64,000 nt of DNA from the NCBI RefSeq assembly GCF_030269325.1, contig NZ_BSTD01000002.1, forward strand, positions 62,001-126,000. The letters run 5' to 3'. The translations under genes were made by a program, and so were the position numbers. Of the stretch, positions 1 through 64,000 are shown one piece after another. The notes beneath the pieces were generated by a model that was not told the origin of the DNA, made no database searches, and saw nothing but the letters and a program-made list of their open reading frames with translations. Every line of letters starts with the position of its first letter. Position 1 is the stretch's first letter. Source of the DNA: Amycolatopsis sp. NBRC 101858. Its GTDB lineage: Bacteria; Actinomycetota; Actinomycetes; Mycobacteriales; Pseudonocardiaceae.

Positions 1-1289
1 TCGATGTCGAGGTACGGGTCGATCTCGAACATCTGGCGCGCGGACAGCACCGCCTTGTTGACGCCGAGGTCGTGCACCCCGCCGCGCAGCCGGTTCAGGT
101 TCGACAACCCGAAGTCGTCGAAGTCCGCCAGCTTGTAGGCGCCGCCGATGCCCTCCAGCGCGAACGTCAGCGCCGCGCTGTTGCCGACCGACAGGCCGAT
201 GACCCCGATCCGCTTGCCGAACAGCCGGCGCTGGTCGGGCCGCTCGATCCGGCCGCGGTTGCGGTCGGTGCGCACCAGGCGGAACTCCTCCCGGGGCAGC
301 ACGTGCACGAGCCGCCCGGACCACGGGTACCAGGCCCAGGTTCCGTACGCCCACCGCGGGACCCCGGCGACCTGATCGTCTTTGAGACGCTCGATTTCGG
401 CCGCGTCGCGGCACGCGGGTTCGCGGCTGCGGACCAGTTCGGTGAGCTGGTCGTCGATCGTGTCGTGGACTTCGCGGACGTCACCGGAAGCCAGCAACGC
501 GTCCAGCGCGCGGCCCGCGGTGTGGAGCACGGGCTGCCAGGCGTCGCGTTCCGGGGAGGGCGCGCCGGTCAGCGTGATCGGAGCGGCGCCGCGGACCTGC
601 GGCGCGGGGGCCGGGGCCGCCGGGCCGGCGGTGATGACCGGGAACTCGTCGCGGAGCCGCGTGACGAGGTCGTGGTGGCGCCCGGCCCCGTCGGCGACGC
701 GGTGCAGCATGATCACGACGTCCTCGGTGTACTGCGGCACGTACCGGCGGGTGCCGGGCACGGGCCGGAAGCCGAACCGCTCGTGGAACCGGTCCTGGCC
801 GTCCTTCGTGCCGGACGTGCCGATCATCGCCCGCGCCCCGAGGTGGTGGGCGGCGCCGACGGCGAGGGCGTTGAGGTACTGGCCCAGCCCCAGTTTCCGG
901 GCGCGGTGTTCGACGACGAGCCTGCTGTGCTCGAACACGCCGTCCGCCGGAAAGCCTTCGGCGGCCAGCAGTTCCTCGTAGCGCTCGCTCCCGAGGAACT
1001 CGCGCGACTGGTACGGCACGCCGGCGTCCGGTGTGGACAGCCGGATGTAGCCCAGCGCCGGGCCGCCGGGGCTCTGCCGGGCGATGAAGTGCCACGCGCC
1101 GAAGTCGAGGGCCTGGTCGTCGACGTGGGTGCCGTCGGCGCGGCGGAAGTCCGGCCGGCGGCCGTGGTCGAACAGGATCCGTGCGCGGAGTTCGCGGACG
1201 GCGTCGAGCATCGAACGGTCGCCGCGGAACGCGGTGACGTGCCAGTCCGGCGTGGCCGAACCCGCGCCGGGGTGGTTCAGGTGGGTCAA
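1..1289 (-). CDS. GNAT-like acyltransferase + ThiF/MoeB-type adenylyltransferase-domain protein (3' end outside window)
   Basis: The reading frame runs off the left edge; about 429 codons are visible. Residues about 1-200 look like a GNAT/N-acyl-amino-acid-synthase type acyltransferase (SRLVVEHRARKLGLGQYLN region, then a GFRPVPGTRRY segment). From about residue 345 a Rossmann-type ThiF/MoeB domain begins, with the nucleotide loop VIGLSVGNSAAL followed by an acidic strand end and SNLNR, the conserved Arg-containing motif of E1-like adenylylating enzymes. The combination resembles actinobacterial Rv1355c-type proteins, whose ThiF part is followed by a nitroreductase-like part that would lie outside the window. 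The start is uncertain: the frame stays open upstream without ATG or GTG, so I chose the TTG preceded by AAAAGG six bases away. No function is assigned to the family as a whole. Confidence 0.72.
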   Translation of the reverse strand, partial: MTHLNHPGAGSATPDWHVTAFRGDRSMLDAVRELRARILFDHGRRPDFRRADGTHVDDQALDFGAWHFIARQSPGGPALGYIRLSTPDAGVPYQSREFLGSERYEELLAAEGFPADGVFEHSRLVVEHRARKLGLGQYLNALAVGAAHHLGARAMIGTSGTKDGQDRFHERFGFRPVPGTRRYVPQYTEDVVIMLHRVADGAGRHHDLVTRLRDEFPVITAGPAAPAPAPQVRGAAPITLTGAPSPERDAWQPVLHTAGRALDALLASGDVREVHDTIDDQLTELVRSREPACRDAAEIERLKDDQVAGVPRWAYGTWAWYPWSGRLVHVLPREEFRLVRTDRNRGRIERPDQRRLFGKRIGVIGLSVGNSAALTFALEGIGGAYKLADFDDFGLSNLNRLRGGVHDLGVNKAVLSARQMFEIDPYLDI

Positions 1290-1696
1290 GTCGAGCCTTT
1301 TCTCCAGGAGGTGCGGGCGGAGGCCGCCCGGAAGAGGCCGGGCCGGACGACGCGGTCCGGACCAGGGCGGGCGAACAGTAACAGCGGCCGTCCGCCTCGG
1401 CGCGACGGCGCGAAATCGGCTGCCGGTGTCCGGGAAATCCTTTACCCGGAAGGAAATTGACGCCCGGTGATGCTTCGTGCCCGCTCCTGATGAAGATCGA
1501 AAACGGTTTGCCGCTCGATGGGGTGGCGGACCGTGTCGGACGGCGATGGGCGCGGGGACGCCGCCGCCCGGACGGCGGGCGGTTCACGGCGAGGCTTCAC
1601 CCGGGCGGGGGAGAGATCATCGCGCCGTCGTCGATTCCGGTGCCTCCCGTTCGACGCACGGGCAACGACGACGACACACGAGGAGGCGGATCGGCG
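1290..1696. other. Intergenic region between divergent genes
   Basis: About 400 bases without a convincing gene. It must contain the promoters of the leftward ThiF-domain gene and the rightward reductase gene. A TTGACG hexamer at 1457-1462 could be a -35 on the plus strand, but no good -10 follows at 16-18 bases. The only clear element is an AGGAGG ribosome binding site at 1681-1686 for the gene at 1697. Open frames here are by-products of GC bias. Confidence 0.4.
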
Positions 1697-2260
1697 ATGA
1701 CCGGACCGATCAGGCTGTACATGACCACGTCGCTCGACGGCTTCGTGGCGGGGCCGGACGACCGCCCGGGCCAGGAAATGGGACGCGGCGGGTTCCGCTT
1801 GTTCGACTGGCTGGACGACCGTCACGGCGATGGGCCGAGCGCGCGGGTGTACGCCGAGGCGACGGCGACGGGTGCGCTGATCTCCGGCAGGCGGACGTTC
1901 GAGCTGGCCGGCCGCTGGGGCGGTGACCACCACGACGGCGTCCCGATCCACGTGCTGACCCACCACGTCGACCCGTCCGACACCCCGCCCGGCAGCGCGC
2001 GGTTCTTCACGGATGTGGTGGCGTGCGCGGAAGAGGCACGCGCCGCGGCGGGCGACCGCGCGGTCATGGTCCACGGCGCGGGTGCCGCGCAGGCGCTGCT
2101 GAAAGCGGGCCTGCTCGACGAGCTGGAGCTGCACGTGGTGCCGGTGCTGCTCGGCGCCGGGCGCCGGTTGTTCGGGGAGGGGGAACCGGTCGAGCTGGAC
2201 CTGGTGCGGCAGCTGGCGGATCGCGACGTACTCCACCTGCGCTACGTCGTGCGCCGGTGA
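1697..2260 (+). CDS. Dihydrofolate reductase family protein (RibD C-terminal fold)
   Basis: 187-residue protein opening with IRLYMTTSLDGFVAGPDD, the classic start of RibD-C/DHFR-fold reductases in which the first strand and the S-LDGF loop bind NADPH. LISGRRTFEL is the usual second motif and the protein ends DVLHLRYVVRR, typical of this actinobacterial subfamily. Length matches the family (180-200). The ATG at 1697 was chosen because AGGAGG lies ten bases upstream; the frame is open further 5' but without signal. Probably a cytosolic NAD(P)H-dependent reductase; substrate unknown. It is monocistronic and ends at a strong hairpin. Confidence 0.85.
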   Translation: MTGPIRLYMTTSLDGFVAGPDDRPGQEMGRGGFRLFDWLDDRHGDGPSARVYAEATATGALISGRRTFELAGRWGGDHHDGVPIHVLTHHVDPSDTPPGSARFFTDVVACAEEARAAAGDRAVMVHGAGAAQALLKAGLLDELELHVVPVLLGAGRRLFGEGEPVELDLVRQLADRDVLHLRYVVRR

Positions 2261-2266
2261 CCGGGT

Positions 2267-2301
2267 GCTCGGTCCCGGGCGCCACGCACCCGGGACCGAG
2301 C
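2267..2301. terminator. Bidirectional intrinsic terminator hairpin
   Basis: Perfect 13-base-pair stem GCTCGGTCCCGGG / CCCGGGACCGAGC with a 9-base loop, filling the 49-base gap between two convergent genes (ends at 2260 and 2310). No long U-tract follows, which is usual for high-GC actinobacteria. Confidence 0.85.
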
Positions 2302-2309
2302 GGGGAAGG

Positions 2310-3029
2310 TCAGTCGGCGTCCGGGAAGTGGATGTCGGCGACGTGGACGTCCACGGACGCGACCTCCAGGCCCAGGTAGTCTTCGACGGCTTCGACCAGC
2401 TGGACGCGGATCTGCTCGGCCAGCGCCTTGACCGCGCGCCCGAACTCGACCACCAGCGTGACGGCGATCGTGGCGACCTCGCCTTCGACCTCGACGGAAG
2501 TGCCGGCCTCGTCGAGCTCGTACACGCCTTCGGCCTTGCGGGCGACGCGGATGACGATCTTGGAGACGACCCCGTCGGCGACCGTGGTGCTGCCGCGGGT
2601 GCCGGCGGCGGGCCGGGCGCCTGCTTCCTCGGCCGCTTCGGTGACCACGGCTTCGGCTTCGGCGACGACCGCCTCGGCGGCGGGGGTCTCCTCGGCCTCT
2701 TCCGCGACAGCCTCGTCGGCGGTGTCGTCCGCGACAGCCTCGTCGGCGGTGTCGGTGTCCTCGTCGGACTCTTCGACGGCGTCCGCGACCGCTTCGTCGG
2801 ACTCCTCGTCGACGGCGTCCTCTTCGGCCTCGGCGGAGTCGTCGGCTTCGTCCACGTCGGCGGTCTCGTCGGCGGCGTCTTCGGTCTCGGTGGCGTCCTC
2901 GACGGTCTCGGTGGCGTCGGCATCGACGGTCTCGGCGGTCTCGGTGGCCGCGTTGCCGTAGCCGTAACCTTCTGAACTGGGCGTTTCGTTCTGGGCGCGA
3001 CCGAAGATGCTGTTGATGACGTCGGACAT
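2310..3029 (-). CDS. Asp23/Gls24-family envelope stress response protein with long acidic region
   Basis: 239 residues. The N-terminal 25 residues (MSDVINSIFGRAQ) are followed by about 110 residues of Asp/Glu/Ala/Thr low complexity, partly built from a TADEAVADD repeat. From about residue 130 comes a compact domain (TRGSTTVADGVVSKIVIRVA..., then VAVTL-type strands and a C-terminal VEDYLGL helix) matching the Asp23/Gls24 fold. Members are abundant, non-enzymatic, stress-associated proteins near the membrane in actinobacteria and Gram-positives. Start ATG at 3029 has AAGGGG five bases upstream. A TATAGT hexamer at 3090-3085 is a possible -10 for this gene. The extremely acidic linker is long for the family. 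Confidence 0.8.
   Translation of the reverse strand: MSDVINSIFGRAQNETPSSEGYGYGNAATETAETVDADATETVEDATETEDAADETADVDEADDSAEAEEDAVDEESDEAVADAVEESDEDTDTADEAVADDTADEAVAEEAEETPAAEAVVAEAEAVVTEAAEEAGARPAAGTRGSTTVADGVVSKIVIRVARKAEGVYELDEAGTSVEVEGEVATIAVTLVVEFGRAVKALAEQIRVQLVEAVEDYLGLEVASVDVHVADIHFPDAD
2701..2754. repeat. Two perfect 27-bp tandem repeats inside the acidic coding region
   Basis: Positions 2701-2727 and 2728-2754 are identical 27-base units; on the minus strand they encode the repeated TADEAVADD peptide. The unit is a multiple of three, so copy number could change without a frameshift. Confidence 0.9.
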
Positions 3030-3290
3030 GTTTTCCCCTTTTCGGGAGCGACGACTGCGGATGGGGACGAGCGGAGACGGCGACACTATAGGGGTACGGG
3101 CCGTGACCTCCGCCACAGACCCCCGGGTTCGAGACTCGCTTGTGTCCCAACAGATATCCGGCACCAGACAACGCTCTCCCGGTTGACTGGACCTGTGATC
3201 ACGGTCCGTCAGGCGGGGGTGAGCGATCAGTGATGTCGCAGGAGAAATAGCGTCCAGGAATTGTCCACTTTCCGGCCGGCGGAAATTCCG
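3030..3290. other. Intergenic region upstream of the Asp23-family gene
   Basis: 261 bases. Contains the promoter of the leftward Asp23-family gene (possible -10 TATAGT on the minus strand at 3090-3085). Near 3188-3206 there is an imperfect dyad with outer GGACC/GGTCC and inner GTGATCAC, possibly a terminator or operator. Its 3' side is the end of the SGNH hydrolase gene at 3291. No RNA gene recognised. Confidence 0.4.
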
Positions 3291-4508
3291 TCAGTCATTC
3301 CGGAATAGCCCGGCGGGAACGCTCGTGGCCAGCGCGCGATAGCCGGCGGGGTTGAGGTGCAGGTGGTCACCGACGTCGTAGGCGGGCAGCAACCGGGCCG
3401 GTGCCGCCGGGTCGCGGGCCACCCGGTCGAAGTCCAGGACCGCGTCGAAATGCCCGCGGATCCACGTGTTCACCGAAGTCCGGGCCGCTTCGCGCAGCGG
3501 GTCGTCGTAGCTCTCGTTGCCGCCGAACGGTGTCAGCGTCGCGCCGTACACCCGGATGCCGGCCGCGTGGGCTCGGGTCAGGATCTGGTCGTACGCGTCG
3601 ATCAGGTCCGCCGCCGTGGACGCGGCGGCGGCAGGGGCCGCCGTGCCGAGGTCGTTGATCCCCTCGAACACGATCGCCCACGACACCCCGCTCTGGGCCA
3701 GCAGATCGCGGTCCAGGCGCGCCAGGACGTTGGGACCCAGGCCGTCCTGCAGCACCCGGTTGCCGCCCGCGGCCTGGTTGACCACCGCCGACGGCAGCCG
3801 GGACGCCAGCACGTCCGGCCAGCGGTCGTTGCCGTTGGTCGTCGAGCCGCGGCCGTCCGACAGCGAATCGCCGATCACCGCCACCGCCGACGCGGGGGAC
3901 AGGACCTCGATGCCGCTCAGGAAGTACCAGTGGTCCACCAGGGTCGCGCCGGCCAGGTCCGCGGCGGTCACCTGGTTGCCCGGCACCAGGTAGGACGTCG
4001 TGCGGGAGCCCGGGTGCGACGTGATCGACAGCGATCCCTGGCCGTGTGCCAGGTACGCCGTCACCGTGATGTTCTCGAACGGGCGCACCGGGAACGGCAG
4101 CGGGTCCGACACCACCTGCGCGCCCGCCGGGATCGTCGCCGACGGCTTGCCGTGGAACGTCACCGGCAGCACACTGCCCGGCACGATCGCCGCGACGCCC
4201 GCGCGCCCGCCGAGCGGGCGTGCCACCGAGACGGCCGAAAGCGGCAGCGGCGCCCCGCCGAAGGCGTTCGAGAACCGCAGGCGGATCCGCGGCCCGCCGA
4301 CGGACATGTGCGCGGTCTGGCGCAGGGAAGCGTTGTCCAGCACCCGATCGGTGCCGGTGTAGGGCGCCGGTGGCAGGTTGGACGGCTCGGTCAGCTGCGG
4401 CATCGACGTCCAGGTCGCCACCCAGTGCGACGCGGGCGGGTGCCCGGAGGCGCCCACGAACAACGCGGTCAAGACGGCGAGGACGACGACCACGCCAGTC
4501 CGTTTCAT
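3291..4508 (-). CDS. Secreted SGNH/GDSL hydrolase (probable carbohydrate esterase)
   Basis: 405 residues with an N-terminal signal sequence (MKRTG then a hydrophobic stretch to about residue 20). An N-terminal beta-rich part of about 200 residues precedes the SGNH domain: block I VIGDSLSDG with Ser about 215, block III GINDLG, block V DHLHLNPAGY with the Asp/His pair. All catalytic blocks are intact. Proteins of this architecture are extracellular esterases; here, next to glycosidases and xylanases, a deacetylase acting on acetylated xylan or oligosaccharides is likely (inference). Its ATG overlaps the stop of the GH3 gene (ATGA), so it is translationally coupled to it. Confidence 0.85.
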   Translation of the reverse strand: MKRTGVVVVLAVLTALFVGASGHPPASHWVATWTSMPQLTEPSNLPPAPYTGTDRVLDNASLRQTAHMSVGGPRIRLRFSNAFGGAPLPLSAVSVARPLGGRAGVAAIVPGSVLPVTFHGKPSATIPAGAQVVSDPLPFPVRPFENITVTAYLAHGQGSLSITSHPGSRTTSYLVPGNQVTAADLAGATLVDHWYFLSGIEVLSPASAVAVIGDSLSDGRGSTTNGNDRWPDVLASRLPSAVVNQAAGGNRVLQDGLGPNVLARLDRDLLAQSGVSWAIVFEGINDLGTAAPAAAASTAADLIDAYDQILTRAHAAGIRVYGATLTPFGGNESYDDPLREAARTSVNTWIRGHFDAVLDFDRVARDPAAPARLLPAYDVGDHLHLNPAGYRALATSVPAGLFRND

Positions 4509-6802
4509 GACCCGAACTCCGGGGCCAGCACGCGGTCGAAGCCCACGTAACGGCGTGCTCCGGTGAGCGTGCAATGCAGTGTCGCGACGAACTGTTCGCT
4601 CGACGTCCCGACCCGCAGCTCGACATCGCCGGGTTCGACAAGGCGCCGGCCGGCCCGGCCGGTGTAGGACGTCAGGTCCGCGTGCAGGCCGATGTCGACG
4701 ACGACCGTCGCGCCCGGCTCCAGCGCAACCCGGCGGGCCGCGATCAGCTGGCGCTCGGGGCGCGCGACCTCCGCCACCGGGTCGTGCAGGTACACCTGGA
4801 CCACTTCCGACGCGGGCCGGTCGTGGTCGTTGCGCAGGGTCACCCGGACCCGGCACACGCCGTCGGTCGGCCACAGCGAGCCCGTCGCGCTCACGTCGAC
4901 CCAGGTCACCGGCGCGTAGGACAGCCCGTGCCCGAACGGGAACAGCGCCGACGGGTCGACCGTGCTCACCTCGCTGCGGCGCCCGAGCGGCGCCGCGAGG
5001 TACGTCGAAGGCTGGCTCGCCCCGGCCGCCGGGAAGCCGACCGGCAGCCGGCCGGACGGGTCGATCCGTCCACTGAGGACACCTTCGAGCGCCGGAGCGC
5101 CCTCTTCGCCGGGGTAGAACCCGCAGACCACCGCGGCCAGCCGGCCGATCTGCCGGGAAAGCTCGTAGGGACGCCCGGAAAGCAGCACCAGCACGACCGG
5201 CTTGCCCGTGGCGAGCAGGGCCTCCAGCAGCTCTTCCTGCCTGCCCGGCAGGCGCAGGTCCGGCGCGTCGCAGCCTTCCCCGGACGTGCCGCCGCCGAAG
5301 AGGCCCGCCCGGTCACCGAGGACGGCCACGCAGACGGCCGAGGACGCGCACGCCGCCACGGCCTCCTCGATCTCGGCGTCGTCGCCGCCGACCACCGGGC
5401 AGCCGAGTGCGTAGGTGACGTCGAAGGACGACCGCAGGGCCGCCACCACCGTCGGCACCGAAACCCCGAACGGGACGTCCGGGTGGTGGACGCCGACGTG
5501 CAGCGGGAACGAGTAGCAGCCGAGCATCGCGCCCGCCGTGTCCGCGCGCGGCCCGACGACGGCGACCTGCGCGCCGGGGGCCAGCGGCAGCGTCCCGTCG
5601 TTGTGCAGCAGCACGATCGACTTCTCCGCCACCTCGCGGGCCAGCGCCCGGGAAGGAGCGTCGTCGAGGTCGACCTCGTCGGGCACCTCCGGCGCCCAGT
5701 CCGCGTCGAGCAGGCCCAGCTCGCACTTCTGCCGCAGCACCCGTTCGAGGGCGCGGTCGACGGCGGCGGCGTCGACCGCACCCCCTTCCACCGCGGCGAG
5801 CAGCGGCTCGCCGTAGCAGTCCATGGTGGGCAGTTCCACGTCGATGCCCGCGGTCAGCGCCTGCCCGGCCGCATCACCGCGGTCGGCCGCGACACCGTGC
5901 AACCGGTGCAGGAACGCGACGGAGAAGTAGTCGGCGACAACGGTGCCGGTGAACCCGTAGGTGTCGCGCAGCAGCTCGGTCAGCAACGACGAGTCGGCGG
6001 CGGACGGCACGCCGTCGGTGTCGGTGTAGGCGTTCATCACCGACCGGGCGCCGGCGCGCAGGGCCAGTTCGAACGGCGGAAGCAGGACGTCCGCGATCTC
6101 CCGCGGCCCGGCCGAAACCGGCGCCAGGTTGCGCCCGGCGCGCGAGGCGGAGTACCCGACGAAGTGCTTCAGCGTCGCGATCACGCCGGCCGACTCGAGC
6201 CCGGCGACGTACGCGGCACCGATCGTCCCGACCAGGTACGGGTCCTCGCCGATCGTCTCCTCGACGCGGCCCCAGCGCAGGTCCCGCGCGACGTCGAGGA
6301 CCGGCGCGAGTCCCTGGTGCACGCCCAGTCCGCGCATGGTCTGCCCGATCCGCGACGCCATCCGGCGCACCAGGTCCGGGTCGAACGTCGCACCCCAGGA
6401 CAGCGGTGCCGGGAAGATCGTGGCCTGCCACGCGGCCAGCCCGGTCAGGCATTCCTCGTGGACGACGGCGGGGATGCCGAAGCGGTTGCTCGAGACGATC
6501 TGGCGTTGCGTGCGGGCGAGGCTGCGCACCCCGACCAGCGGGTCGACCGGCCGGGTGCCGAAGACGCGGGTCAGCTGCCCGATGCCGTGCCGGGCCAGGT
6601 CGTCGAGGTCGATCTCGGCGTCGACGAAGTCGTGCTGGTGCGGCGCCATCTCCCCGCCGGCGTCGATGCCGACCCAGACGCCGTAGAGCTGGCCGAGCTT
6701 CTCCCGCGTCGTCATGCGCGCCACCAGGGCGCGGACGCGTTCGCCCGGGTCGGCCGCGGGGTCTCGCCACGGCTCGGGGGCCGCGGCAGGCTGCGTGGTC
6801 AA
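4505..6802 (-). CDS. Glycoside hydrolase family 3 (beta-glucosidase/beta-xylosidase)
   Basis: 765 residues, full length for GH3 with a C-terminal fibronectin-III-like domain. The catalytic nucleophile Asp is about residue 291 in GTVVADYFSV, preceded by the LKHF substrate-binding motif about 211-214 and DLRWGRVEETIGEDPYL. The GH3 C-terminal domain (VAVVGPRADTAGAMLGCYS) and Fn3-like domain (SEVVQVYLHDPVAEVARP) follow. No signal peptide, so probably cytoplasmic, cleaving imported oligosaccharides from the adjacent ABC importer. The start is TTG with GGAAAG just upstream. Located 73 bases after the LacI gene and overlapping the SGNH esterase gene: a LacI-GH3-esterase operon. Confidence 0.92.
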   Translation of the reverse strand: MTTQPAAAPEPWRDPAADPGERVRALVARMTTREKLGQLYGVWVGIDAGGEMAPHQHDFVDAEIDLDDLARHGIGQLTRVFGTRPVDPLVGVRSLARTQRQIVSSNRFGIPAVVHEECLTGLAAWQATIFPAPLSWGATFDPDLVRRMASRIGQTMRGLGVHQGLAPVLDVARDLRWGRVEETIGEDPYLVGTIGAAYVAGLESAGVIATLKHFVGYSASRAGRNLAPVSAGPREIADVLLPPFELALRAGARSVMNAYTDTDGVPSAADSSLLTELLRDTYGFTGTVVADYFSVAFLHRLHGVAADRGDAAGQALTAGIDVELPTMDCYGEPLLAAVEGGAVDAAAVDRALERVLRQKCELGLLDADWAPEVPDEVDLDDAPSRALAREVAEKSIVLLHNDGTLPLAPGAQVAVVGPRADTAGAMLGCYSFPLHVGVHHPDVPFGVSVPTVVAALRSSFDVTYALGCPVVGGDDAEIEEAVAACASSAVCVAVLGDRAGLFGGGTSGEGCDAPDLRLPGRQEELLEALLATGKPVVLVLLSGRPYELSRQIGRLAAVVCGFYPGEEGAPALEGVLSGRIDPSGRLPVGFPAAGASQPSTYLAAPLGRRSEVSTVDPSALFPFGHGLSYAPVTWVDVSATGSLWPTDGVCRVRVTLRNDHDRPASEVVQVYLHDPVAEVARPERQLIAARRVALEPGATVVVDIGLHADLTSYTGRAGRRLVEPGDVELRVGTSSEQFVATLHCTLTGARRYVGFDRVLAPEFGS

Positions 6803-6875
6803 GGCTTTCCGCCCTTCGTCAGGAGGGAGCTTGCGGGGGTTCCGGATGGCGGCGCCCCCGGGATGTCGGACGAGA

Positions 6876-7886
6876 TCAGGAGAGGGCCCGGGTCGAGCTG
6901 CGGACCACCAGGCCGGTGTCGAGGGTGACGTGCGTGCGCTCGACCTCGTCGCCGTTGATCAGCGCGATGAGCATGCTGATCGCCCGGTGGCCCATCTCGC
7001 GGATCGGCTGGTCCACTGTGGTCAGTGGCGGGGTGCAGAGCGCGGACTCGGGGACGTTGTCGAAGCCGACCACGGAAAGGTCGTGGGGCACCGAAAGCCC
7101 CAGTTCGCGGGCCGCGCCGACGGTCGCGATGGCCGAGATGTCGTTCGCGGCGAACACCGCGGTCGGCCGGTCCGGGCCGGTCAGCAGGTCGTGCGCCGAG
7201 GCCGCGGAGACCTCCGGGTCGTAGGCGCCGATCCGGATCAGGCTTTCGTCGGCCGGCACGCCCGCGGCTTCCAGCGCCCGCAGGTACCCGGCCTTGCGCA
7301 GCGACGCCGATTCGAGGTCGGGGCGGCCGGCGAGGAACGCGATCCGCCGGTGCCCCAGGTCGAGCAGGTGCTCGGTGGCCAGCTGCGCGCCGCGCAGGTT
7401 GTCGGAGTCGATGGTGGGCAGGTGCGACGGCCCGGTGTGCGGGTCGACCGCGACGACCGGCGTGCCGGGCACCGCTTCGAGCGAGACGGCCGGCGTGACG
7501 AGCACGGCGCCGTCGACGAGGGTGCCGCTCAGCCTGGAGAGGTAGCGCTTCTCCCAGCCCTTCGGGTCGCCGGTGCGCCCGCCCGCGGAGTAGACGACGA
7601 GCTCGAAACCGCTGCCGCGGATGGCGTCCGCGGCCCCCTTGAGCAGCTCGGTGGAGAACGGTTCGAGGTCGGCGACCAGGATCCCGATCACGTTGGTCCG
7701 GTGGTTGCGCAGGCTCTGCGCGACGAGGCTCGCTTCGTAGCCGAGTTCTTCGATCACCGCCCGGACCTTCGCGAGCGTCGCGGCGGAGACGCCGTAGCGC
7801 TCGTTGATCACTTTGGAGACCGTGGCCACCGAGACGCCGGCGCGGGCCGCGACGTCACGGATGGTCACCCTCGAACTGGGCTGCAT
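6876..7886 (-). CDS. LacI-family transcriptional regulator (xylan/oligosaccharide locus)
   Basis: 336 residues. N-terminal helix-turn-helix TIRDVAARAGVSVATVSKVIN (about 7-28) and hinge region, then a periplasmic-binding-protein-like sensor domain (NVIGILVADLEPF..., VVAVDPHTGPSHLPTIDSDN, TAVFAANDISAIAT, LSVVGFDNVPES, TTVDQPIREMG). Full length and intact. Divergent from the solute-binding-protein operon beginning at 8020, with a LacI-type palindrome at 7910-7923 between them, so it probably represses both its own operon (with GH3 and esterase) and the importer/GH115 operon until a sugar ligand is bound. Confidence 0.93.
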   Translation of the reverse strand: MQPSSRVTIRDVAARAGVSVATVSKVINERYGVSAATLAKVRAVIEELGYEASLVAQSLRNHRTNVIGILVADLEPFSTELLKGAADAIRGSGFELVVYSAGGRTGDPKGWEKRYLSRLSGTLVDGAVLVTPAVSLEAVPGTPVVAVDPHTGPSHLPTIDSDNLRGAQLATEHLLDLGHRRIAFLAGRPDLESASLRKAGYLRALEAAGVPADESLIRIGAYDPEVSAASAHDLLTGPDRPTAVFAANDISAIATVGAARELGLSVPHDLSVVGFDNVPESALCTPPLTTVDQPIREMGHRAISMLIALINGDEVERTHVTLDTGLVVRSSTRALS

Positions 7887-7909
7887 CGGCTCAGACTAGC
7901 CATGTAAAA

Positions 7910-7923
7910 CGTTATCGACAACG
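7910..7923. promoter_or_regulatory. LacI-type operator between divergent operons
   Basis: CGTTATCGACAACG is a near-perfect palindrome with central CG, the arrangement of classical LacI-family operators. It lies 24 bases upstream of the lacI-type gene and 97 bases upstream of the importer gene. A TTGACA at 7925-7930 immediately downstream may be the -35 of the rightward promoter (a weak CAAACT at 17 bases spacing), in which case bound repressor would occlude it. Confidence 0.75.
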
Positions 7924-8019
7924 ATTGACATCCGATTTGCCCCGGAGCAAACTCTTCGCCAACCCGGGTGCAGTCGCGCCCCGTCCAACTCGGCCGAAGT
8001 CGTCAGGAGTGGACCCACG

Positions 8020-9315
8020 ATGTTTGTGAAACGCAGAATCCCCGTTCTCGCCGCGCTGGTGGCGATCGTTCCGCTCGCCCTCTCGGCGTGCAGCGGGGGG
8101 AGCGAGGCGCCCGCACAGCCGAGCGGGCCGGTCACCCTCACCTGGTGGCACAACGGCACCACCGACCCGATCAAGTCGATCTGGGAGAAGGTCGTCACCG
8201 ACTACCACCAGGCGCACCCCGACGTGACGATCAAGGCCCAGCCGCTGCAGAACGAGGACTTCCCCACGAAGGTCCCGCTCGCCCTGCAGGGGGCCACGCC
8301 GCCGGACGTCTACCAGTCCTGGGGCGCCGGTGACCTCGCCTCGCAGATCACCTCGGGCAAGGTCGCCGACATCACCGACGCCACGAAGCCGTGGATCACC
8401 CAGAGCACCGGCAAGTTCGGCGAGAACTGGCAGGTCGACGGGAAGCAGTACGGAGTGCCGTTCGAGCAGCACTTCGTCGGGTTCTGGTACCGCAAGGACC
8501 TCTTCCAGCAGGCGGGGATCACCACGCCGCCGAAGACGATGGACGAGCTGAACGCCGCTGTCGCGCAGCTGAAGGCCAAGAGCATCGCGCCGATCTCCGT
8601 CGGTGGCAAGGACCGCTGGCCCGACGCCTTCTACTTCAACTACTTCGCCATCCGCGAATGCTCGGTCGACGTGCTCAAGCAGTCGGTGAAGGCGGTCAAG
8701 CTCGAAGACCCGTGCTGGACGAAGGCCGGGCAGGACCTGAAGAACTTCCTGGCCACGCAACCGTTCCAGACCGGGTTCGCGGGCACGCCCGCCCAGCAGG
8801 GCGCGGGCAGCTCCGCCGGCCTGGTCGCGAACGGCAAAGCGGCGATGGAGCTGCAGGGCGACTGGGAACCCGGCACGATGTCGTCGCTGACCGACGACAA
8901 GCAGCTGGATTCCAAGGTCGGCTGGTTCCCGTTCCCGTCCGTGACGGGTGGGCAGGGCGACCCGGCCGCCGTGCTCGGCGGCGGTGACGGCTTCGCCTGC
9001 ACGACCCGCGCGTCCAAGGCGTGCGCGGACTTCCTGCAGTACCTGAACACCGAGCCGGTGCAGACGCAGCTCGCCGCCCAGGGGGCCGGCCTGCCCGTCA
9101 ACACCGTCGCCGCGAAGTCGCTGAAGACCGACACGCTGCGGGCCGTGTACGACTACGGCACGAAGTCGCCGTACCTGCAGATGTACTTCGACCGGGCGTT
9201 CCCGACCGCGGTCGGCGCCGCGCTGAACGACGCCGTCGCGAACATGTTCGCCGGTCAGGGCACCCCCGAAGGCATCGTGGCCGCCGTCAACCAGGCCGCG
9301 GCGGGCAACAAGTGA
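8020..9315 (+). CDS. Sugar ABC transporter substrate-binding lipoprotein (family 1)
   Basis: 431 residues. Type II signal peptide: MFVKRR, hydrophobic stretch and lipobox LSAC with Cys about residue 24. The mature protein has the family-1 sugar-binding architecture (VTLTWWHNGTTDPIKSIWEK, then GTPPDVYQSW, GKQYGVPFEQ...GFWYRKDLF, KAAMELQGDWEPG). Binds oligosaccharides outside the membrane and delivers them to the two permeases downstream. Start ATG has CAGGAG ten bases upstream. No ATPase gene is in the cluster; a shared MsiK-type ATPase elsewhere is expected from Streptomyces-like systems (inference). Confidence 0.93.
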   Translation: MFVKRRIPVLAALVAIVPLALSACSGGSEAPAQPSGPVTLTWWHNGTTDPIKSIWEKVVTDYHQAHPDVTIKAQPLQNEDFPTKVPLALQGATPPDVYQSWGAGDLASQITSGKVADITDATKPWITQSTGKFGENWQVDGKQYGVPFEQHFVGFWYRKDLFQQAGITTPPKTMDELNAAVAQLKAKSIAPISVGGKDRWPDAFYFNYFAIRECSVDVLKQSVKAVKLEDPCWTKAGQDLKNFLATQPFQTGFAGTPAQQGAGSSAGLVANGKAAMELQGDWEPGTMSSLTDDKQLDSKVGWFPFPSVTGGQGDPAAVLGGGDGFACTTRASKACADFLQYLNTEPVQTQLAAQGAGLPVNTVAAKSLKTDTLRAVYDYGTKSPYLQMYFDRAFPTAVGAALNDAVANMFAGQGTPEGIVAAVNQAAAGNK

Positions 9316-10283
9316 CCACGGCGACGACGCCGGTGCGGACGGCTCCCCGGCCGTCCGCACCGGCGGCGGGCCGCCGGGCGAAGCGTTCCGGCCTGGGCAA
9401 GCGGCTCGAGCTGACGCTCCTGCTCGGGCCGGCTTTGCTGGTGTTCGTCGGCTTCGTCCTGGTGCCGATCGGGATCGCCGGGTTCTACAGCCTGTTCCAG
9501 TGGAACGGCTTCGGCCCGCTCGACGACTTCATCGGCCTCGACAACTACGTGGACGCGTTCAGCGGCACGGTGTTCCAGGGCGCGATCCTGCACAACCTGA
9601 TCATCGCCGGGCTGTCGATCGTGGTGCAGCTGCCGCTGTCGATCGGGCTGGCGATGCTGCTCAACCGCAAGCTGCGGGGCCGCGCCGTGCTGCGTGCCCT
9701 GGTGTTCGCGCCGTACGTCCTCTCCGAGGCGATCACCGCGGTGATCTGGGTGCTCATGCTCCAGCCGAACGGGTTCGCCGACCAGGTGCTGAAGGGCGCC
9801 GGGCTCGGCGGCCTGGTCCACCAGTGGCTGGCCGACCCGGGCATCGTGCTCTACACGATGTTCGCGGTGATCACCTGGAAGTACATCGGCTTCGGCATCA
9901 TCCTGCTGCTCGCCGGTCTCCAGGGCGTGCCCGCCGAGCTGCGCGAGGCCGCCGCGCTCGACGGCGCTTCGGCGTGGCAGACCACCCGGCACGTCGTGCT
10001 GCCCCTGCTCGGGCCGACCATCCGGATCTGGATCTTCCTGTCGGTGATCGGCTCGCTGCAGCTGTTCGACGTCGTGTGGATCATGACGCTGGGCGGGCCG
10101 GCGAACGCGTCGACGACGATGGCAACCTATCTGGTCGACCACGGCTTCAAGCGCTACGAGTTCGGGTTCGGCTCCGCCGTCGCGGTGATCCTCTTCGTCA
10201 TCTGCTTCCTGTTCGCCCTGCTGTACCAGCGGTTCGCGCTCCGCCGCGACACCCAGGGCGCCCTGACGAGGATGGTGGGCTGA
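9312..10283 (+). CDS. Sugar ABC transporter permease (MalF type)
   Basis: 323 residues. A basic, Pro/Ala-rich N-terminus (about 30 residues) precedes six predicted membrane segments beginning LELTLLLGPALLVFVGFVLVP. The EAA loop reads ELREAAALDGASAWQTTRHVVLPLLGP, the ATPase-contact motif of carbohydrate permeases. GTG start overlaps the stop of the binding-protein gene (GTGA), so translation is coupled; the next permease starts at its stop codon. Confidence 0.93.
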   Translation: MTTATTPVRTAPRPSAPAAGRRAKRSGLGKRLELTLLLGPALLVFVGFVLVPIGIAGFYSLFQWNGFGPLDDFIGLDNYVDAFSGTVFQGAILHNLIIAGLSIVVQLPLSIGLAMLLNRKLRGRAVLRALVFAPYVLSEAITAVIWVLMLQPNGFADQVLKGAGLGGLVHQWLADPGIVLYTMFAVITWKYIGFGIILLLAGLQGVPAELREAAALDGASAWQTTRHVVLPLLGPTIRIWIFLSVIGSLQLFDVVWIMTLGGPANASTTMATYLVDHGFKRYEFGFGSAVAVILFVICFLFALLYQRFALRRDTQGALTRMVG

Positions 10284-11107
10284 TGCGCTCACGCAGGTTC
10301 GGCCTGTCGATCGGCTACCTCGCGGCGATCGTCGTGCTCGGCGTGACCGTCGTGCCGCTGCTGTTCGTCGTGCTCGGCGGGTTCCGCACCAACGGGCAGA
10401 TCAACACCGACCCGGCCGGGCTGCCCGGCCCGTGGGTCATGGACAACTACGCTTCGGTCCTCGGCTCGAGCGCGTTCTGGGGCTTCCTCGGCAACAGCGC
10501 GCTGATCGCGGTGATCGCGACCGCCGTCGCCGTCGGCCTGGGTTCGATGGCCGGGTTCGCGCTTTCGCGGTACCAGTTCAAGGGCCGCGAAGCGCTGTAC
10601 ACGCTGTTCACGCTCGGCCTGCTGTTCCCGCTCACCGTGGCGACGCTGCCGCTGTACCTGTGGCTGCGCCAGCTGGGCATGCTCGAGAGCTTCTGGGGCG
10701 TGGCGATCCCGGAGGCGGCGTTTTCGCTGCCGGTGACGATCGTGATCCTGCGCCCGTTCATGCACGCCATCCCGGGTGAGCTCGAGGACGCCGCCGTGCT
10801 CGACGGCGCGAGCCGGCTCGGGTTCTTCTGGCGCATCCTGCTGCCGCTGTCGGCGCCCGCGCTCACCACGGTCGGCGTGCTCGCCTTCGTCACCAGCTGG
10901 AACGCCTACCTGCTGCCGCTACTGGTGTTCAACGACTCCGCGCACTTCACGCTGCCGCTCGGCGTCGCGAGCTTCCAGTCCCAGTACTCCCAGGACACCG
11001 CCCGCGTGCTCGCGTTCACCGCGCTGTCGATGATCCCGGCGCTCGCGTTCTTCGTGCTCGCCGAACGGCGCATCGTCGGCGGGCTGACCGGATCCGTGAA
11101 GGGCTGA
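10283..11107 (+). CDS. Sugar ABC transporter permease (MalG type)
   Basis: 274 residues with six membrane segments, starting SIGYLAAIVVLGVTVVPLLF. EAA loop ELEDAAVLDGASRLGFFWRILLPLSAP. The start ATG shares one base with the preceding stop (TGATG). Forms the second half of the membrane channel with the preceding gene. Followed after 15 bases by the GH115 gene, so uptake and polysaccharide debranching share one transcript. Confidence 0.93.
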   Translation: MRSRRFGLSIGYLAAIVVLGVTVVPLLFVVLGGFRTNGQINTDPAGLPGPWVMDNYASVLGSSAFWGFLGNSALIAVIATAVAVGLGSMAGFALSRYQFKGREALYTLFTLGLLFPLTVATLPLYLWLRQLGMLESFWGVAIPEAAFSLPVTIVILRPFMHAIPGELEDAAVLDGASRLGFFWRILLPLSAPALTTVGVLAFVTSWNAYLLPLLVFNDSAHFTLPLGVASFQSQYSQDTARVLAFTALSMIPALAFFVLAERRIVGGLTGSVKG

Positions 11108-11122
11108 CTCAGGAGGTCTGCC

Positions 11123-14100
11123 GTGCCGTCCGAGGTCCACCGTCGTGCCTTCTTGCAGTTGCTGGCCCTGGCCGGAGCGGGGTCGGCGGCCCTGCCGGGC
11201 CTCGCCGCAGCCGGAACCGGGTTTCCGTTGGTGTCACGGGGAAAGGCCGCGACGATCGTCGTGAGCTCCGGCGATCTGCCGGGGGTCCGGCGGGTCGTGG
11301 GCGACCTGGCCGCCGACGTCGAGCGCGTCACGGGTGTCCGGCCGGCGGTGTCCTTCGACGCCGTGCCCGAGCACGGGCCGGTGGTGCTGGTCGGCACGCT
11401 CGGCCACAGCCCGCTGGTCGACTCGCTCGTCGCCGGCGGCCGCCTGGATGTCCGTGGGGTCGCGGGGAAGTGGGAGACGTCGCTCAGTCAGGTGGTCGAC
11501 GGGCGGCTGGTCCTCACCGGCAGCGACCAGCGGGGCGTGATCTACGGCGTCTACGAGATTTCGCGGCGCATCGGCGTCTCACCGTGGTACTGGTGGGCCG
11601 ACGTGCCGCCGGCGCGGGCGTCGGAACTGCACCTGCCGGGAGAGCGGTTCAGTCTCGGGACGCCGCACGTGAAGTACCGCGGGTTCTTCGTCAACGACGA
11701 GAACCCGGCGCTCGGCACCTGGGCTCCGGCGTACTTCGGGCCCGGTCTCGCGCCGGGCTTCCCCGGCGGCTTCAACCACCTCTTCTTCGCCAAGGTCTTC
11801 GAGACGATGCTGCGGCTGCGGGCCAACTACCTGTGGCCGGCGGTGTGGGGCCGCGCGTTCGCCGAGGACGACCCGCTCAACCACGCCACGGCCAAGGAGT
11901 ACGGCGTCGTGATGGGCACCTCGCACGAGGCGCCGATGATGCGCGGGATCGAGGAGTGGAACCGGCACGCCGTGCCCGCGGTCCGCGACCCGGCGGGGAC
12001 CATCACGACCCCGGGCCACGACCCGTACGGCGGCACGGGGGAGTGGAGCTTCCGCCGCAACGGCGAGGCGATCAAGGCCTACTGGACCGACGGCATCCGC
12101 CGGATGGTCCGCGAGGACTTCGAGGGCGTCGTCACGCTCGGCATGCGCGGCAACGGCGACGTCAGCCTGCCCGACGGCGACGGCATCGAGCTGATGCGCG
12201 AAATCCTCGCCGCCGAACGGGAAATCCTCGCCCGCGAGCTGAGCACGGACGTCCCGCAGGTGTGGACGCTGTACAAGGAGGTCCTGCGGTACTGGGCCCA
12301 GGGACTGCGCCCGCCCGACGACGTCATCGTGGTCTTCACCGACGACAACTGGGGCAACATCCGCAAGCACCCGGACCTCTCGCTGCCGCCGCACCCGGGC
12401 GGGTACGGGCTGTACTACCACTTCGACTACGTCGGCGGCGGCCGCAACTACAAGTGGGTCGACACGGCGCTGCTCGCGAACACGTGGGAGCAGCTGCACC
12501 AGGCGGTTTCCTACGGGAACGACCGGCTGTGGGTGGCCAACGTCGGCGACATGAAGGGCAACGAGCTGCCGCTGCAGTTCTTCCTCGACTACGCGTGGGA
12601 CCCCGCGGCGCTGCCTCTCGAACGACTGTCCACTTGGGAACGCGGGTTCGCCGCGGCCAACTTCGGTCCGGCTCTGGCTTCGGACATCGCCGGTGTGCTG
12701 CACGACTACGGGCGGCTGCAGTCCCGCCGGAAGCCGGAGCTGCTGAACCGGCTGATCACGGTGGACGCCGCCGGCGCGATCACCTACGACGACCAGGCGA
12801 CGCCGTTCAGCCTGGTGAACTACCGCGAGCTCGACCGGGTCACCGACGAGTGGCAGGACCTGGCGGCGCGGGCGTCCCGGATCTCGGCGCGGCTGCCCGC
12901 GGCCTACCGGGACGCCTACTACGAACTGGTCGGGTACGAGGTCACGGCGTCGGCGAACCTCTACGCGCTGCGGCGCGCCGAGTTCACGAACCTGCTGTAC
13001 GCGGCGCAGGGCCGCGCTTCGGCCAACGGGCTCGCCGCCGTCACCGAGGCCCGGTTCGCCGACGACCTCGCGCTGGCGGAGAAGTACAACACCGGCGTCG
13101 CGGGCGGGAAGTGGAAGGGGTTCCAGACCCAGCCGCACATCGACTACGGCGACGTCGCCCGCTACGGCCCGAACGCGCCCTGGCAGCAGCCGGAGCTGAA
13201 CAACGTCGCGTTGCCGGACGTCATCTTCCCGGCGGTGCGGCGGCTCTCGCTGCCCTCTGCCGCTGCGTTGGGGGTCGCCGTCGACGGGTCGTCGGAGGCG
13301 TGGCCGGGCGCTTCGGGACGTCCGGCGCTGCCGGAGTTCAGCCCGTACCAGAGCGCGCCGGCGCAGTACATCGACGTGTTCAACCGGGGCCGGACGCCGT
13401 TCCGGTGCACGGTTTCGGCCGAGCCGTGGGTGGTGGTGGAGCCGCGCGGCGGCCGGGTGGGGGAGGAGCTGCGGATGACGGTGCGGATCGACTGGAGCCG
13501 CGCGCCCCGGGGCACGACGACCGTGCCGATCACGGTGTCGGGCGCGGGTGAGTCGGTGATGGTGGACGCGGTCGTGCGCAATCCGTCGGTGCCTTCGGCG
13601 TGGCGGCGCGGGTTCGTCGAGGCCGGCGGTTACGTGTCGATGGAGGCGTCGCACTTTTCGGCGAACGTCGGATCATCGGGGGCGACCTGGCGGCCGATCC
13701 CGGACCTGGGGATGACACCGTTCCCGGTGACGGCGGCGAGCCGGGCGGCGGGGGCCGGGCCGCGGCTGGAGTACCGGATGACGTTGTTCACGGCCGGGCC
13801 GGTGACGGTGTGGGCCCGCCTTTCACCGCGCAGCAACGTGTTGCAGGGCGACGGGCTGCGCTACGCGGTGTCGTTCGACGACGCGGCACCGCAGGTCGTG
13901 AACATCACGAAGGCCACGGGCGCGGATGACATGACGATGAACCGCCAGTGGGAGCGGACGACGTCGGACAACGTGAACCTGACGTCGACGCGGCACGAGG
14001 TGACGGCGGGGCCGCACGTGCTGAAGGTGTGGATGGTCGACCCGGCGGTGGTGGTGCAGAAGCTGGTGGTCGACACGGGTGGGTTGCGGCCCAGCTACCT

Positions 14101-14134
14101 GGGGCCGCCGGAGAGCAAGCGGTGGCCGGGATGA
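11123..14134 (+). CDS. Tat-exported GH115 family alpha-glucuronidase
   Basis: 1003 residues. Begins with a twin-arginine signal (HRRAFLQLLALAGAGSAALPGLAAA). The body matches GH115: a small N-terminal domain binding up to about residue 170, then YRGFFVNDENPALGTWAP, RLRANYLWPAVWG, GTSHEAPMMRG, VVFTDDNWGNIRKHP and GGRNYKWVDT, ending with the GH115 C-terminal beta domain. GH115 enzymes remove (4-O-methyl-)glucuronic acid from internal and terminal xylose residues of glucuronoxylan. GTG start with AGGAGG about seven bases upstream. Last gene of the importer operon; placement beside GH10 and GH3 supports glucuronoxylan utilisation. Confidence 0.9.
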   Translation: MPSEVHRRAFLQLLALAGAGSAALPGLAAAGTGFPLVSRGKAATIVVSSGDLPGVRRVVGDLAADVERVTGVRPAVSFDAVPEHGPVVLVGTLGHSPLVDSLVAGGRLDVRGVAGKWETSLSQVVDGRLVLTGSDQRGVIYGVYEISRRIGVSPWYWWADVPPARASELHLPGERFSLGTPHVKYRGFFVNDENPALGTWAPAYFGPGLAPGFPGGFNHLFFAKVFETMLRLRANYLWPAVWGRAFAEDDPLNHATAKEYGVVMGTSHEAPMMRGIEEWNRHAVPAVRDPAGTITTPGHDPYGGTGEWSFRRNGEAIKAYWTDGIRRMVREDFEGVVTLGMRGNGDVSLPDGDGIELMREILAAEREILARELSTDVPQVWTLYKEVLRYWAQGLRPPDDVIVVFTDDNWGNIRKHPDLSLPPHPGGYGLYYHFDYVGGGRNYKWVDTALLANTWEQLHQAVSYGNDRLWVANVGDMKGNELPLQFFLDYAWDPAALPLERLSTWERGFAAANFGPALASDIAGVLHDYGRLQSRRKPELLNRLITVDAAGAITYDDQATPFSLVNYRELDRVTDEWQDLAARASRISARLPAAYRDAYYELVGYEVTASANLYALRRAEFTNLLYAAQGRASANGLAAVTEARFADDLALAEKYNTGVAGGKWKGFQTQPHIDYGDVARYGPNAPWQQPELNNVALPDVIFPAVRRLSLPSAAALGVAVDGSSEAWPGASGRPALPEFSPYQSAPAQYIDVFNRGRTPFRCTVSAEPWVVVEPRGGRVGEELRMTVRIDWSRAPRGTTTVPITVSGAGESVMVDAVVRNPSVPSAWRRGFVEAGGYVSMEASHFSANVGSSGATWRPIPDLGMTPFPVTAASRAAGAGPRLEYRMTLFTAGPVTVWARLSPRSNVLQGDGLRYAVSFDDAAPQVVNITKATGADDMTMNRQWERTTSDNVNLTSTRHEVTAGPHVLKVWMVDPAVVVQKLVVDTGGLRPSYLGPPESKRWPG

Positions 14135-14320
14135 GCGGGCCGCCAAGGGGTGCCGGAGGCCTCGCGGCGGGAGGGCGGGGCAGGCTCGCAATCCCGCGCG
14201 GCGAGAGGGGCGGCTCAGGCTCGGAATCCCGCTGGACGCCCGCCCGCGGGGGCGCCCCCGTCTTCCACTCTACCGGTGGGCACCGACAGTTCCGGTGTCG
14301 CGAAGCCCGTCGGCGGCCGG
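14135..14320. repeat. Convergent intergenic region with a 17-bp direct repeat
   Basis: The gap between the GH115 gene and the convergent second LacI gene holds two 16/17-matching copies of CAGGCTCGCAATCCCGC (14181-14197 and 14216-14232), 35 bases apart, and GC-rich self-complementary stretches such as GGGGGCGCCCCC that may act as a terminator. No gene seen. Confidence 0.45.
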
Positions 14321-15382
14321 TTATCCCCGGCCGGCCGCGACCACCTCGTGCGCCGGGGCGGCCGTGCTGTGGCGGACCACCAGGCTCGTCGCCAGCTCCA
14401 GCCGGTGGCTCTCCGGATGCGTCCCGCGGGCCAGCGAGATCGCCAGTCTCGCCCCCGCGGCCGCCATCTCCTGCAGGGGCTGGCGGATCGTCGTCAGCTC
14501 CGGGGTCAGCCAGCGGGCCACCGGCAGGTCGTCGAAGCCGATCACGCTCAGGTCGTCCGGGATCCGGAGCCCCGCGTCGCGCGCGGCCTCGTACACGCCC
14601 AGTGCCTGCAGGTCGCTGCCCGCGAACACCGCCGTCGGGCGGTCGGGGAGGGTCAGCAATGACGCCAGCTCCCGATAGCCGGACCGGACGTGGAAGTCGC
14701 CGCGGCGCACCAGCGCCGGGTCGAACGCCAGCCCGGCCGTCTCCAGCGCGGTGCGGTACCCGTCGATCCGGGCCCGGCTGCACAGCACCCCGTCCGGCCC
14801 GCCGATCATCGCGATCCGGCGGTGCCCCAGCTCCACCAGGTGCCGGGTGGCGGTCAGCCCGCCCTGCCAGTTCGTGGCCCCGATCGAGGGCGTCTCCGGC
14901 CCCGGCGCGCCGGCCGGGTCGACCACGACGAGCGGGATGTCACGGGCCCGCAGCTTCGCCAGCTGCCCGCCGGTGAAGTCGGAGCACACCGAAACGATGC
15001 CGACCGGCCGCCGCGCCAGCACGCTCTCCAGCCAGCTCTGCCCGGGCGTGTGCCGGCCCGACGATTCCGCGAGCACGACCGCCATCCCGTTTTCGCGGGC
15101 CACGCATTCGACGCCGCGGATGATTTCGAGTGCCCACGTGCTTTCGAGTTCGTGGAACATCAGTTCCAGCAATCGCGAACGGCGGGACCGTTCGTCGGCG
15201 CGGCGGCGGTAACCGTATTTCCCGATGACCGCTTCCACCCGCGCGCGGGTGCTTTCGGCGACGTCGGGGCGGCCGTTCAGCACTTTCGAAACAGTCGGGA
15301 CGGAAACCCCCGTCTCGGCGGCGATCCGGGCGATGGTGACCCGGGAGGCGATCGGCTTGGAATCGTCAGACTTCATTGTCAT
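14321..15382 (-). CDS. LacI-family transcriptional regulator of the xylanase gene
   Basis: 353 residues. HTH VTIARIAAETGVSVPTVSKVLNG (about 15-37), then a sensor domain (MAVVLAESSGRHTPGQSW, PLVVVDPAG, TAVFAGSDLQALG, LSVIGFDDLPVARWLTP). Closely similar architecture to the other LacI-type protein here but clearly a different subgroup. A TAGAAT hexamer lies seven bases upstream of the ATG at 15382 with no Shine-Dalgarno sequence, so the mRNA is probably leaderless. Divergent from the GH10 xylanase gene; the 70-base gap carries two palindromes it probably binds, as BxlR-like regulators do in Streptomyces. Confidence 0.92.
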   Translation of the reverse strand: MTMKSDDSKPIASRVTIARIAAETGVSVPTVSKVLNGRPDVAESTRARVEAVIGKYGYRRRADERSRRSRLLELMFHELESTWALEIIRGVECVARENGMAVVLAESSGRHTPGQSWLESVLARRPVGIVSVCSDFTGGQLAKLRARDIPLVVVDPAGAPGPETPSIGATNWQGGLTATRHLVELGHRRIAMIGGPDGVLCSRARIDGYRTALETAGLAFDPALVRRGDFHVRSGYRELASLLTLPDRPTAVFAGSDLQALGVYEAARDAGLRIPDDLSVIGFDDLPVARWLTPELTTIRQPLQEMAAAGARLAISLARGTHPESHRLELATSLVVRHSTAAPAHEVVAAGRG

Positions 15383-15389
15383 GACCGAG

Positions 15390-15434
15390 ATTCTAGGTCA
15401 TCGAAACCCGGTTTGACACACCTCGAAAGTTTCG
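15390..15434. promoter_or_regulatory. Xylanase/LacI control region: two palindromes and overlapping promoter elements
   Basis: CGAAACCCGGTTTG (15402-15415) and CGAAAGTTTCG (15424-15434) have their centres 21 bases apart, about two helical turns. The second is nearly identical to the CGAAA-N-TTTCG operators described for xylanolytic genes in Streptomyces. TTGACA at 15413-15418 is embedded between them, and TAGAAT (15395-15390, minus strand) is a -10 for the leaderless lacI-type gene. Repressor binding here would shut both genes. Confidence 0.75.
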
Positions 15435-15451
15435 GAAATCGGAGGAAAGAG

Positions 15452-16468
15452 ATGCTGATAAGTATTCCTATTAAACGTGCCCTGGTGACGGTCGCGGTCG
15501 TCACGGGCATTGCCGTGTGGCAGGCGCCCGCGGCTTCGGCGGCCGTTCCGCTGAAAGACATCACGCACCGCTACGTCGGGAGTGCGGTGGCGGCGTCGTA
15601 CCTGGCGAACGAAGCCGATTACCGCACCGTGCTGACCCGGGAATTCGACAACGTGACGCCCGAGAACGAGATGAAATGGGGCACGGTCGAGGCCGTTCGC
15701 GGCCAGTACGACTGGTCGGGCGCCGACGCGATCGTCCGGTACGCGCAAACGCACCACAAGACCGTCCGCGGCCACACGCTGGTCTGGCACTCGCAGCTGC
15801 CGGACTGGGTGGCCGCGCTGCCCGCCGGCGAGCTGCGCCGCGTCCTGCGTGACCACATCACCACGGAAGTCAAGCGGTACAAGGGAAAGATCCGCGCCTG
15901 GGACGTCGTCAACGAGATCTTCAACGAGGACGGCACCCGGCGTGACACCGTCTTCCGGCAGAAGCTCGGCGACGGCTTCGTCGCGGACGTGTTCCGCTGG
16001 GCGCACGCGGCCGACCCGTCGGCGACGCTGTACATCAACGACTACAACATCGAAGGCCGCAACCCGAAGAGCGACGCGGTGTACGACCTCGTGAAGACGC
16101 TCCGCCGCCAAGGCGTCCCGATCGGCGGCGTCGGCGTGCAGGCGCACCTGTCGATCCAATACGGCTTCCCGGGGGAGTACCGCGAGAACCTGGCCCGCCT
16201 GACGAAGCTCGGCGTGGACGTGGCGATCACCGAGGCCGACGTCCGGATCCCGACCCCGCCGGACGCGGCGAAGCTCGACACCCAGGCGAGCTACTTCGAC
16301 CGGCTGTGGGACGGCTGCCAGGCGGTCCGCCGGTGCGTGGAGTTCACGACGTGGGGCTTCACGGACCGGCATTCGTGGGTCCCGGACGTCTTCCCGGGCG
16401 AGGGCGCGGCCTGCCTGTTCGACGAGAACCTGCGCCCGAAGCCCGCGTACCTGCGCATCAACCCCTGA
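15452..16468 (+). CDS. Secreted endo-1,4-beta-xylanase, GH10
   Basis: 338 residues. Sec signal peptide to about residue 30 (WQAPAASAA cleavage region), then a complete GH10 barrel: DNVTPENEMKWG, HTLVWHSQLPDW, acid/base Glu155 in WDVVNEIFNED, nucleophile Glu261 in AITEADVRI, and WGFTDRHSW. No carbohydrate-binding module, so it is a single-domain enzyme for soluble or accessible xylan. ATG with GGAGG seven bases upstream. Transcribed away from the LacI gene; its 3' end overlaps the convergent deacetylase gene by 11 bases. Confidence 0.95.
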   Translation: MLISIPIKRALVTVAVVTGIAVWQAPAASAAVPLKDITHRYVGSAVAASYLANEADYRTVLTREFDNVTPENEMKWGTVEAVRGQYDWSGADAIVRYAQTHHKTVRGHTLVWHSQLPDWVAALPAGELRRVLRDHITTEVKRYKGKIRAWDVVNEIFNEDGTRRDTVFRQKLGDGFVADVFRWAHAADPSATLYINDYNIEGRNPKSDAVYDLVKTLRRQGVPIGGVGVQAHLSIQYGFPGEYRENLARLTKLGVDVAITEADVRIPTPPDAAKLDTQASYFDRLWDGCQAVRRCVEFTTWGFTDRHSWVPDVFPGEGAACLFDENLRPKPAYLRINP

Positions 16469-17000
16469 CCGGGACCGGCTGCAGGCCACGGGCGGTCAAC
16501 CCCGCGAGGATCCGGGGCACCGCTTCGACCGTCGCCGGGCGGCCTTCGTGCATGAGGACGATCCCGTCCGGTTCGGCCCGCGAGGCCGCGGCCTCGACCT
16601 CGTCCGCCGAGGCGCCGGCCCAGTCGCGGGTGTCGACGGTCCACAGGACCTCGGTCAGCCCGTGCCCGGCGATGGTCTGCGCGACCGCGGGGCCCGTGTC
16701 GCCGTAGGGCGGCCGGAACAACGCCGGGCGGGACCCGGTGAGCTCGGCGAGGAGGTCCTGCGTGCGCCGGACCTCCTCGTCGCGGGCAGCGGCGTCGAGG
16801 CCGGTGAGCCGCGGATGCGTCCACGTGTGGTTGCCGATCGCGTGCCCGGCCGCCGCGATCGCCCGGACCAGCGCGGGGTGCGCCGCGGCGTGCTCGCCCC
16901 ACAGGAAGAACGTCGCCCGCACCTCGCCGAGCGCGGCCAGCAGCGCCGGCGTCGTCTCGGGGTAGGGGCCGTCGTCGAAGGTCAGGGCGACGGTGGTCAC
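16458..17000 (-). CDS. Polysaccharide deacetylase-like protein (NodB homology domain)
   Basis: 180 residues, essentially a bare NodB domain: motif 1 LTFDDGPYPET (metal Asp and catalytic Asp), motif 2 HTWTHPRL (two metal His), motif 3 RPPYGD, then DTRDWAG and VLMHEG for the last motifs. No signal peptide or transmembrane segment is visible, which is unusual for a cell-wall or xylan deacetylase. Its GTG start overlaps the stop of the upstream desaturase gene (GTGA), so the two are co-translated. Substrate unknown: peptidoglycan, chitin-oligosaccharide and acetylxylan deacetylases share this fold. Confidence 0.85.
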   Translation of the reverse strand: MTTVALTFDDGPYPETTPALLAALGEVRATFFLWGEHAAAHPALVRAIAAAGHAIGNHTWTHPRLTGLDAAARDEEVRRTQDLLAELTGSRPALFRPPYGDTGPAVAQTIAGHGLTEVLWTVDTRDWAGASADEVEAAASRAEPDGIVLMHEGRPATVEAVPRILAGLTARGLQPVPVRG

Positions 17001-17929
17001 CGGGCCAGCGCGGCCAGCCGCTTGGCGGTCGGCCAGCGGACGTTCCACGCCCAGCCGAGCTTCTCGAACACCCAGATCACCCGGGCGGAGATGTCGATCT
17101 GCCCGCGCTGCGCGCCGTGGCGGGCCGACGTCGGGTCCGCGTGGTGGGTGTTGTGCCAGGACTCGCCCATCGACAGGATCGCCAGCGGCCAGAAGTTCGC
17201 CGACCGGTCGCGGCTGGTGAACGGGCGCTCGCCGATCATGTGGCAGATCGAGTTCACCGACCACGTGACGTGGTGCTGGAACGAGATCCGGGCCAGGCCG
17301 GCCCAGAGGAACGCGGTGAGCGCGCCCCACCACGACATCGTCAGCAGGCCGCCCAGCAGGGTCGGGAGCAGCAGGCTCACCACCACCCACACCGGGAAGA
17401 GCCGGTCGACGACGCGGATGTCGCGGTCGGCCTCGAGGTCCGGGGCGAACCGGTCGACGTTGGTCTTGTCGCGCCCGAACAGCCAGCCCATGTGGGCGTG
17501 CCAGAAGCCGCGGGCCAGTGCCACCGGGGACGTGCCGAACAGCCAGGGGGAGTGCGGGTCGCCCTCGCGGTCGGAGAACGCGTGGTGCCGGCGGTGGTCG
17601 GCGACCCAGCCGATCACCGGGCCCTGCGCGGCGAGCCCGCCGGCGATGGCCAGCGCGATCCGCAGTGCCCGCTTCGCGCGGAACGCGCCGTGGGTGAAGT
17701 AGCGGTGGTAGCCGACGGTGATGCCGAGCGTCGACACCACGAAGAACGCGCCGCCGATGGTCAGGTCGAGCCAGCTGACGCCCCAGCCCCAGAACACCGG
17801 GACGGCCGCGGCGAGCGCGAGGAACGGGACCAGCAGGAACGTGCGGATGGTGATCAGCTCGGCCACGGTCTGGCGGCCGGAGAGCACGGGTTTCGCGACG
17901 GGACGGGGCGCCTTCACGGAGGCTGTCAT
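16997..17929 (-). CDS. Acyl-CoA delta-9-type fatty acid desaturase
   Basis: 310 residues with hydrophobic segments around residues 25-65 and 170-200 and the three di-iron histidine boxes: HRYFTH, HRRHH and HNTHH. This is the membrane-bound stearoyl-CoA/DesA3-like group that makes oleoyl chains. No Shine-Dalgarno is visible before the ATG at 17929. Context: 600 bases away is the tmsA/tmsB pair, which modifies the delta-9 double bond of oleoyl phospholipids, so this enzyme may supply the substrate. Co-translated with the NodB-domain gene. Confidence 0.92.
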   Translation of the reverse strand: MTASVKAPRPVAKPVLSGRQTVAELITIRTFLLVPFLALAAAVPVFWGWGVSWLDLTIGGAFFVVSTLGITVGYHRYFTHGAFRAKRALRIALAIAGGLAAQGPVIGWVADHRRHHAFSDREGDPHSPWLFGTSPVALARGFWHAHMGWLFGRDKTNVDRFAPDLEADRDIRVVDRLFPVWVVVSLLLPTLLGGLLTMSWWGALTAFLWAGLARISFQHHVTWSVNSICHMIGERPFTSRDRSANFWPLAILSMGESWHNTHHADPTSARHGAQRGQIDISARVIWVFEKLGWAWNVRWPTAKRLAALAR

Positions 17930-18173
17930 GCACTACTCGTTTCGATGTCATCGCACGCGGAGCGAGGTCCGGGCTCACGCGCGGGTGGCCGGGGAGCGGG
18001 AACACCCGGCGGTCAGCGGTCTGTGGTGGGCCGCACTCGTCGCCGCTCCTGCCGGCGACCGGGTTCGGCCGAGGTCGGGAGCGGGGCCGGCGGGGACGCC
18101 GGCATCCGAGGGGCTCTCGACACCACCCACGTTACAGGAATGTTGTGAACCCGCCGTGTGGCCGCGAACGAGA

Positions 18174-18206
18174 AAGGCCCCCGCCCCGGTGGGGGGCGAG
18201 GGCCTT
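18174..18206 (-). terminator. Terminator after the cold-shock gene
   Basis: Inverted repeat AAGGCCC...GGGCCTT with a GC-rich stem, 15 bases past the stop of the cold-shock gene; on the minus strand it is followed by TTTCTCGTT, a modest T-rich tail. Confidence 0.8.
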
Positions 18207-18220
18207 CGGTGCCTCGTGGC

Positions 18221-18424
18221 TCAGATGACGCTCACGCGCTGGGCCTGGGGGCCCTTCTGACCCTGGCCGATCTCGAACTCCACGCGCTGACCCTCGTCGA
18301 GCGACTTGAAGCCGCTGCCCTGGATCTCGGAGTAGTGGACGAACACGTCCGGACCCCCGCCGTCCTGCGCGATGAAGCCGAAGCCCTTTTCACCGTTGAA
18401 CCACTTGACACTGCCCTGAGCCAT
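18221..18424 (-). CDS. Cold-shock protein (CspA family)
   Basis: 67 residues, [21 protein letters not shown], with RNP1-like GFGFI and RNP2-like VFVHY motifs, the single cold-shock domain that binds single-stranded nucleic acid. The start was set at the ATG giving the canonical MAQG; another ATG two codons upstream is possible. Upstream about 100 bases separate it from the tmsB stop, enough for its own promoter and a structured leader. It ends at a hairpin terminator, so it is probably monocistronic. Confidence 0.95.
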
Positions 18425-18526
18425 ACCCATACCTACTCTTTTTTGGTGAGCCTGGACGTCCCGTTCGGACGCCCGGTCTCGGGACCATCCTCGCATCAAC
18501 CGGTCCGGACTGGCCAGCCCCGGTGG

Positions 18527-19792
18527 TCAAACTCCCCAATCGGGGCGCAGCGGCATCCCCATGCCGCCCTCGCTGTCGGTCCGGACGCCGAGGATCTGGT
18601 GCAGTTCGATCTCGCGGCGTTCGAAGGCCAGCCGGCAGGCGGCCAGGTAGAGCGCCCACACCCGGCTGCGGCCGGCGCCCGCCTCGGCCACCGCCTCGTC
18701 CCAGTGTTCGTCGAGGTTGGCGCACCAGCCGGCCAGCGTCAGCGCGTAGTGCTCGCGGAGGTTCTCCGAGTGCCGGACCTCCAGGCCGGCGTCGTGCATG
18801 GCCGTGACGAGCTCGCCGGGCGCCTCGAGCTCGCCGTCCGGGAAGACGTAGCGGTCGATGAAGCCGCGCGAGCGGTGCGCGACGCTGGTGTCCGGGTTGG
18901 TGATGCAGTGGTTGAGCAGGCGCCCGTGCGGCTTGAGCTTGGCCGCGAGGAACCGGAAGTAGCCGGGCACGTTGCGGGCGCCGATGTGCTCGGTGAGACC
19001 GATCGACGAGATCGCGTCGAACCCGGTTTCGGTGACGTCCCGGTAGTCGAGGTGCCGGATCTCGGCGCGGTCGGCCAAGCCGAGGGAGACGATGTTCTTC
19101 TGCGCCCACTGGGCCTGCTCGCGCGAGAGCGTGACGCCGAGCGCCTCGACGCCGTAGTGCCGCACGGCGTGCGCGACCATCCCGCCCCAGCCGCAGCCGA
19201 CGTCGAGCAGCTTCATCCCGGGTTCGAGGCCGAGCTTGCGGCAGACCAGGTCGAACTTGTGCTCCTGCGCCTGCTCCAGCGTGGCGCCGGCCTCCGGGTA
19301 CACCGCGCACGTGTAGGCCATCGACGGGCCGAGGACCAGCTCGTAGAACCGGTTGGACACGTCGTAGTGGCTGGCGATGGCTTCGCTGTCGCGGCCCTTC
19401 GAGTGCCGGAGCGCGGTCATCCCGCGCCGGATCCGGCTCGGGTGCTCCTCGGCGGGCGGCTTGACGATCCGCAGGTGGCGGGCGCCGAGCTTGCGCAGCA
19501 GCCACAGCCGGTCGGCCGGGGTGAGCTGGTCGACCTGGGCCGAGAGCGCGCGCAGCGCCGTGTAGAGGTCGCCGGTGACGTCGAGCGCGCCCGCGACGTA
19601 CGCGCGGGCGAGGCCGAGGTCGCCGGGGGAGGACATCAGGTAGTCCAGCGCCAGCGGCGAGCGCACCTGGATCGCGACCGGCGCGTCGGCCGGGCCGCTG
19701 CTGCTGCCGTCGTAGGCGCTGATCGACACGGTCGCGCGGGGGCCGAGCAGGCGCTCGAAGACCTCGCCGACCGGGGTGCTTGCCTGGGTCAC
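18527..19792 (-). CDS. tmsB: SAM-dependent methyltransferase for 10-methylene fatty acid (tuberculostearic acid) synthesis, CFA-synthase family
   Basis: 421 residues of the cyclopropane-fatty-acyl-phospholipid synthase family: SAM motif LLDVGCGWGG (195-204), SHYDVSNRFYELVLG, SIGLTEHIG, GRLLNHCIT. The N-terminal extension of about 120 residues is typical. The gene directly follows (11-base gap) an FAD-linked oxidoreductase. This pairing is the signature of the actinobacterial tmsB/tmsA (bfaB/bfaA) system, where the methyltransferase adds a methylene to C10 of oleoyl phospholipid and the flavoprotein reduces it to 10-methylstearate. GTG start with AAAGGA six bases upstream. Alternative: plain cyclopropane synthase, less likely given the neighbour. 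Confidence 0.88.
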   Translation of the reverse strand: MTQASTPVGEVFERLLGPRATVSISAYDGSSSGPADAPVAIQVRSPLALDYLMSSPGDLGLARAYVAGALDVTGDLYTALRALSAQVDQLTPADRLWLLRKLGARHLRIVKPPAEEHPSRIRRGMTALRHSKGRDSEAIASHYDVSNRFYELVLGPSMAYTCAVYPEAGATLEQAQEHKFDLVCRKLGLEPGMKLLDVGCGWGGMVAHAVRHYGVEALGVTLSREQAQWAQKNIVSLGLADRAEIRHLDYRDVTETGFDAISSIGLTEHIGARNVPGYFRFLAAKLKPHGRLLNHCITNPDTSVAHRSRGFIDRYVFPDGELEAPGELVTAMHDAGLEVRHSENLREHYALTLAGWCANLDEHWDEAVAEAGAGRSRVWALYLAACRLAFERREIELHQILGVRTDSEGGMGMPLRPDWGV

Positions 19793-19803
19793 GTTCGTTC
19801 CTT

Positions 19804-21195
19804 TCACCGGCGGCGGACACATTTCTCGTAGAGGCCGAGCAGCCGCTCGTCCGGGTCGTAGGTCCGCTTGAGCTCCCGGTAGGTTTCCCCGTTGTAGAGC
19901 CGCCAGAACTCGTCTTCGGCGTAGAAGCTGTCCGAATAGAGCGACTTGTGCCCGCCCAGCCGGGTGACTTCGCTCTCGATCATCCGGTTGTGCACGCCGT
20001 CGCGCTCACCGGGGTCGAGCGGCACGGCCGACCAGAACCCGAAGTTGACGTAGAGCGCTTCGGGGTCCAGCTCGTAGAGGGGCCAGCGGACGCCGCCGGG
20101 ACGCTGCCGCAGGGGGCAGACCCAGACCGGGCTGATCGGGATCTCGCGCTCGAAGAACTCGAGGAACTCGGCGGCGCGGCCGACCGGCACCTCGATGTCC
20201 TGCACGATGGTCTCTTCCGGCGGCATCCGGCGGAGCTTGAGCAGCCGCTGCGCGATCTTGAACCGGCGGTCGAGCGCCACGGCCTTCCAGTAGACCGACG
20301 ACCGCAGGAACCGGCGGCCGAGCAGCAGCCGCGGCAGCCGGTGCTGGACGCCGAACGCGCGGGAGCACCAGAACCAGTCGGTGTCCCAGCGCCAGAGGTA
20401 GTCGCGGACGGTGAGGTGGTCGGTCTCGCGCTGTTGGATCGAGCGGTAGTAGATGTCGAGCCAGGTGTAATCGCTGGTCGCCGGCGCGGTGTCGGTGAAC
20501 GAGGCCAGGGTGAGGTACAGCTCGTCGGGGCCGAACACCGTGCCGTCGACGAAGTCGTGCTCGCCGCTGTCGCAGGCTTCGGCGAGGGCGCGGAAGTACG
20601 TGTCGCGGTCGTGGTGGCGGACGTGCCGGAGCTCGACGAACGGCTTCACCGGCTCGAGGACGATCTTCAGGCGCAGCGCGTAGCCGAGGGTGCCGTAGGA
20701 GTTGGGGAAGCCGCGGAAGAGGGCGGCGTGCTCGTTGCCGGGGGTGGCGACGACGATGCGGCCGTCCCCGGTGAGGATCTCCAGTTCGAGCACCGACTCG
20801 TGCGGCATGCCGTTGCGGAAGGACGAGGACTCGATGCCGAGCCCGGTGACGGCGCCGCCGAGGGTGATGGTCTTGAGCTGCGGGACGACCAGGGGCATCA
20901 GGCCGTGCGGCAGCGTGGCGTCGACGAGCTGTTCGTAGGTGACCATCCCCTCGACGTCGGCGGTGCGGCTTTCGGGGTCGACGCGCAGGACGTGCGTGAA
21001 GCCGGAAACGTCCAGTCCGGGGTGTTTCGCGGCGGCCCGGGAGCGGAAGAGGTTGGATGTCCGCTTCGCGAGCCGGACGGTGGCTTCGCCGCTGATCGCC
21101 GTGAGCTGCCTGCGCAGGTCGTCGACGCGGGCTTCGTGCTCGGGGAACGCCGGGCCCGGACGGGCTTCGGGTACCCCGGCCTGATCGATGGTCAC
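19804..21195 (-). CDS. tmsA: FAD-binding oxidoreductase, 10-methylene-fatty-acyl reductase
   Basis: 463 residues. PCMH-type FAD-binding domain (KRTSNLFRSRA, DVEGMVTYEQLVDATLPHG, KTITLGGAVTGLGIESSSF, FPNSYGTLGYALRLKI) followed by a C-terminal domain with WFWCSRAF and GVRWPLYELDPE. It resembles DHCR24-like flavoproteins and mycobacterial Rv0449c-type proteins, the reductase half of tuberculostearic acid synthesis. GTG start, AGGA seven bases upstream. First gene of the tmsA-tmsB operon; probable inner-membrane-associated enzyme using NADPH. No separate tmsC gene is seen. Confidence 0.86.
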   Translation of the reverse strand: MTIDQAGVPEARPGPAFPEHEARVDDLRRQLTAISGEATVRLAKRTSNLFRSRAAAKHPGLDVSGFTHVLRVDPESRTADVEGMVTYEQLVDATLPHGLMPLVVPQLKTITLGGAVTGLGIESSSFRNGMPHESVLELEILTGDGRIVVATPGNEHAALFRGFPNSYGTLGYALRLKIVLEPVKPFVELRHVRHHDRDTYFRALAEACDSGEHDFVDGTVFGPDELYLTLASFTDTAPATSDYTWLDIYYRSIQQRETDHLTVRDYLWRWDTDWFWCSRAFGVQHRLPRLLLGRRFLRSSVYWKAVALDRRFKIAQRLLKLRRMPPEETIVQDIEVPVGRAAEFLEFFEREIPISPVWVCPLRQRPGGVRWPLYELDPEALYVNFGFWSAVPLDPGERDGVHNRMIESEVTRLGGHKSLYSDSFYAEDEFWRLYNGETYRELKRTYDPDERLLGLYEKCVRRR

Positions 21196-21339
21196 GTCCC
21201 GATCCTGCCTCACGGCGAGGTCGGGCGCACTGTGCCGGCGGGCATGAACATCGGATCTTCGTGGTTGATCACGGCGAAGGCGGGTATCCGGGGACCGACC
21301 GCGGGGATCCCGCGGCGACCTGGGGAAAGCGAGGCGGCG

Positions 21340-21753
21340 TTGAGCATTCTGATCGATTTCGGGCGCGACACGGAGTTCTCGTTCGAGCGGGGGCTGCGCG
21401 GCTACGTCGCCGCGGTGGCCGGCGCGGTGGGGGTCGGGCTGGAGTCCTGCACCCTGGACACGGGAACCCCGGCGGCGGCGTACATCGCGCTCGACTGGCG
21501 CCTGACCCGGTTCCCCGGACACGACCTGGCGCTGGTCTGGGACGAGGCCCACGGCTGGGCGGCGGCGATCGAAGACCGCGACGGCGCGACGGTGTTGTCA
21601 TACCTCGGCGGTTCGGTCCTGCCCGAGCCGCGCGCGGTGGTCCGGTTCCTGGCGGCGATCCGCGCCGGCGACCCGGACGCCGGAACACCCGAAGCCCCGG
21701 CGCTGCGCGAGCCGGGCGACCACGAGGAACTGCTGACGGCGCTGGCCCTCTAG
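21340..21753 (+). CDS. DUF6292-like small protein
   Basis: About 137 residues. Recognisable features are RGLRGYVAAVAGAVGVGLESC, then AYIALDWRLTRFPGHDLALVWDEAHGWAAAIE, a pattern of small Pseudonocardiaceae proteins annotated DUF6292. Function unknown. The start is uncertain: the TTG at 21340 (GAGG five bases upstream, homologous start of the family) or ATG at 21244, which would leave only 48 bases to the divergent tmsA gene. Soluble, no signal peptide. Confidence 0.7.
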   Translation: MSILIDFGRDTEFSFERGLRGYVAAVAGAVGVGLESCTLDTGTPAAAYIALDWRLTRFPGHDLALVWDEAHGWAAAIEDRDGATVLSYLGGSVLPEPRAVVRFLAAIRAGDPDAGTPEAPALREPGDHEELLTALAL

Positions 21754-21773
21754 CTTCGGGCAGACTGGCCTCC

Positions 21774-23669
21774 ATGGACATGGGGGAACTGACGGCGGAG
21801 CAGGTGGTCGACCGGCTGGTGCCGCGCGAACCGCGGATTTCCCCGGACGGCCGGTGGGTCGTGTACGTGACGGCACCGGTGGGCCGGGCGGGGGAGTACC
21901 CGGTCAGCGGGTTGTGGCTTGTCCCGGTGGACGGGAGTGCGCCTGCGCGGGAGCTGGTCGGCGGTACGGCCGAGAATCGGTCGCCGCGGTGGGCCGGGGA
22001 CTCGAGGTCGGTGTTCTTCCTGTCGGACCGCGAAGAGCGGGGAACGGCGCAGCTCTATCGGATCGGCCTCGACGGCGGTGAGCCCGAGCGGCTGACGGAC
22101 CGGACCGCGGGCGTGAGTGGTCATGTGCCGGTGCCGGGATCGCAGTCGGTGGTGGTGATCGCACCGGATCCGGCGGAGCGAACCGGCGACCCGCGGGTCC
22201 GGACAGTCAGGCCGGGCGAAGACGAGGAAGCCCAGCCCGATCGGCCGGACGCAGCACCGGCCGCGAAGGCCGAACCGCGCCCTCCTCGGGCCTGGGACAC
22301 CCGGGACCGCCCCGACCGGCTCTGGCTGCTCGACCTCGCCACCGCCACCATCCGTCCCCTCGGCGACCTCGGTGACCGGCACGTGTGCGAAGTCGCCGTC
22401 CGCCCGGACGGGTCGGCCCTCGCCGTCTTGACCTGGTCCTGTGCCGATCGGGAGCCCGGTGTCTTCGAACCCGGCCTCCACCTCGTCGACCTCGCCACCG
22501 GCGAGACCCACGACCTCGACACCCCGGCTCTCGAAGCTGCCGATCCTGTCTGGTGGCACGACGGCACCGCCTGGCACCTCGCCTACCTCGGCCTGACCCC
22601 GCCCGGCCTGATCGGCGGCACCGCGATCTTCGACGGCGACAAGAACCTCACCGATGGCCTCGAGATCTGCCCAACCGAACTCGTCCAGGTCGGCGAAGGC
22701 CCGCCGCTCGCCCTGTTCGCCGAAGGACTGGACACGACCGTCCGCCGCCTCGACGCCGCCTTCACGGAGGTCGCCCGGGTCCACGGCGCCTCCCTGAGCG
22801 CGAGCCGCGACGGCCGGGTGATCGCCGTGGTCGCGAGCACCGCAACCGAACCCGACGAGATCCACGCCGGCCCGCCCCGGCAAATGACACGCCTTACGAA
22901 ACTCACGCCGGACCGCGTTTGGGGCACCCAGCACCGGCTGCACTACCGCGCCCCGGACGGCCTCGACCTCGATGGGCTCCTGATCCTCCCGCCGGGAAAG
23001 ACGAAAATCGACGGCCCCTTCCCACTGGTCACCCTGGTCCACGGCGGCCCCTACGACCGGTACGCCGACCGCTTCCACCTCGGCTGGTACCCGTCGGGCC
23101 AATGGCTCGCCGCCGCCGGTTTCGCGGTCTTCCTCCCGAACGCCCGCGGCGGCCACGGCCACGGCCACGCCTTCGCGGCGAGCGTCGCCGGGGACGTCGG
23201 CGGCGCGGAGTTCACCGACGTCCTCACCGGCATCGACGTCCTCGTGCACGACGGCGTCGCCGACGAAGCCCGGCTCGGGCTCGGCGGCTGGAGCCACGGC
23301 GGGTTCTTCGCCGCCTGGGCCGTGACGCAGACCGGCCGGTTCCGGGCGGCCGTGGTCGGTGCGGGCGTCATCGACTGGCCGCTGCTGGCCGCCACCGGCG
23401 AGCACAGCCGGTTCGAAGCCGCGCTCGGCGGTGCGGAGCACAGCCCGATCACCCACGCCGCGAAGATCCGCACGCCCGTCCTCATCCTGCACGGCGAGGA
23501 CGACAGCAACGTCCCGCTCTCGCAAGCCGAACTCCTGCACCGCGCCCTGGGCGAGAAGCACCACGAGTTCGTCGTCTACCCGCGCGAGAACCATTCGATT
23601 CGCGAACGCGGCCACCAGATCGACGTCCTGAACCGCTCGCGCGCGTGGTTCTCAGACCTGCTCGCCTAG
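21774..23669 (+). CDS. S9 family (prolyl oligopeptidase-like) serine peptidase
   Basis: 631 residues: an N-terminal seven-bladed beta-propeller with PDGRW and SPRWAGDSRSVFFLSD repeats, then an alpha/beta-hydrolase domain from about residue 400. Catalytic Ser in GGWSHGGFFAAW, Asp in HGEDDSNVPLS, His in ENHSI. No signal peptide, so cytoplasmic dipeptidyl/acylaminoacyl peptidase activity is likely. A charged insertion (PGEDEEAQPDRPDAAPAAK, about 145-165) sits between propeller blades. No clear Shine-Dalgarno; CAGACT seven bases before the ATG could be the -10 of a leaderless mRNA. The 3' end overlaps hpaD by 18 bases. Confidence 0.9.
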   Translation: MDMGELTAEQVVDRLVPREPRISPDGRWVVYVTAPVGRAGEYPVSGLWLVPVDGSAPARELVGGTAENRSPRWAGDSRSVFFLSDREERGTAQLYRIGLDGGEPERLTDRTAGVSGHVPVPGSQSVVVIAPDPAERTGDPRVRTVRPGEDEEAQPDRPDAAPAAKAEPRPPRAWDTRDRPDRLWLLDLATATIRPLGDLGDRHVCEVAVRPDGSALAVLTWSCADREPGVFEPGLHLVDLATGETHDLDTPALEAADPVWWHDGTAWHLAYLGLTPPGLIGGTAIFDGDKNLTDGLEICPTELVQVGEGPPLALFAEGLDTTVRRLDAAFTEVARVHGASLSASRDGRVIAVVASTATEPDEIHAGPPRQMTRLTKLTPDRVWGTQHRLHYRAPDGLDLDGLLILPPGKTKIDGPFPLVTLVHGGPYDRYADRFHLGWYPSGQWLAAAGFAVFLPNARGGHGHGHAFAASVAGDVGGAEFTDVLTGIDVLVHDGVADEARLGLGGWSHGGFFAAWAVTQTGRFRAAVVGAGVIDWPLLAATGEHSRFEAALGGAEHSPITHAAKIRTPVLILHGEDDSNVPLSQAELLHRALGEKHHEFVVYPRENHSIRERGHQIDVLNRSRAWFSDLLA

Positions 23670-24695
23670 CTTGAACTCGGCCTCCCCGGTGCTGAAGGAG
23701 AACCCGTCCGCGCCGATGGTGACGTCGGCTTCGCGCGGCTCGGCCCGGGCGACGACCGGCTGGACCTCGCCGGAAAGGTCCAGCACCACGGACGCGTCGG
23801 TGTACCAGCTGGGCACCACCGGGTTGCCCCACCAGTCGCGGCGCTGGTTGTCGTGCACGTCCCAGGTGATCACCGGGTTGTCCGGGTCGCCGGTGTAGTA
23901 GTCGTGCGTGTAGATCTCGATGCGGTGGCCGTCGGGGTCGCGGAGGTAGAGGTAGAACGCGTTCGACACGCCGTGCCGGCCCGGGCCGCGCTCGATCATG
24001 CCCGGCTTGCGCAGCGCGCCGAGGTGGTCGCAGATGTGCAGGATCTGGTGGCGTTCGTGCGACGCGAACGCGATGTGGTGCAGCCGCGGGCCGTCGCCGC
24101 CGGTCAGGGCGACGTCGTGCACCGTCGGCTTGCGGAACATCCATGCCGCGTACACCGTGCCGTCCTCGTCCTGGATGTCTTCGGACACGCGGAAACCCAG
24201 GCCCTCGTAGTACTTCCGGGCCGCCGGGACGTCCGGGGTGTCGAGGTTGAAGTGGTCCAGTCGCGACAGCGCGCCGGCACCGTGGACGTCGTAGCGCTGC
24301 GTGAACCGCTCGACGTGCTCGGCCGCGTGGAAGAACTCCACCGGGAACCCGAGCGGGTCGAGGACCCGCACCGCCTCGCCGATGCCGCGGGTCGCGCCGG
24401 CCGCCCGCCGCTCGACCCGGCAGCCGAGCTCGCGGTAGTACGCCTCGGCCAGGTCGAGGTCGGCGGCGCTCCGCACGCGGTAAGCCAGCACGCCGAGCGC
24501 GGGCGTGGCGCCCTTCCGCAGGACCAGCGAATGGTGCAGGTATTCCTCGAACGCCCGCAGGTACAGCGCCTCGGAGTCCTCGTGGGTGACCACGAGACCG
24601 AGCACGTCGACGTAGAACGCCCGTGCCGCCGCCAGGTCGGTGACGACGAGCTCGGCGTACGCGCAGCGGAGGACGTCCGGCGGGGTGGCGGTCAT
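23652..24695 (-). CDS. hpaD: 3,4-dihydroxyphenylacetate (homoprotocatechuate) 2,3-dioxygenase
   Basis: 347 residues, two vicinal-oxygen-chelate modules. Metal ligands His148, His207 and Glu260 and second-sphere His193, Tyr250, Arg236 and His241 are all present at a constant offset of seven from the numbering of the Brevibacterium enzyme, so this is the extradiol type I homoprotocatechuate dioxygenase rather than a generic glyoxalase-fold protein. Opens the ring of homoprotocatechuate to 5-carboxymethyl-2-hydroxymuconate semialdehyde in the cytoplasm using Fe(II) or Mn(II). ATG overlaps the hpaE stop (ATGA); AAGGA five bases upstream. Confidence 0.93.
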   Translation of the reverse strand: MTATPPDVLRCAYAELVVTDLAAARAFYVDVLGLVVTHEDSEALYLRAFEEYLHHSLVLRKGATPALGVLAYRVRSAADLDLAEAYYRELGCRVERRAAGATRGIGEAVRVLDPLGFPVEFFHAAEHVERFTQRYDVHGAGALSRLDHFNLDTPDVPAARKYYEGLGFRVSEDIQDEDGTVYAAWMFRKPTVHDVALTGGDGPRLHHIAFASHERHQILHICDHLGALRKPGMIERGPGRHGVSNAFYLYLRDPDGHRIEIYTHDYYTGDPDNPVITWDVHDNQRRDWWGNPVVPSWYTDASVVLDLSGEVQPVVARAEPREADVTIGADGFSFSTGEAEFKLGEQV

Positions 24696-26200
24696 GACTG
24701 TCCTTTCCGGACGCTGCCGAACCGGGCCGTGTGCACCGGGCCGAGCGAGACGTGGATCGCCTGCTGGTGGGTGTAGAAGTCGAGTGAGCGGTAGCCGCCT
24801 TCGTGGCCGAGGCCGGACGCCTTGACCCCGCCGAACGGCGTCCGCAGGTCGCGGACGTTGTGCGAGTTCAGCCAGACCATCCCGGCCTCGACCGACTGCG
24901 CGAAGGTGTGCGCCCGCTCGAGATCCGACGTCCAGAGGTAGGCGGCGAGCCCGTACTTGACGTCGTTGGCCAGTGCCAGCGCTTCGGCCTCGGAGTCGAA
25001 CGGCGTCAGCGCGACGACCGGCCCGAAGATCTCCTCCTGGAAGATCCGCGCGGACGACGGGACGTCGGCGAAGACCGTCGGCGCCACGTAGTTGCCACTG
25101 TCCGAACCGGACGGACGACCGCCGCCCGCGAGCAGCCGGCCTTCGGTCTTGCCCAGCTCGACGTAGCTCATCACCTTCTCGTAGTGCTCCGGGTGGACGA
25201 GCGCGCCGACCTCGGTGGCCGGGTCGTGCGGGTCGCCGACCACGATGTTCCGCGCGCGCTCGGCGTACCGCGAGCAGAACTCGTCGTAGATCGGCCGTTC
25301 GACGAGGATGCGGCTGCCGGCGGTGCAGCGTTCGCCGTTGAGGGAGAACACGCCGAAGAGCGTCGAGTCGAGCGCGGCGTCGAGGTCGGCGTCGGCGAAC
25401 ACGATCGCCGGGGACTTGCCGCCCAGCTCCATCGACATGCCCTTGAGCCCGGCCGCGCAGTTGCGGTAGATCGTCTGCCCGGTCGTGGTCTCGCCGGTGA
25501 ACGAAATCAGCGGGACGCCCGGGTGCTTGACCAGCGCGTCGCCCGCTTCTTCGCCGAAGCCGTTGACCAGGTTGAAGACGCCGTCGGGCAGGCCGGCGTC
25601 GGCGAAGATCCCGGCCCACAGGCTCGCCGACAGCGGGGTGAACTCGGCCGGCTTCAGCACGACCGTGCACCCCGAGGCCAGCGCGGGCGCGAGCTTCCAG
25701 CTCTCCAGCATGAACGGCGTGTTCCACGGCGTGATCAGCCCGGCGACGCCGACCGGCTTGCGGTGCACGTAGTTCACCTGCCGCCCGGGCACCTGGTAGG
25801 TGTCGTCGGCTTGGGCGACTACGAGGTCGGCGAAGAACCGGAAGTTCTCGGCGGCGCGCTGGGCCTGCCCGAGCGCCTGGGTGATCGGCAGGCCGGTGTC
25901 GAACGTCTCCAGCTCGGCCAGCCGGGCGTCCTGGGCTTCGACGGCGTCGGCGATCTTGTTCAGCACCCGCGCACGGGCCCGCGGCAGCATCCGCGGCCAC
26001 GGCCCGCCGGTGAACGCGGTGCGTGCCGCCGCGACCGCGCGGTCGACGTCTTCGGCCTGGCCGGCGGCCGCGGTCACGTACGGGGTGTTCGACACCGGGT
26101 CGAGCACGTCGAACGTCTTGCCGGAGACGCTGTCGACGAGCTCACCACCGATGTAGTGCTTCAGCTCGCCCGGCAGTCCTTCCGGGACGTAGTGGGTCAT
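24692..26200 (-). CDS. hpaE: 5-carboxymethyl-2-hydroxymuconate semialdehyde dehydrogenase
   Basis: 502 residues, complete aldehyde dehydrogenase: Asn160 in ITPWNTPF, Lys183 in VLKPAE, Glu258 in MELGGKSP, catalytic Cys292 in FSLNGERCTAGSR, the last being characteristic of HpaE. Oxidises the HpaD product to 5-carboxymethyl-2-hydroxymuconate with NAD. Overlaps the preceding (DapA-like) and following (hpaD) genes by ATGA, so the operon is tightly coupled. GGAGGGG eight bases before the ATG. Confidence 0.93.
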   Translation of the reverse strand: MTHYVPEGLPGELKHYIGGELVDSVSGKTFDVLDPVSNTPYVTAAAGQAEDVDRAVAAARTAFTGGPWPRMLPRARARVLNKIADAVEAQDARLAELETFDTGLPITQALGQAQRAAENFRFFADLVVAQADDTYQVPGRQVNYVHRKPVGVAGLITPWNTPFMLESWKLAPALASGCTVVLKPAEFTPLSASLWAGIFADAGLPDGVFNLVNGFGEEAGDALVKHPGVPLISFTGETTTGQTIYRNCAAGLKGMSMELGGKSPAIVFADADLDAALDSTLFGVFSLNGERCTAGSRILVERPIYDEFCSRYAERARNIVVGDPHDPATEVGALVHPEHYEKVMSYVELGKTEGRLLAGGGRPSGSDSGNYVAPTVFADVPSSARIFQEEIFGPVVALTPFDSEAEALALANDVKYGLAAYLWTSDLERAHTFAQSVEAGMVWLNSHNVRDLRTPFGGVKASGLGHEGGYRSLDFYTHQQAIHVSLGPVHTARFGSVRKGQS

Positions 26201-27144
26201 GCTTTCCCCTCCACAGTGAAGCCTTCGACCGGCGAGAGGTACTTCTCGCCGTCCGCTAGGAATCCCTTGATCCGGGCGAGACCGGTCTCGGTCGGCGTGA
26301 TCAGCGGCAGCCGCACGTGCCCGGACGCGATCAGCCCGCGCTGCTCCAGCACCCACTTCCCGGGTGCCGGGTTGGTCTCGACGAACAGCAGGTCCACCAG
26401 CGGATGCAGGCCGTAGTGGATTTCCCGCGCCCGTTCGTGGTCGCCGGACTGCCACGCGGTGTACATCTCGGCGCAGGCGGCGGGGGCGATGTTGGCCGTC
26501 GCGCTCACGAATCCCGCGCCGCCGAGGGCCAGCAGCGGCAGGCAGAGCAGCTCGATCCCGGACCACACCAGCAGCTCCCGGCCGCAGAGGTGCAGCACGC
26601 GGGAGAAGTGCTCGAAGTCCTTCGTCGTCTCCTTGATCCCGACGAAGTTGTCGCAGGAGCGGTAGAGCTTCGCGACCGTCTCCGGCGCGAGGTCGACGGC
26701 GGTCCGGCTGGGCACGTTGTAGGCGACGATCGGCAGGTCGGGGAACTCCCGGCAGACCGTGCGGTACCAGACGAACAGCGCGTCCTGCGTCGGCCGGGCG
26801 TAGTACGGCGTGATGACGAGGGCCGCATCGATCCCGGCGTCGCGCGCGGCCGCGGTCAGCTCGAGGGTCTCGTCGAGCTTCGCCGAGCCGGTCCCCGGGA
26901 GGAACGGCACGCGGTCGCCGACTTCGGCGGCGACCGTGCGGATCGCCTCGGCGCGTTCGGCGACGGTCTGCGAACCCGGCTCGCCGGTCGAGCCGCCGAT
27001 CGAGATGCCGTGCGTGCCCGAAGCGAGCTGCCAGCGCACGAGGTTCTTCAGGCCGTCGTGGTCCACCGCGCCGTCGGCCGTGAACGGCGTCATCAGCGGC
27101 GCGATCGACCCGCGGATGGCCTGGGGGTCGGAGCGGAAGCGCAT
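26197..27144 (-). CDS. DapA/N-acetylneuraminate-lyase-family class I aldolase of the hpa operon
   Basis: 315 residues, (beta/alpha)8 DHDPS family. GGSTGEPGSQT resembles the GTTGE motif, Tyr in VAYNVPSRTAVDL, Schiff-base Lys in GIKETTKDFEHF. True DHDPS for lysine is unlikely in this context; similar genes occur in actinobacterial homoprotocatechuate clusters and a role in the lower pathway, for example cleavage of the 4-hydroxy-2-oxoheptanedioate-type intermediate or a pyruvate-linked aldol step, is plausible (inference). ATG start with AAAGG six bases upstream; stop overlaps hpaE. Confidence 0.8.
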   Translation of the reverse strand: MRFRSDPQAIRGSIAPLMTPFTADGAVDHDGLKNLVRWQLASGTHGISIGGSTGEPGSQTVAERAEAIRTVAAEVGDRVPFLPGTGSAKLDETLELTAAARDAGIDAALVITPYYARPTQDALFVWYRTVCREFPDLPIVAYNVPSRTAVDLAPETVAKLYRSCDNFVGIKETTKDFEHFSRVLHLCGRELLVWSGIELLCLPLLALGGAGFVSATANIAPAACAEMYTAWQSGDHERAREIHYGLHPLVDLLFVETNPAPGKWVLEQRGLIASGHVRLPLITPTETGLARIKGFLADGEKYLSPVEGFTVEGKA

Positions 27145-27160
27145 GGGGTGCCTTTCTGCG

Positions 27161-27829
27161 TCAGGGATGGCGGTGGGCGAGGAACGCGTCGAGCGTCGCC
27201 AGCCGGTGGGCGCGGACGGCCTGTTCGACGTCGGCCGCGGGAGCGCCGTCGCCGAGCAGGCCGAGGATCTGCTCGTGCTCGGCCACGGACTGCCGGGCCC
27301 GGCCGGGCACGAAGCTGAACGTCGAGGTGCGCAGCCCGCTGAGCCGGTCCCAGCCGCGCCGGACCAGGTCGAGGACCTGCGGGTTGGGGCAGGCGCCGAA
27401 CAGCACGGCGTGGAAGTCCCGGTTGAGCGCGGTGAACCGGGCCGGCTCGAAGTGCCCGAGGCAGTCGGCCAGCTCGGCGTTGAGCGCCCGCGCCCGGTCG
27501 AGCGCGCCGGGCGGCAGGTGCGGCGCGGCCAGCGCCGCGGCGTAGCCCTCGACCAGCGCGAGGGTCTGCATCGTGTGCTGGTACTCGCTTTCGTCGACCA
27601 TCGCGACCTGCGCGCCGACGTGGCGTTCGAACGTCACCAGCCCTTCGGCCTCCAAGAGCCGGATCGCCTCGCGGATGGGGACCACGCTGACCCCCTGCTC
27701 CTGGGCGAGCTGGCCGAGGACGAGGCGGTAGCCGGGGGAGAAGGTGCCGTCGGCGATCCGGGCCTTGATCCACTCGTAGGCGATCCGCGACTTGCTCAGC
27801 GCGGTGCCGTTCACCGTTTCGCGAGCCAT
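27161..27829 (-). CDS. GntR-family regulator (FCD/FadR type) of the hpa operon
   Basis: 222 residues. Winged helix about 15-80 (YEWIKARIADGTFSPGYRLVLGQLAQEQGVSVVPIREAIRLLEAEGLV) followed by an all-helical FCD domain with metal-type residues in NRDFHAVLFGAC and SVAEHEQIL. Embedded in the operon: its start overlaps the end of the FAH-RraA gene and the DapA-like gene follows after 16 bases. It probably binds a pathway acid and controls the palindrome at 29259-29274 in front of the operon. Confidence 0.9.
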   Translation of the reverse strand: MARETVNGTALSKSRIAYEWIKARIADGTFSPGYRLVLGQLAQEQGVSVVPIREAIRLLEAEGLVTFERHVGAQVAMVDESEYQHTMQTLALVEGYAAALAAPHLPPGALDRARALNAELADCLGHFEPARFTALNRDFHAVLFGACPNPQVLDLVRRGWDRLSGLRTSTFSFVPGRARQSVAEHEQILGLLGDGAPAADVEQAVRAHRLATLDAFLAHRHP

Positions 27830-29229
27830 GCGGCATACCTCCCGCGCCAGTGCTCGTCCATCGGGTAGAGCCCTTCGACGCGCTCGCCCGCGGCGACCTG
27901 CTCGGCGATGAACGTCTCCTGCCGCTCCTGCTCGATCGCCGCGTCGGCGACCTCCTCGACGAGGTCCGGCGGGATGACCAGAACGCCGTCGCCGTCACCG
28001 ACGATGACGTCGCCGGGGCAGACGGCCGCGCCGCCGCAGGCGATCGCGACGTCGACGTCCCACGGCACGTGCCGGCGGCCGAGCACCGCCGGGTGCGGCC
28101 CGGCGTGGTAGGTGGGAATGTCCAAAGCGGACACCGCGGCGAGGTCGCGGACCCCGCCGTCGGTGACGATCCCGGCGGCGCCGCGCACCTGGGCCCGCAG
28201 CGCGAGGATGTCGCCGACCGTCCCGGTGCCGCGTTCCCCGCGGGCCTCCATCACGAGGACGTCGCCGGGGCCGAGGCCGTCGATCGCGCGTTTCTGCGCG
28301 TTGTAGCCGCCGCCGTGCTTGCGGAACAGGTCCTCGCGGTAGGGCAGGTAGCGCAGGGTCCGGGCGCGGCCGGTCAGCCGGGCGCCCGGCCGGGTGGACG
28401 TGAGCCCGTCGATCGACACCGCGTCGTAGCCGCGCTTGCGCAGTTGCGCGGAAAGGGTTGCGGTGCCGACGGACTCGAGCTTCTCACGCAGTTCCGGCGT
28501 CAGCTCGAAGCCTGGTTCGGCGGTGCCGTGAGCGTCCGCCCGCTGCCGGTCGTCGGCGCGGGGGAGGGCGCCGTACGGCGCGAACGGGACGGTGCCTTCG
28601 GTGATCGGGGTGACCAGCCGGCCGGTGGTGTGCCCGGCGGTGTCGACCTCGACCTCGACGACGTCGCCGGGGATGGCGACCGACGCGCCCGCGGGCGTGC
28701 CGGTCAGGACGACGTCGCCGGGGTCGAGGGTGATCAGCTGGGAGAGGTCGGCGACCAGCCGGCCGAAGCCGAACAGCAGGTCGCCGGTGGTGTCCTCCTG
28801 GACCAGTTCGCCGTTGAGCCAGGTGCGCAGCCGCAGCGCGGCGGGGTCGACGTCTGCCGCGGGCAGGACCGCCGGGCCGAGCGGGGTGAAGCCGTCGCCG
28901 CCCTTGGAGCGCAGGTTGCTGCCCTTGTCGGCGTAGCGCAGGTCGTAGACGCCGAAGTCGTTGGCCGCGGTGACGCCGCCGACGTACGACCAGCCGTCTT
29001 CGAGGGGCACGCGGCGGGCGGTGCGGCCGATGACCAGCGCGATCTCGCCTTCGAAGCCCAGCAGCTCGGTGCCGGCCGGGCGTTCGAGCGCCGACCCGCT
29101 CGCCGCCACGGAAGTCGGCGGCTTGAGGAAGTACGACGGCTGCTCCGGGACGCGGCCGCGCTGGGCGGCGCGGGAGCGGTAGTTGAGGTGCAGCGCGATG
29201 ATCTTGCCGGGCCGCGTGATGCTGGTCAT
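27811..29229 (-). CDS. FAH-family isomerase/decarboxylase (HpaG-like) fused to an RraA/class II aldolase-like domain
   Basis: 472 residues with two domains. Residues 1-215: fumarylacetoacetate hydrolase fold with metal ligands in FEGEIALVIG, TAANDFGVYDLRY and SKGGDGFTPLGP, LTGTPAG; this is the HpaG group that isomerises and decarboxylates the HpaE product. Residues about 245-450: RraA-like/HMG-aldolase domain with GDILALRAQ, TDGGVRD (Arg and metal Asp), and PGDVIVGDGDGVLVIP. No separate hydratase or HpaI aldolase is present, so the second domain may supply the class II pyruvate-aldolase step (inference). First gene of the operon; AGGAACC precedes the ATG. Confidence 0.87.
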   Translation of the reverse strand: MTSITRPGKIIALHLNYRSRAAQRGRVPEQPSYFLKPPTSVAASGSALERPAGTELLGFEGEIALVIGRTARRVPLEDGWSYVGGVTAANDFGVYDLRYADKGSNLRSKGGDGFTPLGPAVLPAADVDPAALRLRTWLNGELVQEDTTGDLLFGFGRLVADLSQLITLDPGDVVLTGTPAGASVAIPGDVVEVEVDTAGHTTGRLVTPITEGTVPFAPYGALPRADDRQRADAHGTAEPGFELTPELREKLESVGTATLSAQLRKRGYDAVSIDGLTSTRPGARLTGRARTLRYLPYREDLFRKHGGGYNAQKRAIDGLGPGDVLVMEARGERGTGTVGDILALRAQVRGAAGIVTDGGVRDLAAVSALDIPTYHAGPHPAVLGRRHVPWDVDVAIACGGAAVCPGDVIVGDGDGVLVIPPDLVEEVADAAIEQERQETFIAEQVAAGERVEGLYPMDEHWRGRYAAWLAKR

Positions 29230-29258
29230 CCGGGGTTCCTGCCTGCCGGTGCGGGAAG

Positions 29259-29277
29259 ATATTTCAAATAATATACG
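29259..29277 (-). promoter_or_regulatory. hpa operon promoter with palindromic GntR-type operator
   Basis: ATATTTCAAATAATAT (29259-29274) is a palindrome with ATATT/AATAT arms, a striking AT-rich island in GC-rich DNA. On the minus strand the same segment contains TATATT, a good -10, about 45 bases before the FAH-RraA start. Regulator binding would block the promoter; the embedded GntR protein is the likely binder. Confidence 0.7.
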
Positions 29278-29302
29278 ATCGACGGCCGAGGGAAACCCCC
29301 GT

Positions 29303-30739
29303 TCACCCGCCGTAGTGCAGCCACACGGACTTCGTCTCGGTGTAGGCGTCGAGGGCCCACGGCCCCATCTCGCGGCCCCAGCCGGACGCCTTGTAGCCGC
29401 CCCACGGCGCGGCCATGTCCGGGACCGGCGGCATGTTGACGAACACCGCGCCGGCCCGGATGCCGTCCGCGTAGCGCTGGGCGGTGCGCAGGTCGCGCGT
29501 CCACACCGTCGCGGCGAGCCCGTACTCGGTGTCGTTGGCGCGGGCCAGGAGCTCGTCGCCGTCGTCGTAGGCGGTCACGGCCAGGACCGGGCCGAAGATC
29601 TCCTCGCGCATGATCGCCATGTCGTCGCGGACGCCGGCGAACAGCGTCGGGGCGTAGAAGTAGCCGTCGCGCTCGACCGGGTTCCCGCCGGTGACCAGCT
29701 CGGCGCCCTGCTCGCGGCCGGTGCCCACGAGGAAGTCGACGTGCTCGCGGTGCTTCTCGGACACCAGCGGGCCGAGCTGCGTGGTCTCGTCGGTGCCGGG
29801 GCCGATCCGCAGGCCGTCGAGGCCGCGGGCGAGCTTGTCGACGAACTCCTGCTCGCGCCGGCGATCGACATAGAACCGCGTGTACGCGGCGCAGACCTGG
29901 CCGGTGTTGAGCGTCGCCCCGGCGAGGTTGCCCGCCACAGCGGCGTCGAGGTCGGCGTCGGCCGCGATGATGCTCGGGGCCTTCCCGCCGAGTTCGAGGG
30001 TGAGCCGCTTGAGGTTGGACGCCGCGCTCGCCGCGGTGATCAGCTTCCCGACGGCCGTCGAGCCGGTGTAGGAGACGTGGTCGACGTCCGCGTGTTCGGT
30101 CAGCAGGGCGCCGACCGCGCCGTCGCCGGTGACGAGGTTGACCACGCCGGCCGGGATCCCGGCTTCGTGGACCAGCTCGACCAGCCGGATGCTGGTCAGC
30201 GGCGTGACTTCGCTGGGCTTGATCACCACGGTGTTGCCGGTGGCCAGCGCGGGCGCGAGCTTCCACGCGAGGATCATCAGCGGGAAGTTCCACGGCGTGA
30301 TCAGCGCGTTCACCCCGACCGGCTCGCGGCGGGTGTAGTGCAGGGTGTCCGGGAACGACACCGGGTTCGTCGTGCCCTGCAGCTTGGTCACCCAGCCCGC
30401 GAAGTAGCGGAAGTGCTCGGCCGCGCCGGTGACGCTCACCTGCCGGGACACGCCGATCGGCTGCCCCTGGTCGAGCGTTTCCAGCCGGGCCAGCTCTTCG
30501 TGGTGCTCCTCGACGAGGTCGGCCAGGCGGAACAGCAGCGCGGCGCGGCGGACCGGCAGGAGCCCGGCCCACTCCGGCGTGCTCAGGGCCCGCCGGGCGG
30601 CCGCGACCGCGGCGTCGACGTCGGCCTTCGACGCCGTGCCGACCTCTTCGAGCACGCGGCCGGTGGCCGGGTCGAGCGTCGGGATCGTCCCGCCGCCGGC
30701 CTCGGTCCACTGGCCGTCGATGCACAGGCGTGTCGCCAT
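29303..30739 (-). CDS. Aldehyde dehydrogenase family protein
   Basis: 478 residues, complete ALDH: Asn151 in ITPWNFPL, Lys174 in VIKPSE, Glu249 in LELGGKAPS, Cys283 in LNTGQVCAAYTR. Lies immediately upstream of the hpa operon in the same orientation, 29 bases before the operon palindrome. In this setting it could oxidise (hydroxy)phenylacetaldehyde made by the amine oxidase of this window, or succinic semialdehyde released at the end of the pathway; sequence alone does not decide. ATG start with GAGGAAC nearby. Confidence 0.9.
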   Translation of the reverse strand: MATRLCIDGQWTEAGGGTIPTLDPATGRVLEEVGTASKADVDAAVAAARRALSTPEWAGLLPVRRAALLFRLADLVEEHHEELARLETLDQGQPIGVSRQVSVTGAAEHFRYFAGWVTKLQGTTNPVSFPDTLHYTRREPVGVNALITPWNFPLMILAWKLAPALATGNTVVIKPSEVTPLTSIRLVELVHEAGIPAGVVNLVTGDGAVGALLTEHADVDHVSYTGSTAVGKLITAASAASNLKRLTLELGGKAPSIIAADADLDAAVAGNLAGATLNTGQVCAAYTRFYVDRRREQEFVDKLARGLDGLRIGPGTDETTQLGPLVSEKHREHVDFLVGTGREQGAELVTGGNPVERDGYFYAPTLFAGVRDDMAIMREEIFGPVLAVTAYDDGDELLARANDTEYGLAATVWTRDLRTAQRYADGIRAGAVFVNMPPVPDMAAPWGGYKASGWGREMGPWALDAYTETKSVWLHYGG

Positions 30740-30877
30740 CCCGGGTTCCTCCTCGGCCTTGGGTGAGCCGAGTATCGGGCGCCGGGGCGCCGCGGGTCTT
30801 GTCCGCTCACGCATGCCCGTTGACCGACGGCGAAGGAACGCGCTCCACGGCCCGGGACGCACGTCAGGCTGAAGCGC

Positions 30878-32308
30878 ATGGACGTGATCGTGGTGGGCGC
30901 CGGCTCGGCCGGCTCGGTGGTGGCGCGACGGCTGGTGGACGCGGGTGCGGCCGTGACGCTCCTGGAAGCGGGCGGCCCGGACGGGAACCCCGCCATCCAC
31001 GACCCGGCCCGGGCGGGGGAGCTTTGGCACGGACCGGAGGACTGGGACTTCCACACGGTCCCGCAGCCGCACGCGGCCGGCCGGCGGCTGCACCTGCCGC
31101 GGGGCAAGGTGCTCGGCGGGTCGCACGCGCTCAACGCGATGATCTGGGTCCGCGGCGCCCCCGCCGACTACGACGGCTGGGGCCTGCCCGGCTGGACGTG
31201 GTCCGACGTCGTGCCGGTGTTCGAGCGGATCGAGAAGGACCTCCTCGAGATCGTCCCGAACGAGCCGCTGCACCCGGTTCAGCAGTCCATCATGGACGCT
31301 TGCGTTTCCGTGGGGTTGCCTTCGAATCCGGACTACAACAGTGGTTCTCTGGACGGCGTTTCGGTCCAGCAGGTCACCCTGCGGAACGGTCGGAGATTCA
31401 ACACCTGGCACGCCTACGGTTCTCCGGTGGCCTCGCGGATGACTGTCCACACGGGAGCTTCGGTGCACCGGTTGCGGTTCTCCGGTTCGCGCGTCACGGG
31501 CGTGGTGGCGTCCCTCGAGGGATCGGTGCGGGAGCTGTCGGCGGACTTGGTGGTGCTCGCGGCGGGTGCGCTGGCGTCGCCCGCGATCCTGCTGCGCAGC
31601 GGTGTCGGCCCGGCCGACGAGCTGGCCGCGCTCGGCATCGACGTCGTCGCGGACCTGCCCGGGGTGGGGCGCAACCTCCACGATCATCTCCTCTCGCCGG
31701 TGATCTTCGCGACGGACGAGCCGGTCGTGCCGGTGCCGGGCCGCTCGGTGACCCAGGTGCACTGGTTCTGGCGCAGCCGCCCGGGCCTGGCGGTGCCGGA
31801 CACACAGCCGATCTGTTTCAGCGTCCCGATGTACGAGCCGTGGATGTCCGGCCCGCCGACGGGGTTCTCGCTGATGGCGGGCATGGTGACGCCGGAGAGC
31901 CGGGGAAGCCTGCGGCTGGCCCCGGACGGCTCTCCGTTGATCGACTTGGGCGCGTTGTCCTCGCCGGCGGACTTCGAGAGCCTGGTGGCGTCGGTGGAGC
32001 AGTGTTCGGCGGTGGGGCGGGCACCGGCGCTGGCCTCGGAGTGGGGCGCGCGGCAGTTGTACCCCGCCCCGGAGGACGACGTCCGGGAGTACGTCCGCCG
32101 GACGGCGATCACGTACCACCACCAGGTCGGCACGTGCCGGATGGGAACGGACGACGCGGCGGTGGTGAGCCCGGAACTGGCGGTGCACGGCCTCGACGGG
32201 CTCGTCGTCGCGGACGCATCGGTGCTGCCGCGCGTGACGACCGGCAACACCAACGCCCCGGCGGTCTTGGTGGGGGAGCAGGCCGCGAAGTTCATCCTGG
32301 CAGGATGA
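30878..32308 (+). CDS. GMC-family FAD-dependent oxidoreductase
   Basis: 476 residues. N-terminal FAD motif DVIVVGAGSAGSVVARRL and Glu in LLEAGGPDG, the GMC signature LHLPRGKVLGGSHALNAMIWVRG, second signature LASPAILLRSGVGPADEL, and C-terminal YHHQVGTCRMG and NTNAPAVLVGEQAA with the active-site His/Asn. Choline dehydrogenase-like alcohol oxidase/dehydrogenase; substrate unknown. Divergent from the aldehyde dehydrogenase gene (138-base gap): an alcohol oxidase plus ALDH pair could convert an alcohol to acid. No TCTAC-N4-GTAGA site lies upstream, so it is not obviously part of the TetR regulon. Confidence 0.92.
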   Translation: MDVIVVGAGSAGSVVARRLVDAGAAVTLLEAGGPDGNPAIHDPARAGELWHGPEDWDFHTVPQPHAAGRRLHLPRGKVLGGSHALNAMIWVRGAPADYDGWGLPGWTWSDVVPVFERIEKDLLEIVPNEPLHPVQQSIMDACVSVGLPSNPDYNSGSLDGVSVQQVTLRNGRRFNTWHAYGSPVASRMTVHTGASVHRLRFSGSRVTGVVASLEGSVRELSADLVVLAAGALASPAILLRSGVGPADELAALGIDVVADLPGVGRNLHDHLLSPVIFATDEPVVPVPGRSVTQVHWFWRSRPGLAVPDTQPICFSVPMYEPWMSGPPTGFSLMAGMVTPESRGSLRLAPDGSPLIDLGALSSPADFESLVASVEQCSAVGRAPALASEWGARQLYPAPEDDVREYVRRTAITYHHQVGTCRMGTDDAAVVSPELAVHGLDGLVVADASVLPRVTTGNTNAPAVLVGEQAAKFILAG

Positions 32309-33134
32309 GCAGCCGGCGCAGCCACGAGGACCGCGCCGCCAACGCCGCCCGGGTCACCTCCGACTCCGGCGCGAAGCGGTCGAAGCCGTGGTGCGCGTCC
32401 GCCCAGACGTGCAGCTCCGCCGGGACTCCCGCCTGAGCCAGCCGCTGTGCGTACGCCACGTCTTCGTCGCGGAACAGCTCCGCGCCGCCCACCTCGACGA
32501 ACGCCGGCGGCAGCCCGCCGAGGTCCGCCATCCGGGCCGGGGCCGCGTACGGCGAGGTCCGCCCGTTCAGCAGGCTGCGCCAGCCGAAGTCGTTGGCCTC
32601 GCGGGACCACACGAGTCCCGGGAGGTCCGCCGACGTCCGGTCGTCGAGCATCGGGCACAGCAGCAGCTGACCCGCCAAAGCCGGGCCGCCGCGGTCGCGG
32701 GCGAGCAGCGCCACGCCCGCGCTCAGTCCGCCGCCCGCACTGCCACCACCCACGATCAGCTTCTCGAAACCGAAGGCCGAGGCGAACCACACGAGACCCG
32801 CGTAGCAGTCTTCGAGCGGGGCGGGGTGCGGGTGCTCCGGCGCGAGCCGGTACTCGACGGTCGCCGCGACGAACCCGAACTCCTCGATGAGCGCCACCAG
32901 CCGCGGCAGGTCGGCGAACCGGTCGTCCATGACCATGCCGCCGCCGTGGATGCTGTACAGCCCGGGTGCGTCCGGCCGCGCGAGCCGGGGCCGCAGCACC
33001 GTGACGACCATGCCCCCGTCGAGGACGTGGTCCGCCCACACGATGTCCCGGTCGCCGATCGCCTCCGTCGGCGTGAGGTTGCGGATCGCCGCCCGGACCG
33101 CCGGCAGCGTCGAAGCGGACAGCTCCGGGGTCAC
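32292..33134 (-). CDS. Alpha/beta hydrolase (HSL/fold-3 esterase)
   Basis: 280 residues. Oxyanion HGGG motif (LYSIHGGGMVMDD), nucleophile Ser in VGGGSAGGGLS, Asp/Glu in VEVGGAELFRDED and His in DAHHGFDRF: all elements of hormone-sensitive-lipase-type esterases. Third gene of an ADH-AKR-esterase operon; its GTG overlaps the AKR stop (GTGA). Cytoplasmic; would open an ester or lactone of the unknown substrate. Confidence 0.9.
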   Translation of the reverse strand: MTPELSASTLPAVRAAIRNLTPTEAIGDRDIVWADHVLDGGMVVTVLRPRLARPDAPGLYSIHGGGMVMDDRFADLPRLVALIEEFGFVAATVEYRLAPEHPHPAPLEDCYAGLVWFASAFGFEKLIVGGGSAGGGLSAGVALLARDRGGPALAGQLLLCPMLDDRTSADLPGLVWSREANDFGWRSLLNGRTSPYAAPARMADLGGLPPAFVEVGGAELFRDEDVAYAQRLAQAGVPAELHVWADAHHGFDRFAPESEVTRAALAARSSWLRRLLILPG

Positions 33135-34078
33135 GGCCCCTCCGGATCGACGGCGTCACGGTCCGCCCAGAACGGCTCGACGAGCGAGCGCAGGGCAGTG
33201 GCGCCCTCCCGCTCCACCACCGCGACCGCCGCCAGGTTGTCGGAAAGCTGCTCGGCACTGGTCGCGCCGAACAACGTCGTGGTGTTCGCCGGGTGGGTGA
33301 GCGTGAAAGCCAGGCACAGCTGCGCCGGTGTCACCCCGAGGCTCGACGCGACCTTCGAGAGATCGGACGCCGAGTCCGCGATCCGCTGCCGGACGTCCCC
33401 CGGGTCCCGGCCGATCTGCCGCCCGCCCTTGCCGAGCAGCACGCCGCCCTCGAAGACGTCCGACGCCTGGAGCGAAATCCCCAGCGAGAACACCGAGGCG
33501 AACGGCGATCCGTCCGGAATGGACCGACGCGCGACGCTGTACTTGAGCTGCGCGATCGCGGGACCGGGCGCTCCCTCGGCGAGGGCGATGTCGTGCACCG
33601 CGCGGACCGCGCCGGCCGACCAGTTGTTCACGCCCCACTGGCGGATCAGGCCTTCGGCCCGCAACGCGGCGAGCTCGGCGACCAGAGCGGGCAGCTCGGT
33701 GTCGTCGCGCCGCAGGTCGCCGAGGATCACCAGGTCGGCGTGCGCCACCCCGGCCCGGAACAGCGCGTTCTCCAGCTGTGCCCGCAGGCTCTGCTCGGGA
33801 TATCCCTCCAGCCACAGCTTCGCCGACAGCTGGTAGTCCTCCCGGCGCAGGCCCGCGGCCCGGACCATGGCGGAGAACAGCACGTCGGTGAACACCGGCG
33901 GGCTGCCCGGGAAGCCGTACACGCCGACGTCGAACAGCGTGATGCCGGCGTCGACGGCGGTCCGCAGCAGCGTGACCGCGTCGCGGAAGTCCATCCGGTC
34001 GTACGTGTGCCAGGAACCGAGGGACAGGACGCCGGTGAGCGGGCCGTCGCGGCCGATGCGGCGCTGGGGGATCGTCAC
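33131..34078 (-). CDS. Aldo/keto reductase family protein without the catalytic His (paralogue A)
   Basis: 315 residues, AKR TIM barrel: VLSLGSWHTYDRMDF, LFDVGVYGF (Asp and Tyr), Lys in LSAKLWLEGYP, IRQWGVNNWSAG, IAQLKYSVARRSI, SLQASDVFEGGVLLGKG. In canonical AKRs the strand after the Lys ends with Ile-His; here it reads DLVILGDLR, so the catalytic His is replaced by Gly. The same change occurs in the paralogue at 37307, which shares many motifs, so it is a subfamily trait rather than damage. GTG start with AGGAG; second gene of the ADH operon. Confidence 0.88.
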   Translation of the reverse strand: MTIPQRRIGRDGPLTGVLSLGSWHTYDRMDFRDAVTLLRTAVDAGITLFDVGVYGFPGSPPVFTDVLFSAMVRAAGLRREDYQLSAKLWLEGYPEQSLRAQLENALFRAGVAHADLVILGDLRRDDTELPALVAELAALRAEGLIRQWGVNNWSAGAVRAVHDIALAEGAPGPAIAQLKYSVARRSIPDGSPFASVFSLGISLQASDVFEGGVLLGKGGRQIGRDPGDVRQRIADSASDLSKVASSLGVTPAQLCLAFTLTHPANTTTLFGATSAEQLSDNLAAVAVVEREGATALRSLVEPFWADRDAVDPEGP

Positions 34079-34086
34079 GAAAGCTC

Positions 34087-35196
34087 CTAGGGCAGGCGGG
34101 GGTCGATGACGGCTTTGAGCTCGCCGAGCCGGGACATCGACTCGACGGCGGCGGACGCGCCGGCCAGCCCGACCGGCGCGCTGAACAGCTCCGCCCAGGG
34201 CATCCGGCCGGCGAACGCGCGGAAGAACTCCACGGAACGGTGGTAGTCGGCGATGTCGCCGTTGAGCGACCCGGCGATCGTCAGCTCCTTGCCCATCACC
34301 GTCCCCAGCGGCACGGGGGAGGGCGCCGGCCCGGTCGACCCGACGATCGCGACCGTCCCGCGTTGTGCCGCGAACGCGACGGCCTCTTCGCCGATCGTCG
34401 GCCCGCCCGCGAAGTCGAAGACGTGGTCCGCGCCGCGGCCGCCGGTCAGCTCACGCACCCGCTCGACGCGGTCGTCCGGAGTGGACTCGACGGGGACGGT
34501 CGCCGTGGCCCCGAACCGTTCGGCCACTTCGAGGCGGGACGAAGGCCCGCCGACGGTGATCACCACCCCGGCACCGCAGAGCCGCGCGACGGCCGTCGCG
34601 AACACGCCGAGCGCGCCCGCGCCCTGGACGACGACCGTCGCGTTCGGACGGATACCGCCGGACCGCGCGACCGCGCGCAGCACCGTCTTGCCCGCGCAGC
34701 CGGACATCGACGCCCAGGTGTCCTCGACGTCGTCCGGCAGCAGCAGTTTCGCGGCGCCGGGCGTGACGTAGCAATGTCGGGCGAGTCCGCCGGTCGCGTA
34801 CGGGAACCGGTCGGCGCGCTGGAGGAAGCCGTAGCCGCGACGCTCGCACGCGACCGGTTCGCGCAGGATCGTGCAGCCGTGGCAGCGGCCGCACGTCGAC
34901 TCCGACCAGCCGATGCGGTCACCGGGCCGGATTTCGCGGCCGAGCGTGTCGGTGGTGCCGGCTCCGGTGGCGACGACTTCGCCGACCATCTCGTGCCCCA
35001 GCACCATCGGCAGCATGCCGGGCAGGCTCATTTCCCCCGACCAGAGGTGGACGTCGGTGCCGCACAACGTGGTGCAGGTGAGCCGGACGAGTGCGGCGCC
35101 GGGCTCCGGCTCCCCGGGAAGGGGCAGCTCGCGCAGTTCGAGGGGCGCGTGGTGGCCGGTGAGGACGGCGGCCTCCGTGTGGGTGGGCAGGGCCAT
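34087..35196 (-). CDS. Zinc-dependent alcohol dehydrogenase (MDR family)
   Basis: 369 residues. Catalytic zinc residues in TTLCGTDVHLW and GHEMVGEV, structural-zinc cysteines in STCGRCHGCTILREPVACERRG, Rossmann motif VVVQGAGALGVFATAVARL. NAD(P)-dependent oxidation of an alcohol. Leads an ADH-AKR-esterase operon. The ATG at 35196 has no Shine-Dalgarno but TAGACT lies six bases upstream, so the mRNA is probably leaderless, with its -10 inside the operator at 35205-35218. Confidence 0.92.
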   Translation of the reverse strand: MALPTHTEAAVLTGHHAPLELRELPLPGEPEPGAALVRLTCTTLCGTDVHLWSGEMSLPGMLPMVLGHEMVGEVVATGAGTTDTLGREIRPGDRIGWSESTCGRCHGCTILREPVACERRGYGFLQRADRFPYATGGLARHCYVTPGAAKLLLPDDVEDTWASMSGCAGKTVLRAVARSGGIRPNATVVVQGAGALGVFATAVARLCGAGVVITVGGPSSRLEVAERFGATATVPVESTPDDRVERVRELTGGRGADHVFDFAGGPTIGEEAVAFAAQRGTVAIVGSTGPAPSPVPLGTVMGKELTIAGSLNGDIADYHRSVEFFRAFAGRMPWAELFSAPVGLAGASAAVESMSRLGELKAVIDPRLP

Positions 35197-35202
35197 CGTT
35201 TT

Positions 35203-35218
35203 AGTCTACAGTTGTGGA
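35203..35218. promoter_or_regulatory. TCTAC-N4-GTAGA operator copy 1 with overlapping divergent -10 elements
   Basis: TCTACAGTTGTGGA at 35205-35218, one mismatch from the palindromic consensus. It holds TACAGT on the plus strand (35207-35212) for the amidohydrolase gene and TAGACT on the minus strand (35208-35203) for the leaderless ADH gene. A repressor bound here would block both promoters. Confidence 0.78.
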
Positions 35219-35246
35219 AGATAAAGTCCAGGGCCGGAAGGAAACC

Positions 35247-36536
35247 ATGACGCCACAACGGATCCGGCCGGCCGACCTGGTGGTGCACCGGGGCACCGTG
35301 CACACCTTCGACGCGGCGGGCACGGTGGCGGACGGCCTGGCCGTGCGCGACGGCCGCGTCCTCGCGGTCGGGGACGTCACCGGCCACATCGGACCGGCCA
35401 CCGCGGTCCTGGACCTCGCCGGGCGCACGGTGCTGCCCGGCATCAACGACGCGCACCTGCACGCCACCTGGCTCGGCGCGCGCTGGCCGCACCCGCTGCT
35501 CGGCGCGCCGCACGAGGAGAAGCCGGTGACGACCGGCGCGGAACGCCGGGCGGCGATCCTGCGCGCGGGCGAGGTCTGCGCGTCGCTGGGCATCACCAGC
35601 TACACCGAACCCGGCCTCGGCCCCGGCGAGACGGGGTGCTTCTCGGCGGAAGTCCTGGGCGAATACGCGGCCCTGCACCGCGAAGGCCGGCTGCGGGCGC
35701 GGGTCACCGTCCTGCGTCTCTTCGGCCTCCTCGACGGTGTCAGTTCGGCGGAGGACTTCCTGCGTGGCCTGGAAACGCCGGTGCCGGACGCGGATCCGGA
35801 GTGGCTGGCGGTCACCGGCGTCAAGATCTTCGCCGACGGGATCCCGCCGATGCGCACGGCCTGGACGCACCACTGCTACGCCGACGGCTCCCACGGCGCC
35901 CTGCTCGTCGACGGCCCCGACGACGACGCCCGCGCGGCGAACCTGGCGTCGATGATCGCGGCGGCCCATCGGGCGGGCCTGGTCGTCGGGGTGCACGCGA
36001 CGGGGGAGCGCAGCATCGAAGCCGCGCTCGCCCATCTGCGGGCCGGCGACCACCTGGTCCACGGCGATCTCGTCACGCCCGCGCAGCTGCGCCGGATGGC
36101 GTCCACCGGGGTCGGCCTGACCACGCAGCCGGCGATCGCGACGGCGATGCGCCCGATGGTCGCCACCGCCCTGGGCAACGAAGTCGCGGCTAAGGCGTGG
36201 CCACTCCGGAGCATCCTCGGCTCCCGGGTCCGGCTGACGTTGAGCAGCGACGCGCCGGTCGTCACGCCGGACTGGCGCGTCCACCTCGCGGCGGCGGGGG
36301 AGCTGCTCGGCCTGCGAGGTGTGACACCGGACCTGACTGCGCGGCTCCTTCGCTGCTATACCACCGAAGCCGCCGCGCAGGACGGATCGGCGAGCTGGAA
36401 GGGCTCACTCGTACCCGGCATGGCGGCCGACTTCTGCGTCCTGGCCGACGATCCGCACGACATCGCCCTGGCGGACCTGCCGTCGGTCGCGGTCGAGCTG
36501 ACCGTGACCGGCGGCCGCATCGTCCACGAGGCCTAA
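35247..36536 (+). CDS. Amidohydrolase family protein (YtcJ-like)
   Basis: 429 residues. Small composite beta domain from both termini and a metal-dependent barrel: metal ligands His70 and His72 in INDAHLHATW, VKIFADGIPPMRTAW, His in VHATGERSIE and HGDLVTPAQL, Asp in LTLSSDAPV. Acts on a C-N bond of an unknown substrate; YtcJ-like members often hydrolyse amides, carbamates or cyclic ureas. GGAAGGA before the ATG at 35247; an alternative upstream GTG would place the coding region inside the operator. Convergent with, and overlapping by four bases, the SDR gene. Confidence 0.9.
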   Translation: MTPQRIRPADLVVHRGTVHTFDAAGTVADGLAVRDGRVLAVGDVTGHIGPATAVLDLAGRTVLPGINDAHLHATWLGARWPHPLLGAPHEEKPVTTGAERRAAILRAGEVCASLGITSYTEPGLGPGETGCFSAEVLGEYAALHREGRLRARVTVLRLFGLLDGVSSAEDFLRGLETPVPDADPEWLAVTGVKIFADGIPPMRTAWTHHCYADGSHGALLVDGPDDDARAANLASMIAAAHRAGLVVGVHATGERSIEAALAHLRAGDHLVHGDLVTPAQLRRMASTGVGLTTQPAIATAMRPMVATALGNEVAAKAWPLRSILGSRVRLTLSSDAPVVTPDWRVHLAAAGELLGLRGVTPDLTARLLRCYTTEAAAQDGSASWKGSLVPGMAADFCVLADDPHDIALADLPSVAVELTVTGGRIVHEA

Positions 36537-37261
36537 GTGAGGAGCTGCCCGCCGTCGACCGCCAGGCTCACCCCGGTGATGTGCTTCGCGGCCGCCAAGA
36601 AGACCACCGCCGGCGCGACGTCCTCGACGTCGGCGATCCGCCCCAGCGGGATCCGGGCCTCCCAGGCCGCGCGGGCGGCGGTGTCCGCGGCGAACCCGGC
36701 GGTCATCGGTGTGCGCACCGGGCCGGGCGCGACCGCGTTCACCCGGATTCCGTGCGGGGCCAGCTCGAGCGCCGCCGACCGCGTCAGCGCGTCCACGGCC
36801 GCCTTGGTGGCTTCGTAGTGGCCGAGGCCCGGCGTCGGCTGGCGGGCACCGATCGAGGAGACGTTGACGATCGCACCCCGCGTCCCCGCCGCGACCATGT
36901 GCGCGCCGACCGCGCGGGTCATCAGGAACGTGCCGCGGAAGTTGACCCGCACGCAGCGGTCGAAGACGTCGATGTCCAGTCCGGTCAGGGGCCCGCCGCC
37001 GCCGGCGAGCCCGGCGTTGTTGACGAGCACGTCCACCGGCCCGAAGCGGTCCGAGACGAGTGAGACGGCCGCGTCGACCGAACTCGGGTCCGAGATGTCC
37101 AGTTCGACGTGCTCCGCGCCGAGCTCCCGGGCGACGTCGTGCGCCGCGCGGGCATCGACGTCGGCGAGGACGACCCGGTCGCCCGCGGCGAGGAACGCTT
37201 CGGCGACCCCTCGTCCGATCCCGCTCGCGCCACCCGTGACCACCACGATCCGTGCTTTCAT
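36533..37261 (-). CDS. Short-chain dehydrogenase/reductase
   Basis: 242 residues, classical SDR: VVVTGGASGIGRGVAEA cofactor motif, Asp in LADVD (NAD preference), NNAG, Ser in NVSSIGA, Tyr-x-x-x-Lys in HYEATKAAVD, and IRVNAVAPGPV. The ATG at 37261 directly abuts the operator; TACGAT (37273-37268, minus strand) is six bases upstream, so the mRNA is probably leaderless, as for the ADH gene. Monocistronic; probably oxidises a hydroxyl of the substrate of this locus. Confidence 0.92.
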   Translation of the reverse strand: MKARIVVVTGGASGIGRGVAEAFLAAGDRVVLADVDARAAHDVARELGAEHVELDISDPSSVDAAVSLVSDRFGPVDVLVNNAGLAGGGGPLTGLDIDVFDRCVRVNFRGTFLMTRAVGAHMVAAGTRGAIVNVSSIGARQPTPGLGHYEATKAAVDALTRSAALELAPHGIRVNAVAPGPVRTPMTAGFAADTAARAAWEARIPLGRIADVEDVAPAVVFLAAAKHITGVSLAVDGGQLLT

Positions 37262-37275
37262 TCTACAATCGTAGA
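37262..37275. promoter_or_regulatory. TCTAC-N4-GTAGA operator copy 2 (perfect), divergent promoters
   Basis: TCTACAATCGTAGA is a perfect-armed palindrome. Its plus strand contains TACAAT (37264-37269), a -10 for the aldo/keto reductase gene at 37307, and its minus strand TACGAT, a -10 for the leaderless SDR gene. The palindrome therefore encodes two back-to-back -10 boxes. Confidence 0.82.
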
Positions 37276-37306
37276 CGAACGATGTGCTGAAACGGAAGGA
37301 AAGCTC

Positions 37307-38233
37307 GTGAGCGTGCTCGGGAAGTCGGTCTTCGGCCTCGGTTCGTGGAACACCTGGGACCGGATGGGGTTCGGCGACGCCGTCCGGCTGCTGCGCACCG
37401 CGGTCGACACCGGCGTGCGGCTGTTCGACGTGGCGCACTACGACTTCGGCCCGCACGCGGAGAACTCACGCACCGACGTGATCTTCGGGAAGGCCGTGCG
37501 GGACGCGGGGATCGCGCGCGAGGACTACGTGCTCTGCGGGAAGCTGTGGCTGTGGGACTACCCGCGTGCCGGGTTCGCGCGGCAGCTGGAGACGTCGCTG
37601 GGCCGGATCGGCACCGGGCACGCGGACCTGGTCGTGGTGGGGGACTACCGCGAGCGGCCGGACGTCCCGCGGGTCGTGACGGAGGTGGCCGAGCAGGTCC
37701 GGGCCGGGCGGATCGGCGGCTGGGGCGTCAACAACTGGCTCGCCGCCGACCTCGACCTCGCGCTGGAGTTCGCCGCGCGCGAAGGTCTCCCCGCGCCGGA
37801 GTTCGCGCAGCTGAAGTACTCGATCGCCCGCCGGTCGATGGCCGAAGGCGAGTGCTACGGCAAGCACATCGCGAGCGGACGGCTGGTGCTGCAGGCCTCG
37901 GACGTCTTCGAAGGCGGCGTCCTGCTGGGCAACGCGACCCCCGCGCGCAAGATCGGTGCCGACCCGGGCGGCATCCGTCAGTCCATCGTGGACGCTGCGG
38001 CCGAGCTGACGGCGATCGCGGCGGACTTCGGCGCGACACGGGCCCAGCTCGCGCTGGCGTTCTGCCTGGCGTACGCACCGGTGGCGAACGTCCTGTTCGG
38101 AGTGAGCCGGGCCGGCCAGCTGGCCGACAACCTGGGCGCGCTCGACCTGGCCCGCCGGCACGGCACGGAGATCCGCACGGCCCTCGACCACCTGTGGCTG
38201 GACCGCGACGTCAACCCCGACGGCTCCTGGTGA
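37307..38233 (+). CDS. Aldo/keto reductase family protein without the catalytic His (paralogue B)
   Basis: 308 residues. Same subfamily as the protein at 33131-34078: FGLGSWNTWDRMGFGDAV, LFDVAHYDFGP, Lys in LCGKLWLWDYP, IGGWGVNNWLA, FAQLKYSIARRSM, LQASDVFEGGVLLGN. The position of the catalytic His reads DLVVVGDYR (Gly). Possibly the two form a heteromer or act on successive intermediates. GTG start with GGAAGGA six bases upstream; about a 30-base leader after the operator. Confidence 0.88.
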   Translation: MSVLGKSVFGLGSWNTWDRMGFGDAVRLLRTAVDTGVRLFDVAHYDFGPHAENSRTDVIFGKAVRDAGIAREDYVLCGKLWLWDYPRAGFARQLETSLGRIGTGHADLVVVGDYRERPDVPRVVTEVAEQVRAGRIGGWGVNNWLAADLDLALEFAAREGLPAPEFAQLKYSIARRSMAEGECYGKHIASGRLVLQASDVFEGGVLLGNATPARKIGADPGGIRQSIVDAAAELTAIAADFGATRAQLALAFCLAYAPVANVLFGVSRAGQLADNLGALDLARRHGTEIRTALDHLWLDRDVNPDGSW

Positions 38234-38236
38234 CTG

Positions 38237-38959
38237 CTAGGGCGGGTCGAGGAACGTGAGGGCCGCGATGCGGAACGGTGCGCCGCGCAGAGCCGCGCCG
38301 TGATCACCCGGAACCGTCAGCAGCTCGCTGCCCGGCACCAGCCGGACCAGCTGCTCGATGCCCGCGCTGATCGGGTCGTCCCGGCCGGCCACGAACCGCG
38401 TCGGGACCTCGATCGTGCCGGCCCGTGGAGCGAACGGCTCGCTCCGCAGCCCTTCGATGCAGCGGGCCAGCGCGACCGGGTCCCGGCCGGGTGCGGTGAT
38501 CATCCGGGCGATCGCCGCCGTCAGCGGGTCGGCGGGAAGCTTCCCGCCACCCGCGAAGGCCAGCGCCGCCTCGACGTCGACCGCGCCGAACGGCTCGTGC
38601 GGGCTGAGCCCGCCGAGCACCAGCCGCCGGACCGGCAGCCGCGCGGGCAGCTCCCACGCCAGCCGCGCGCCGAGCGAGTAGCCCACGATGTCCACTTCGG
38701 ACACCTCGCCGAGCGCCAGCGCCAGCTCCTCCACCAAGGCTTTCGGGGTGGCGTCGACGGGTGCCGGGCTCGAGCCGTGGCCGGGCAGGTCGGGGACGAG
38801 CACCGGGCGGCCCGACGCGGTGAGCGCCGCCGGCCAGCCGGTGCTGACCCAGTCGGTCGCGCCGTCGGAGGCGAAGCCGTGCAGGAGCAGCACCGGCGGG
38901 CCGGCGGGCGGGCCGTCGGGGGCGAACCGGCGCACGGCCGGGGAAGGGGAGAGCGTCAA
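38237..38959 (-). CDS. Alpha/beta-fold hydrolase
   Basis: 240 residues. HGFASDG oxyanion region, PDLPGHG, nucleophile Ser in VDIVGYSLGARLAW, Asp in VAGRDDPIS, His in VPGDHGAALRG; catalytic triad complete. Similar to MenH/BioH-like small hydrolases. TTG start with GAGGA seven bases upstream. Last gene of the five-gene ABC importer operon, 12 bases after the permease; would cleave an ester or thioester of the imported compound. Confidence 0.88.
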   Translation of the reverse strand: MTLSPSPAVRRFAPDGPPAGPPVLLLHGFASDGATDWVSTGWPAALTASGRPVLVPDLPGHGSSPAPVDATPKALVEELALALGEVSEVDIVGYSLGARLAWELPARLPVRRLVLGGLSPHEPFGAVDVEAALAFAGGGKLPADPLTAAIARMITAPGRDPVALARCIEGLRSEPFAPRAGTIEVPTRFVAGRDDPISAGIEQLVRLVPGSELLTVPGDHGAALRGAPFRIAALTFLDPP

Positions 38960-38971
38960 GGAAGTCCTCTC

Positions 38972-39814
38972 TCAGGAGCGGGAACGCGAGCGCAGCCGCT
39001 GCAGCTCGCCGAGCGTGCGGGCGCGGGCGTCGACGGCGGTCCGCAGCGCGGAGCCGATGAGGTTGAGCAGGAACACGCAGAGCATGATCGTCACGCCCGG
39101 CACGACCACCAGCCACGGCGCGGTGACCAGGTAGGACCGGCCCTCGGCGATCATGTTCCCCCAGGTCGGGGTGGGCGGCGCGATGCCGAGGCCGAGGAAG
39201 CTCATCGCGCCGTCGACCAGCATCGCGGCCGCGGCGAGGATGACGACCTGCACCAGGGCCAGCGGCAGCACGTTGGGGAACACGTGCACCAGCAGGATCT
39301 TGCCGCGGCTCATCCCGGACACGCGCGCGGCGCCGATGTACTGCCGGCCGGTGACGCCGAGCACGCGGCTGCGGATGACCCGCGCGGTGAACGGCGTGAG
39401 GATCACCGTGAGCGCGATGAGCTCGGTCCAGATGCTGGCGCCGAGCGAGATGGCCAGCGCCATCGCCAGGATGATCGCCGGGAACGACATCCACGCGTCC
39501 ATCAGCCGCATCAGCACCGCGTCCGCCGCCCGGTAGAACCCGCTGACCAGGCCGATCACCATGCCGGAGAACGCCGCGCAGAGCGTGATCAACGCCGACA
39601 GGCCCAGTGACGCCCGCCCGCCGGACACCAGCCGGGCGAGTACGTCCCGGCCGAACGAGTCCGTGCCGAGCGGGTGCGCGGCCGACGGCGGCAGCAGCCG
39701 GTGCACCGGGTCGGTCGCGCTGACGCTCGGCAGGAAGAACGGCGCCGCGATCACCGCGAGCACGACCAGCCCGAGCAGCACCGAGCTGATCACCAGGGTG
39801 CGGTTGCGGCTCAC
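38972..39814 (-). CDS. Peptide/nickel-type ABC transporter permease (DppC class)
   Basis: 280 residues. N-terminal membrane anchor, then HPLGTDSFGRDVLARLVSGGR, the DppC signature, five further membrane segments and EAA-type loop YIGAARVSGMSRGKILLVHVFPNV. Ends in a basic tail. GTG overlaps the stop of the preceding permease gene (GTGA). Family-5 importers move oligopeptides but also oligosaccharides, opines and other solutes. Confidence 0.93.
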   Translation of the reverse strand: MSRNRTLVISSVLLGLVVLAVIAAPFFLPSVSATDPVHRLLPPSAAHPLGTDSFGRDVLARLVSGGRASLGLSALITLCAAFSGMVIGLVSGFYRAADAVLMRLMDAWMSFPAIILAMALAISLGASIWTELIALTVILTPFTARVIRSRVLGVTGRQYIGAARVSGMSRGKILLVHVFPNVLPLALVQVVILAAAAMLVDGAMSFLGLGIAPPTPTWGNMIAEGRSYLVTAPWLVVVPGVTIMLCVFLLNLIGSALRTAVDARARTLGELQRLRSRSRS

Positions 39815-40755
39815 GCGACGCGCACCTTCGGGTCGAGCAGCGCGTAGGAGAGGTCGACCAGCAGGTTGACCGCGACGAACAGCACCGCGACGAACAACGT
39901 CACGCCCTGGATCAGCGGGAAGTCGCGCGTGGACACCGCGCCCATGAGCAGGTGGCCGAGGCCGGGCACGACGAAGATCGACTCGATGATCACGATCCCG
40001 CCGACCAGCATGGCGAAGTTGCTGCCGAGCTGCGTGACCAGCGGCATCAGCGCGTTCGGCAGGACGTGCTTCAGCATGACCTGCCGTTCGGGCAGGCCCT
40101 TGACGCGGGCGGTGCGCAGGTAGGCCAGCGGCAGTTCCCCAAGGACGCTCTCTCGCAGCGTCAGGACGAACAGCGCCGTCTGCCCGATGACGAGCACCGC
40201 CACCGGCAGTACCAGCGCGGGCACCGCGGCCACCGGATCGGTCAGCAGGTCGTGGTAGCCGCTTGAGGGGAACCACCGCAGCGTCACCGAGAAGACGAGC
40301 ACGAGCACGAGTGAGATCCAGAAGTCGGGCATCGCCATGCCGAGTGCCGACACCCGATCGAGCGCGCGGGCCACCGGGTTGCGGGGCGACACCGCCTGCC
40401 ACGCCGTGATCGCGACCGAAAGGAAGAAGCTGATGACCGTGGACAGCACGGCCAGCGTCAAGGTGGGCACGATGTGCGAAGCGACCACGTCGAGCACCGG
40501 CTGGTGGTAGGTGATCGACGTCCCGAAGTCGCCGCGCAGCACGTGCCCGGCCCAGGTCAGGTACTGCTGCCACAGGGATCCGTCGAGACCCATGCTCGAG
40601 CGCAGCGCCGCGACGTCGGCCGGGCGCGCGGTGGGGCCGAGGATGGCCTGGGCCGGGTCGCCCGGGATCAGCCGGATGACGAAGAACATCATCGTGCCGA
40701 CGATGGCCAGGATGATCGCCAGGTCGCGCAGCCGGCGCAGCAGCACGCCGGTCAC
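39811..40755 (-). CDS. Peptide/nickel-type ABC transporter permease (DppB class)
   Basis: 314 residues. LLRRLRDLAIILAIVGTMMFFVIRLIPGDPAQAI is the DppB start motif; six membrane segments; EAA loop YLRTARVKGLPERQVMLKHVLPNA. GTG start overlapping the binding-protein stop. Partner of the DppC-class subunit. Confidence 0.93.
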   Translation of the reverse strand: MTGVLLRRLRDLAIILAIVGTMMFFVIRLIPGDPAQAILGPTARPADVAALRSSMGLDGSLWQQYLTWAGHVLRGDFGTSITYHQPVLDVVASHIVPTLTLAVLSTVISFFLSVAITAWQAVSPRNPVARALDRVSALGMAMPDFWISLVLVLVFSVTLRWFPSSGYHDLLTDPVAAVPALVLPVAVLVIGQTALFVLTLRESVLGELPLAYLRTARVKGLPERQVMLKHVLPNALMPLVTQLGSNFAMLVGGIVIIESIFVVPGLGHLLMGAVSTRDFPLIQGVTLFVAVLFVAVNLLVDLSYALLDPKVRVA

Positions 40756-42329
40756 GACGCCAGCCAGGAGTTCCAGAACACCCGGTAGAAGTCGCCGTAG
40801 CCCTTGAGCCGCGGGGTGTAGGCCGCGTACAGCTTCGACTGGCTGAGCGTGATCACCGACAGCTGCTTCCACGTGAAGGCCTGCAGCTTGTCGATGACGG
40901 TCTTGGCCTGCTCGGGCGTAGTCGAGGCGTTGAACTCGGTCATGAGCCCGTCCAGCTCCGGCGACGACGAACCGTTCAGCGTGCCGAGGGTGAGCGCGGG
41001 CATCTGGGCGGGCGAGGTCAGCGACGAGTCGAAGAACAGCGTCGTGATGTCCCAGCCACCCGGGTCCTTGGTGAGCGTGCCGAGCATGGTGGCGAAGTCG
41101 TAGGTGTCGATCTTGGCGCCGAGCCCGATCTTGCCCAGCTCGTCCTGGATGAGCACGGCCCACTTGCCGAACTCGGGGTAGGAGTTCGTGGTGACGATGT
41201 GGATCGTCGCCCCGGCGGTGATCCCGGCCTCGGCGAGCAGCTGCTTCGCCCGCGCCGGATCGTGCTGCTGGTAGACGTCCTGGCCGGCGGTCGAGTACGA
41301 CGCCTTGTTGTCCGGGGAGGCGAACGCGCCGGTCTCGATGGTCAGGTCCTTGCTGCCGCCGGTCGCCGCGTTGATGGCCGGCTTGTCCAGCAGCAGGTTC
41401 AGCGCTTCGCGCGCCCGCGGGTCGGCGAACTTCGAACCGGGGTTGAAGTTCGGGATGATGACGTTCTCGTTGCCGCCGGGCAGGTTGTGCACGACGAGGT
41501 TCGGGTTGGCCTTGAGCTGCTCGTACTGGTCGTTCGCCGGCATCGCGTGGTCCCACTGGCCGGTCTGCAGGCCGTTGACCAGCGCGTCCTGGTCGCCGAC
41601 GATCTTGTAGGTGACCGTGTCGAGGTACGCGTGCTTGGCGCCGGCCTGGCCGCCCCAGTCCTCCTCGGACCGCGACCGGTAGCCGTCGTAGCGCTCCAGC
41701 ACCAGCTGCTGGCCGATGTCCCAGCTCTTGAGCTTGTACGGCCCGGTGCCGATGGCCTTGTCCTGGCCGAAGCCGGTGGCGGGCAGGCCCACCAGGTTCT
41801 TCGCCTCGTAGATCTCGGTGCCGGCGCCGGCCAGCTCGTCGATCAGCGGGTAGCGCGGCCGCTTGAGGTGGATGGTGACGGTGGCCGGGTCCGGCGCGGC
41901 GATCGTGTCGATGTCCGGCGTGACCAGCTGGCCGGTGCGATGGCTCTTCTGCCAGCGCTGCAGGCTCGCGACGACGTCGGCGCCGGTCAGCGGGTTGCCG
42001 TCCTGGAACGTGACGCCCTGGCGGAGCTTGAAGGTGTAGGTCAGCCGGTCCGGGCTGGTCGTGAACGTGTCGACGAGCATCGGCCGCGCGACGAAGTGCT
42101 GGTCCACTTCGAACAGCTTCTCGTACAGCATGTTGCCGATCTGCGCGGTGACCTGGCCGGGGTTGGCGACCATGTCGAGCGACTGCGGATCGGTGGGGAC
42201 GGCGACAGTGAGGTTGCCGCCGCGGACCGGCGGCCCGTCGGCGGCGGCCGGCGTTCCGGCGCCGCCCATGCAGCCGGCGAGCAGCGTGGCCGCGGTGGCG
42301 AGGGCGGCGAGCAAGGGGAGTCTCTTCAT
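40752..42329 (-). CDS. ABC transporter substrate-binding lipoprotein, family 5
   Basis: 525 residues. Lipoprotein signal with lipobox LAGC (Cys about 19). Family-5 fold: [78 protein letters not shown]. Captures the unknown substrate at the outer membrane face. ATG overlaps the ATPase stop (ATGA). Confidence 0.93.
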
Positions 42330-44029
42330 GGGCGCGTCGATCCTGTGTGGGGGAGGGCGGGCAGGTCGGGGTTCGCGGCGAGCAGCCGTCGCGTGTAGTC
42401 GTGCCGCGGGGCGAGGCGGATCTCGTCCGGGGTGCCGGTTTCGATCAGCTCGCCGCGGTACATGACGCCGACGCGGTCGGCCACCGACAGCACGAGGCTG
42501 AGGTTGTGGGTGATGAACAGCAGGCTCAGCGTGCGAGTGCGGCGCAGGTCGAGCAGCAGGTTCATGACCTGGCCCTGCACCGACACATCGAGCGCGGACG
42601 TCGGTTCGTCGGCGACGATCAGCTCGGGCCCGGCGGCGACCGCGCGGGCGATGGAGACGCGCTGGCGCTGGCCGCCGGACAGCTGGGACGGGAGCTTGCC
42701 CGCCGTGTCCTTCGGCAGGCCGACTTCGTCGATGAGGTCGGCGACCCGCCGGTCGAGTTCGGCGCCGCGCAGCGGTGTCAGCTCCTTGAGCGGCTCGGCG
42801 ATGATCCGCGCGGCGGTGTGGCGGGGATCGAGGGAGCTTTGCGGGTCCTGGAAGATCAGCTGGACGCGGCGGCGGAACGCGCGTTCGGCGCCGGTCAGCC
42901 CGGCGGGTCCGATCCCGTGCGGGCCGAAGGTGACGGTGCCCGAGGTCGGCGGTTCGAGCGCGGTCACCACCCTGCCGAGGGTGGACTTGCCGGAGCCGGA
43001 CTCGCCGACCAGGCCGAAGAACTCGCCCGGCGGGATCTCGAGGGAGACGTCCCGCACGGCTCGCACGCCGTGTCCTTTTTGGCCGTACACTTTGGACACT
43101 CGCTCGATCGTGAGCGGAGCCCCCTGGTGGACCCGGTCCGGACAATGTGCCACCGCGGGCGTCTCGAGGGTCATCGTGGGGGAGATGACCGGGAAGCCGT
43201 CGCGGCGGCTGACGCCGAGCTGCGGCACGCAGCCGAGCAGCGCCCGGGTGTAGGGGTGCCGAGGCCGCGTCAGGATGTCGTCGCGGGACCCCGTTTCGAC
43301 CAGGCGGCCGCGGTACATGACCGCGATCCGGTCGGCGACCTGCGCGGCGACCCCCATGTCGTGGGTGATGAACACGCACGCGGTCCCGTGGTCGCGGCGC
43401 ACGCGGTCGAAGAGCGTGAGGATCTCCGCCTGCGTGGTGACGTCGAGGGCGGTGGTCGGCTCGTCGGCGATGAGCAGGTCGGGGTCGGCCATCAGGGCGA
43501 GCGCGATCATCACGCGCTGCTGCATGCCACCGGACAGCTGGTGCGGGTACAGCCGCAGGATCCGGCCGGTGTCGGCGAGCCCGACCTCGGTGAGCAGCCG
43601 GCGCGCCTTGGCCTCGGCCCGCTCGCGCAGCGGGCTGCCGCGCCGGGCCGCCTGCCCGGGCAGCGACCCGGCCTCGCGGTAGGCCTCGACCAGCTGCCCG
43701 CCGACGCGGCGGCCGGGGTTCAGCGAGTCGAGGGCTTCCTGGAAGATCATGCCGATCCGCGGGCCGCGGTAGGCACGCATGGCATCGGCGGGCAGCTTCG
43801 TGACGTCCACGCCGTCGATCGCGATCTCGCCGCGGGTGCGCACCGGGGCGACGAACTCGAGCAGGCGGATGATCGACAGGGCGGTCACGGTCTTGCCGCT
43901 GCCGGACTCGCCGACCACGCAGAGCGTCTGCCCCTGCTCGAGATCGAGGGACAGCTCCCGCACGAGTTCGCGCTCGGCGTCCTCGGTGACGACACCGACG
44001 GTGAGGTCCCGGATTTCGAGCAGCGTCAT
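42326..44029 (-). CDS. ABC transporter ATPase, DppD-DppF fusion
   Basis: 567 residues with two complete ABC domains. First about 1-275: Walker A GESGSGKT, signature LSGGMQQR, Walker B LLIADEPT; second about 305-555: [24 protein letters not shown]. The two ATPases usually encoded separately are fused. First gene of the operon ATPase-binding protein-permeases-hydrolase; the promoter lies in 44030-44153 (see operator copy 3). Confidence 0.95.
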
Positions 44030-44104
44030 GGATTCCCCTTCCTCGCGCCCGCCGCGACGGGCGAGCCGGACTGCCGGGGGCCGGCAGGGGTAGTTTTACG
44101 CATG

Positions 44105-44130
44105 TTGACACTCCCGGAAGGGCGTGTCAA
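44105..44130. repeat. Inverted repeat with TTGACAC arms in the importer promoter region
   Basis: TTGACAC (44105-44111) and GTGTCAA (44124-44130) flank a 12-base spacer. Each arm contains a consensus -35 TTGACA facing outward across the spacer; on the minus strand TTGACA is 17 bases from CAACAT, a weak -10. It could be a second promoter or a binding site for another regulator. Confidence 0.55.
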
Positions 44131-44137
44131 TGGTTTT

Positions 44138-44153
44138 ATTCTACGAACGTAGG
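44138..44153. promoter_or_regulatory. TCTAC-N4-GTAGA operator copy 3 (importer operon)
   Basis: TCTACGAACGTAGG at 44140-44153, one mismatch. TAGAAT on the minus strand (44143-44138) overlaps it and is a good -10 for the importer operon, whose first start codon is at 44029. Confidence 0.78.
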
Positions 44154-44213
44154 AAGTTGAAACGCGACGGATTTCCGTTGCTGCGCGTGGAAAATCGGCA
44201 CTGGACGGGTTTA

Positions 44214-44227
44214 TCTACGCATGTAGA
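44214..44227. promoter_or_regulatory. TCTAC-N4-GTAGA operator copy 4 (perfect)
   Basis: TCTACGCATGTAGA, perfect arms, 29 bases before the start of the methyltransferase-like gene. TAGAGT at 44224-44229 overlaps its right arm and is a possible -10. It lies 74 bases from copy 3, about seven helical turns, so looping or cooperative binding is possible. Confidence 0.8.
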
Positions 44228-44255
44228 GTGTCCGGGTCGAACAAAGGAGGACGAC

Positions 44256-45230
44256 GTGACGACGACCCCAGCCACGCCGCAACGGATCGTGGACATCGCG
44301 GTGGGCTACATGGCCGCCCAGCAGCTCTTCGCCGCCAACCGGATCGGCCTGTTCCCGGCACTGGCCGCCGGCCCGCTGACCGCCGCGGACCTGGCCGCGC
44401 GCACCGGACGGCCGGAGAAGATCACCCGGATCCTCGGCGACGCATTGGCATCCCTCGGCCTGCTGTCCCGTGTGGACGGTCGATACGCCCTCACGGCCGA
44501 CACTGCCGCCCACCTCGGCGGCGACGGCCTCGACCTGGCGCCCTTCCTGACGTTCCTCGAGACGATCAGCTACCCGCACTGGCAGCAGTTCGCGCACACC
44601 ACCGACACCGGCGAACCCGGCGACCTCGACCTCACCGGCGAACGCTGGGACACCTTCCTCGGCGGGGTGATGGCGTATAACGCCCTACACGCCCGGCAGC
44701 TGGCGCACGCTTTCGACTTCGGAGGCTTCAAAAACCTCCTGGACCTGGGCGGGCTTTCGGCCGAATTCGCGCTCGGCGCGCTGCGGGCCAACGACGTCCT
44801 GCGAGCGACGTTCGTCTACGACCCGCGGTCGGTGCCGTCGGTGACCGCGGCGGTGGCTCCCTTCGCGGACCGGACCGCTGTTCACGGCGTACCGACTCCG
44901 GAAGCCGAGCCGGAGGGCGAGTTCGACCTGGTCATGGTGAACCACGTGGTGCACCGGTTCACCGTCGACGAGAACCGGGCGATCCTGCGGCACGCGCGAG
45001 CCGCGGCGGCGCCGGGCGCGCGGCTGCTGCTGCTCGACTTCTTCCTCGACGACGACGCCACGCCGCGGGCCCTCGACGCACTGCACGCGGGGGAGTACCT
45101 GGTCATCGACGGCACGGTGGTGTACCCGGAAGCGGACGTGCGCGGCTGGCTGTCCGGCGCGGGGTGGCGCACGGTGGACCGGCTGACGCTGCCGGGTTCG
45201 CCGCGGGTCCTGGTGGCGGAGGCGGTATGA
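44256..45230 (+). CDS. O-methyltransferase-like protein with degenerate SAM motif
   Basis: 324 residues. N-terminal winged-helix dimerisation domain (VDIAVGYMAAQQLFAANRIGLFPAL, then DLAARTGRPEKITRIL) and C-terminal Rossmann domain as in HIOMT/acetylserotonin O-methyltransferases. The SAM loop, normally DxGGGxG, reads LLDLGGLSAEFA; later motifs (VMVNHVVHRFTVDENRAILRHAR, ARLLLLDFF) are preserved. It may bind SAM poorly or have another role, as in SAM-dependent non-methylating relatives (inference). GTG start with AAAGGAGG five bases upstream. First gene of a two-gene operon with an esterase. Confidence 0.82.
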   Translation: MTTTPATPQRIVDIAVGYMAAQQLFAANRIGLFPALAAGPLTAADLAARTGRPEKITRILGDALASLGLLSRVDGRYALTADTAAHLGGDGLDLAPFLTFLETISYPHWQQFAHTTDTGEPGDLDLTGERWDTFLGGVMAYNALHARQLAHAFDFGGFKNLLDLGGLSAEFALGALRANDVLRATFVYDPRSVPSVTAAVAPFADRTAVHGVPTPEAEPEGEFDLVMVNHVVHRFTVDENRAILRHARAAAAPGARLLLLDFFLDDDATPRALDALHAGEYLVIDGTVVYPEADVRGWLSGAGWRTVDRLTLPGSPRVLVAEAV

Positions 45231-46135
45231 GCCTCGATCCCGCGGTGCGGGCACTCCTGGACCGGAGCCCGGACGCGCCGGCCCGGCCGTTGACCGCGGT
45301 GGAGCTGCGGGCGGCGTTCGCGGCTTCGCGCCCGCAGCCGGGGGCGACGGCGCCGGTCGCGTCGGTGACCGACCACCGGCTCCCGGGCGGCCTCCGGGTG
45401 CGGCTGTACCTGCCGGAGACTTCCGGTCCGGTGCCGGTGTTCCTGTGGATCCACGGTGGTGGCTGGACGATCGGCTCGATCGAGGAGAACGAGGTCGCGT
45501 CCCGCGCGGTGTGCGCTGCGGCGGAGGTCGCGGTGGCGGCGGTCGAGTACCGGCTCGCGCCCGAAGATCCTTACCCGGCCGCGCCTGACGACTGTTACGC
45601 GGTGCTGGAGTGGCTGGCCGCGGGCGGTGCCGGACCTTCGGTGGTCCGTTCCCGGGTGGCGATCGGCGGCGAAAGCGCGGGCGGGAACCTGTCCACTGTG
45701 GTCTCGCTGATGGCGCGGGACCGGGGCGGGCCGCCGATCGCGGCGCAGGTGCTGATCTGCCCGGTGTTCGGCCACCCCGACGACGGGTTCGCGTCCTATG
45801 CGGACTTCGCGACGGGCTACGGCATGACGGCGGACGCGATGCGGTTCTTCTTCGCCCAGTACGTCCCCGGCGACTGGGACGACCCGTACGTGCTGCCTTC
45901 GCGGTCCGATGACCTGTCGGGCCTGCCCCCGGCGCTGGTGCTGACGGCGGAGTACGACGTCTTGCGCGACGAGGGGGAGGCGTTCGCCCGGCGGTTGTCC
46001 GAGGCCGGCGTCGCGGTCGACCTGCACCGGTACGCGGGGCAGATCCACGGTTTCTACGGGCTGTACACGGACCTGCCGGCGTCGCCGCGGTCGCACGCCG
46101 AAGTGGCGGGGTTCCTGCGGCGGATCTTCGCCTGA
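45227..46135 (+). CDS. Alpha/beta hydrolase (HSL family esterase)
   Basis: 302 residues. Oxyanion LWIHGGGWTIGS, VEYRLAPEDPYPAAPDDCYA, Ser in AIGGESAGGNLS, Asp in LTAEYDVLRDEG, His in GQIHGFYGLY. Complete HSL-type esterase; distinct from the homologue at 32292. ATG overlaps the preceding stop (ATGA). Convergent with the TetR gene, leaving two bases between stops. Confidence 0.92.
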   Translation: MSLDPAVRALLDRSPDAPARPLTAVELRAAFAASRPQPGATAPVASVTDHRLPGGLRVRLYLPETSGPVPVFLWIHGGGWTIGSIEENEVASRAVCAAAEVAVAAVEYRLAPEDPYPAAPDDCYAVLEWLAAGGAGPSVVRSRVAIGGESAGGNLSTVVSLMARDRGGPPIAAQVLICPVFGHPDDGFASYADFATGYGMTADAMRFFFAQYVPGDWDDPYVLPSRSDDLSGLPPALVLTAEYDVLRDEGEAFARRLSEAGVAVDLHRYAGQIHGFYGLYTDLPASPRSHAEVAGFLRRIFA

Positions 46136-46137
46136 GG

Positions 46138-46725
46138 TCAGGGGCGGGTGAGCCTCCCGAGCAGCGACTCCAGGTGCCGGTGCTGGAGCTCGACGGTGGA
46201 GAACTCACCCGCCACCAGGCTCATGACGTTGGCGCCGGCGTTGAGCAGGACGATCTCGTCGACGAGCTGCTCGTCGGGGGTTTCGGTGACGATGTCGCCG
46301 TCCTCGCGGCCTTCGGCGAGGAAGCGGTGCAGGAGGCCGCGCCACTCGCGGACGTGCTCGAGGTACTTGTCGTGCATGGCCCGGTTGGCGAGCGACATCT
46401 GCCAGAAGATCATCAGCACCCGCCCGGCGGTGATGCGTTCCTCGTCGATCGGCATGGAGGAGACGCAGATTTCCCGGAGCGCGGTGAGCCCGCGCAGGCC
46501 GTCGAGCTCGACGTATTGGCGCATCATGTCGAGCGCGCGTTCGTAGGTGGCCGCGATGATGTCTTCCTTGCTGGGGAAGTACAGCTTGAGGGCCCCGTTG
46601 GCGAACCCGGCGGCGGCGGCGATCTCGCGCATGGTGGCGGCTTCGATGCCCCCGCGCACGATGAGGTCCCAGGTGACCTCGACGATGTCCCTGCGCCGCT
46701 GGTCGTGGTCGATGATCTTGGGCAC
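46138..46725 (-). CDS. TetR-family repressor (BetI-like), probable regulator of the TCTAC-N4-GTAGA regulon
   Basis: 195 residues. HTH about 10-55: RRRDIVEVTWDLIVRGGIEA, MREIAAAAGFANGALKLYFPSKEDII; C-terminal helical ligand domain with IFWQMSLANRAMHDKYLEHVREWR, the BetI-type arrangement. GTG start with GGGAGG about eight bases upstream. A copy of the shared palindrome lies 24 bases upstream and contains TACACT, a possible -10, suggesting autorepression. As the only regulator in the 31-47 kb block, it is the best candidate for binding all five palindromes. Confidence 0.9.
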   Translation of the reverse strand: MPKIIDHDQRRRDIVEVTWDLIVRGGIEAATMREIAAAAGFANGALKLYFPSKEDIIAATYERALDMMRQYVELDGLRGLTALREICVSSMPIDEERITAGRVLMIFWQMSLANRAMHDKYLEHVREWRGLLHRFLAEGREDGDIVTETPDEQLVDEIVLLNAGANVMSLVAGEFSTVELQHRHLESLLGRLTRP

Positions 46726-46748
46726 CCGGCACCTCCCGCACTGGTTTC

Positions 46749-46762
46749 TCTACCAGTGTAGG
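46749..46762. promoter_or_regulatory. TCTAC-N4-GTAGA operator copy 5 (tetR autoregulation)
   Basis: TCTACCAGTGTAGG, one mismatch, within a longer dyad (TTTCTC/GAGAAA flanks). TACACT on the minus strand (46760-46755) is a -10 for the TetR gene. Confidence 0.8.
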
Positions 46763-46776
46763 AGAAAGTACCGGCA

Positions 46777-47027
46777 GGGACAGCGCCGGGCTACCGCCGG
46801 AACACCCGCCGCCCCGCGAACCACGTTTCGAGGACCCGCGTCGCGGCCAGGTCGGCCGTCCGGAACGGATCGCGGTCCAGCACCACGAAGTCCGCCGACC
46901 GGCCCGGTGTCAGCGAGCCCGTGACGTCGTCGAGCCCGCTGGCCCGGGCTCCGCCGAGGGTGAACACCTCGATGGCCTCGGCCACCGTGATCGCCTGCTC
47001 CGGCCACAGCGCGCCGGGCCGCCGCCC
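46777..47027. repeat. Direct repeat unit 1 of a 255-bp-period tandem duplication
   Basis: About 97% identical to 47032-47282 (eight differences by eye over 251 bases), offset 255 bases. It duplicates the last 80 or so codons of the amidohydrolase gene. Confidence 0.93.
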
Positions 47028-47045
47028 CTCGGGGACGGCGCCGGG
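46791..47045 (-). pseudogene. Duplicated C-terminal fragment of the amidohydrolase gene
   Basis: In-frame with and directly downstream of the amidohydrolase stop codon; encodes about 84 codons ending in the same SADFVVLDRDPFRTADLAATR and FAGRRVFRR C-terminus and its own TAG. Compared with the intact copy, the coding differences are synonymous except one Cys-to-Ser. Reading through the TAG would add a second C-terminal domain edge. A start at an internal GTG would give a 64-residue peptide, but there is no good ribosome site. Probably a remnant of unequal crossing-over or of a lost tandem paralogue. Confidence 0.8.
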
Positions 47046-47282
47046 CTACCGCCGGAACACCCGCCGTCCCGCGAACCACGTTTCGAGGACCCGCGTCGCG
47101 GCCAGGTCGGCCGTCCGGAACGGATCGCGGTCCAGCACCACGAAGTCCGCCGACCGGCCCGGCGTCAGCGAGCCCGTGACGTCGTCGAGCCCACAGGCGC
47201 GGGCCCCGCCGAGGGTGAACACCTCGATCGCCTCGGCCACCGTGATCGCCTGCTCCGGCCACAGCGCGCCGGGCCGCCGCCG
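47032..47282. repeat. Direct repeat unit 2 of the 255-bp-period tandem duplication
   Basis: The copy that forms the 3' end of the intact amidohydrolase gene. The period is a multiple of three, so both copies are in the same reading frame, separated by the TAG stop at 47048-47046. Confidence 0.93.
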
Positions 47283-48656
47283 GTGCGGGTCCTGCCGCGT
47301 CACCAGGCCCGCGATGCCCTCCCACGCGTTCGGCGACTCGCTGACCGGCCAGTCCGAACCGCCCGCGACCAGGGCGCCCATGTCCAGCAGCGCGCGGTTC
47401 GGCTGCATCCGGGACGCCCGCGCCGCCGGCAGCACCTCCGCGATCGCGTCGGGGATCACGCCGGGCACCCACAGGAACGGCGAGATGTCGGCCGCCACCC
47501 CCAGCTCCGCGAACCGCGGGAGGTCGTCCGGGTGCACGAACTGCCCGTGCGCCACCTGGAACCGCGTCTCGGCGAACCCCGCGGCCCGCACCCGCGCGAC
47601 CGCGTCGAGGAACTGCCGCACCGACGCGTCCCCGGTGCAGTGGACCTTCGCCGAGAACCCGGCTGACGCCGCCTTGAGCAGCCAGTCCGTCAGCTCCTCG
47701 GGCGGCATGGTCGTCGAGCCGTGGTAGCAGCCGCCGTGGGTGTCGTCGGGGAGGTACGGCTCGAGGAACGCGGCGGTGCGCGTGGGCGGTACGCCGTCGA
47801 GGAAGATCTTCACGAAGTCCGGGCGGTGGTGCTCGGTGCGGTAGCGCCCGGCGATCTCCAGCAGCGGGGCGCCGATCGGGTCGAACCCGAAGACCGGGTC
47901 GTTGACCAGCAGCGACGACACCACCCACGCGTCCAGTTCCCCGGCGATATCCAGCGAGTGGAGCGCGCCGAGGATGTCGGTCGAGACACCGGCGTCCTGG
48001 AACGCCGTGACGCCGAAGCCGTGCAGGATCTCGATCGCCCGCCGGGACGCGCTGCGGTGCTGCGCGGGAGTCAGCGCGCCGGTCACGCGCTCGACGAGCA
48101 CGCCCGCCGCTTCCAGGAGGAGGCCGCTGGGCGCACCGCCGTCCCGGACGATCACGCCGCCGGCCGGGTCCGGGGTGGCCTCGGTGATCCCGGCCAGCTC
48201 CAGGGCGCGGCTGCTCACCCAGCGGTTGTGCCTGCTGTCGTCGGTGAGCGAGACCGGCCGGCCACCCGCGGCGTCGTCGAGCGCGCGCCGGGAGGACGCC
48301 GAAGACATCGTCTCCACCAGGGTGGACGCCCACGCCCCGCCGGTCAGCCATTCGTCCGGGCCCAGCGTCGCGGCTCGCGCGCGGACCGCGTCGAGGATGT
48401 CGCCGAAGCTCGCGTCCGCACCGAAGGTGAGCTCGAACAGGTCGGCGCGCCCGGCCATCGCGTGGTGGTTGTGCACGTCGACCAGGCCCGGCAGGACGAA
48501 CGCGCCGCCGAGGTCCAGCACTTCGGTGCCCGGCCCGCGGTCGACGTCCTCGAGCGCGACGACCTTCCCGCCGGTGACGGTCAGGGACGACGCCCACGGC
48601 CGGGCTTCGTCCACTGTGTACACCACGGCGTTGGTGACGACGAGGTCGGCGGCCAC
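47046..48656 (-). CDS. Amidohydrolase family protein (YtcJ-like), amine locus
   Basis: 536 residues. Metal ligands in VDVHNHHAMAG (His62, His64), WLTGGAWASTLVE, VKIFLDGVPPTRTAAFLEPY, His in KVHCTGDAS and VAHGQFVHP, Asp in AGGSDWPVS, and the closing composite beta domain. YtcJ-like metal-dependent hydrolase; about 100 residues longer than the one at 35247. GTG start, GGAGAG upstream, two bases after the MoaF-like stop: operon amine oxidase-MoaF-amidohydrolase. Its 3' end is tandemly duplicated just downstream. Confidence 0.9.
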   Translation of the reverse strand: MAADLVVTNAVVYTVDEARPWASSLTVTGGKVVALEDVDRGPGTEVLDLGGAFVLPGLVDVHNHHAMAGRADLFELTFGADASFGDILDAVRARAATLGPDEWLTGGAWASTLVETMSSASSRRALDDAAGGRPVSLTDDSRHNRWVSSRALELAGITEATPDPAGGVIVRDGGAPSGLLLEAAGVLVERVTGALTPAQHRSASRRAIEILHGFGVTAFQDAGVSTDILGALHSLDIAGELDAWVVSSLLVNDPVFGFDPIGAPLLEIAGRYRTEHHRPDFVKIFLDGVPPTRTAAFLEPYLPDDTHGGCYHGSTTMPPEELTDWLLKAASAGFSAKVHCTGDASVRQFLDAVARVRAAGFAETRFQVAHGQFVHPDDLPRFAELGVAADISPFLWVPGVIPDAIAEVLPAARASRMQPNRALLDMGALVAGGSDWPVSESPNAWEGIAGLVTRQDPHRRRPGALWPEQAITVAEAIEVFTLGGARACGLDDVTGSLTPGRSADFVVLDRDPFRTADLAATRVLETWFAGRRVFRR

Positions 48657-48658
48657 GG

Positions 48659-49402
48659 TCAGCTCTCCGCCGGGTCGAGGTGCCCGGGGTGGACGGTCGT
48701 GCTCAGCAGCCGTCCGTGCGCGCCGAAGGTGAAGTGCGTCGGCCGCTCGCCGGTCGCGTCGAGTCCGAAGAGGACACCGTGCGAGCGCAGCCCGCGGGCG
48801 TCGCGGTGGTCGGCGATCGTCACCGACGCGCACGGGATCACCTTCTCCCGCCAGGCGAAGACGTGGATCCCCGGCCGCACCCGGTACACGGTGTTCTCGT
48901 CGGTGTCGGCGAGGCCGCGTTCGGGCCCGGCCAGGCACTGCCACGTGTACCAGTGCGGGCTGAGGTAGACGTGCTCGTAGGCGTGCTGCTCGCTGTAGAC
49001 CCACAGCACCCGCCGGCCGATCAGCGCCGTGCTCGGCGCCATCGCCTCGCCGCGGACCTCGATGCCGTCGATCGTCGCGGGCCGGAACCGCTGGGTGACG
49101 CGCGGGGTGCCGGCGTCGCCGATCCGGGTGGTGATCACGAGCGCGCGGCCGTCGCGCACGTCCAGGACCAGCGAGACGGCTTCGCGAGCGTCGCCGGGGT
49201 CCGGCTGGACGTAGTACAGCCCGTCGTCGACGAGGAAGGTTTCGCCGGGGTCCGTGCCGTTCCAGGTGAAGACCGGCCCGTCGCCGGAGCGGAGGACGAA
49301 CGAGCGGCCGTGCAGGTCGCCGACGACCGGCGCCTTGTTCGCGTCGAACCCGGGGGCGAGGCCGTCGAGCGGGAGCCAGGTGGAGGTGTCCGAAAGGGTC
49401 AT
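48659..49402 (-). CDS. MoaF-family protein (paralogue 1)
   Basis: 247 residues, two lipocalin-like halves. The signature is SEQHAYEHVYLSPHWYTWQCL followed by HVFAWREKVIPCASV and GVLFGLDATG, matching MoaF-type proteins, first named in the Klebsiella monoamine regulon. Despite the name there is no evidence for molybdenum cofactor synthesis. It lies six bases after the copper amine oxidase gene, the same association as in Klebsiella. Exact role unknown: perhaps binding an aldehyde or amine product. Confidence 0.82.
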   Translation of the reverse strand: MTLSDTSTWLPLDGLAPGFDANKAPVVGDLHGRSFVLRSGDGPVFTWNGTDPGETFLVDDGLYYVQPDPGDAREAVSLVLDVRDGRALVITTRIGDAGTPRVTQRFRPATIDGIEVRGEAMAPSTALIGRRVLWVYSEQHAYEHVYLSPHWYTWQCLAGPERGLADTDENTVYRVRPGIHVFAWREKVIPCASVTIADHRDARGLRSHGVLFGLDATGERPTHFTFGAHGRLLSTTVHPGHLDPAES

Positions 49403-49408
49403 GGGTCC

Positions 49409-51262
49409 TCAATGGTCGCAGTGGTCGCCGGCGGGCAGGTCGAGCGCGGGGTTGCGGTCGCAGAAGCCGGCCGGCCGGAACAGGAACCCGGACTTGTCGA
49501 CCGGCATCACGGGCCAGTCCTCGGGCCGGGGGACGTGGGTGGGGCCGAAGACGTGCCAGAGCACGAGGTCGGCGTCGACGAGATCGCGGTCCGCGGCCGT
49601 CCAGGCGGGCAGGCCCGCACCGCCGGGGTGGGCGCCGGGCCGCTCGCCGGCCGGGTAGCGCTCGTCGTCGCGGTACGGCGTCGCCCACAGGTGCTTCGTC
49701 GCGAACGTCGCCCGCGCGTGCACGGACGCTTCGGGCTGGGCCATCAGCGTCGCCGACGGACGCGGCACGAGCTGGTAGGCGGTCGGCTTGCCGAGCCGGT
49801 TCACCCGCGAAGCGCTGCGGACCTCCCAGACGCGCGCGCGGGCCGGATCGGCGAGCCGCCTGGCCTCGCTTTCGGTCCGCAACGGCGTGCTCTGCCAGGT
49901 GAACGCGTTGCCGTACGGGTTGTCCGGGCCGGTCGGCACGCCCACGACGTCCACCTCGTGGAGGCTGGTGCGCCCGCCGTCGACCTCGACGTCGAGCCGG
50001 GCGCAGAACAGGTGCTGGTGCACCGGCGCGAACAACCCGGGCGCGAGCTCGGTGGCGTGGCGCTGGTCCTGCCCCGGCGTCCCGGCGCCGCAGAAGACGA
50101 CCCCGGTGGCCTTCGCCTCGAACTCGATCGTGCCGTCGAGGTGGAAGTACCAGTAGTGGCCGTAGTCGTAGTTGCCGATGGTCGAGATCGAGGAGACGAC
50201 GAGCCGCCGCGAGCGGCGCACCTCCGGCGTCCCGGCGAGGTCGGTGTGCTTCCAGAGGATCCCGTCGTCCTCCTCGTGCAGGCAGATCGCCCGCGGGATC
50301 TCGACCGGCTCGCCGTGGTCGTCGGCGACCCAGGCGGGGAAGTAGCGGATCTCGCCGACGCAGTCGCAGCCGAGGCGCAGGTCGTTGCCGTTCTTGCCGA
50401 ACTGGTATTCGCCGGCGTCGAAGTAGCTGATCCAGAACCGGCCGGGCGCGACGTCCCCGTACGGGACCACCATCTCCGGGACGGAAGCCCGGTACAGGAC
50501 CGGCCGGTCCTGGAAACCCACCTGGTGCAGGGTCAGGCCTTCGCGGGCGTTGAAGCCGACGCGCAGGCGCCAGCCCTCCCAGGTCACCTCGGTGCCGTCG
50601 ACGGTGAAGCTCGGGCCGGCGGGCTGGGTGATCTCGATCGGCCGCTGCGTCGTGCGGGCGGGGATCCCGGTGTAGCGGCCGGGCTCGGCCGGCACCGGGA
50701 CGTCGCCCGCGTCCTCGACGCGCAGGACCTCCTGCCGCGTGAGGTCGAGGTGCACGACCAGACCTTCGACCGGGTGTGCCCACGGGCTGTCGCCTTCGTC
50801 CTCGCGCAGGAAGGTCAGCGAGCGCATGACGCGGCCGGTCTCGTCCTCGCGGCCGAAGTAGCCCGGAGCCAGCGGCGCGCAGAAGGCGTGCTCGACGCGG
50901 TCGGCGAGGCCGCGGCGGGCCATCGCGGCCTGCCAGCTCTCGGCCGCCTTCGTGAGCCGCTCGGCGAGCTCGTACTCCTCGAAGAGGTAGGACGGCTGGC
51001 CGTCCGTGGTCGCCCAGTCGTCCCAGGAGACCAGCTCGTGCCCGGTGACGTCGACGATCGCTTCCCCGGCGCGGCCGGTGGCGGTGTCGAGCAGCGTGTA
51101 GCGGATCCGCCGGCCGGGGTGCGGTTCGTCCTTGGCGGGTTCGAGCGGGACGACCTGCGGGAACCGGATCGGGCCGTCGGCGAGCCCGGCGGCGGCGAGG
51201 ATCGCGCGGCCGGCGGAGAGTTCGGCGGCGGTCAGCGGGTCGAGGGGGTGCGGCGTGCTCAC
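49409..51262 (-). CDS. tynA: Copper-containing primary-amine oxidase
   Basis: 617 residues. Topaquinone precursor Tyr about 365 in TIGNYDYG, catalytic base Asp about 282 in YFDAGEYQFG, copper ligands His415/His417 in VHQHLFCA and a third His in FGPTHVPRPEDWPVMP. All catalytic residues are intact. Oxidises primary amines to aldehydes, releasing ammonia and H2O2; Arthrobacter homologues prefer phenylethylamine, tyramine and histamine. No signal peptide, so cytoplasmic. GTG start chosen by homology; only a weak AGG precedes it. Confidence 0.94.
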   Translation of the reverse strand: MSTPHPLDPLTAAELSAGRAILAAAGLADGPIRFPQVVPLEPAKDEPHPGRRIRYTLLDTATGRAGEAIVDVTGHELVSWDDWATTDGQPSYLFEEYELAERLTKAAESWQAAMARRGLADRVEHAFCAPLAPGYFGREDETGRVMRSLTFLREDEGDSPWAHPVEGLVVHLDLTRQEVLRVEDAGDVPVPAEPGRYTGIPARTTQRPIEITQPAGPSFTVDGTEVTWEGWRLRVGFNAREGLTLHQVGFQDRPVLYRASVPEMVVPYGDVAPGRFWISYFDAGEYQFGKNGNDLRLGCDCVGEIRYFPAWVADDHGEPVEIPRAICLHEEDDGILWKHTDLAGTPEVRRSRRLVVSSISTIGNYDYGHYWYFHLDGTIEFEAKATGVVFCGAGTPGQDQRHATELAPGLFAPVHQHLFCARLDVEVDGGRTSLHEVDVVGVPTGPDNPYGNAFTWQSTPLRTESEARRLADPARARVWEVRSASRVNRLGKPTAYQLVPRPSATLMAQPEASVHARATFATKHLWATPYRDDERYPAGERPGAHPGGAGLPAWTAADRDLVDADLVLWHVFGPTHVPRPEDWPVMPVDKSGFLFRPAGFCDRNPALDLPAGDHCDH

Positions 51263-51374
51263 CCTGGACAGTCTCACGCGCCGGCCGGCCGCGCGGAACC
51301 GCCCGTGCGGTCGCGGACAACAAGGCTGCGCTCGACGCCAACCACGGCGCGGGCCCGGCGGTGAGGATGGGCGC

Positions 51375-52073
51375 ATGCGAACCGAACTGGCCGGGAAGGC
51401 GGTGCTGGTGACCGGCGGGGCGTCCGGGATCGGGCTGGCCTGCGTGCGGGCGTTCCGGGAGGAAGGGGCGCGGGTCGGGGTGATCGACCGGGCGGCCGGC
51501 CCCGGGGTAGTCCGGGCCGACGTCACGGACGAACCCGCCCTGGCCACCGCGGTCGGCGCCCTCGCCCGCCGGCTCGGGGGATTCGACGTCGTCGTCGGGT
51601 GCGCCGGGGTCTCCGGGCCCGTCGGCAAGCCCCTCGCCGAGACCACCGCCGCCGAGGTGGCCGCGGTGCTCGCCGTCAACGTCACCGGGCAGTTCCTGCT
51701 GGTCAAGCACGCGCTGCCGCACCTGGGCGACGGCGGCTCGGTCGTCCTCCTCGGCAGCGACTCCGCGTTCGCCGCCGCGCCGGGCATGGTGCCCTACTGC
51801 GCGTCCAAGGGCGCCGTCGTCGCCATGACCCGGGCGCTTTCCGTCGAGGTCCCGGGGATCCGCGTCAACTGCGTGTGCCCCTCGGTGGTCGACACGCCGA
51901 TGGCGCGCGGCGACCTCGGCGCCGTCCTCGACGACCCGGCGTTCCCCGTGCAGCAGGCCGAAGACGTCGCCCGGCAGGTGCTGTTCCTCGCGTCCCCCGC
52001 TTCCCGGCCGGTCGACGGCCAAGCCCTGCTGGCCGACTTCGGGATGTCGGCCCGCTCGGCGTTCCCCGCCTAG
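51375..52073 (+). CDS. Short-chain dehydrogenase/reductase
   Basis: 232 residues, classical SDR: VLVTGGASGIGLACVRAF, Asp in VIDRAAG, CAGVSGP in place of NNAG, Ser in LLGSDSAFA, Tyr-x-x-x-Lys in PYCASKGAVV, IRVNCVCPSVVDTP. Slightly short because the region after the first strand is trimmed. ATG with GAGGA seven bases upstream. Divergent from the amine oxidase gene; followed 13 bases later by a second SDR gene. Confidence 0.9.
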   Translation: MRTELAGKAVLVTGGASGIGLACVRAFREEGARVGVIDRAAGPGVVRADVTDEPALATAVGALARRLGGFDVVVGCAGVSGPVGKPLAETTAAEVAAVLAVNVTGQFLLVKHALPHLGDGGSVVLLGSDSAFAAAPGMVPYCASKGAVVAMTRALSVEVPGIRVNCVCPSVVDTPMARGDLGAVLDDPAFPVQQAEDVARQVLFLASPASRPVDGQALLADFGMSARSAFPA

Positions 52074-52086
52074 GAAAGGATCCACA

Positions 52087-52887
52087 GTGGACACATCGGC
52101 AAGGGTCGTCGCCATCACCGGCGGCGGCACCGGCATCGGTGCGGCGGTCGCCCGGCGCTACTCGGGCGAAGGCGCTCGGGTCGTCGTGCTGGGACGGCGT
52201 CGCGAGCCCCTCGAGAAGATCGCCGCCGAGACCGGCGCACACGTGATCGCGTGCGACGCGAGTGTGCGTGCCGACGCCGAGCAGGCGGTCGCGGAGATCG
52301 TCGGCCGGTACGGGCGGCTGGACGTCGTGGTCGCCAACGCCGGCGGGCACGGGTTCCAGTCGGTGGCCGACACCGGTGACGACGAGTGGGAGCTCGCGCT
52401 GCGCTCGAACCTTTCGAGCGCGTTCGTCCTGTGCCGGGCGGCGCTGCCGTCGCTGGTCGAGACGGGCGGGCAGATCGTCGTGGTGTCGTCGCTGGCCGGG
52501 CTGTTCGCCGGGCCGAACGTCGCCGGGTACACGGTGGCCAAGCACGCGCTGATCGGCCTGACCCGCTCGATCGCCCGCGACTTCGGGCCGCGCGGGGTGC
52601 GGGCGAACGCCGTCTGCCCCGGCTGGGTCCGCACGCCGATGGCGGACGGCGAGATGGACCAGTTCGCGGCGGCGGCCGGCTTCGAGGGCGGCCACGACGA
52701 GGGCTACCGCCGGGTGACGGCCGAGGTCCCGCTGCGCCGCCCGGCCGAGCCCGAGGAGATCGCCGCGGTGGTCCGGTTCCTGGGTTCGCCGGAGTCGTCC
52801 TACATCACCGGCGCGGTCCTGGTCGCCGACGGCGGCGCCCACTGCGTCGACCTCCCGACGCTGGCCTTCGAGCGCGCCGGCATGTGA
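52087..52887 (+). CDS. Short-chain dehydrogenase/reductase
   Basis: 266 residues. VAITGGGTGIGAAVARRY with Arg-Arg after the second strand (VVLGRRREP, NADP preference), NAGGHG, Ser in VVVSSLAGL, Tyr-x-x-x-Lys in GYTVAKHALIGL, VRANAVCPGWVRTP. GTG start. Convergent with the LivF gene, with four bases between stops. The two SDRs are different enough to act on different steps. Confidence 0.92.
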   Translation: MDTSARVVAITGGGTGIGAAVARRYSGEGARVVVLGRRREPLEKIAAETGAHVIACDASVRADAEQAVAEIVGRYGRLDVVVANAGGHGFQSVADTGDDEWELALRSNLSSAFVLCRAALPSLVETGGQIVVVSSLAGLFAGPNVAGYTVAKHALIGLTRSIARDFGPRGVRANAVCPGWVRTPMADGEMDQFAAAAGFEGGHDEGYRRVTAEVPLRRPAEPEEIAAVVRFLGSPESSYITGAVLVADGGAHCVDLPTLAFERAGM

Positions 52888-52891
52888 GCCA

Positions 52892-53584
52892 TCAGGCGCC
52901 CAGGTAGGCGGCGTGCAGCGTGGCGGGCGAGTCCAGCAACGTCTGCGCGTCGCCCGCGTACGTCACCCGGCCCGACGAAACCACCAGCGCCTCCTTCGCC
53001 ACGCCCAGCGCCAGGTGCGTGAACTGCTCCACCAGCAGGATCGCCGCGCCCTCGGCCGCGAACCGCGTCACCACCGGCAGCAGCCGGGTGAACACCACCG
53101 GGGCCAGCCCCAGCGACATCTCGTCGATGAGCAGGAACGCCGGGCGCGCCGCGAACGCCCGGGCCAGCACGACCATCTGCTGCTCGCCCCCGGACAGCAG
53201 CGCCGCGGGGGAGTCGCGGCGCTTGTCCAGTTCGGGAAAGAGGGAAAGCACGTCGTCGAGCCGGGCCGGCGTGCGGGCGGTCAGGCGGAGGTTCTCCAGC
53301 ACCGTCAACCCCGGGAACACCGCCCGGCCCTGCTCGATGTGCGCCAGCCCGAGCCGCGCCCGCGCCACCCGCGAATGCCGGGTGATGTCGACGTCGCCGA
53401 CGTGGACGCGGCCCGCCGACGGGGCCACGACCCCCGACACGGCTTCCAGGAGGCTCGTCTTGCCGGCGCCGTTCGGCCCGACCAGTGCCGTGATCCGGCC
53501 GGGCTCGAGGGTGAACCCGACGTCCCGGATCACCGGGCCCGCGCCGCGCTTCACCGTCAGCCCGTCGACACGCAACGCCGTCAC
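52892..53584 (-). CDS. Branched-chain-type ABC transporter ATPase (LivF class)
   Basis: 230 residues. Walker A GPNGAGKTS, LSGGEQQMVVLARAF signature, Walker B FLLIDEMSLGL, VEQFTHLAL. Typical LivF size. GTG start overlaps the stop of the LivM-LivG fusion (GTGA). Last gene of the importer operon. Confidence 0.94.
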   Translation of the reverse strand: MTALRVDGLTVKRGAGPVIRDVGFTLEPGRITALVGPNGAGKTSLLEAVSGVVAPSAGRVHVGDVDITRHSRVARARLGLAHIEQGRAVFPGLTVLENLRLTARTPARLDDVLSLFPELDKRRDSPAALLSGGEQQMVVLARAFAARPAFLLIDEMSLGLAPVVFTRLLPVVTRFAAEGAAILLVEQFTHLALGVAKEALVVSSGRVTYAGDAQTLLDSPATLHAAYLGA

Positions 53585-55281
53585 AGCAACTCCGTTTCAC
53601 CCATGTACGCCTTGAGGACCGCCGGGTCGGCCAGCACGTCCGCCTGCGGGCCGCTCGCCAGCACCTCGCCGAAGTCGAGCACCGTCAGCCGGTCGCACAC
53701 CGACCGCACCAGGTCGAGGTCGTGCTCGATGAGCAGCACCGACACCCCGAACCGCGCCGGTACCTGCCGCAGCCGCCGCCCGAACGCCACGTGCTCCTCG
53801 TGCGGCAGCCCGGCCGCCGGTTCGTCGAGCAGGAGCACCCGCGGCCGGGCCAGCAGGTGGCCGACGACCTCGACGAGCCGGCGCGCGCCGGCGTCCACCC
53901 GGGACAGCGGGGTCCGCGCCGGCGGGCAGCCGAAGAACTCCAGCGCGCCGGCGACCTCGGTGCCCGGCAGCCGCCGGCGGGCGACGAACCGGACGTACGC
54001 GCCGACCGTCAGCCCGGGTGGGACGCGGTCCTGCTGGAACGTCCGCCGCAGCCCGCGCCGGGCCCGGCGGGTGGGCGAGCCGGTCAGCGGGCGCCCGTCC
54101 AGCGTCACGGTCCCGGTCGCCCGCGGCAGGAAGCCGCTGACGACGTCGACCAAGGTGGACTTCCCGGCGCCGTTCGGCCCGATCACGCCGAGGATGCCGT
54201 GCTCGGGCACCACGACGTCCACTTCGGACAGTGCTTTGACGTGCCCGAAGTGGACACTCAGCCCGCGCACCTCCAGCACCGGCTCGCCCGGCGGCAGCGG
54301 CTCGACGTCCGCGATGTCCGAGAGGCCGACCCCGGCCGGTCCGCGGGACCGGCGCCGGTGGAAGAGGTCCCGGACGGCCGTGCCGAGGTTGCCGCGCCCG
54401 GCCAGGGCCTGGATGCCGAGCACGCCGAAGATCACGAACCCCCAGTCCTGCGGCACGCCCCAGCGTTTCAGCAGCTCCGGCACCGCGACCCAGAGCAGCG
54501 CGCCGAACACCGCCATGTCGATGAGGTGCGCGCCGGACATGACGGCCAGCACGTACAGCGCGAGGGACTGGATCGCGGTGAAGCTCGCCGGGAAGGCGAG
54601 GCCGACCTGGCCGGTGAGCAGGCCGCCGCTGACCCCGCCGAGCGCGGCGCTGACCGCGAACGCCGTGAGCTTCGACGTCCGCACGCCGGCGCCGACCGCG
54701 GCGGTGCCGCGCTCGGAGAACGCGACGAGGTGCCAGCTGCTGCCCCAGCGGCCGCGGCGCAGGGAGTGCACGAGCAGTCCGCAGGCGACCAGGACCAGTA
54801 CCGCGAAGAAGAAGTACGACCGGTCGTCGGAGAACGCCTCCGGCCGCTCGACCGGGAGACCTTCCGTGGCGCCGGGGAACTGGATCTGCACCAGCGTGAG
54901 GTCGGCCGCCGCGGCGAGCCCGAGGGTGACGACGGCGAGCGTGATCCCGCGCAGCCGCAGCGCGGGCAGCCCGACGAGCACGCCGGCCACCGCGGCGGCC
55001 AGCCCGCCCAGGACGAGCCACGCGACGAACCCGCCGGGTACGCCGGCGACGTTGCACGCCGAGACGACGAACGCGCCGACCGCCCCGAACGTGAGCTGGC
55101 ACAGCGAGACCATCCCGGCGGTGCCGGTCACGACACCGAGCCCGAGCAGGGCGATCGCCGCGACGACGGCGCTGACGCCGAGGTAGACGAAGTACCCGGC
55201 CAGCCCGACGCTCAGCCCGTACCCGACCGCGACCGCGGCGGCCGCGACGGCGAACGGGAGGAACCGCTCAGCGAGCCGCAT
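53581..55281 (-). CDS. Branched-chain-type ABC transporter permease-ATPase fusion (LivM-LivG)
   Basis: 566 residues. Residues 1-310: LivM-type permease with about eight membrane segments (GLGVVTGTAGMVSLCQLTFGAVGAF...). Residues about 330-566: LivG-type ATPase, Walker A GPNGAGKST, Walker B VLLLDEPAAGLP. The ABC signature reads LSRVDAGARRLVEVV rather than the usual S-G-G/Y-G-Q type, a clear deviation. Fusion of LivM and LivG is known in actinobacteria. Start overlaps the LivH stop by 14 bases. Confidence 0.93.
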   Translation of the reverse strand: MRLAERFLPFAVAAAAVAVGYGLSVGLAGYFVYLGVSAVVAAIALLGLGVVTGTAGMVSLCQLTFGAVGAFVVSACNVAGVPGGFVAWLVLGGLAAAVAGVLVGLPALRLRGITLAVVTLGLAAAADLTLVQIQFPGATEGLPVERPEAFSDDRSYFFFAVLVLVACGLLVHSLRRGRWGSSWHLVAFSERGTAAVGAGVRTSKLTAFAVSAALGGVSGGLLTGQVGLAFPASFTAIQSLALYVLAVMSGAHLIDMAVFGALLWVAVPELLKRWGVPQDWGFVIFGVLGIQALAGRGNLGTAVRDLFHRRRSRGPAGVGLSDIADVEPLPPGEPVLEVRGLSVHFGHVKALSEVDVVVPEHGILGVIGPNGAGKSTLVDVVSGFLPRATGTVTLDGRPLTGSPTRRARRGLRRTFQQDRVPPGLTVGAYVRFVARRRLPGTEVAGALEFFGCPPARTPLSRVDAGARRLVEVVGHLLARPRVLLLDEPAAGLPHEEHVAFGRRLRQVPARFGVSVLLIEHDLDLVRSVCDRLTVLDFGEVLASGPQADVLADPAVLKAYMGETELL

Positions 55282-56128
55282 CCCACACCTCCTTGCGCTG
55301 CGTCCACAGCAGCAGCGCCACGATGACCAGGAACGGGAGGAAGTACCGCAGCACCGACAGCCGGTCCGACTGCGCGACCGCGCCCTGCGCCATACCGAGC
55401 ACCAGCCCGCCGGCCACGGCCAGGTCGAGGCGCCGGAAGCCGCCGAGCAGCGCGGCCGCGGCCGCCGGGACCACCAGCATCGCCAGCGACGTCGGGTCGT
55501 TCGACTGCGACGGCGCGACGATCGAGACCGCGAGCGTGGCGATCACCCCCGTCGCCGTCCAGACGCCGACCGCCAGCGGCCGGGCCGGGATGCCCAGCAG
55601 CTCCGCCGTCGTGGGCCGCTCGGACAGCGCGCGCAGCCGGACACCGAGCGTCGTGCGGGCCAGCACCACCCGGCAGCCCAGCGCGACCAGCACCGCCAGC
55701 GCGACGGTGACCACCGTGACCTGGCTGATCACCACGCCGCCGGCGGTGAACGCCGGCCCGGCCAGCAGTGGGTGGAACGGCTGCGGCTTGTTCCCGAACA
55801 GGATGAACGCCAGCGAGATCAGCAACAGCAGCACCGCGACGGTCACCGCCGAGCGCGTCCCGGTGTCCGCCTCGGCCAGCCAGGTCGACACGATCCAGCC
55901 GAGGACCGCGCTCAGCGCGCCTCCGAGCACGATCCCGGCCACTGTGGCCAGCCACTCCGGAAGTCCTGCGTGGACCGCCAGGAACACCGCGACGTAACAG
56001 CCGAACATCCCGGTGGCGGACTGCGCGAAGTTGACGACGCGAACCAGGCGCGACATCAGCGTCAGGCACACCGCGAGCACCGCGTAGAGGCCGCCGGCGG
56101 CGAGACCGGCCAGAGCGCCCTGCAGCAT
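55268..56128 (-). CDS. Branched-chain-type ABC transporter permease (LivH class)
   Basis: 286 residues, about eight membrane segments, beginning GALAGLAAGGLYAVLAVCLTLMSRLVRVVNFAQ, the LivH start motif; EAA-type loop TTLGVRLRALSERPTTAELLG. Pairs with the LivM half of the fusion. Ten bases after the binding-protein stop. Confidence 0.93.
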   Translation of the reverse strand: MLQGALAGLAAGGLYAVLAVCLTLMSRLVRVVNFAQSATGMFGCYVAVFLAVHAGLPEWLATVAGIVLGGALSAVLGWIVSTWLAEADTGTRSAVTVAVLLLLISLAFILFGNKPQPFHPLLAGPAFTAGGVVISQVTVVTVALAVLVALGCRVVLARTTLGVRLRALSERPTTAELLGIPARPLAVGVWTATGVIATLAVSIVAPSQSNDPTSLAMLVVPAAAAALLGGFRRLDLAVAGGLVLGMAQGAVAQSDRLSVLRYFLPFLVIVALLLWTQRKEVWDAAR

Positions 56129-56138
56129 GGACGTCCTC

Positions 56139-57308
56139 CTAGGACTTCGGGATCCGCAGCCAGTCCTGCCCGGCCAGCTCCCACTTGTTCGTTCCGGTGG
56201 CGAGCTTGATCGGCCACCCGGCGATGTTGTCGTGGTGCGCCTGGGCGGGGCCGAACACGTACGGCGTGCCGACCATCGGGTCGCTGACCGGCTTCATCCC
56301 GCGCAGCGCCTTGGTCACCGACTCCCGCGTGATGTCACCCTGGATTCCCTTGAGGACACCGAGGAAGTACTTCGCCGCCAGGTAACCGCCCTGGCTGAAC
56401 GACGTCAGCGGGATCTTGTTCTTCGTCATCAGGTCACGCCAGTCCTTCGTCTGCGGGCTGCCGGCGTCGGTGAACGGGTAGAACTCGGCCGGCACGTACA
56501 CACCGGCGCCGGCGTTCGAGATCGCCTTCGCGTAGTTCTCGCTGTAGACGCTGGTCAGCAGCAGCCACGTGACGTCGTTCCAGCCCTGCGCCTGCGCGGC
56601 CTTGAGCTGCCCGATCGAGTCGGGCTCCACCGGGTTGACGGTGATCGCCTTGCAGCCCGCGGCGCGTGCCTTGACGATGTAGGACGTGTAGTCCGAGCCG
56701 CCGTAGGGCACGGTCGCGTCGAGGTACTTGAGCTTCTTGCCGGTGATCTTCGTCCACTCGTCGATCGCGGCCTGGTACGCGGGGAGCGTGTTGCCCGCGA
56801 TCTCCAGCAGTGCGCAGATGTCGTTCAGCTTCAGCGTTTCCGAGCCGTAGAGCAGGGTGAGCGTCATGTCGTGGAACGGCCCGACGTTGACCGGCGCGAT
56901 GTTCGGGCTGGAGAAGCACGCCGGGTCGACGCCGATGCCCTGCACGGACAGGATCTTCTGCTGCTCGTAGTACTTCGCGTTGATCTCGCACTCGATCAGG
57001 CTCGACGAACCGACCAGCGCGACGGCGTCGTCACCGCCGACCACTTCGCGCGCGGCCGCCGCGGCCGCCGACGGGTCGCCCTTGTCGTCGATCGCCTTGT
57101 ACTCGATCTTGCGGCCGTTGACGCCGCCGGTGGCGTTGGCCGCGTCGAACACGGCCTTGGCGGCCTGCGAAGCCTCCGGGAAGGTCGCCGCGCCGCTGAG
57201 CGCGTTCACCGAACCGACGACGATCGGGCCGTCCGCGCCGGCACCGGACCCGGCACAGCCCGCGACGAGGAGGGCGGCGGCCGCCAGGACGGGAAGGATC
57301 TTTCTCAT
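56139..57308 (-). CDS. ABC transporter substrate-binding lipoprotein (Leu/Ile/Val family)
   Basis: 389 residues. Lipobox VAGC (Cys about 18). Type I periplasmic-binding fold: IVVGSVNALSGAATFPEASQAAKAVFDAANATGGVNGRKIEY, VGSSSLIECEINAKYY, EPDSIGQLKAAQAQGW. Members bind amino acids, amides, aromatic acids or urea; with an amine oxidase nearby an amine or aromatic acid is plausible (inference). ATG overlaps the SnoaL-like stop (ATGA). Confidence 0.93.
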   Translation of the reverse strand: MRKILPVLAAAALLVAGCAGSGAGADGPIVVGSVNALSGAATFPEASQAAKAVFDAANATGGVNGRKIEYKAIDDKGDPSAAAAAAREVVGGDDAVALVGSSSLIECEINAKYYEQQKILSVQGIGVDPACFSSPNIAPVNVGPFHDMTLTLLYGSETLKLNDICALLEIAGNTLPAYQAAIDEWTKITGKKLKYLDATVPYGGSDYTSYIVKARAAGCKAITVNPVEPDSIGQLKAAQAQGWNDVTWLLLTSVYSENYAKAISNAGAGVYVPAEFYPFTDAGSPQTKDWRDLMTKNKIPLTSFSQGGYLAAKYFLGVLKGIQGDITRESVTKALRGMKPVSDPMVGTPYVFGPAQAHHDNIAGWPIKLATGTNKWELAGQDWLRIPKS

Positions 57309-57700
57309 GACTGCTCCCGGGTCGCGGCCACGACGGGCGCGGAGTCGACGATCTGCTCGAACGAGATGACTTCGCCGCCGTCGAAGCGCCACAGGTGCGC
57401 GACGCGGGCGGTGAACGACCGGCCGGTCCGGCGGTGGGTGCCGGTGTAGGTGCCGACGCCGACGACGGTGTCCCCGGCGTCGAGGAGGTCGGCGAGGGTG
57501 AAGCGGTAGCCGTCCCAGTCGCGTCCGATCGGCTCGAAGACGTGGCGCCGGACTTCGTCGGGGCCGGTGTAGGTGCCGGCGTAGGGGAAGCCCGCGGCTT
57601 CCGTCCACGTCGTCCCCGGGCCGAGCGGGGCGAGCATGCCGGGCAGGTCGCCGCGGTCGCTGGCGGCGTAGTGCGCGCGGATCACGTCCACAGTGGACAC
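57305..57700 (-). CDS. SnoaL-like (NTF2-fold) protein
   Basis: 131 residues, cone-shaped NTF2 fold pattern: VIRAHYAASDRGDLPGMLAPL, TWTEAAGFPYAGTYTGPDEV, VVGVGTYTGTHRRTG, VAHLWRFDGGEVISFEQ. Such proteins are small hydrolases, isomerases or ligand binders; function not assignable. GTG start, AAGGAGCC upstream; between MoaF-like and binding-protein genes in the operon. Confidence 0.85.
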   Translation of the reverse strand: MSTVDVIRAHYAASDRGDLPGMLAPLGPGTTWTEAAGFPYAGTYTGPDEVRRHVFEPIGRDWDGYRFTLADLLDAGDTVVGVGTYTGTHRRTGRSFTARVAHLWRFDGGEVISFEQIVDSAPVVAATREQS

Positions 57701-57710
57701 AGTGGCTCCT

Positions 57711-58472
57711 TCAGACGGGCTGGGCGTCGGGATAGCCGACCGAGCCCAGCGGGTAGATGTGCCCGCCGGCGCGGGAGTGCTCGGAGCGGCCGTCGCCGGT
57801 CAGGCCGAGGAAGACACCGGTGGTGCGCAGCGCGTAGCCGAGGTCGTGCAGCCACACGCTCGCCACGGCGATCCGGAACTCCCGGAAGCAGAACAGGTAG
57901 AGGCCGTCGGCGAACTTCCACACCGTCGAGAGGTCCATGTCGCCGTGGCCGCGCTGGACGCCTTCGAGGCACTGCCACGCGTAGCGCTCCGACGAGAGGT
58001 AGACGTGCTCGTAGAGGTGCTCGGGGCTGTAGCGGTAGAGATTGCGCTTGCCGATGAGGTCGCGTGACGGCCCGGGCGCGACGCCGGAGGGCGGGCCGCC
58101 GTCGGTGACCCCGGACTGGAAGCTCTGCGAGACGCGGGGAACGACGTCTTCCGCGCCGATCACCGAGCGGACGGCGAGCGCGCGGTGGGACGTCGTCGAG
58201 TACACGACGGTCAGCGCTTCGCCGTCGATGCTGGTGAGCGGCAGGTTCACGAAGAAGACGTCGTCGCGCACGGCGACGGCGTCGTACGGGTCCTCGACGC
58301 CGTTGCAGACGACGTGCTCGGCGTCTTTGAAGTGCAGGGAAAGGACTTCGCCGTCATCGAGGGTGATCGTGACGTCCCGGCCGGTGAGGTCGGCGTCCGG
58401 CAGGCGGTAGGTGGCGATCCCGGCGGCGAACTCGTCGTAGGTGCGCCAGCCGTCGGTGGGGGCTTCGGGCAT
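57711..58472 (-). CDS. MoaF-family protein (paralogue 2)
   Basis: 253 residues. Same signature as the protein at 48659: SPEHLYEHVYLSSERYAWQCL, LYLFCFREFRIAVASVWL, GVFLGLTGDG. Its N-terminal half has GRDVTITLDDGEVLSLHF, a MoaF N-terminal domain. Two diverged MoaF proteins in one amine locus suggest two amine or aldehyde ligands. Preceded by the AraC-type gene (57-base gap), same strand. Confidence 0.82.
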   Translation of the reverse strand: MPEAPTDGWRTYDEFAAGIATYRLPDADLTGRDVTITLDDGEVLSLHFKDAEHVVCNGVEDPYDAVAVRDDVFFVNLPLTSIDGEALTVVYSTTSHRALAVRSVIGAEDVVPRVSQSFQSGVTDGGPPSGVAPGPSRDLIGKRNLYRYSPEHLYEHVYLSSERYAWQCLEGVQRGHGDMDLSTVWKFADGLYLFCFREFRIAVASVWLHDLGYALRTTGVFLGLTGDGRSEHSRAGGHIYPLGSVGYPDAQPV

Positions 58473-58529
58473 GGCCTCATCGTCGGGCGGGGCGGGCGGC
58501 CCGGCGAGCGGTCACGCGCTGCGGGGCAA

Positions 58530-59468
58530 CTACCGGTCGCTGACGGTCAACTCCCGGCGCAGCTCGCTCGGCGCCCGGCCGAACGCGCTCTTGAACACCC
58601 GGCTGAAGTGCGCGGCGTCGACGAACCCCCAGCGCGCGGCGATGGCCGCGACCGGGCGGCCGGCGTGGACGGGGTCGAGCAGGTCGCGGCGGCAGTGTTC
58701 GAGCCGGCGCGTGCGGATCCACCCGGCGACGGTGGTGCCCTGCTCCTGGAAGAGGCCGTGCAGGTGCCGCGTCGAGATGAAGTGCTCGGCGGCGATCCGC
58801 GCCGGGCCGAGGTCGGCCGAGGAGAGGTTCGCGTCGATGTGCGCGCGGATCCGGCGCATCAGCTCGTGGTGCGGGTCTTCGTTCGCGAGGTCCAGTTCGG
58901 TGGCGACGAGCGTGGAGAGGAGGTCGACGGCGCTGTGCGCGAGCCGCGCGCCGGCCGGGCCGGCCAGCTGGTCGAGGTTGCCGCCGAGCTGGGCGAGGAA
59001 CGGGACGACGACGTTCCCGACGCCTTCCTTGCCCGACATGCGCACGGCGGTGAGCCGGCCGACGAGCTCGGCGGGCAGGTCGATCAGGCGCTGCGGGAAC
59101 ATCACGACGAGGGTGCGGAAGTCCTCTTCGAACACGAGCGAGTAGGGCCGGTGGGTGTCGTAGAGGGCGACGTCACCGGGGCGCAGGACGGCTTCGCGGC
59201 CGTCCTGCACGAGCAGACTGGTGCCGGCGAGGATGAGACTGAGCTTGTAGTACCGGCGTTCGCCGCGCCCGATGAGTTCGGGAGTCCGTTCGACGACATG
59301 CGGCGACGCGGTGACCTCGGAGACCTGCACCTCATCGGCGGCGGAGGAGCGAATCCGGCCACGGAAGCCGTCCCCGCCCGCGGTGACGTGCAGGGGGACG
59401 AACGACTGCGAGACGGCGGTACGGAACTCGGTGAAGTCACGGGCGATGAGGGTCGTGGGTGCGGGCAC
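58530..59468 (-). CDS. AraC-family transcriptional activator (FeaR/NphR-like)
   Basis: 312 residues. N-terminal AraC-binding-like (cupin-type) domain with LILAGTSLLVQDGREAVLRPGDVALYDTHRPYSLVFEEDF, then two C-terminal HTH motifs (ISTRHLHGLFQEQGTTVAGWIRTRRLEHCRRDL and VAAIAARWGFVDAAHFSRVFKSAFGRAPSELRR). FeaR of E. coli, the same architecture, activates amine oxidase and aldehyde dehydrogenase genes. The GTG at 59468 has GAGGTG five bases upstream; an in-frame ATG at 59486 is possible. Confidence 0.92.
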   Translation of the reverse strand: MPAPTTLIARDFTEFRTAVSQSFVPLHVTAGGDGFRGRIRSSAADEVQVSEVTASPHVVERTPELIGRGERRYYKLSLILAGTSLLVQDGREAVLRPGDVALYDTHRPYSLVFEEDFRTLVVMFPQRLIDLPAELVGRLTAVRMSGKEGVGNVVVPFLAQLGGNLDQLAGPAGARLAHSAVDLLSTLVATELDLANEDPHHELMRRIRAHIDANLSSADLGPARIAAEHFISTRHLHGLFQEQGTTVAGWIRTRRLEHCRRDLLDPVHAGRPVAAIAARWGFVDAAHFSRVFKSAFGRAPSELRRELTVSDR

Positions 59469-59502
59469 GGGGTCACCTCGCAGCATCGAGAGGGGAGCAG
59501 TG

Positions 59503-59524
59503 TCGTATACGATAAGCGATACGA
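59503..59524 (-). promoter_or_regulatory. Palindromic promoter region upstream of the AraC-type gene
   Basis: TCGTATACGA (59503-59512) is a perfect 10-base palindrome, and TCGTAT/ATACGA (59503-59508 and 59519-59524) form a wider dyad over 22 bases. AT content is far above the surroundings. Probably contains the -10 of the AraC-type gene and a regulator site; which protein binds cannot be told. Confidence 0.6.
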
Positions 59525-59856
59525 TCCCCGGCGACAATGCTCAGCGGCGGCTGCCGGGTTGCCGGCTCGCGTGCTGGCGGTGGTTCGGCCTCGCTCGGCG
59601 CGGTGGTGGCTGACCGGGCCGCGTTGGCAGCGCGGCCGCCCCGGCCGGCGGCGCGACCAGGCCTGGCCAGATTCCGCGCGGCCCTTCCGCACCAGTCTGT
59701 CTGGAGTCGGCAGCTCGCCCGGCCCGCTGTCCGTGGCCCGGTCTCACCGCCCACCCGAGCACCACTCACCGGGACAGCCGGCGAACCTCCCTCCCCCCGG
59801 CGCCTGGCGCCCTCCCTCCCCGGCATGTGATCCTCGTCCTGGGAGGAGAGGCGGGG
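59525..59856. other. Intergenic region before the NB-ARC regulator
   Basis: About 330 GC-rich bases between divergent genes. No RNA, repeat or coding region I can support; short open frames on the plus strand have arginine- and proline-rich shadow composition. GGGAGGAGAG at 59841-59850 is the ribosome site of the next gene. Confidence 0.5.
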
Positions 59857-62070
59857 ATGGATTCGTTCGGCACCAGGCTGCGCCGGCTTCGGCGGGCCGC
59901 GGAGCTGACCCAGGAGGCGCTCGCCGAGAAGTCCGGGCTCAGCGGCCAGGCCATCGGCGCGCTCGAACGCGGGGATCGGCGCTACCCGCACCGGGACACC
60001 CTCGATCGGCTCGCCGACGCCCTCGGCCTCGCCGGCGACGACCGCGAGGAGTTCGCCGCCGCGGCCGCGCGGCCCGGGAGCCCGGCGGGCGCCAAGGTCG
60101 TCCCGCGCGAACTGCCCGGGGGGATCGCCGTGTTCACCGGCCGCGAAGCCGAGCTGGACCGCATCCTGGGCCTGCTCGGCGAACCCCGGCAGGGCGGCGT
60201 CGTCGCCATCGCCGGGATGGCGGGCGCCGGGAAGACCGCGCTCGCCCTCGAAGCCGGCCACCGCCTCGCCCGGCGCTTCCCCGACGGCTCGCTCCACCTC
60301 GACCTGCGCGGCCACGCCGCCGACCCGCCGGATCCCCTCGACCTGCTCGACCGGCTCATCCGCGACCTCGGGGGCGAGCCGCCGACACCCCTGTCGCTCG
60401 ACTCCGCGTCGGCTCGCTTCCGGACGCTGCTCGCCCCGAAGCGCGTCCTGCTCCTGCTCGACAACGCCCGCGACGCCACCCACGTCGCGCCGCTGCTGCC
60501 CGGCGCCGGCGGCTCGGCGGCGATCGTCACCAGCCGCGTCGCGCTGACCGATCTCCCGCAGGCGCACCAGGTACTGCTCGACGTCCTGCCCGAGGCCGAC
60601 GCGCTGCGCCTGCTCGCGGCCGAAATCGGGGCCGAGCGCGTCGCGGCCGAGCCTGCCGCCGCCCGGACCGTGGCCCGCCTGTGCGGATACCTGCCGCTGG
60701 CGCTGCACCTGGTCGGCGCGCGCCTGGCGACCCGGCCGCGCTGGCCCGTCGCCCACCTCGCGCACCGGCTCGACGACGAGCGCCGCCGCCTCGACGAGAC
60801 GGGCGTCCGGACCAGCTTCGCCCTCGCCGTCGGCGCACTGGACGACGCCGCGGCCCGCGCGTACCCGCTCCTGTCGCTGCTCGACGTCCCGGAGCTGTCG
60901 GTGCCGGTCGCGAGCCGGTTGCTCGACGCGCCGGAGCGGGCGACCGAGGAGCTGCTGGAACGGCTCACCGACGAGCACCTCCTGACCACGCCCGCGCCGG
61001 GCTGGTACCGGCTGCACGACCTGCTCCGGCTCTTCGCGCGGGAGCACGCGGCGCGGTTGCCGGCGGGCGAGCGGGCCGCGGCGATCACCCGCGTCGTCGA
61101 GCTCTGCGCGGCGATGGCGTGGCAGAGCATGGCGCTCGTCTCGGCGGCTTCGCACCGCCACGACTGGGCGGCCGGGCGGTGGGCGGCCGCGGGACCGGCG
61201 TCCGCGGACGAGGTGTTCGCCTGGCTCGACCGGCACCAGGGGCACCTGGTCACGGTCGTGCGGCAGGCCGCCGCCACCCCCGGGGTGCCGCCCGAGGCGA
61301 TCGCCGCCGTCGGGCTCGGCCTGTACGAATACCACCGTGCGCGGGCCCGCTGGCGGGACGCCATCCAGGTCGACGAAGTGGCACTGGAGCTGGTCGACGG
61401 CGTCGACCCGGTCGCGGCCGCGACGCTGCGCAACGACCTCGGGGTCGCCGAGGCCGAGCTCGCGCACGGCGGCGAAGCGGCGGGCTTCCGGCGGTCGCAC
61501 GCGTTCCTCCGCCGGAGCCTCGCGGACTGGGAGGCGATCGGCGACGAGCGCCAGCTGGCGGGCACCCTCAACAACCTCTGCTTCGTCTACGGCCTCGGCG
61601 AAGACGTCGACGCGGCCATCGGCTTCGGCGAGCGGAGCCTGGCGCTCAACCGGTCGCTCGGGCTGCGGTACGTCGAGACGCTCAACCTGGTCAACCTCGC
61701 GGTGTTGTACGGACGCCAGGGCGACCGCGCGCGTGAGCTGGCGTACGCGACCGAAGCGGTGGCCGTCGCCGAGGAAACCGCCGACGTCCGCGGGATGGCG
61801 TACGGCCGGATGCGGATCGGGATCGTGCACCGGGAGCTGGGCCGGTTCGACGTCGCGGTCGAGGAGCTGAGCCGGAGCGCGGACCTCTGGCGCGAGGCGG
61901 GCGTCCGGCTGTACGAGGCGATGACGCTGGCCGAGCTGGGCCGCGCGCACCTGGGCCGGGAGGACCGCGACCGGGCGCGCGAGGTGCTCACGGACGCGCT
62001 GGAGCTGATGCGGGAGTACGGCGGTGCGGAGCGCGCGGCCGAGGTCCGAGCGGAGCTGGACCGGTTGTGA
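59857..62070 (+). CDS. XRE-NB-ARC-TPR regulator (AfsR/STAND-type)
   Basis: 737 residues. N-terminal XRE helix-turn-helix about 5-65 (RLRRLRRAAELTQEALAEKSGLSGQAIGALERG), NB-ARC ATPase with P-loop GMAGAGKTAL (about 124-133), VLLLLDNARDATHVAPLLPG and IVTSR, GLPLALHLVGARL-like GxP motif, winged helix about 320-400, then TPR repeats to the end. STAND-class regulators switch on ATP binding and often control secondary metabolism or antibiotic responses. ATG with a strong GGAGGAG upstream. Confidence 0.92.
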   Translation: MDSFGTRLRRLRRAAELTQEALAEKSGLSGQAIGALERGDRRYPHRDTLDRLADALGLAGDDREEFAAAAARPGSPAGAKVVPRELPGGIAVFTGREAELDRILGLLGEPRQGGVVAIAGMAGAGKTALALEAGHRLARRFPDGSLHLDLRGHAADPPDPLDLLDRLIRDLGGEPPTPLSLDSASARFRTLLAPKRVLLLLDNARDATHVAPLLPGAGGSAAIVTSRVALTDLPQAHQVLLDVLPEADALRLLAAEIGAERVAAEPAAARTVARLCGYLPLALHLVGARLATRPRWPVAHLAHRLDDERRRLDETGVRTSFALAVGALDDAAARAYPLLSLLDVPELSVPVASRLLDAPERATEELLERLTDEHLLTTPAPGWYRLHDLLRLFAREHAARLPAGERAAAITRVVELCAAMAWQSMALVSAASHRHDWAAGRWAAAGPASADEVFAWLDRHQGHLVTVVRQAAATPGVPPEAIAAVGLGLYEYHRARARWRDAIQVDEVALELVDGVDPVAAATLRNDLGVAEAELAHGGEAAGFRRSHAFLRRSLADWEAIGDERQLAGTLNNLCFVYGLGEDVDAAIGFGERSLALNRSLGLRYVETLNLVNLAVLYGRQGDRARELAYATEAVAVAEETADVRGMAYGRMRIGIVHRELGRFDVAVEELSRSADLWREAGVRLYEAMTLAELGRAHLGREDRDRAREVLTDALELMREYGGAERAAEVRAELDRL

Positions 62071-62275
62071 CCACGGCCGTCAGGTAGGGCCGGGCACGGT
62101 GCACCGGGACGCAGGCGACCTTGCCGTCGTGGGTCCCGCAGACGAGGGTGACGGTGTCGCGGACCCGTTCGACGACCACGACGTGCGTCGGTTCTCCCGC
62201 CGCGGTGGCGGGCACCCCGGCGAAGAAGGACGCCGCGGCGAGCGCGGCGAGAAGCGTGGTCCAGGCGGCTCTCAC
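61988..62275 (-). CDS. Small secreted protein, hypothetical
   Basis: 95 residues from a GTG preceded by AAGGG five bases away. The first 30 residues form a convincing Sec signal peptide (VRAAWTTLLAALAAASFFAGVPATAA), then HVVVVERVRDTVTLVCGTHDGKVACVPVHRARPYL with two cysteines likely paired. The last 28 codons overlap the 3' end of the NB-ARC gene antisense, so the true C-terminus is biased by that gene. No family recognised. Confidence 0.55.
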   Translation of the reverse strand: MRAAWTTLLAALAAASFFAGVPATAAGEPTHVVVVERVRDTVTLVCGTHDGKVACVPVHRARPYLTAVVTTGPAPLGPRPRAPHRRTPASAPARP

Positions 62276-62389
62276 CGGTGCCCTTCTCGTCGGGAGCTGG
62301 CGGCAAGGCCGATCTTGGTGGCCCGCGGGCCGGCGCGACAGCGACAACCTCTACGAAGGACCTCTACAAAGTGACGGCGAGCAAGCCGG

Positions 62390-63106
62390 TCAGGCGACCG
62401 TGTCGTCGGCCAAGGTGCTGAGCAGGGCCGCGAGGCCGCCCGGGGCCCGGCCCCGCAGCCTCGCACTCGTCACCACCGGGGCCCCGGACTCGTAGCACCG
62501 GCGGAAGCCCGCCTGGCCGAGCCGGCGCCACAGGTCGTGGTCCTCGCCCGTCGCCCGGGGGCCGAAGCCGCCCACGACGTCGAACGCGTCCGCTCGCACG
62601 CCCAGGTTCGCGCCGTACACCGACCCGTGTCCCTCGGACGTGCGCGCTCGGTCGAGGACGTCGTCGTACCGCGAAAGCGCCCGCGCCGACGCGCTGAACG
62701 GCGCCGACAGCTCCGCCGTCCCCGCGATCGCGTGGTAGCCCTGGCACGCCCGGGTCAGGTGCGCCCGCGCCCACCCGGGCGTCGCGCGCGAGTCGGCGTC
62801 CGTGCTCAGCAGCAGGGTCCGCGCCGCCGGTGTGCCCAGCAGCGCGCGGACCCGGGCGACCCCGAGGTCGCGCACCTCGCCGATCGTCCGCGCCGACCGG
62901 GAGACCACGACCACACCCGGCACGTCACCGAACGCCGCGCGGGCCACCGCCGCCGTCGCGTCGTCGCAGCGGTCGGCGACGACGCAGACCGCTGCGCCGA
63001 CTCCGGCGGGCAGCCGCCGCAACGCTAGGTCCACCGCGCGTACGCACGCACCGACCAGCGATGCCTCGTCCCGCGCGGGCACCACGACGCCGACCGCCGT
63101 GATCAC
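62390..63106 (-). CDS. Glycosyltransferase family 2
   Basis: 238 residues. VGVVVPARDEASLVGACVRAVDLAL start of GT-A fold, DRCDDATAAVA, acidic metal motif STDADSRATPGW, YGANLGVRADAFDVVGGFG and GEDHDLWRRL with the catalytic-base ED. Sugar donor and acceptor unknown; no membrane segments. GTG overlaps the stop of the deacetylase/methyltransferase gene (GTGA); together with it this forms a small glycoconjugate operon. Confidence 0.88.
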   Translation of the reverse strand: MITAVGVVVPARDEASLVGACVRAVDLALRRLPAGVGAAVCVVADRCDDATAAVARAAFGDVPGVVVVSRSARTIGEVRDLGVARVRALLGTPAARTLLLSTDADSRATPGWARAHLTRACQGYHAIAGTAELSAPFSASARALSRYDDVLDRARTSEGHGSVYGANLGVRADAFDVVGGFGPRATGEDHDLWRRLGQAGFRRCYESGAPVVTSARLRGRAPGGLAALLSTLADDTVA

Positions 63107-64000
63107 CGGCGCCTCAGCACGTGCAGCAGGAACTGTTCGTCGGTGTGCTCGACCAAGGGCTCGAACGCGGGGTGCGCGAGCAGCCGCGCGTGCGCGTCCC
63201 GGGCGTCCCGCGGTGCTTCGGGCGCCCACGGGAGCCAGTGCACGGCGAGCAGGTGCCCACCGGGGCGCAGGGTCGCCGCCGACGCCTCGATCGTCGCGTC
63301 GAGCGCGTCATCGTCCAGGTAGTACAAAAGCTCGCTGTACACCAGCAGGTCGACCGGCCCGGCCGGCAGCTCGTCCGGCACCGATCCCTTGTGGACGTCC
63401 ACCTGGGACAGGTCGGCGACGGCCGCGCGGGTGCGCTCCACCGCCGCGGGCACCGGGTCGAACGCGAGCACCCGGTCGGCGCGCGCCGCGAGATCGCGGG
63501 TCAGCACGCCCACGCCGCACGCGGGTTCGACGACCGTGCCGTAGTGCTCGTCGGGCAGGCAGGCGAGCACCATCGCCCGCTTCCGCCGCTCGTACCACTT
63601 CGTCCCCACCGACCACGGGTCCTCCTGGGCGGCGTACAGCGAAGCGAACCGGCTCACCGGCGCCGACGTCCGCGGCGGCTGCCGGAAGAACACCTCGGTT
63701 TCGCCGGTGAAGTGGGCCAGCACCTCCCGCGGCAGGATCGGGTCCTCGCCCCGCGGGCCGGGCTCGAGCTGGGAGGTGAACGTCGCGATCGCCGCCGCCT
63801 TGGCGGTCCGTTCCGCGCCGGTGAGCCGCAGCGACCGCGCCCGGGGCCACGGGATGGCCGGGTCGTCCGGCCGCAGCCGGTGCCAGAGCCAGATCGGGTA
63901 CGACCAGCACTGCGCGTCGACCGGCGCCGCGGCGAGCGCGGCCCGGGCGGCCGCCCGGTGGTCGGGGTGCGGGTCGTCCGGCCACGGCAGCAGGCACAGA
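63103..64000 (-). CDS. PIG-L deacetylase / SAM-dependent methyltransferase fusion (5' end outside window)
   Basis: The frame is open to the right edge. The visible N-terminal part (about 90 codons) is the end of a PIG-L/LmbE deacetylase: LPWPDDPHPDHRAAARAAL and ILPREVLAHFTGETEVFFRQP. Without a stop it continues into a methyltransferase: FASLYAAQEDPWSVGTKWYERRKRAMV, SAM motif VVEPACGVGVLTRDLA, VDLLVYSELLYYL, as in NodS-type enzymes. Such bifunctional proteins are annotated in actinobacteria. A GTG at 63723 could start a free methyltransferase but lies inside the deacetylase motif. PIG-L domains remove N-acetyl groups from sugars. Confidence 0.88.
   Translation of the reverse strand, partial: LCLLPWPDDPHPDHRAAARAALAAAPVDAQCWSYPIWLWHRLRPDDPAIPWPRARSLRLTGAERTAKAAAIATFTSQLEPGPRGEDPILPREVLAHFTGETEVFFRQPPRTSAPVSRFASLYAAQEDPWSVGTKWYERRKRAMVLACLPDEHYGTVVEPACGVGVLTRDLAARADRVLAFDPVPAAVERTRAAVADLSQVDVHKGSVPDELPAGPVDLLVYSELLYYLDDDALDATIEASAATLRPGGHLLAVHWLPWAPEAPRDARDAHARLLAHPAFEPLVEHTDEQFLLHVLRRR

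Follow-up and report, generated by a model that had tools for sequence, protein, structure and literature searches.

In a soil actinomycete, one short palindrome that is probably a repressor site appears also to contain the core promoter elements of two divergent genes. Within the window, the whole stretch of 64,000 nucleotides of Amycolatopsis sp. NBRC 101858 that was analysed and to which all positions refer, the arrangement is seen at two sites, A and B. Both are likely operators of the TetR-family regulator encoded at 46138–46725 and, at the same time, the cores of two bidirectional promoters from which a short-chain dehydrogenase (SDR) and an alcohol dehydrogenase (ADH) would be expressed as leaderless mRNAs. 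An initial annotation of this DNA had proposed two promoters in one operator and leaderless transcripts, and that overall interpretation gains support from three sequence tests, which concern the spacing TANNNT-N6/7-ATG, the base that completes the gene-facing −10, and the occurrence of an opposite-facing −10 with a divergent gene.

Opposed −10 hexamers at two intergenic palindromes

Site B lies between the SDR gene and an aldo/keto reductase (AKR) gene, with the following features:

36533–37261, minus strand: SDR, short-chain dehydrogenase, predicted leaderless (Pfam adh_short_C2; NF005559 above cut-off)
37262–37275: putative operator site B, TCTACAATCGTAGA, perfect palindrome arms, abutting the SDR ATG (read directly)
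37264–37269, plus strand: predicted −10 of AKR, TACAAT, with predicted +1 at 37276
37273–37268, minus strand: predicted −10 of SDR, TACGAT, with predicted +1 at the A of the ATG at 37261
37307–38233, plus strand: AKR, aldo/keto reductase with a leader, starting at GTG 37307 (Pfam Aldo_ket_red)

The inner hexamers of the opposite strands overlap by two bases, and TGTAGA (6 nt) stands between TACGAT and the SDR ATG. The GTG of AKR is preceded by a Shine-Dalgarno-like GGAAGG at 37294–37299. Within the window no recognisable −35 was found upstream of either B hexamer (best match, 2 of 6); for AKR a 4-of-6 match at 16 bp is present in only one of the aligned genomes, and for SDR most members of one clade have CTGGCA-like matches at 19 bp, which the window lacks. 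With +1 taken 7 bp after the hexamer, the two start points predicted at B lie 15 bp from each other. This spacing falls outside the common classes of bidirectional promoters (18, 10 and 23 bp).

Site A lies between the ADH gene and an amidohydrolase gene:

34087–35196, minus strand: ADH, zinc-type alcohol dehydrogenase, predicted leaderless (Pfam ADH_N, ADH_zinc_N)
35205–35218: putative operator site A, TCTACAGTTGTGGA, an imperfect palindrome that differs from TCTACNNNNGTAGA by one mismatch (read directly)
35207–35212, plus strand: predicted −10 of the amidohydrolase, TACAGT, with predicted +1 at 35219
35208–35203, minus strand: predicted −10 of ADH, TAGACT, with predicted +1 at the A of the ATG at 35196
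35247–36536, plus strand: amidohydrolase with a leader, starting at ATG 35247 (Pfam Amidohydro_3)

Here the two hexamers have one TA in common, AAAACG (6 nt) stands between TAGACT and the ADH ATG, and a Shine-Dalgarno-like GGAAGG at 35236–35241 precedes the amidohydrolase ATG. The predicted start points, placed by the same 7 bp convention, are 23 bp apart. CTGGAC is found 17 bp upstream of the ADH TAGACT in all 15 aligned genomes. TANNNT is kept at both hexamers of A and at both hexamers of B in 15/15 genomes, window included.

Direct reading confirmed the hexamers that the initial annotation had assigned to each copy (TACAAT and TACGAT at B, TACAGT and TAGACT at A), as well as the 6 nt between the −10 and the ATGs of SDR and ADH. 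These two genes had also been described as lacking a Shine-Dalgarno sequence, in agreement with the absence of GGAG, GAGG and AGGA from the 20 nt before the ATGs at 37261 and 35196. The statement that the −10 pair is built into the palindrome itself held for B, where both hexamers lie wholly inside the 14-mer, and had to be corrected for A, where the minus-strand −10 extends 2 bp beyond it.

In the proposed mechanism, the half-site, (G)TAGA or TCTAC, would supply the TA of each −10 hexamer; the last T would come from the four-base spacer in an inner hexamer (TACNNT) and from just outside the palindrome in an outer hexamer (TAGACT). RNA polymerase would use the two hexamers of a site in opposite directions. 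The SDR and ADH coding sequences would start at +1 and be translated as leaderless mRNAs, and the AKR and amidohydrolase mRNAs would each have some 30 nt of leader that includes a Shine-Dalgarno sequence. With a TetR dimer bound over both −10s, transcription would be blocked in both directions until a ligand released the dimer.

Start-codon spacing and gene orientation across genomes

The combination TANNNT-N6/7-ATG is a real, spacing-specific signal in this genome. In 464 kb, made up of the window and 400 kb more, a simple GC rule gave 249 reading frames, and 552 candidate ATGs were considered. TANNNT preceded candidate ATGs eight times at 6 nt and eight times at 7 nt, compared to seven times in total over the other 19 spacings from 0 to 20 nt. 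Before GTG (1375 candidates) the rise was broader, with 12 occurrences at 6–7 nt (seven and five, followed by 5, 4 and 3 at 8–10 nt) compared to 25 over the other 19 spacings. Before the control triplet CTC, TANNNT was absent at 6 and 7 nt throughout the 464 kb. Both SDR and ADH combine the enriched TANNNT spacing with the lack of a Shine-Dalgarno sequence, a pattern consistent with leaderless promoters whose mRNA 5′ ends are here predicted. As given in PMC3898074, 26% of the genes with a primary start are leaderless in M. tuberculosis, and as given in PMC4895711, the same is true of 21% of primary starts in S. coelicolor, with TANNNT the common −10 in both.

Among 390 family genomes, TCTACNNNNGTAGA was followed directly by ATG at 66 places in 65 genomes (reversed pattern, 1 place), comprising 37 SDR loci, 26 alpha/beta-hydrolase loci and 3 other loci. 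The third spacer base, which completes the gene-facing −10, was T at 64 of these 66 places (SDR, 37/37; hydrolase, 26/26; other, 1/3), compared to 19 of the 150 listed palindrome matches with an ATG 1–30 nt away, a few of which repeat palindromes among the 66 and favour T there. For 68 of the 150, a Shine-Dalgarno-like stretch lies in between, and T was found in 5 of these. Ten palindromes stand 3 nt from the ATG, with none at 1, 2, 4 or 5 nt among the matches listed, and the palindromes 1–30 nt from an ATG seem largely to belong to other TetR systems. The base predicted to complete the gene-facing −10 is therefore nearly fixed at sites that abut an ATG, unlike in the same palindrome elsewhere. 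The SDR −10 is kept in all 37 SDR loci. A version of site A with at most one mismatch was found in each of the 31 SDR loci with enough DNA, and in 29 of them the ADH ATG is exactly N6 from TAGACT (exceptions, G177 and G250).

An opposite-facing −10, whether inner or outer, occurred in 37/37 SDR loci compared to 6/26 hydrolase loci. The inner form alone (second spacer base A, the predicted AKR −10 at the SDR loci) occurred in 36/37 compared to 5/26; G250, the SDR locus without the inner A, has the outer TAGACT. Fisher's values for the SDR to hydrolase comparison (4.6e-11 and 1.7e-11) are overstated, as the genomes are related and the counts exaggerate their independence. Within the window's genus alone, an opposite −10 of either form was present in 35/35 SDR and 3/6 hydrolase loci. 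AKR is divergent from the site in 36/37 SDR loci by best tblastn match and in the other, G033, by reading frame.

The hydrolase loci are predominantly placed downstream of a co-directional TetR gene (24/26; G069 is cut by the contig end and G398 is arranged otherwise), and by a crude coding rule a divergent coding-like frame that starts within 246 nt is absent from 25/26. The sole hydrolase locus with such a frame, which is GntR-like, is G398. Where the TetR stop codon lies <150 nt from the site, an opposite −10 is present in 1/17 hydrolase loci (G066). Five loci (G010, G026, G171, G066 and G375) possess an opposite −10 with no convincing divergent gene; the idea that hydrolase loci with an opposite −10 hide such a gene mostly failed, with a coding signal in G398 only. 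Overall, the association of the predicted opposite-facing −10 with the presence of a divergent gene is supported, with exceptions. As a tentative extension, the four-base spacer could set promoter direction independently of the repressor, with T at the third position serving one direction and A at the second serving the other, provided that the TetR protein tolerates all of these spacers. A single base could then turn a one-way promoter into a two-way promoter, a change that may have been used in evolution as genes moved alongside.

The proposed regulator and its further sites

Six sites of this kind and the TetR gene lie together in a cluster of the Amycolatopsis type. Beyond A and B, it contains:

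44095–44108: site C, degenerate in the window, TTTACGCATGTTGA, and TCTACGCATGTTGA in aligned relatives
44140–44153: putative operator site D, TCTACGAACGTAGG, with TACGTT on the minus strand toward an ABC transporter operon (TANNNT in 15/15 genomes)
44214–44227: putative operator site E, TCTACGCATGTAGA, with a spacer that varies among genomes
44224–44229, plus strand: predicted outer −10 TAGAGT at site E, toward the O-methyltransferase gene at 44256–45230 (TANNNT in 15/15 genomes)
46749–46762: putative operator site F, TCTACCAGTGTAGG, with TACACT on the minus strand toward tetR (TANNNT in 15/15 genomes)
46138–46725, minus strand: TetR-family regulator, proposed repressor of the six sites (Pfam TetR_N, 1.8e-12)

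Sites C–F precede the ABC transporter operon, the O-methyltransferase gene and the TetR gene. Each of the 14 other genomes with the complete cluster also has all six sites; site C, which has more than one mismatch in the window and in G020, was located manually in these two. TTGACA (44130–44125, minus strand) lies 18 bp upstream of the site C hexamer, and in the 15 aligned genomes site E has CTGGAC or CTGGAT at the same distance (17 bp) as at ADH.

Of the 3 exact occurrences of the palindrome TCTACNNNNGTAGA in the 11.16 Mb genome, 2 fall in the window. Allowing up to one mismatch raises the genome-wide total to 16, compared to 21 for a reversed control pattern, so the genome-wide number is background; 5 of the 16 are within 11.6 kb of the window, and only this clustering is informative. 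For TCTACNNNNGTRGA with up to two mismatches, the whole window showed no excess (35 matches compared to 35.9 in shuffles), so that looser matches are meaningless by themselves. The palindrome was preferred to the pattern WTTGTAGACNA, which had 19 matches where 10.5 were expected, and genome sites on C9 and C5, which seem to be part of other TetR systems, were set aside.

The repressor is most likely the TetR protein of the cluster, a reading that rests on its co-occurrence with the sites. Site F stands before the TetR gene in 15/15 close relatives examined, window included, and a site with up to one mismatch was absent before all 25 distant TetR genes (<50% identity) examined. All congeners whose TetR is at least 80% identical possess the perfect palindrome directly before an ATG (17/17, own genome included), as do two of the four with a 44–47% identical TetR relative, the other two having a version with one mismatch, and none of the 15 congeners with neither TetR type possess it. 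A TetR_N regulator that co-occurs with the sites and has one in its own promoter is what would be expected if these are TetR operators, and binding is inferred from that pattern. The named relatives whose TetR is 91–94% identical belong to the genus Amycolatopsis. Conservation across 40 TetR sequences, one of them from the window, is highest in the N-terminal DNA-binding part, as is usual for the TetR family. A PDB search with the TetR protein returned distant TetR relatives (best, 2nx4, 3.3e-29). This likely repressor had gone unnamed in the initial annotation.

A distant set of 65 actinobacterial loci (L171–L235), fetched by TetR similarity and including Leucobacter, Leifsonia and Nonomuraea, contained 190 sites when one mismatch was tolerated, spread over 61 of the loci, compared to 5 for the reversed pattern. 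At least one TANNNT was present in 167 of the 190 sites and a start codon 6–7 nt from the hexamer in only 5, suggesting that the overlap of operator and −10 is probably old. The leaderless register was seen mostly in the window's family.

Alternative readings and known systems

It is quite improbable that the palindromes are ordinary repressor operators in which the hexamers arise as by-products of GTAGA/TCTAC, with the true promoters elsewhere. The half-sites do fix the TA, so that each hexamer needs just one T more, and the frequency of TANNNT among the distant sites is partly expected by chance; however, the completing T separates the sites that abut an ATG from the listed matches farther away, and the other completing base mostly follows gene orientation. 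A reading in which B is bidirectional and AKR uses the outer TAGACT, with 23 bp between starts and the inner TACNAT as a leftover or an operator preference, is unlikely, and it draws on the presence of TAGACT in 25/37 SDR loci, including G250, the sole locus without the inner A; in these 25 loci TACNAT may not be the hexamer used. A distance of 23 bp is also a common class in E. coli, as reported in PMC12825309. In that case the AKR promoter would be weak or shifted in the window, which has TAGACG at this position, but TAGANT is lacking from 12/37 SDR loci, the window among them, and TACNAT is present in all 12.

A start of SDR further upstream, with the palindrome inside the coding sequence, is highly improbable. 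The SDR reading frame does extend upstream without a stop as far as 37456. In 37 SDR loci, however, the ATG directly adjoins the perfect palindrome, and the upstream DNA, which contains the AKR leader and its Shine-Dalgarno sequence, varies from clade to clade. The ATG at 37261 also lies at the distance before the TGGxSGIG motif that is usual in SDRs, which counts against an upstream start.

If A and B are each shared by a repressor and two promoters, an operator, two −10 boxes, a transcription start and a start codon would be packed into about 20 bp, and the signals for repressor, polymerase and ribosome would thereby be fixed in register. The loci with and without a divergent gene would then form a natural series for studying the gain and loss of bidirectional promoters, in bacteria where leaderless mRNAs are common.

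KstR-type TetR catabolic regulons have short palindromes in several intergenic regions and in the regulator's own promoter. The present cluster is similar in having sites in several intergenic regions of a catabolic cluster and in the promoter of its regulator, and differs in both operator and genes. Among the papers listed in searches of the open-access literature, judged largely by titles and the starts of abstracts, no description of this regulon was found. Like the actinobacterial leaderless promoters as described in PMC3898074 and PMC4895711, SDR and ADH have TANNNT 6 nt before the ATG with no Shine-Dalgarno sequence, and the −35 is weak or absent at B. Unlike in the plain leaderless promoters of those accounts, the putative operator here takes in the −10 together with the entire stretch up to the ATG at B, or the edge of that stretch at A, which places operator and start codon in a fixed register.

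The closest parallel is with bidirectional promoters, which the authors of PMC12825309 describe as hardly studied. According to that source, the −10s of such promoters in E. coli overlap, and the distance between their start points is commonly 18, 10 or 23 bp; at acrA/acrR, transcription in both directions is repressed by the TetR-family protein AcrR. Sites A and B would work like the acrA/acrR promoter, here with predicted leaderless transcripts: the opposite-strand −10 hexamers share or overlap bases, as is characteristic of bidirectional promoters, the start points are predicted to be close together (23 bp at A), and a TetR-family repressor would act on both directions. Unlike at acrA/acrR, operator half-sites supply the −10s, each pair includes one gene predicted to be leaderless, the repressor gene lies outside the divergent pairs, and the starts are predicted from sequence, with the narrower spacing at B. 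Overall, the two sites appear to exemplify, in well-conserved form, a type of compact switch that is already known.

Possible promoters of the transporter operon, and other cluster genes

A perfect TTGACA (44130-44125, minus strand), present in all 15 genomes with the full cluster, lies 18 bp upstream of site C, one of two copies of the predicted operator palindrome (C and D) before the ABC transporter operon. Although the hexamer at site C is AACATG, this placement makes it possible that two promoters serve the operon, one at each of these sites (region 44095-44153). Within 30878-51787 the cluster further includes:

GMC-type oxidoreductase-like frame (named from its translation)
aldehyde-dehydrogenase-like frame (named from its translation)
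amine-oxidase-like frame (named from its translation)
esterases

The palindrome at leadered genes

Among the matches listed, a frequent class in several genera resembles TCTACANNTGTAGA and has GGAGG immediately after it, then a start codon; in this class the same palindrome is predicted to serve leadered genes, the Shine-Dalgarno adjoining the putative operator.

Probable related TetR loci in the window's genome

Gene names at both loci come from translations. Related boxes, TATACACCTGTAGA and TCTACACTCGTATA, occur at L064 1501-1541 (G000:C5:990355-990393; G000, the window's own genome), flanked by an SDR-like and a TetR-like gene. TACACT precedes the ATG of the latter by 7 nt, and this gene probably encodes another leaderless, autoregulated TetR. 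Two adjacent copies of the window's palindrome type occur at L003 1501-1532 (G000:C9:62638-62669). On one side of them lies a leadered FAD-monooxygenase-like gene, on the other a divergent TetR-like gene whose likely start has TAGAGT a short way upstream. By sequence, the C9 locus is a predicted second TetR system with an operator similar to the window's.
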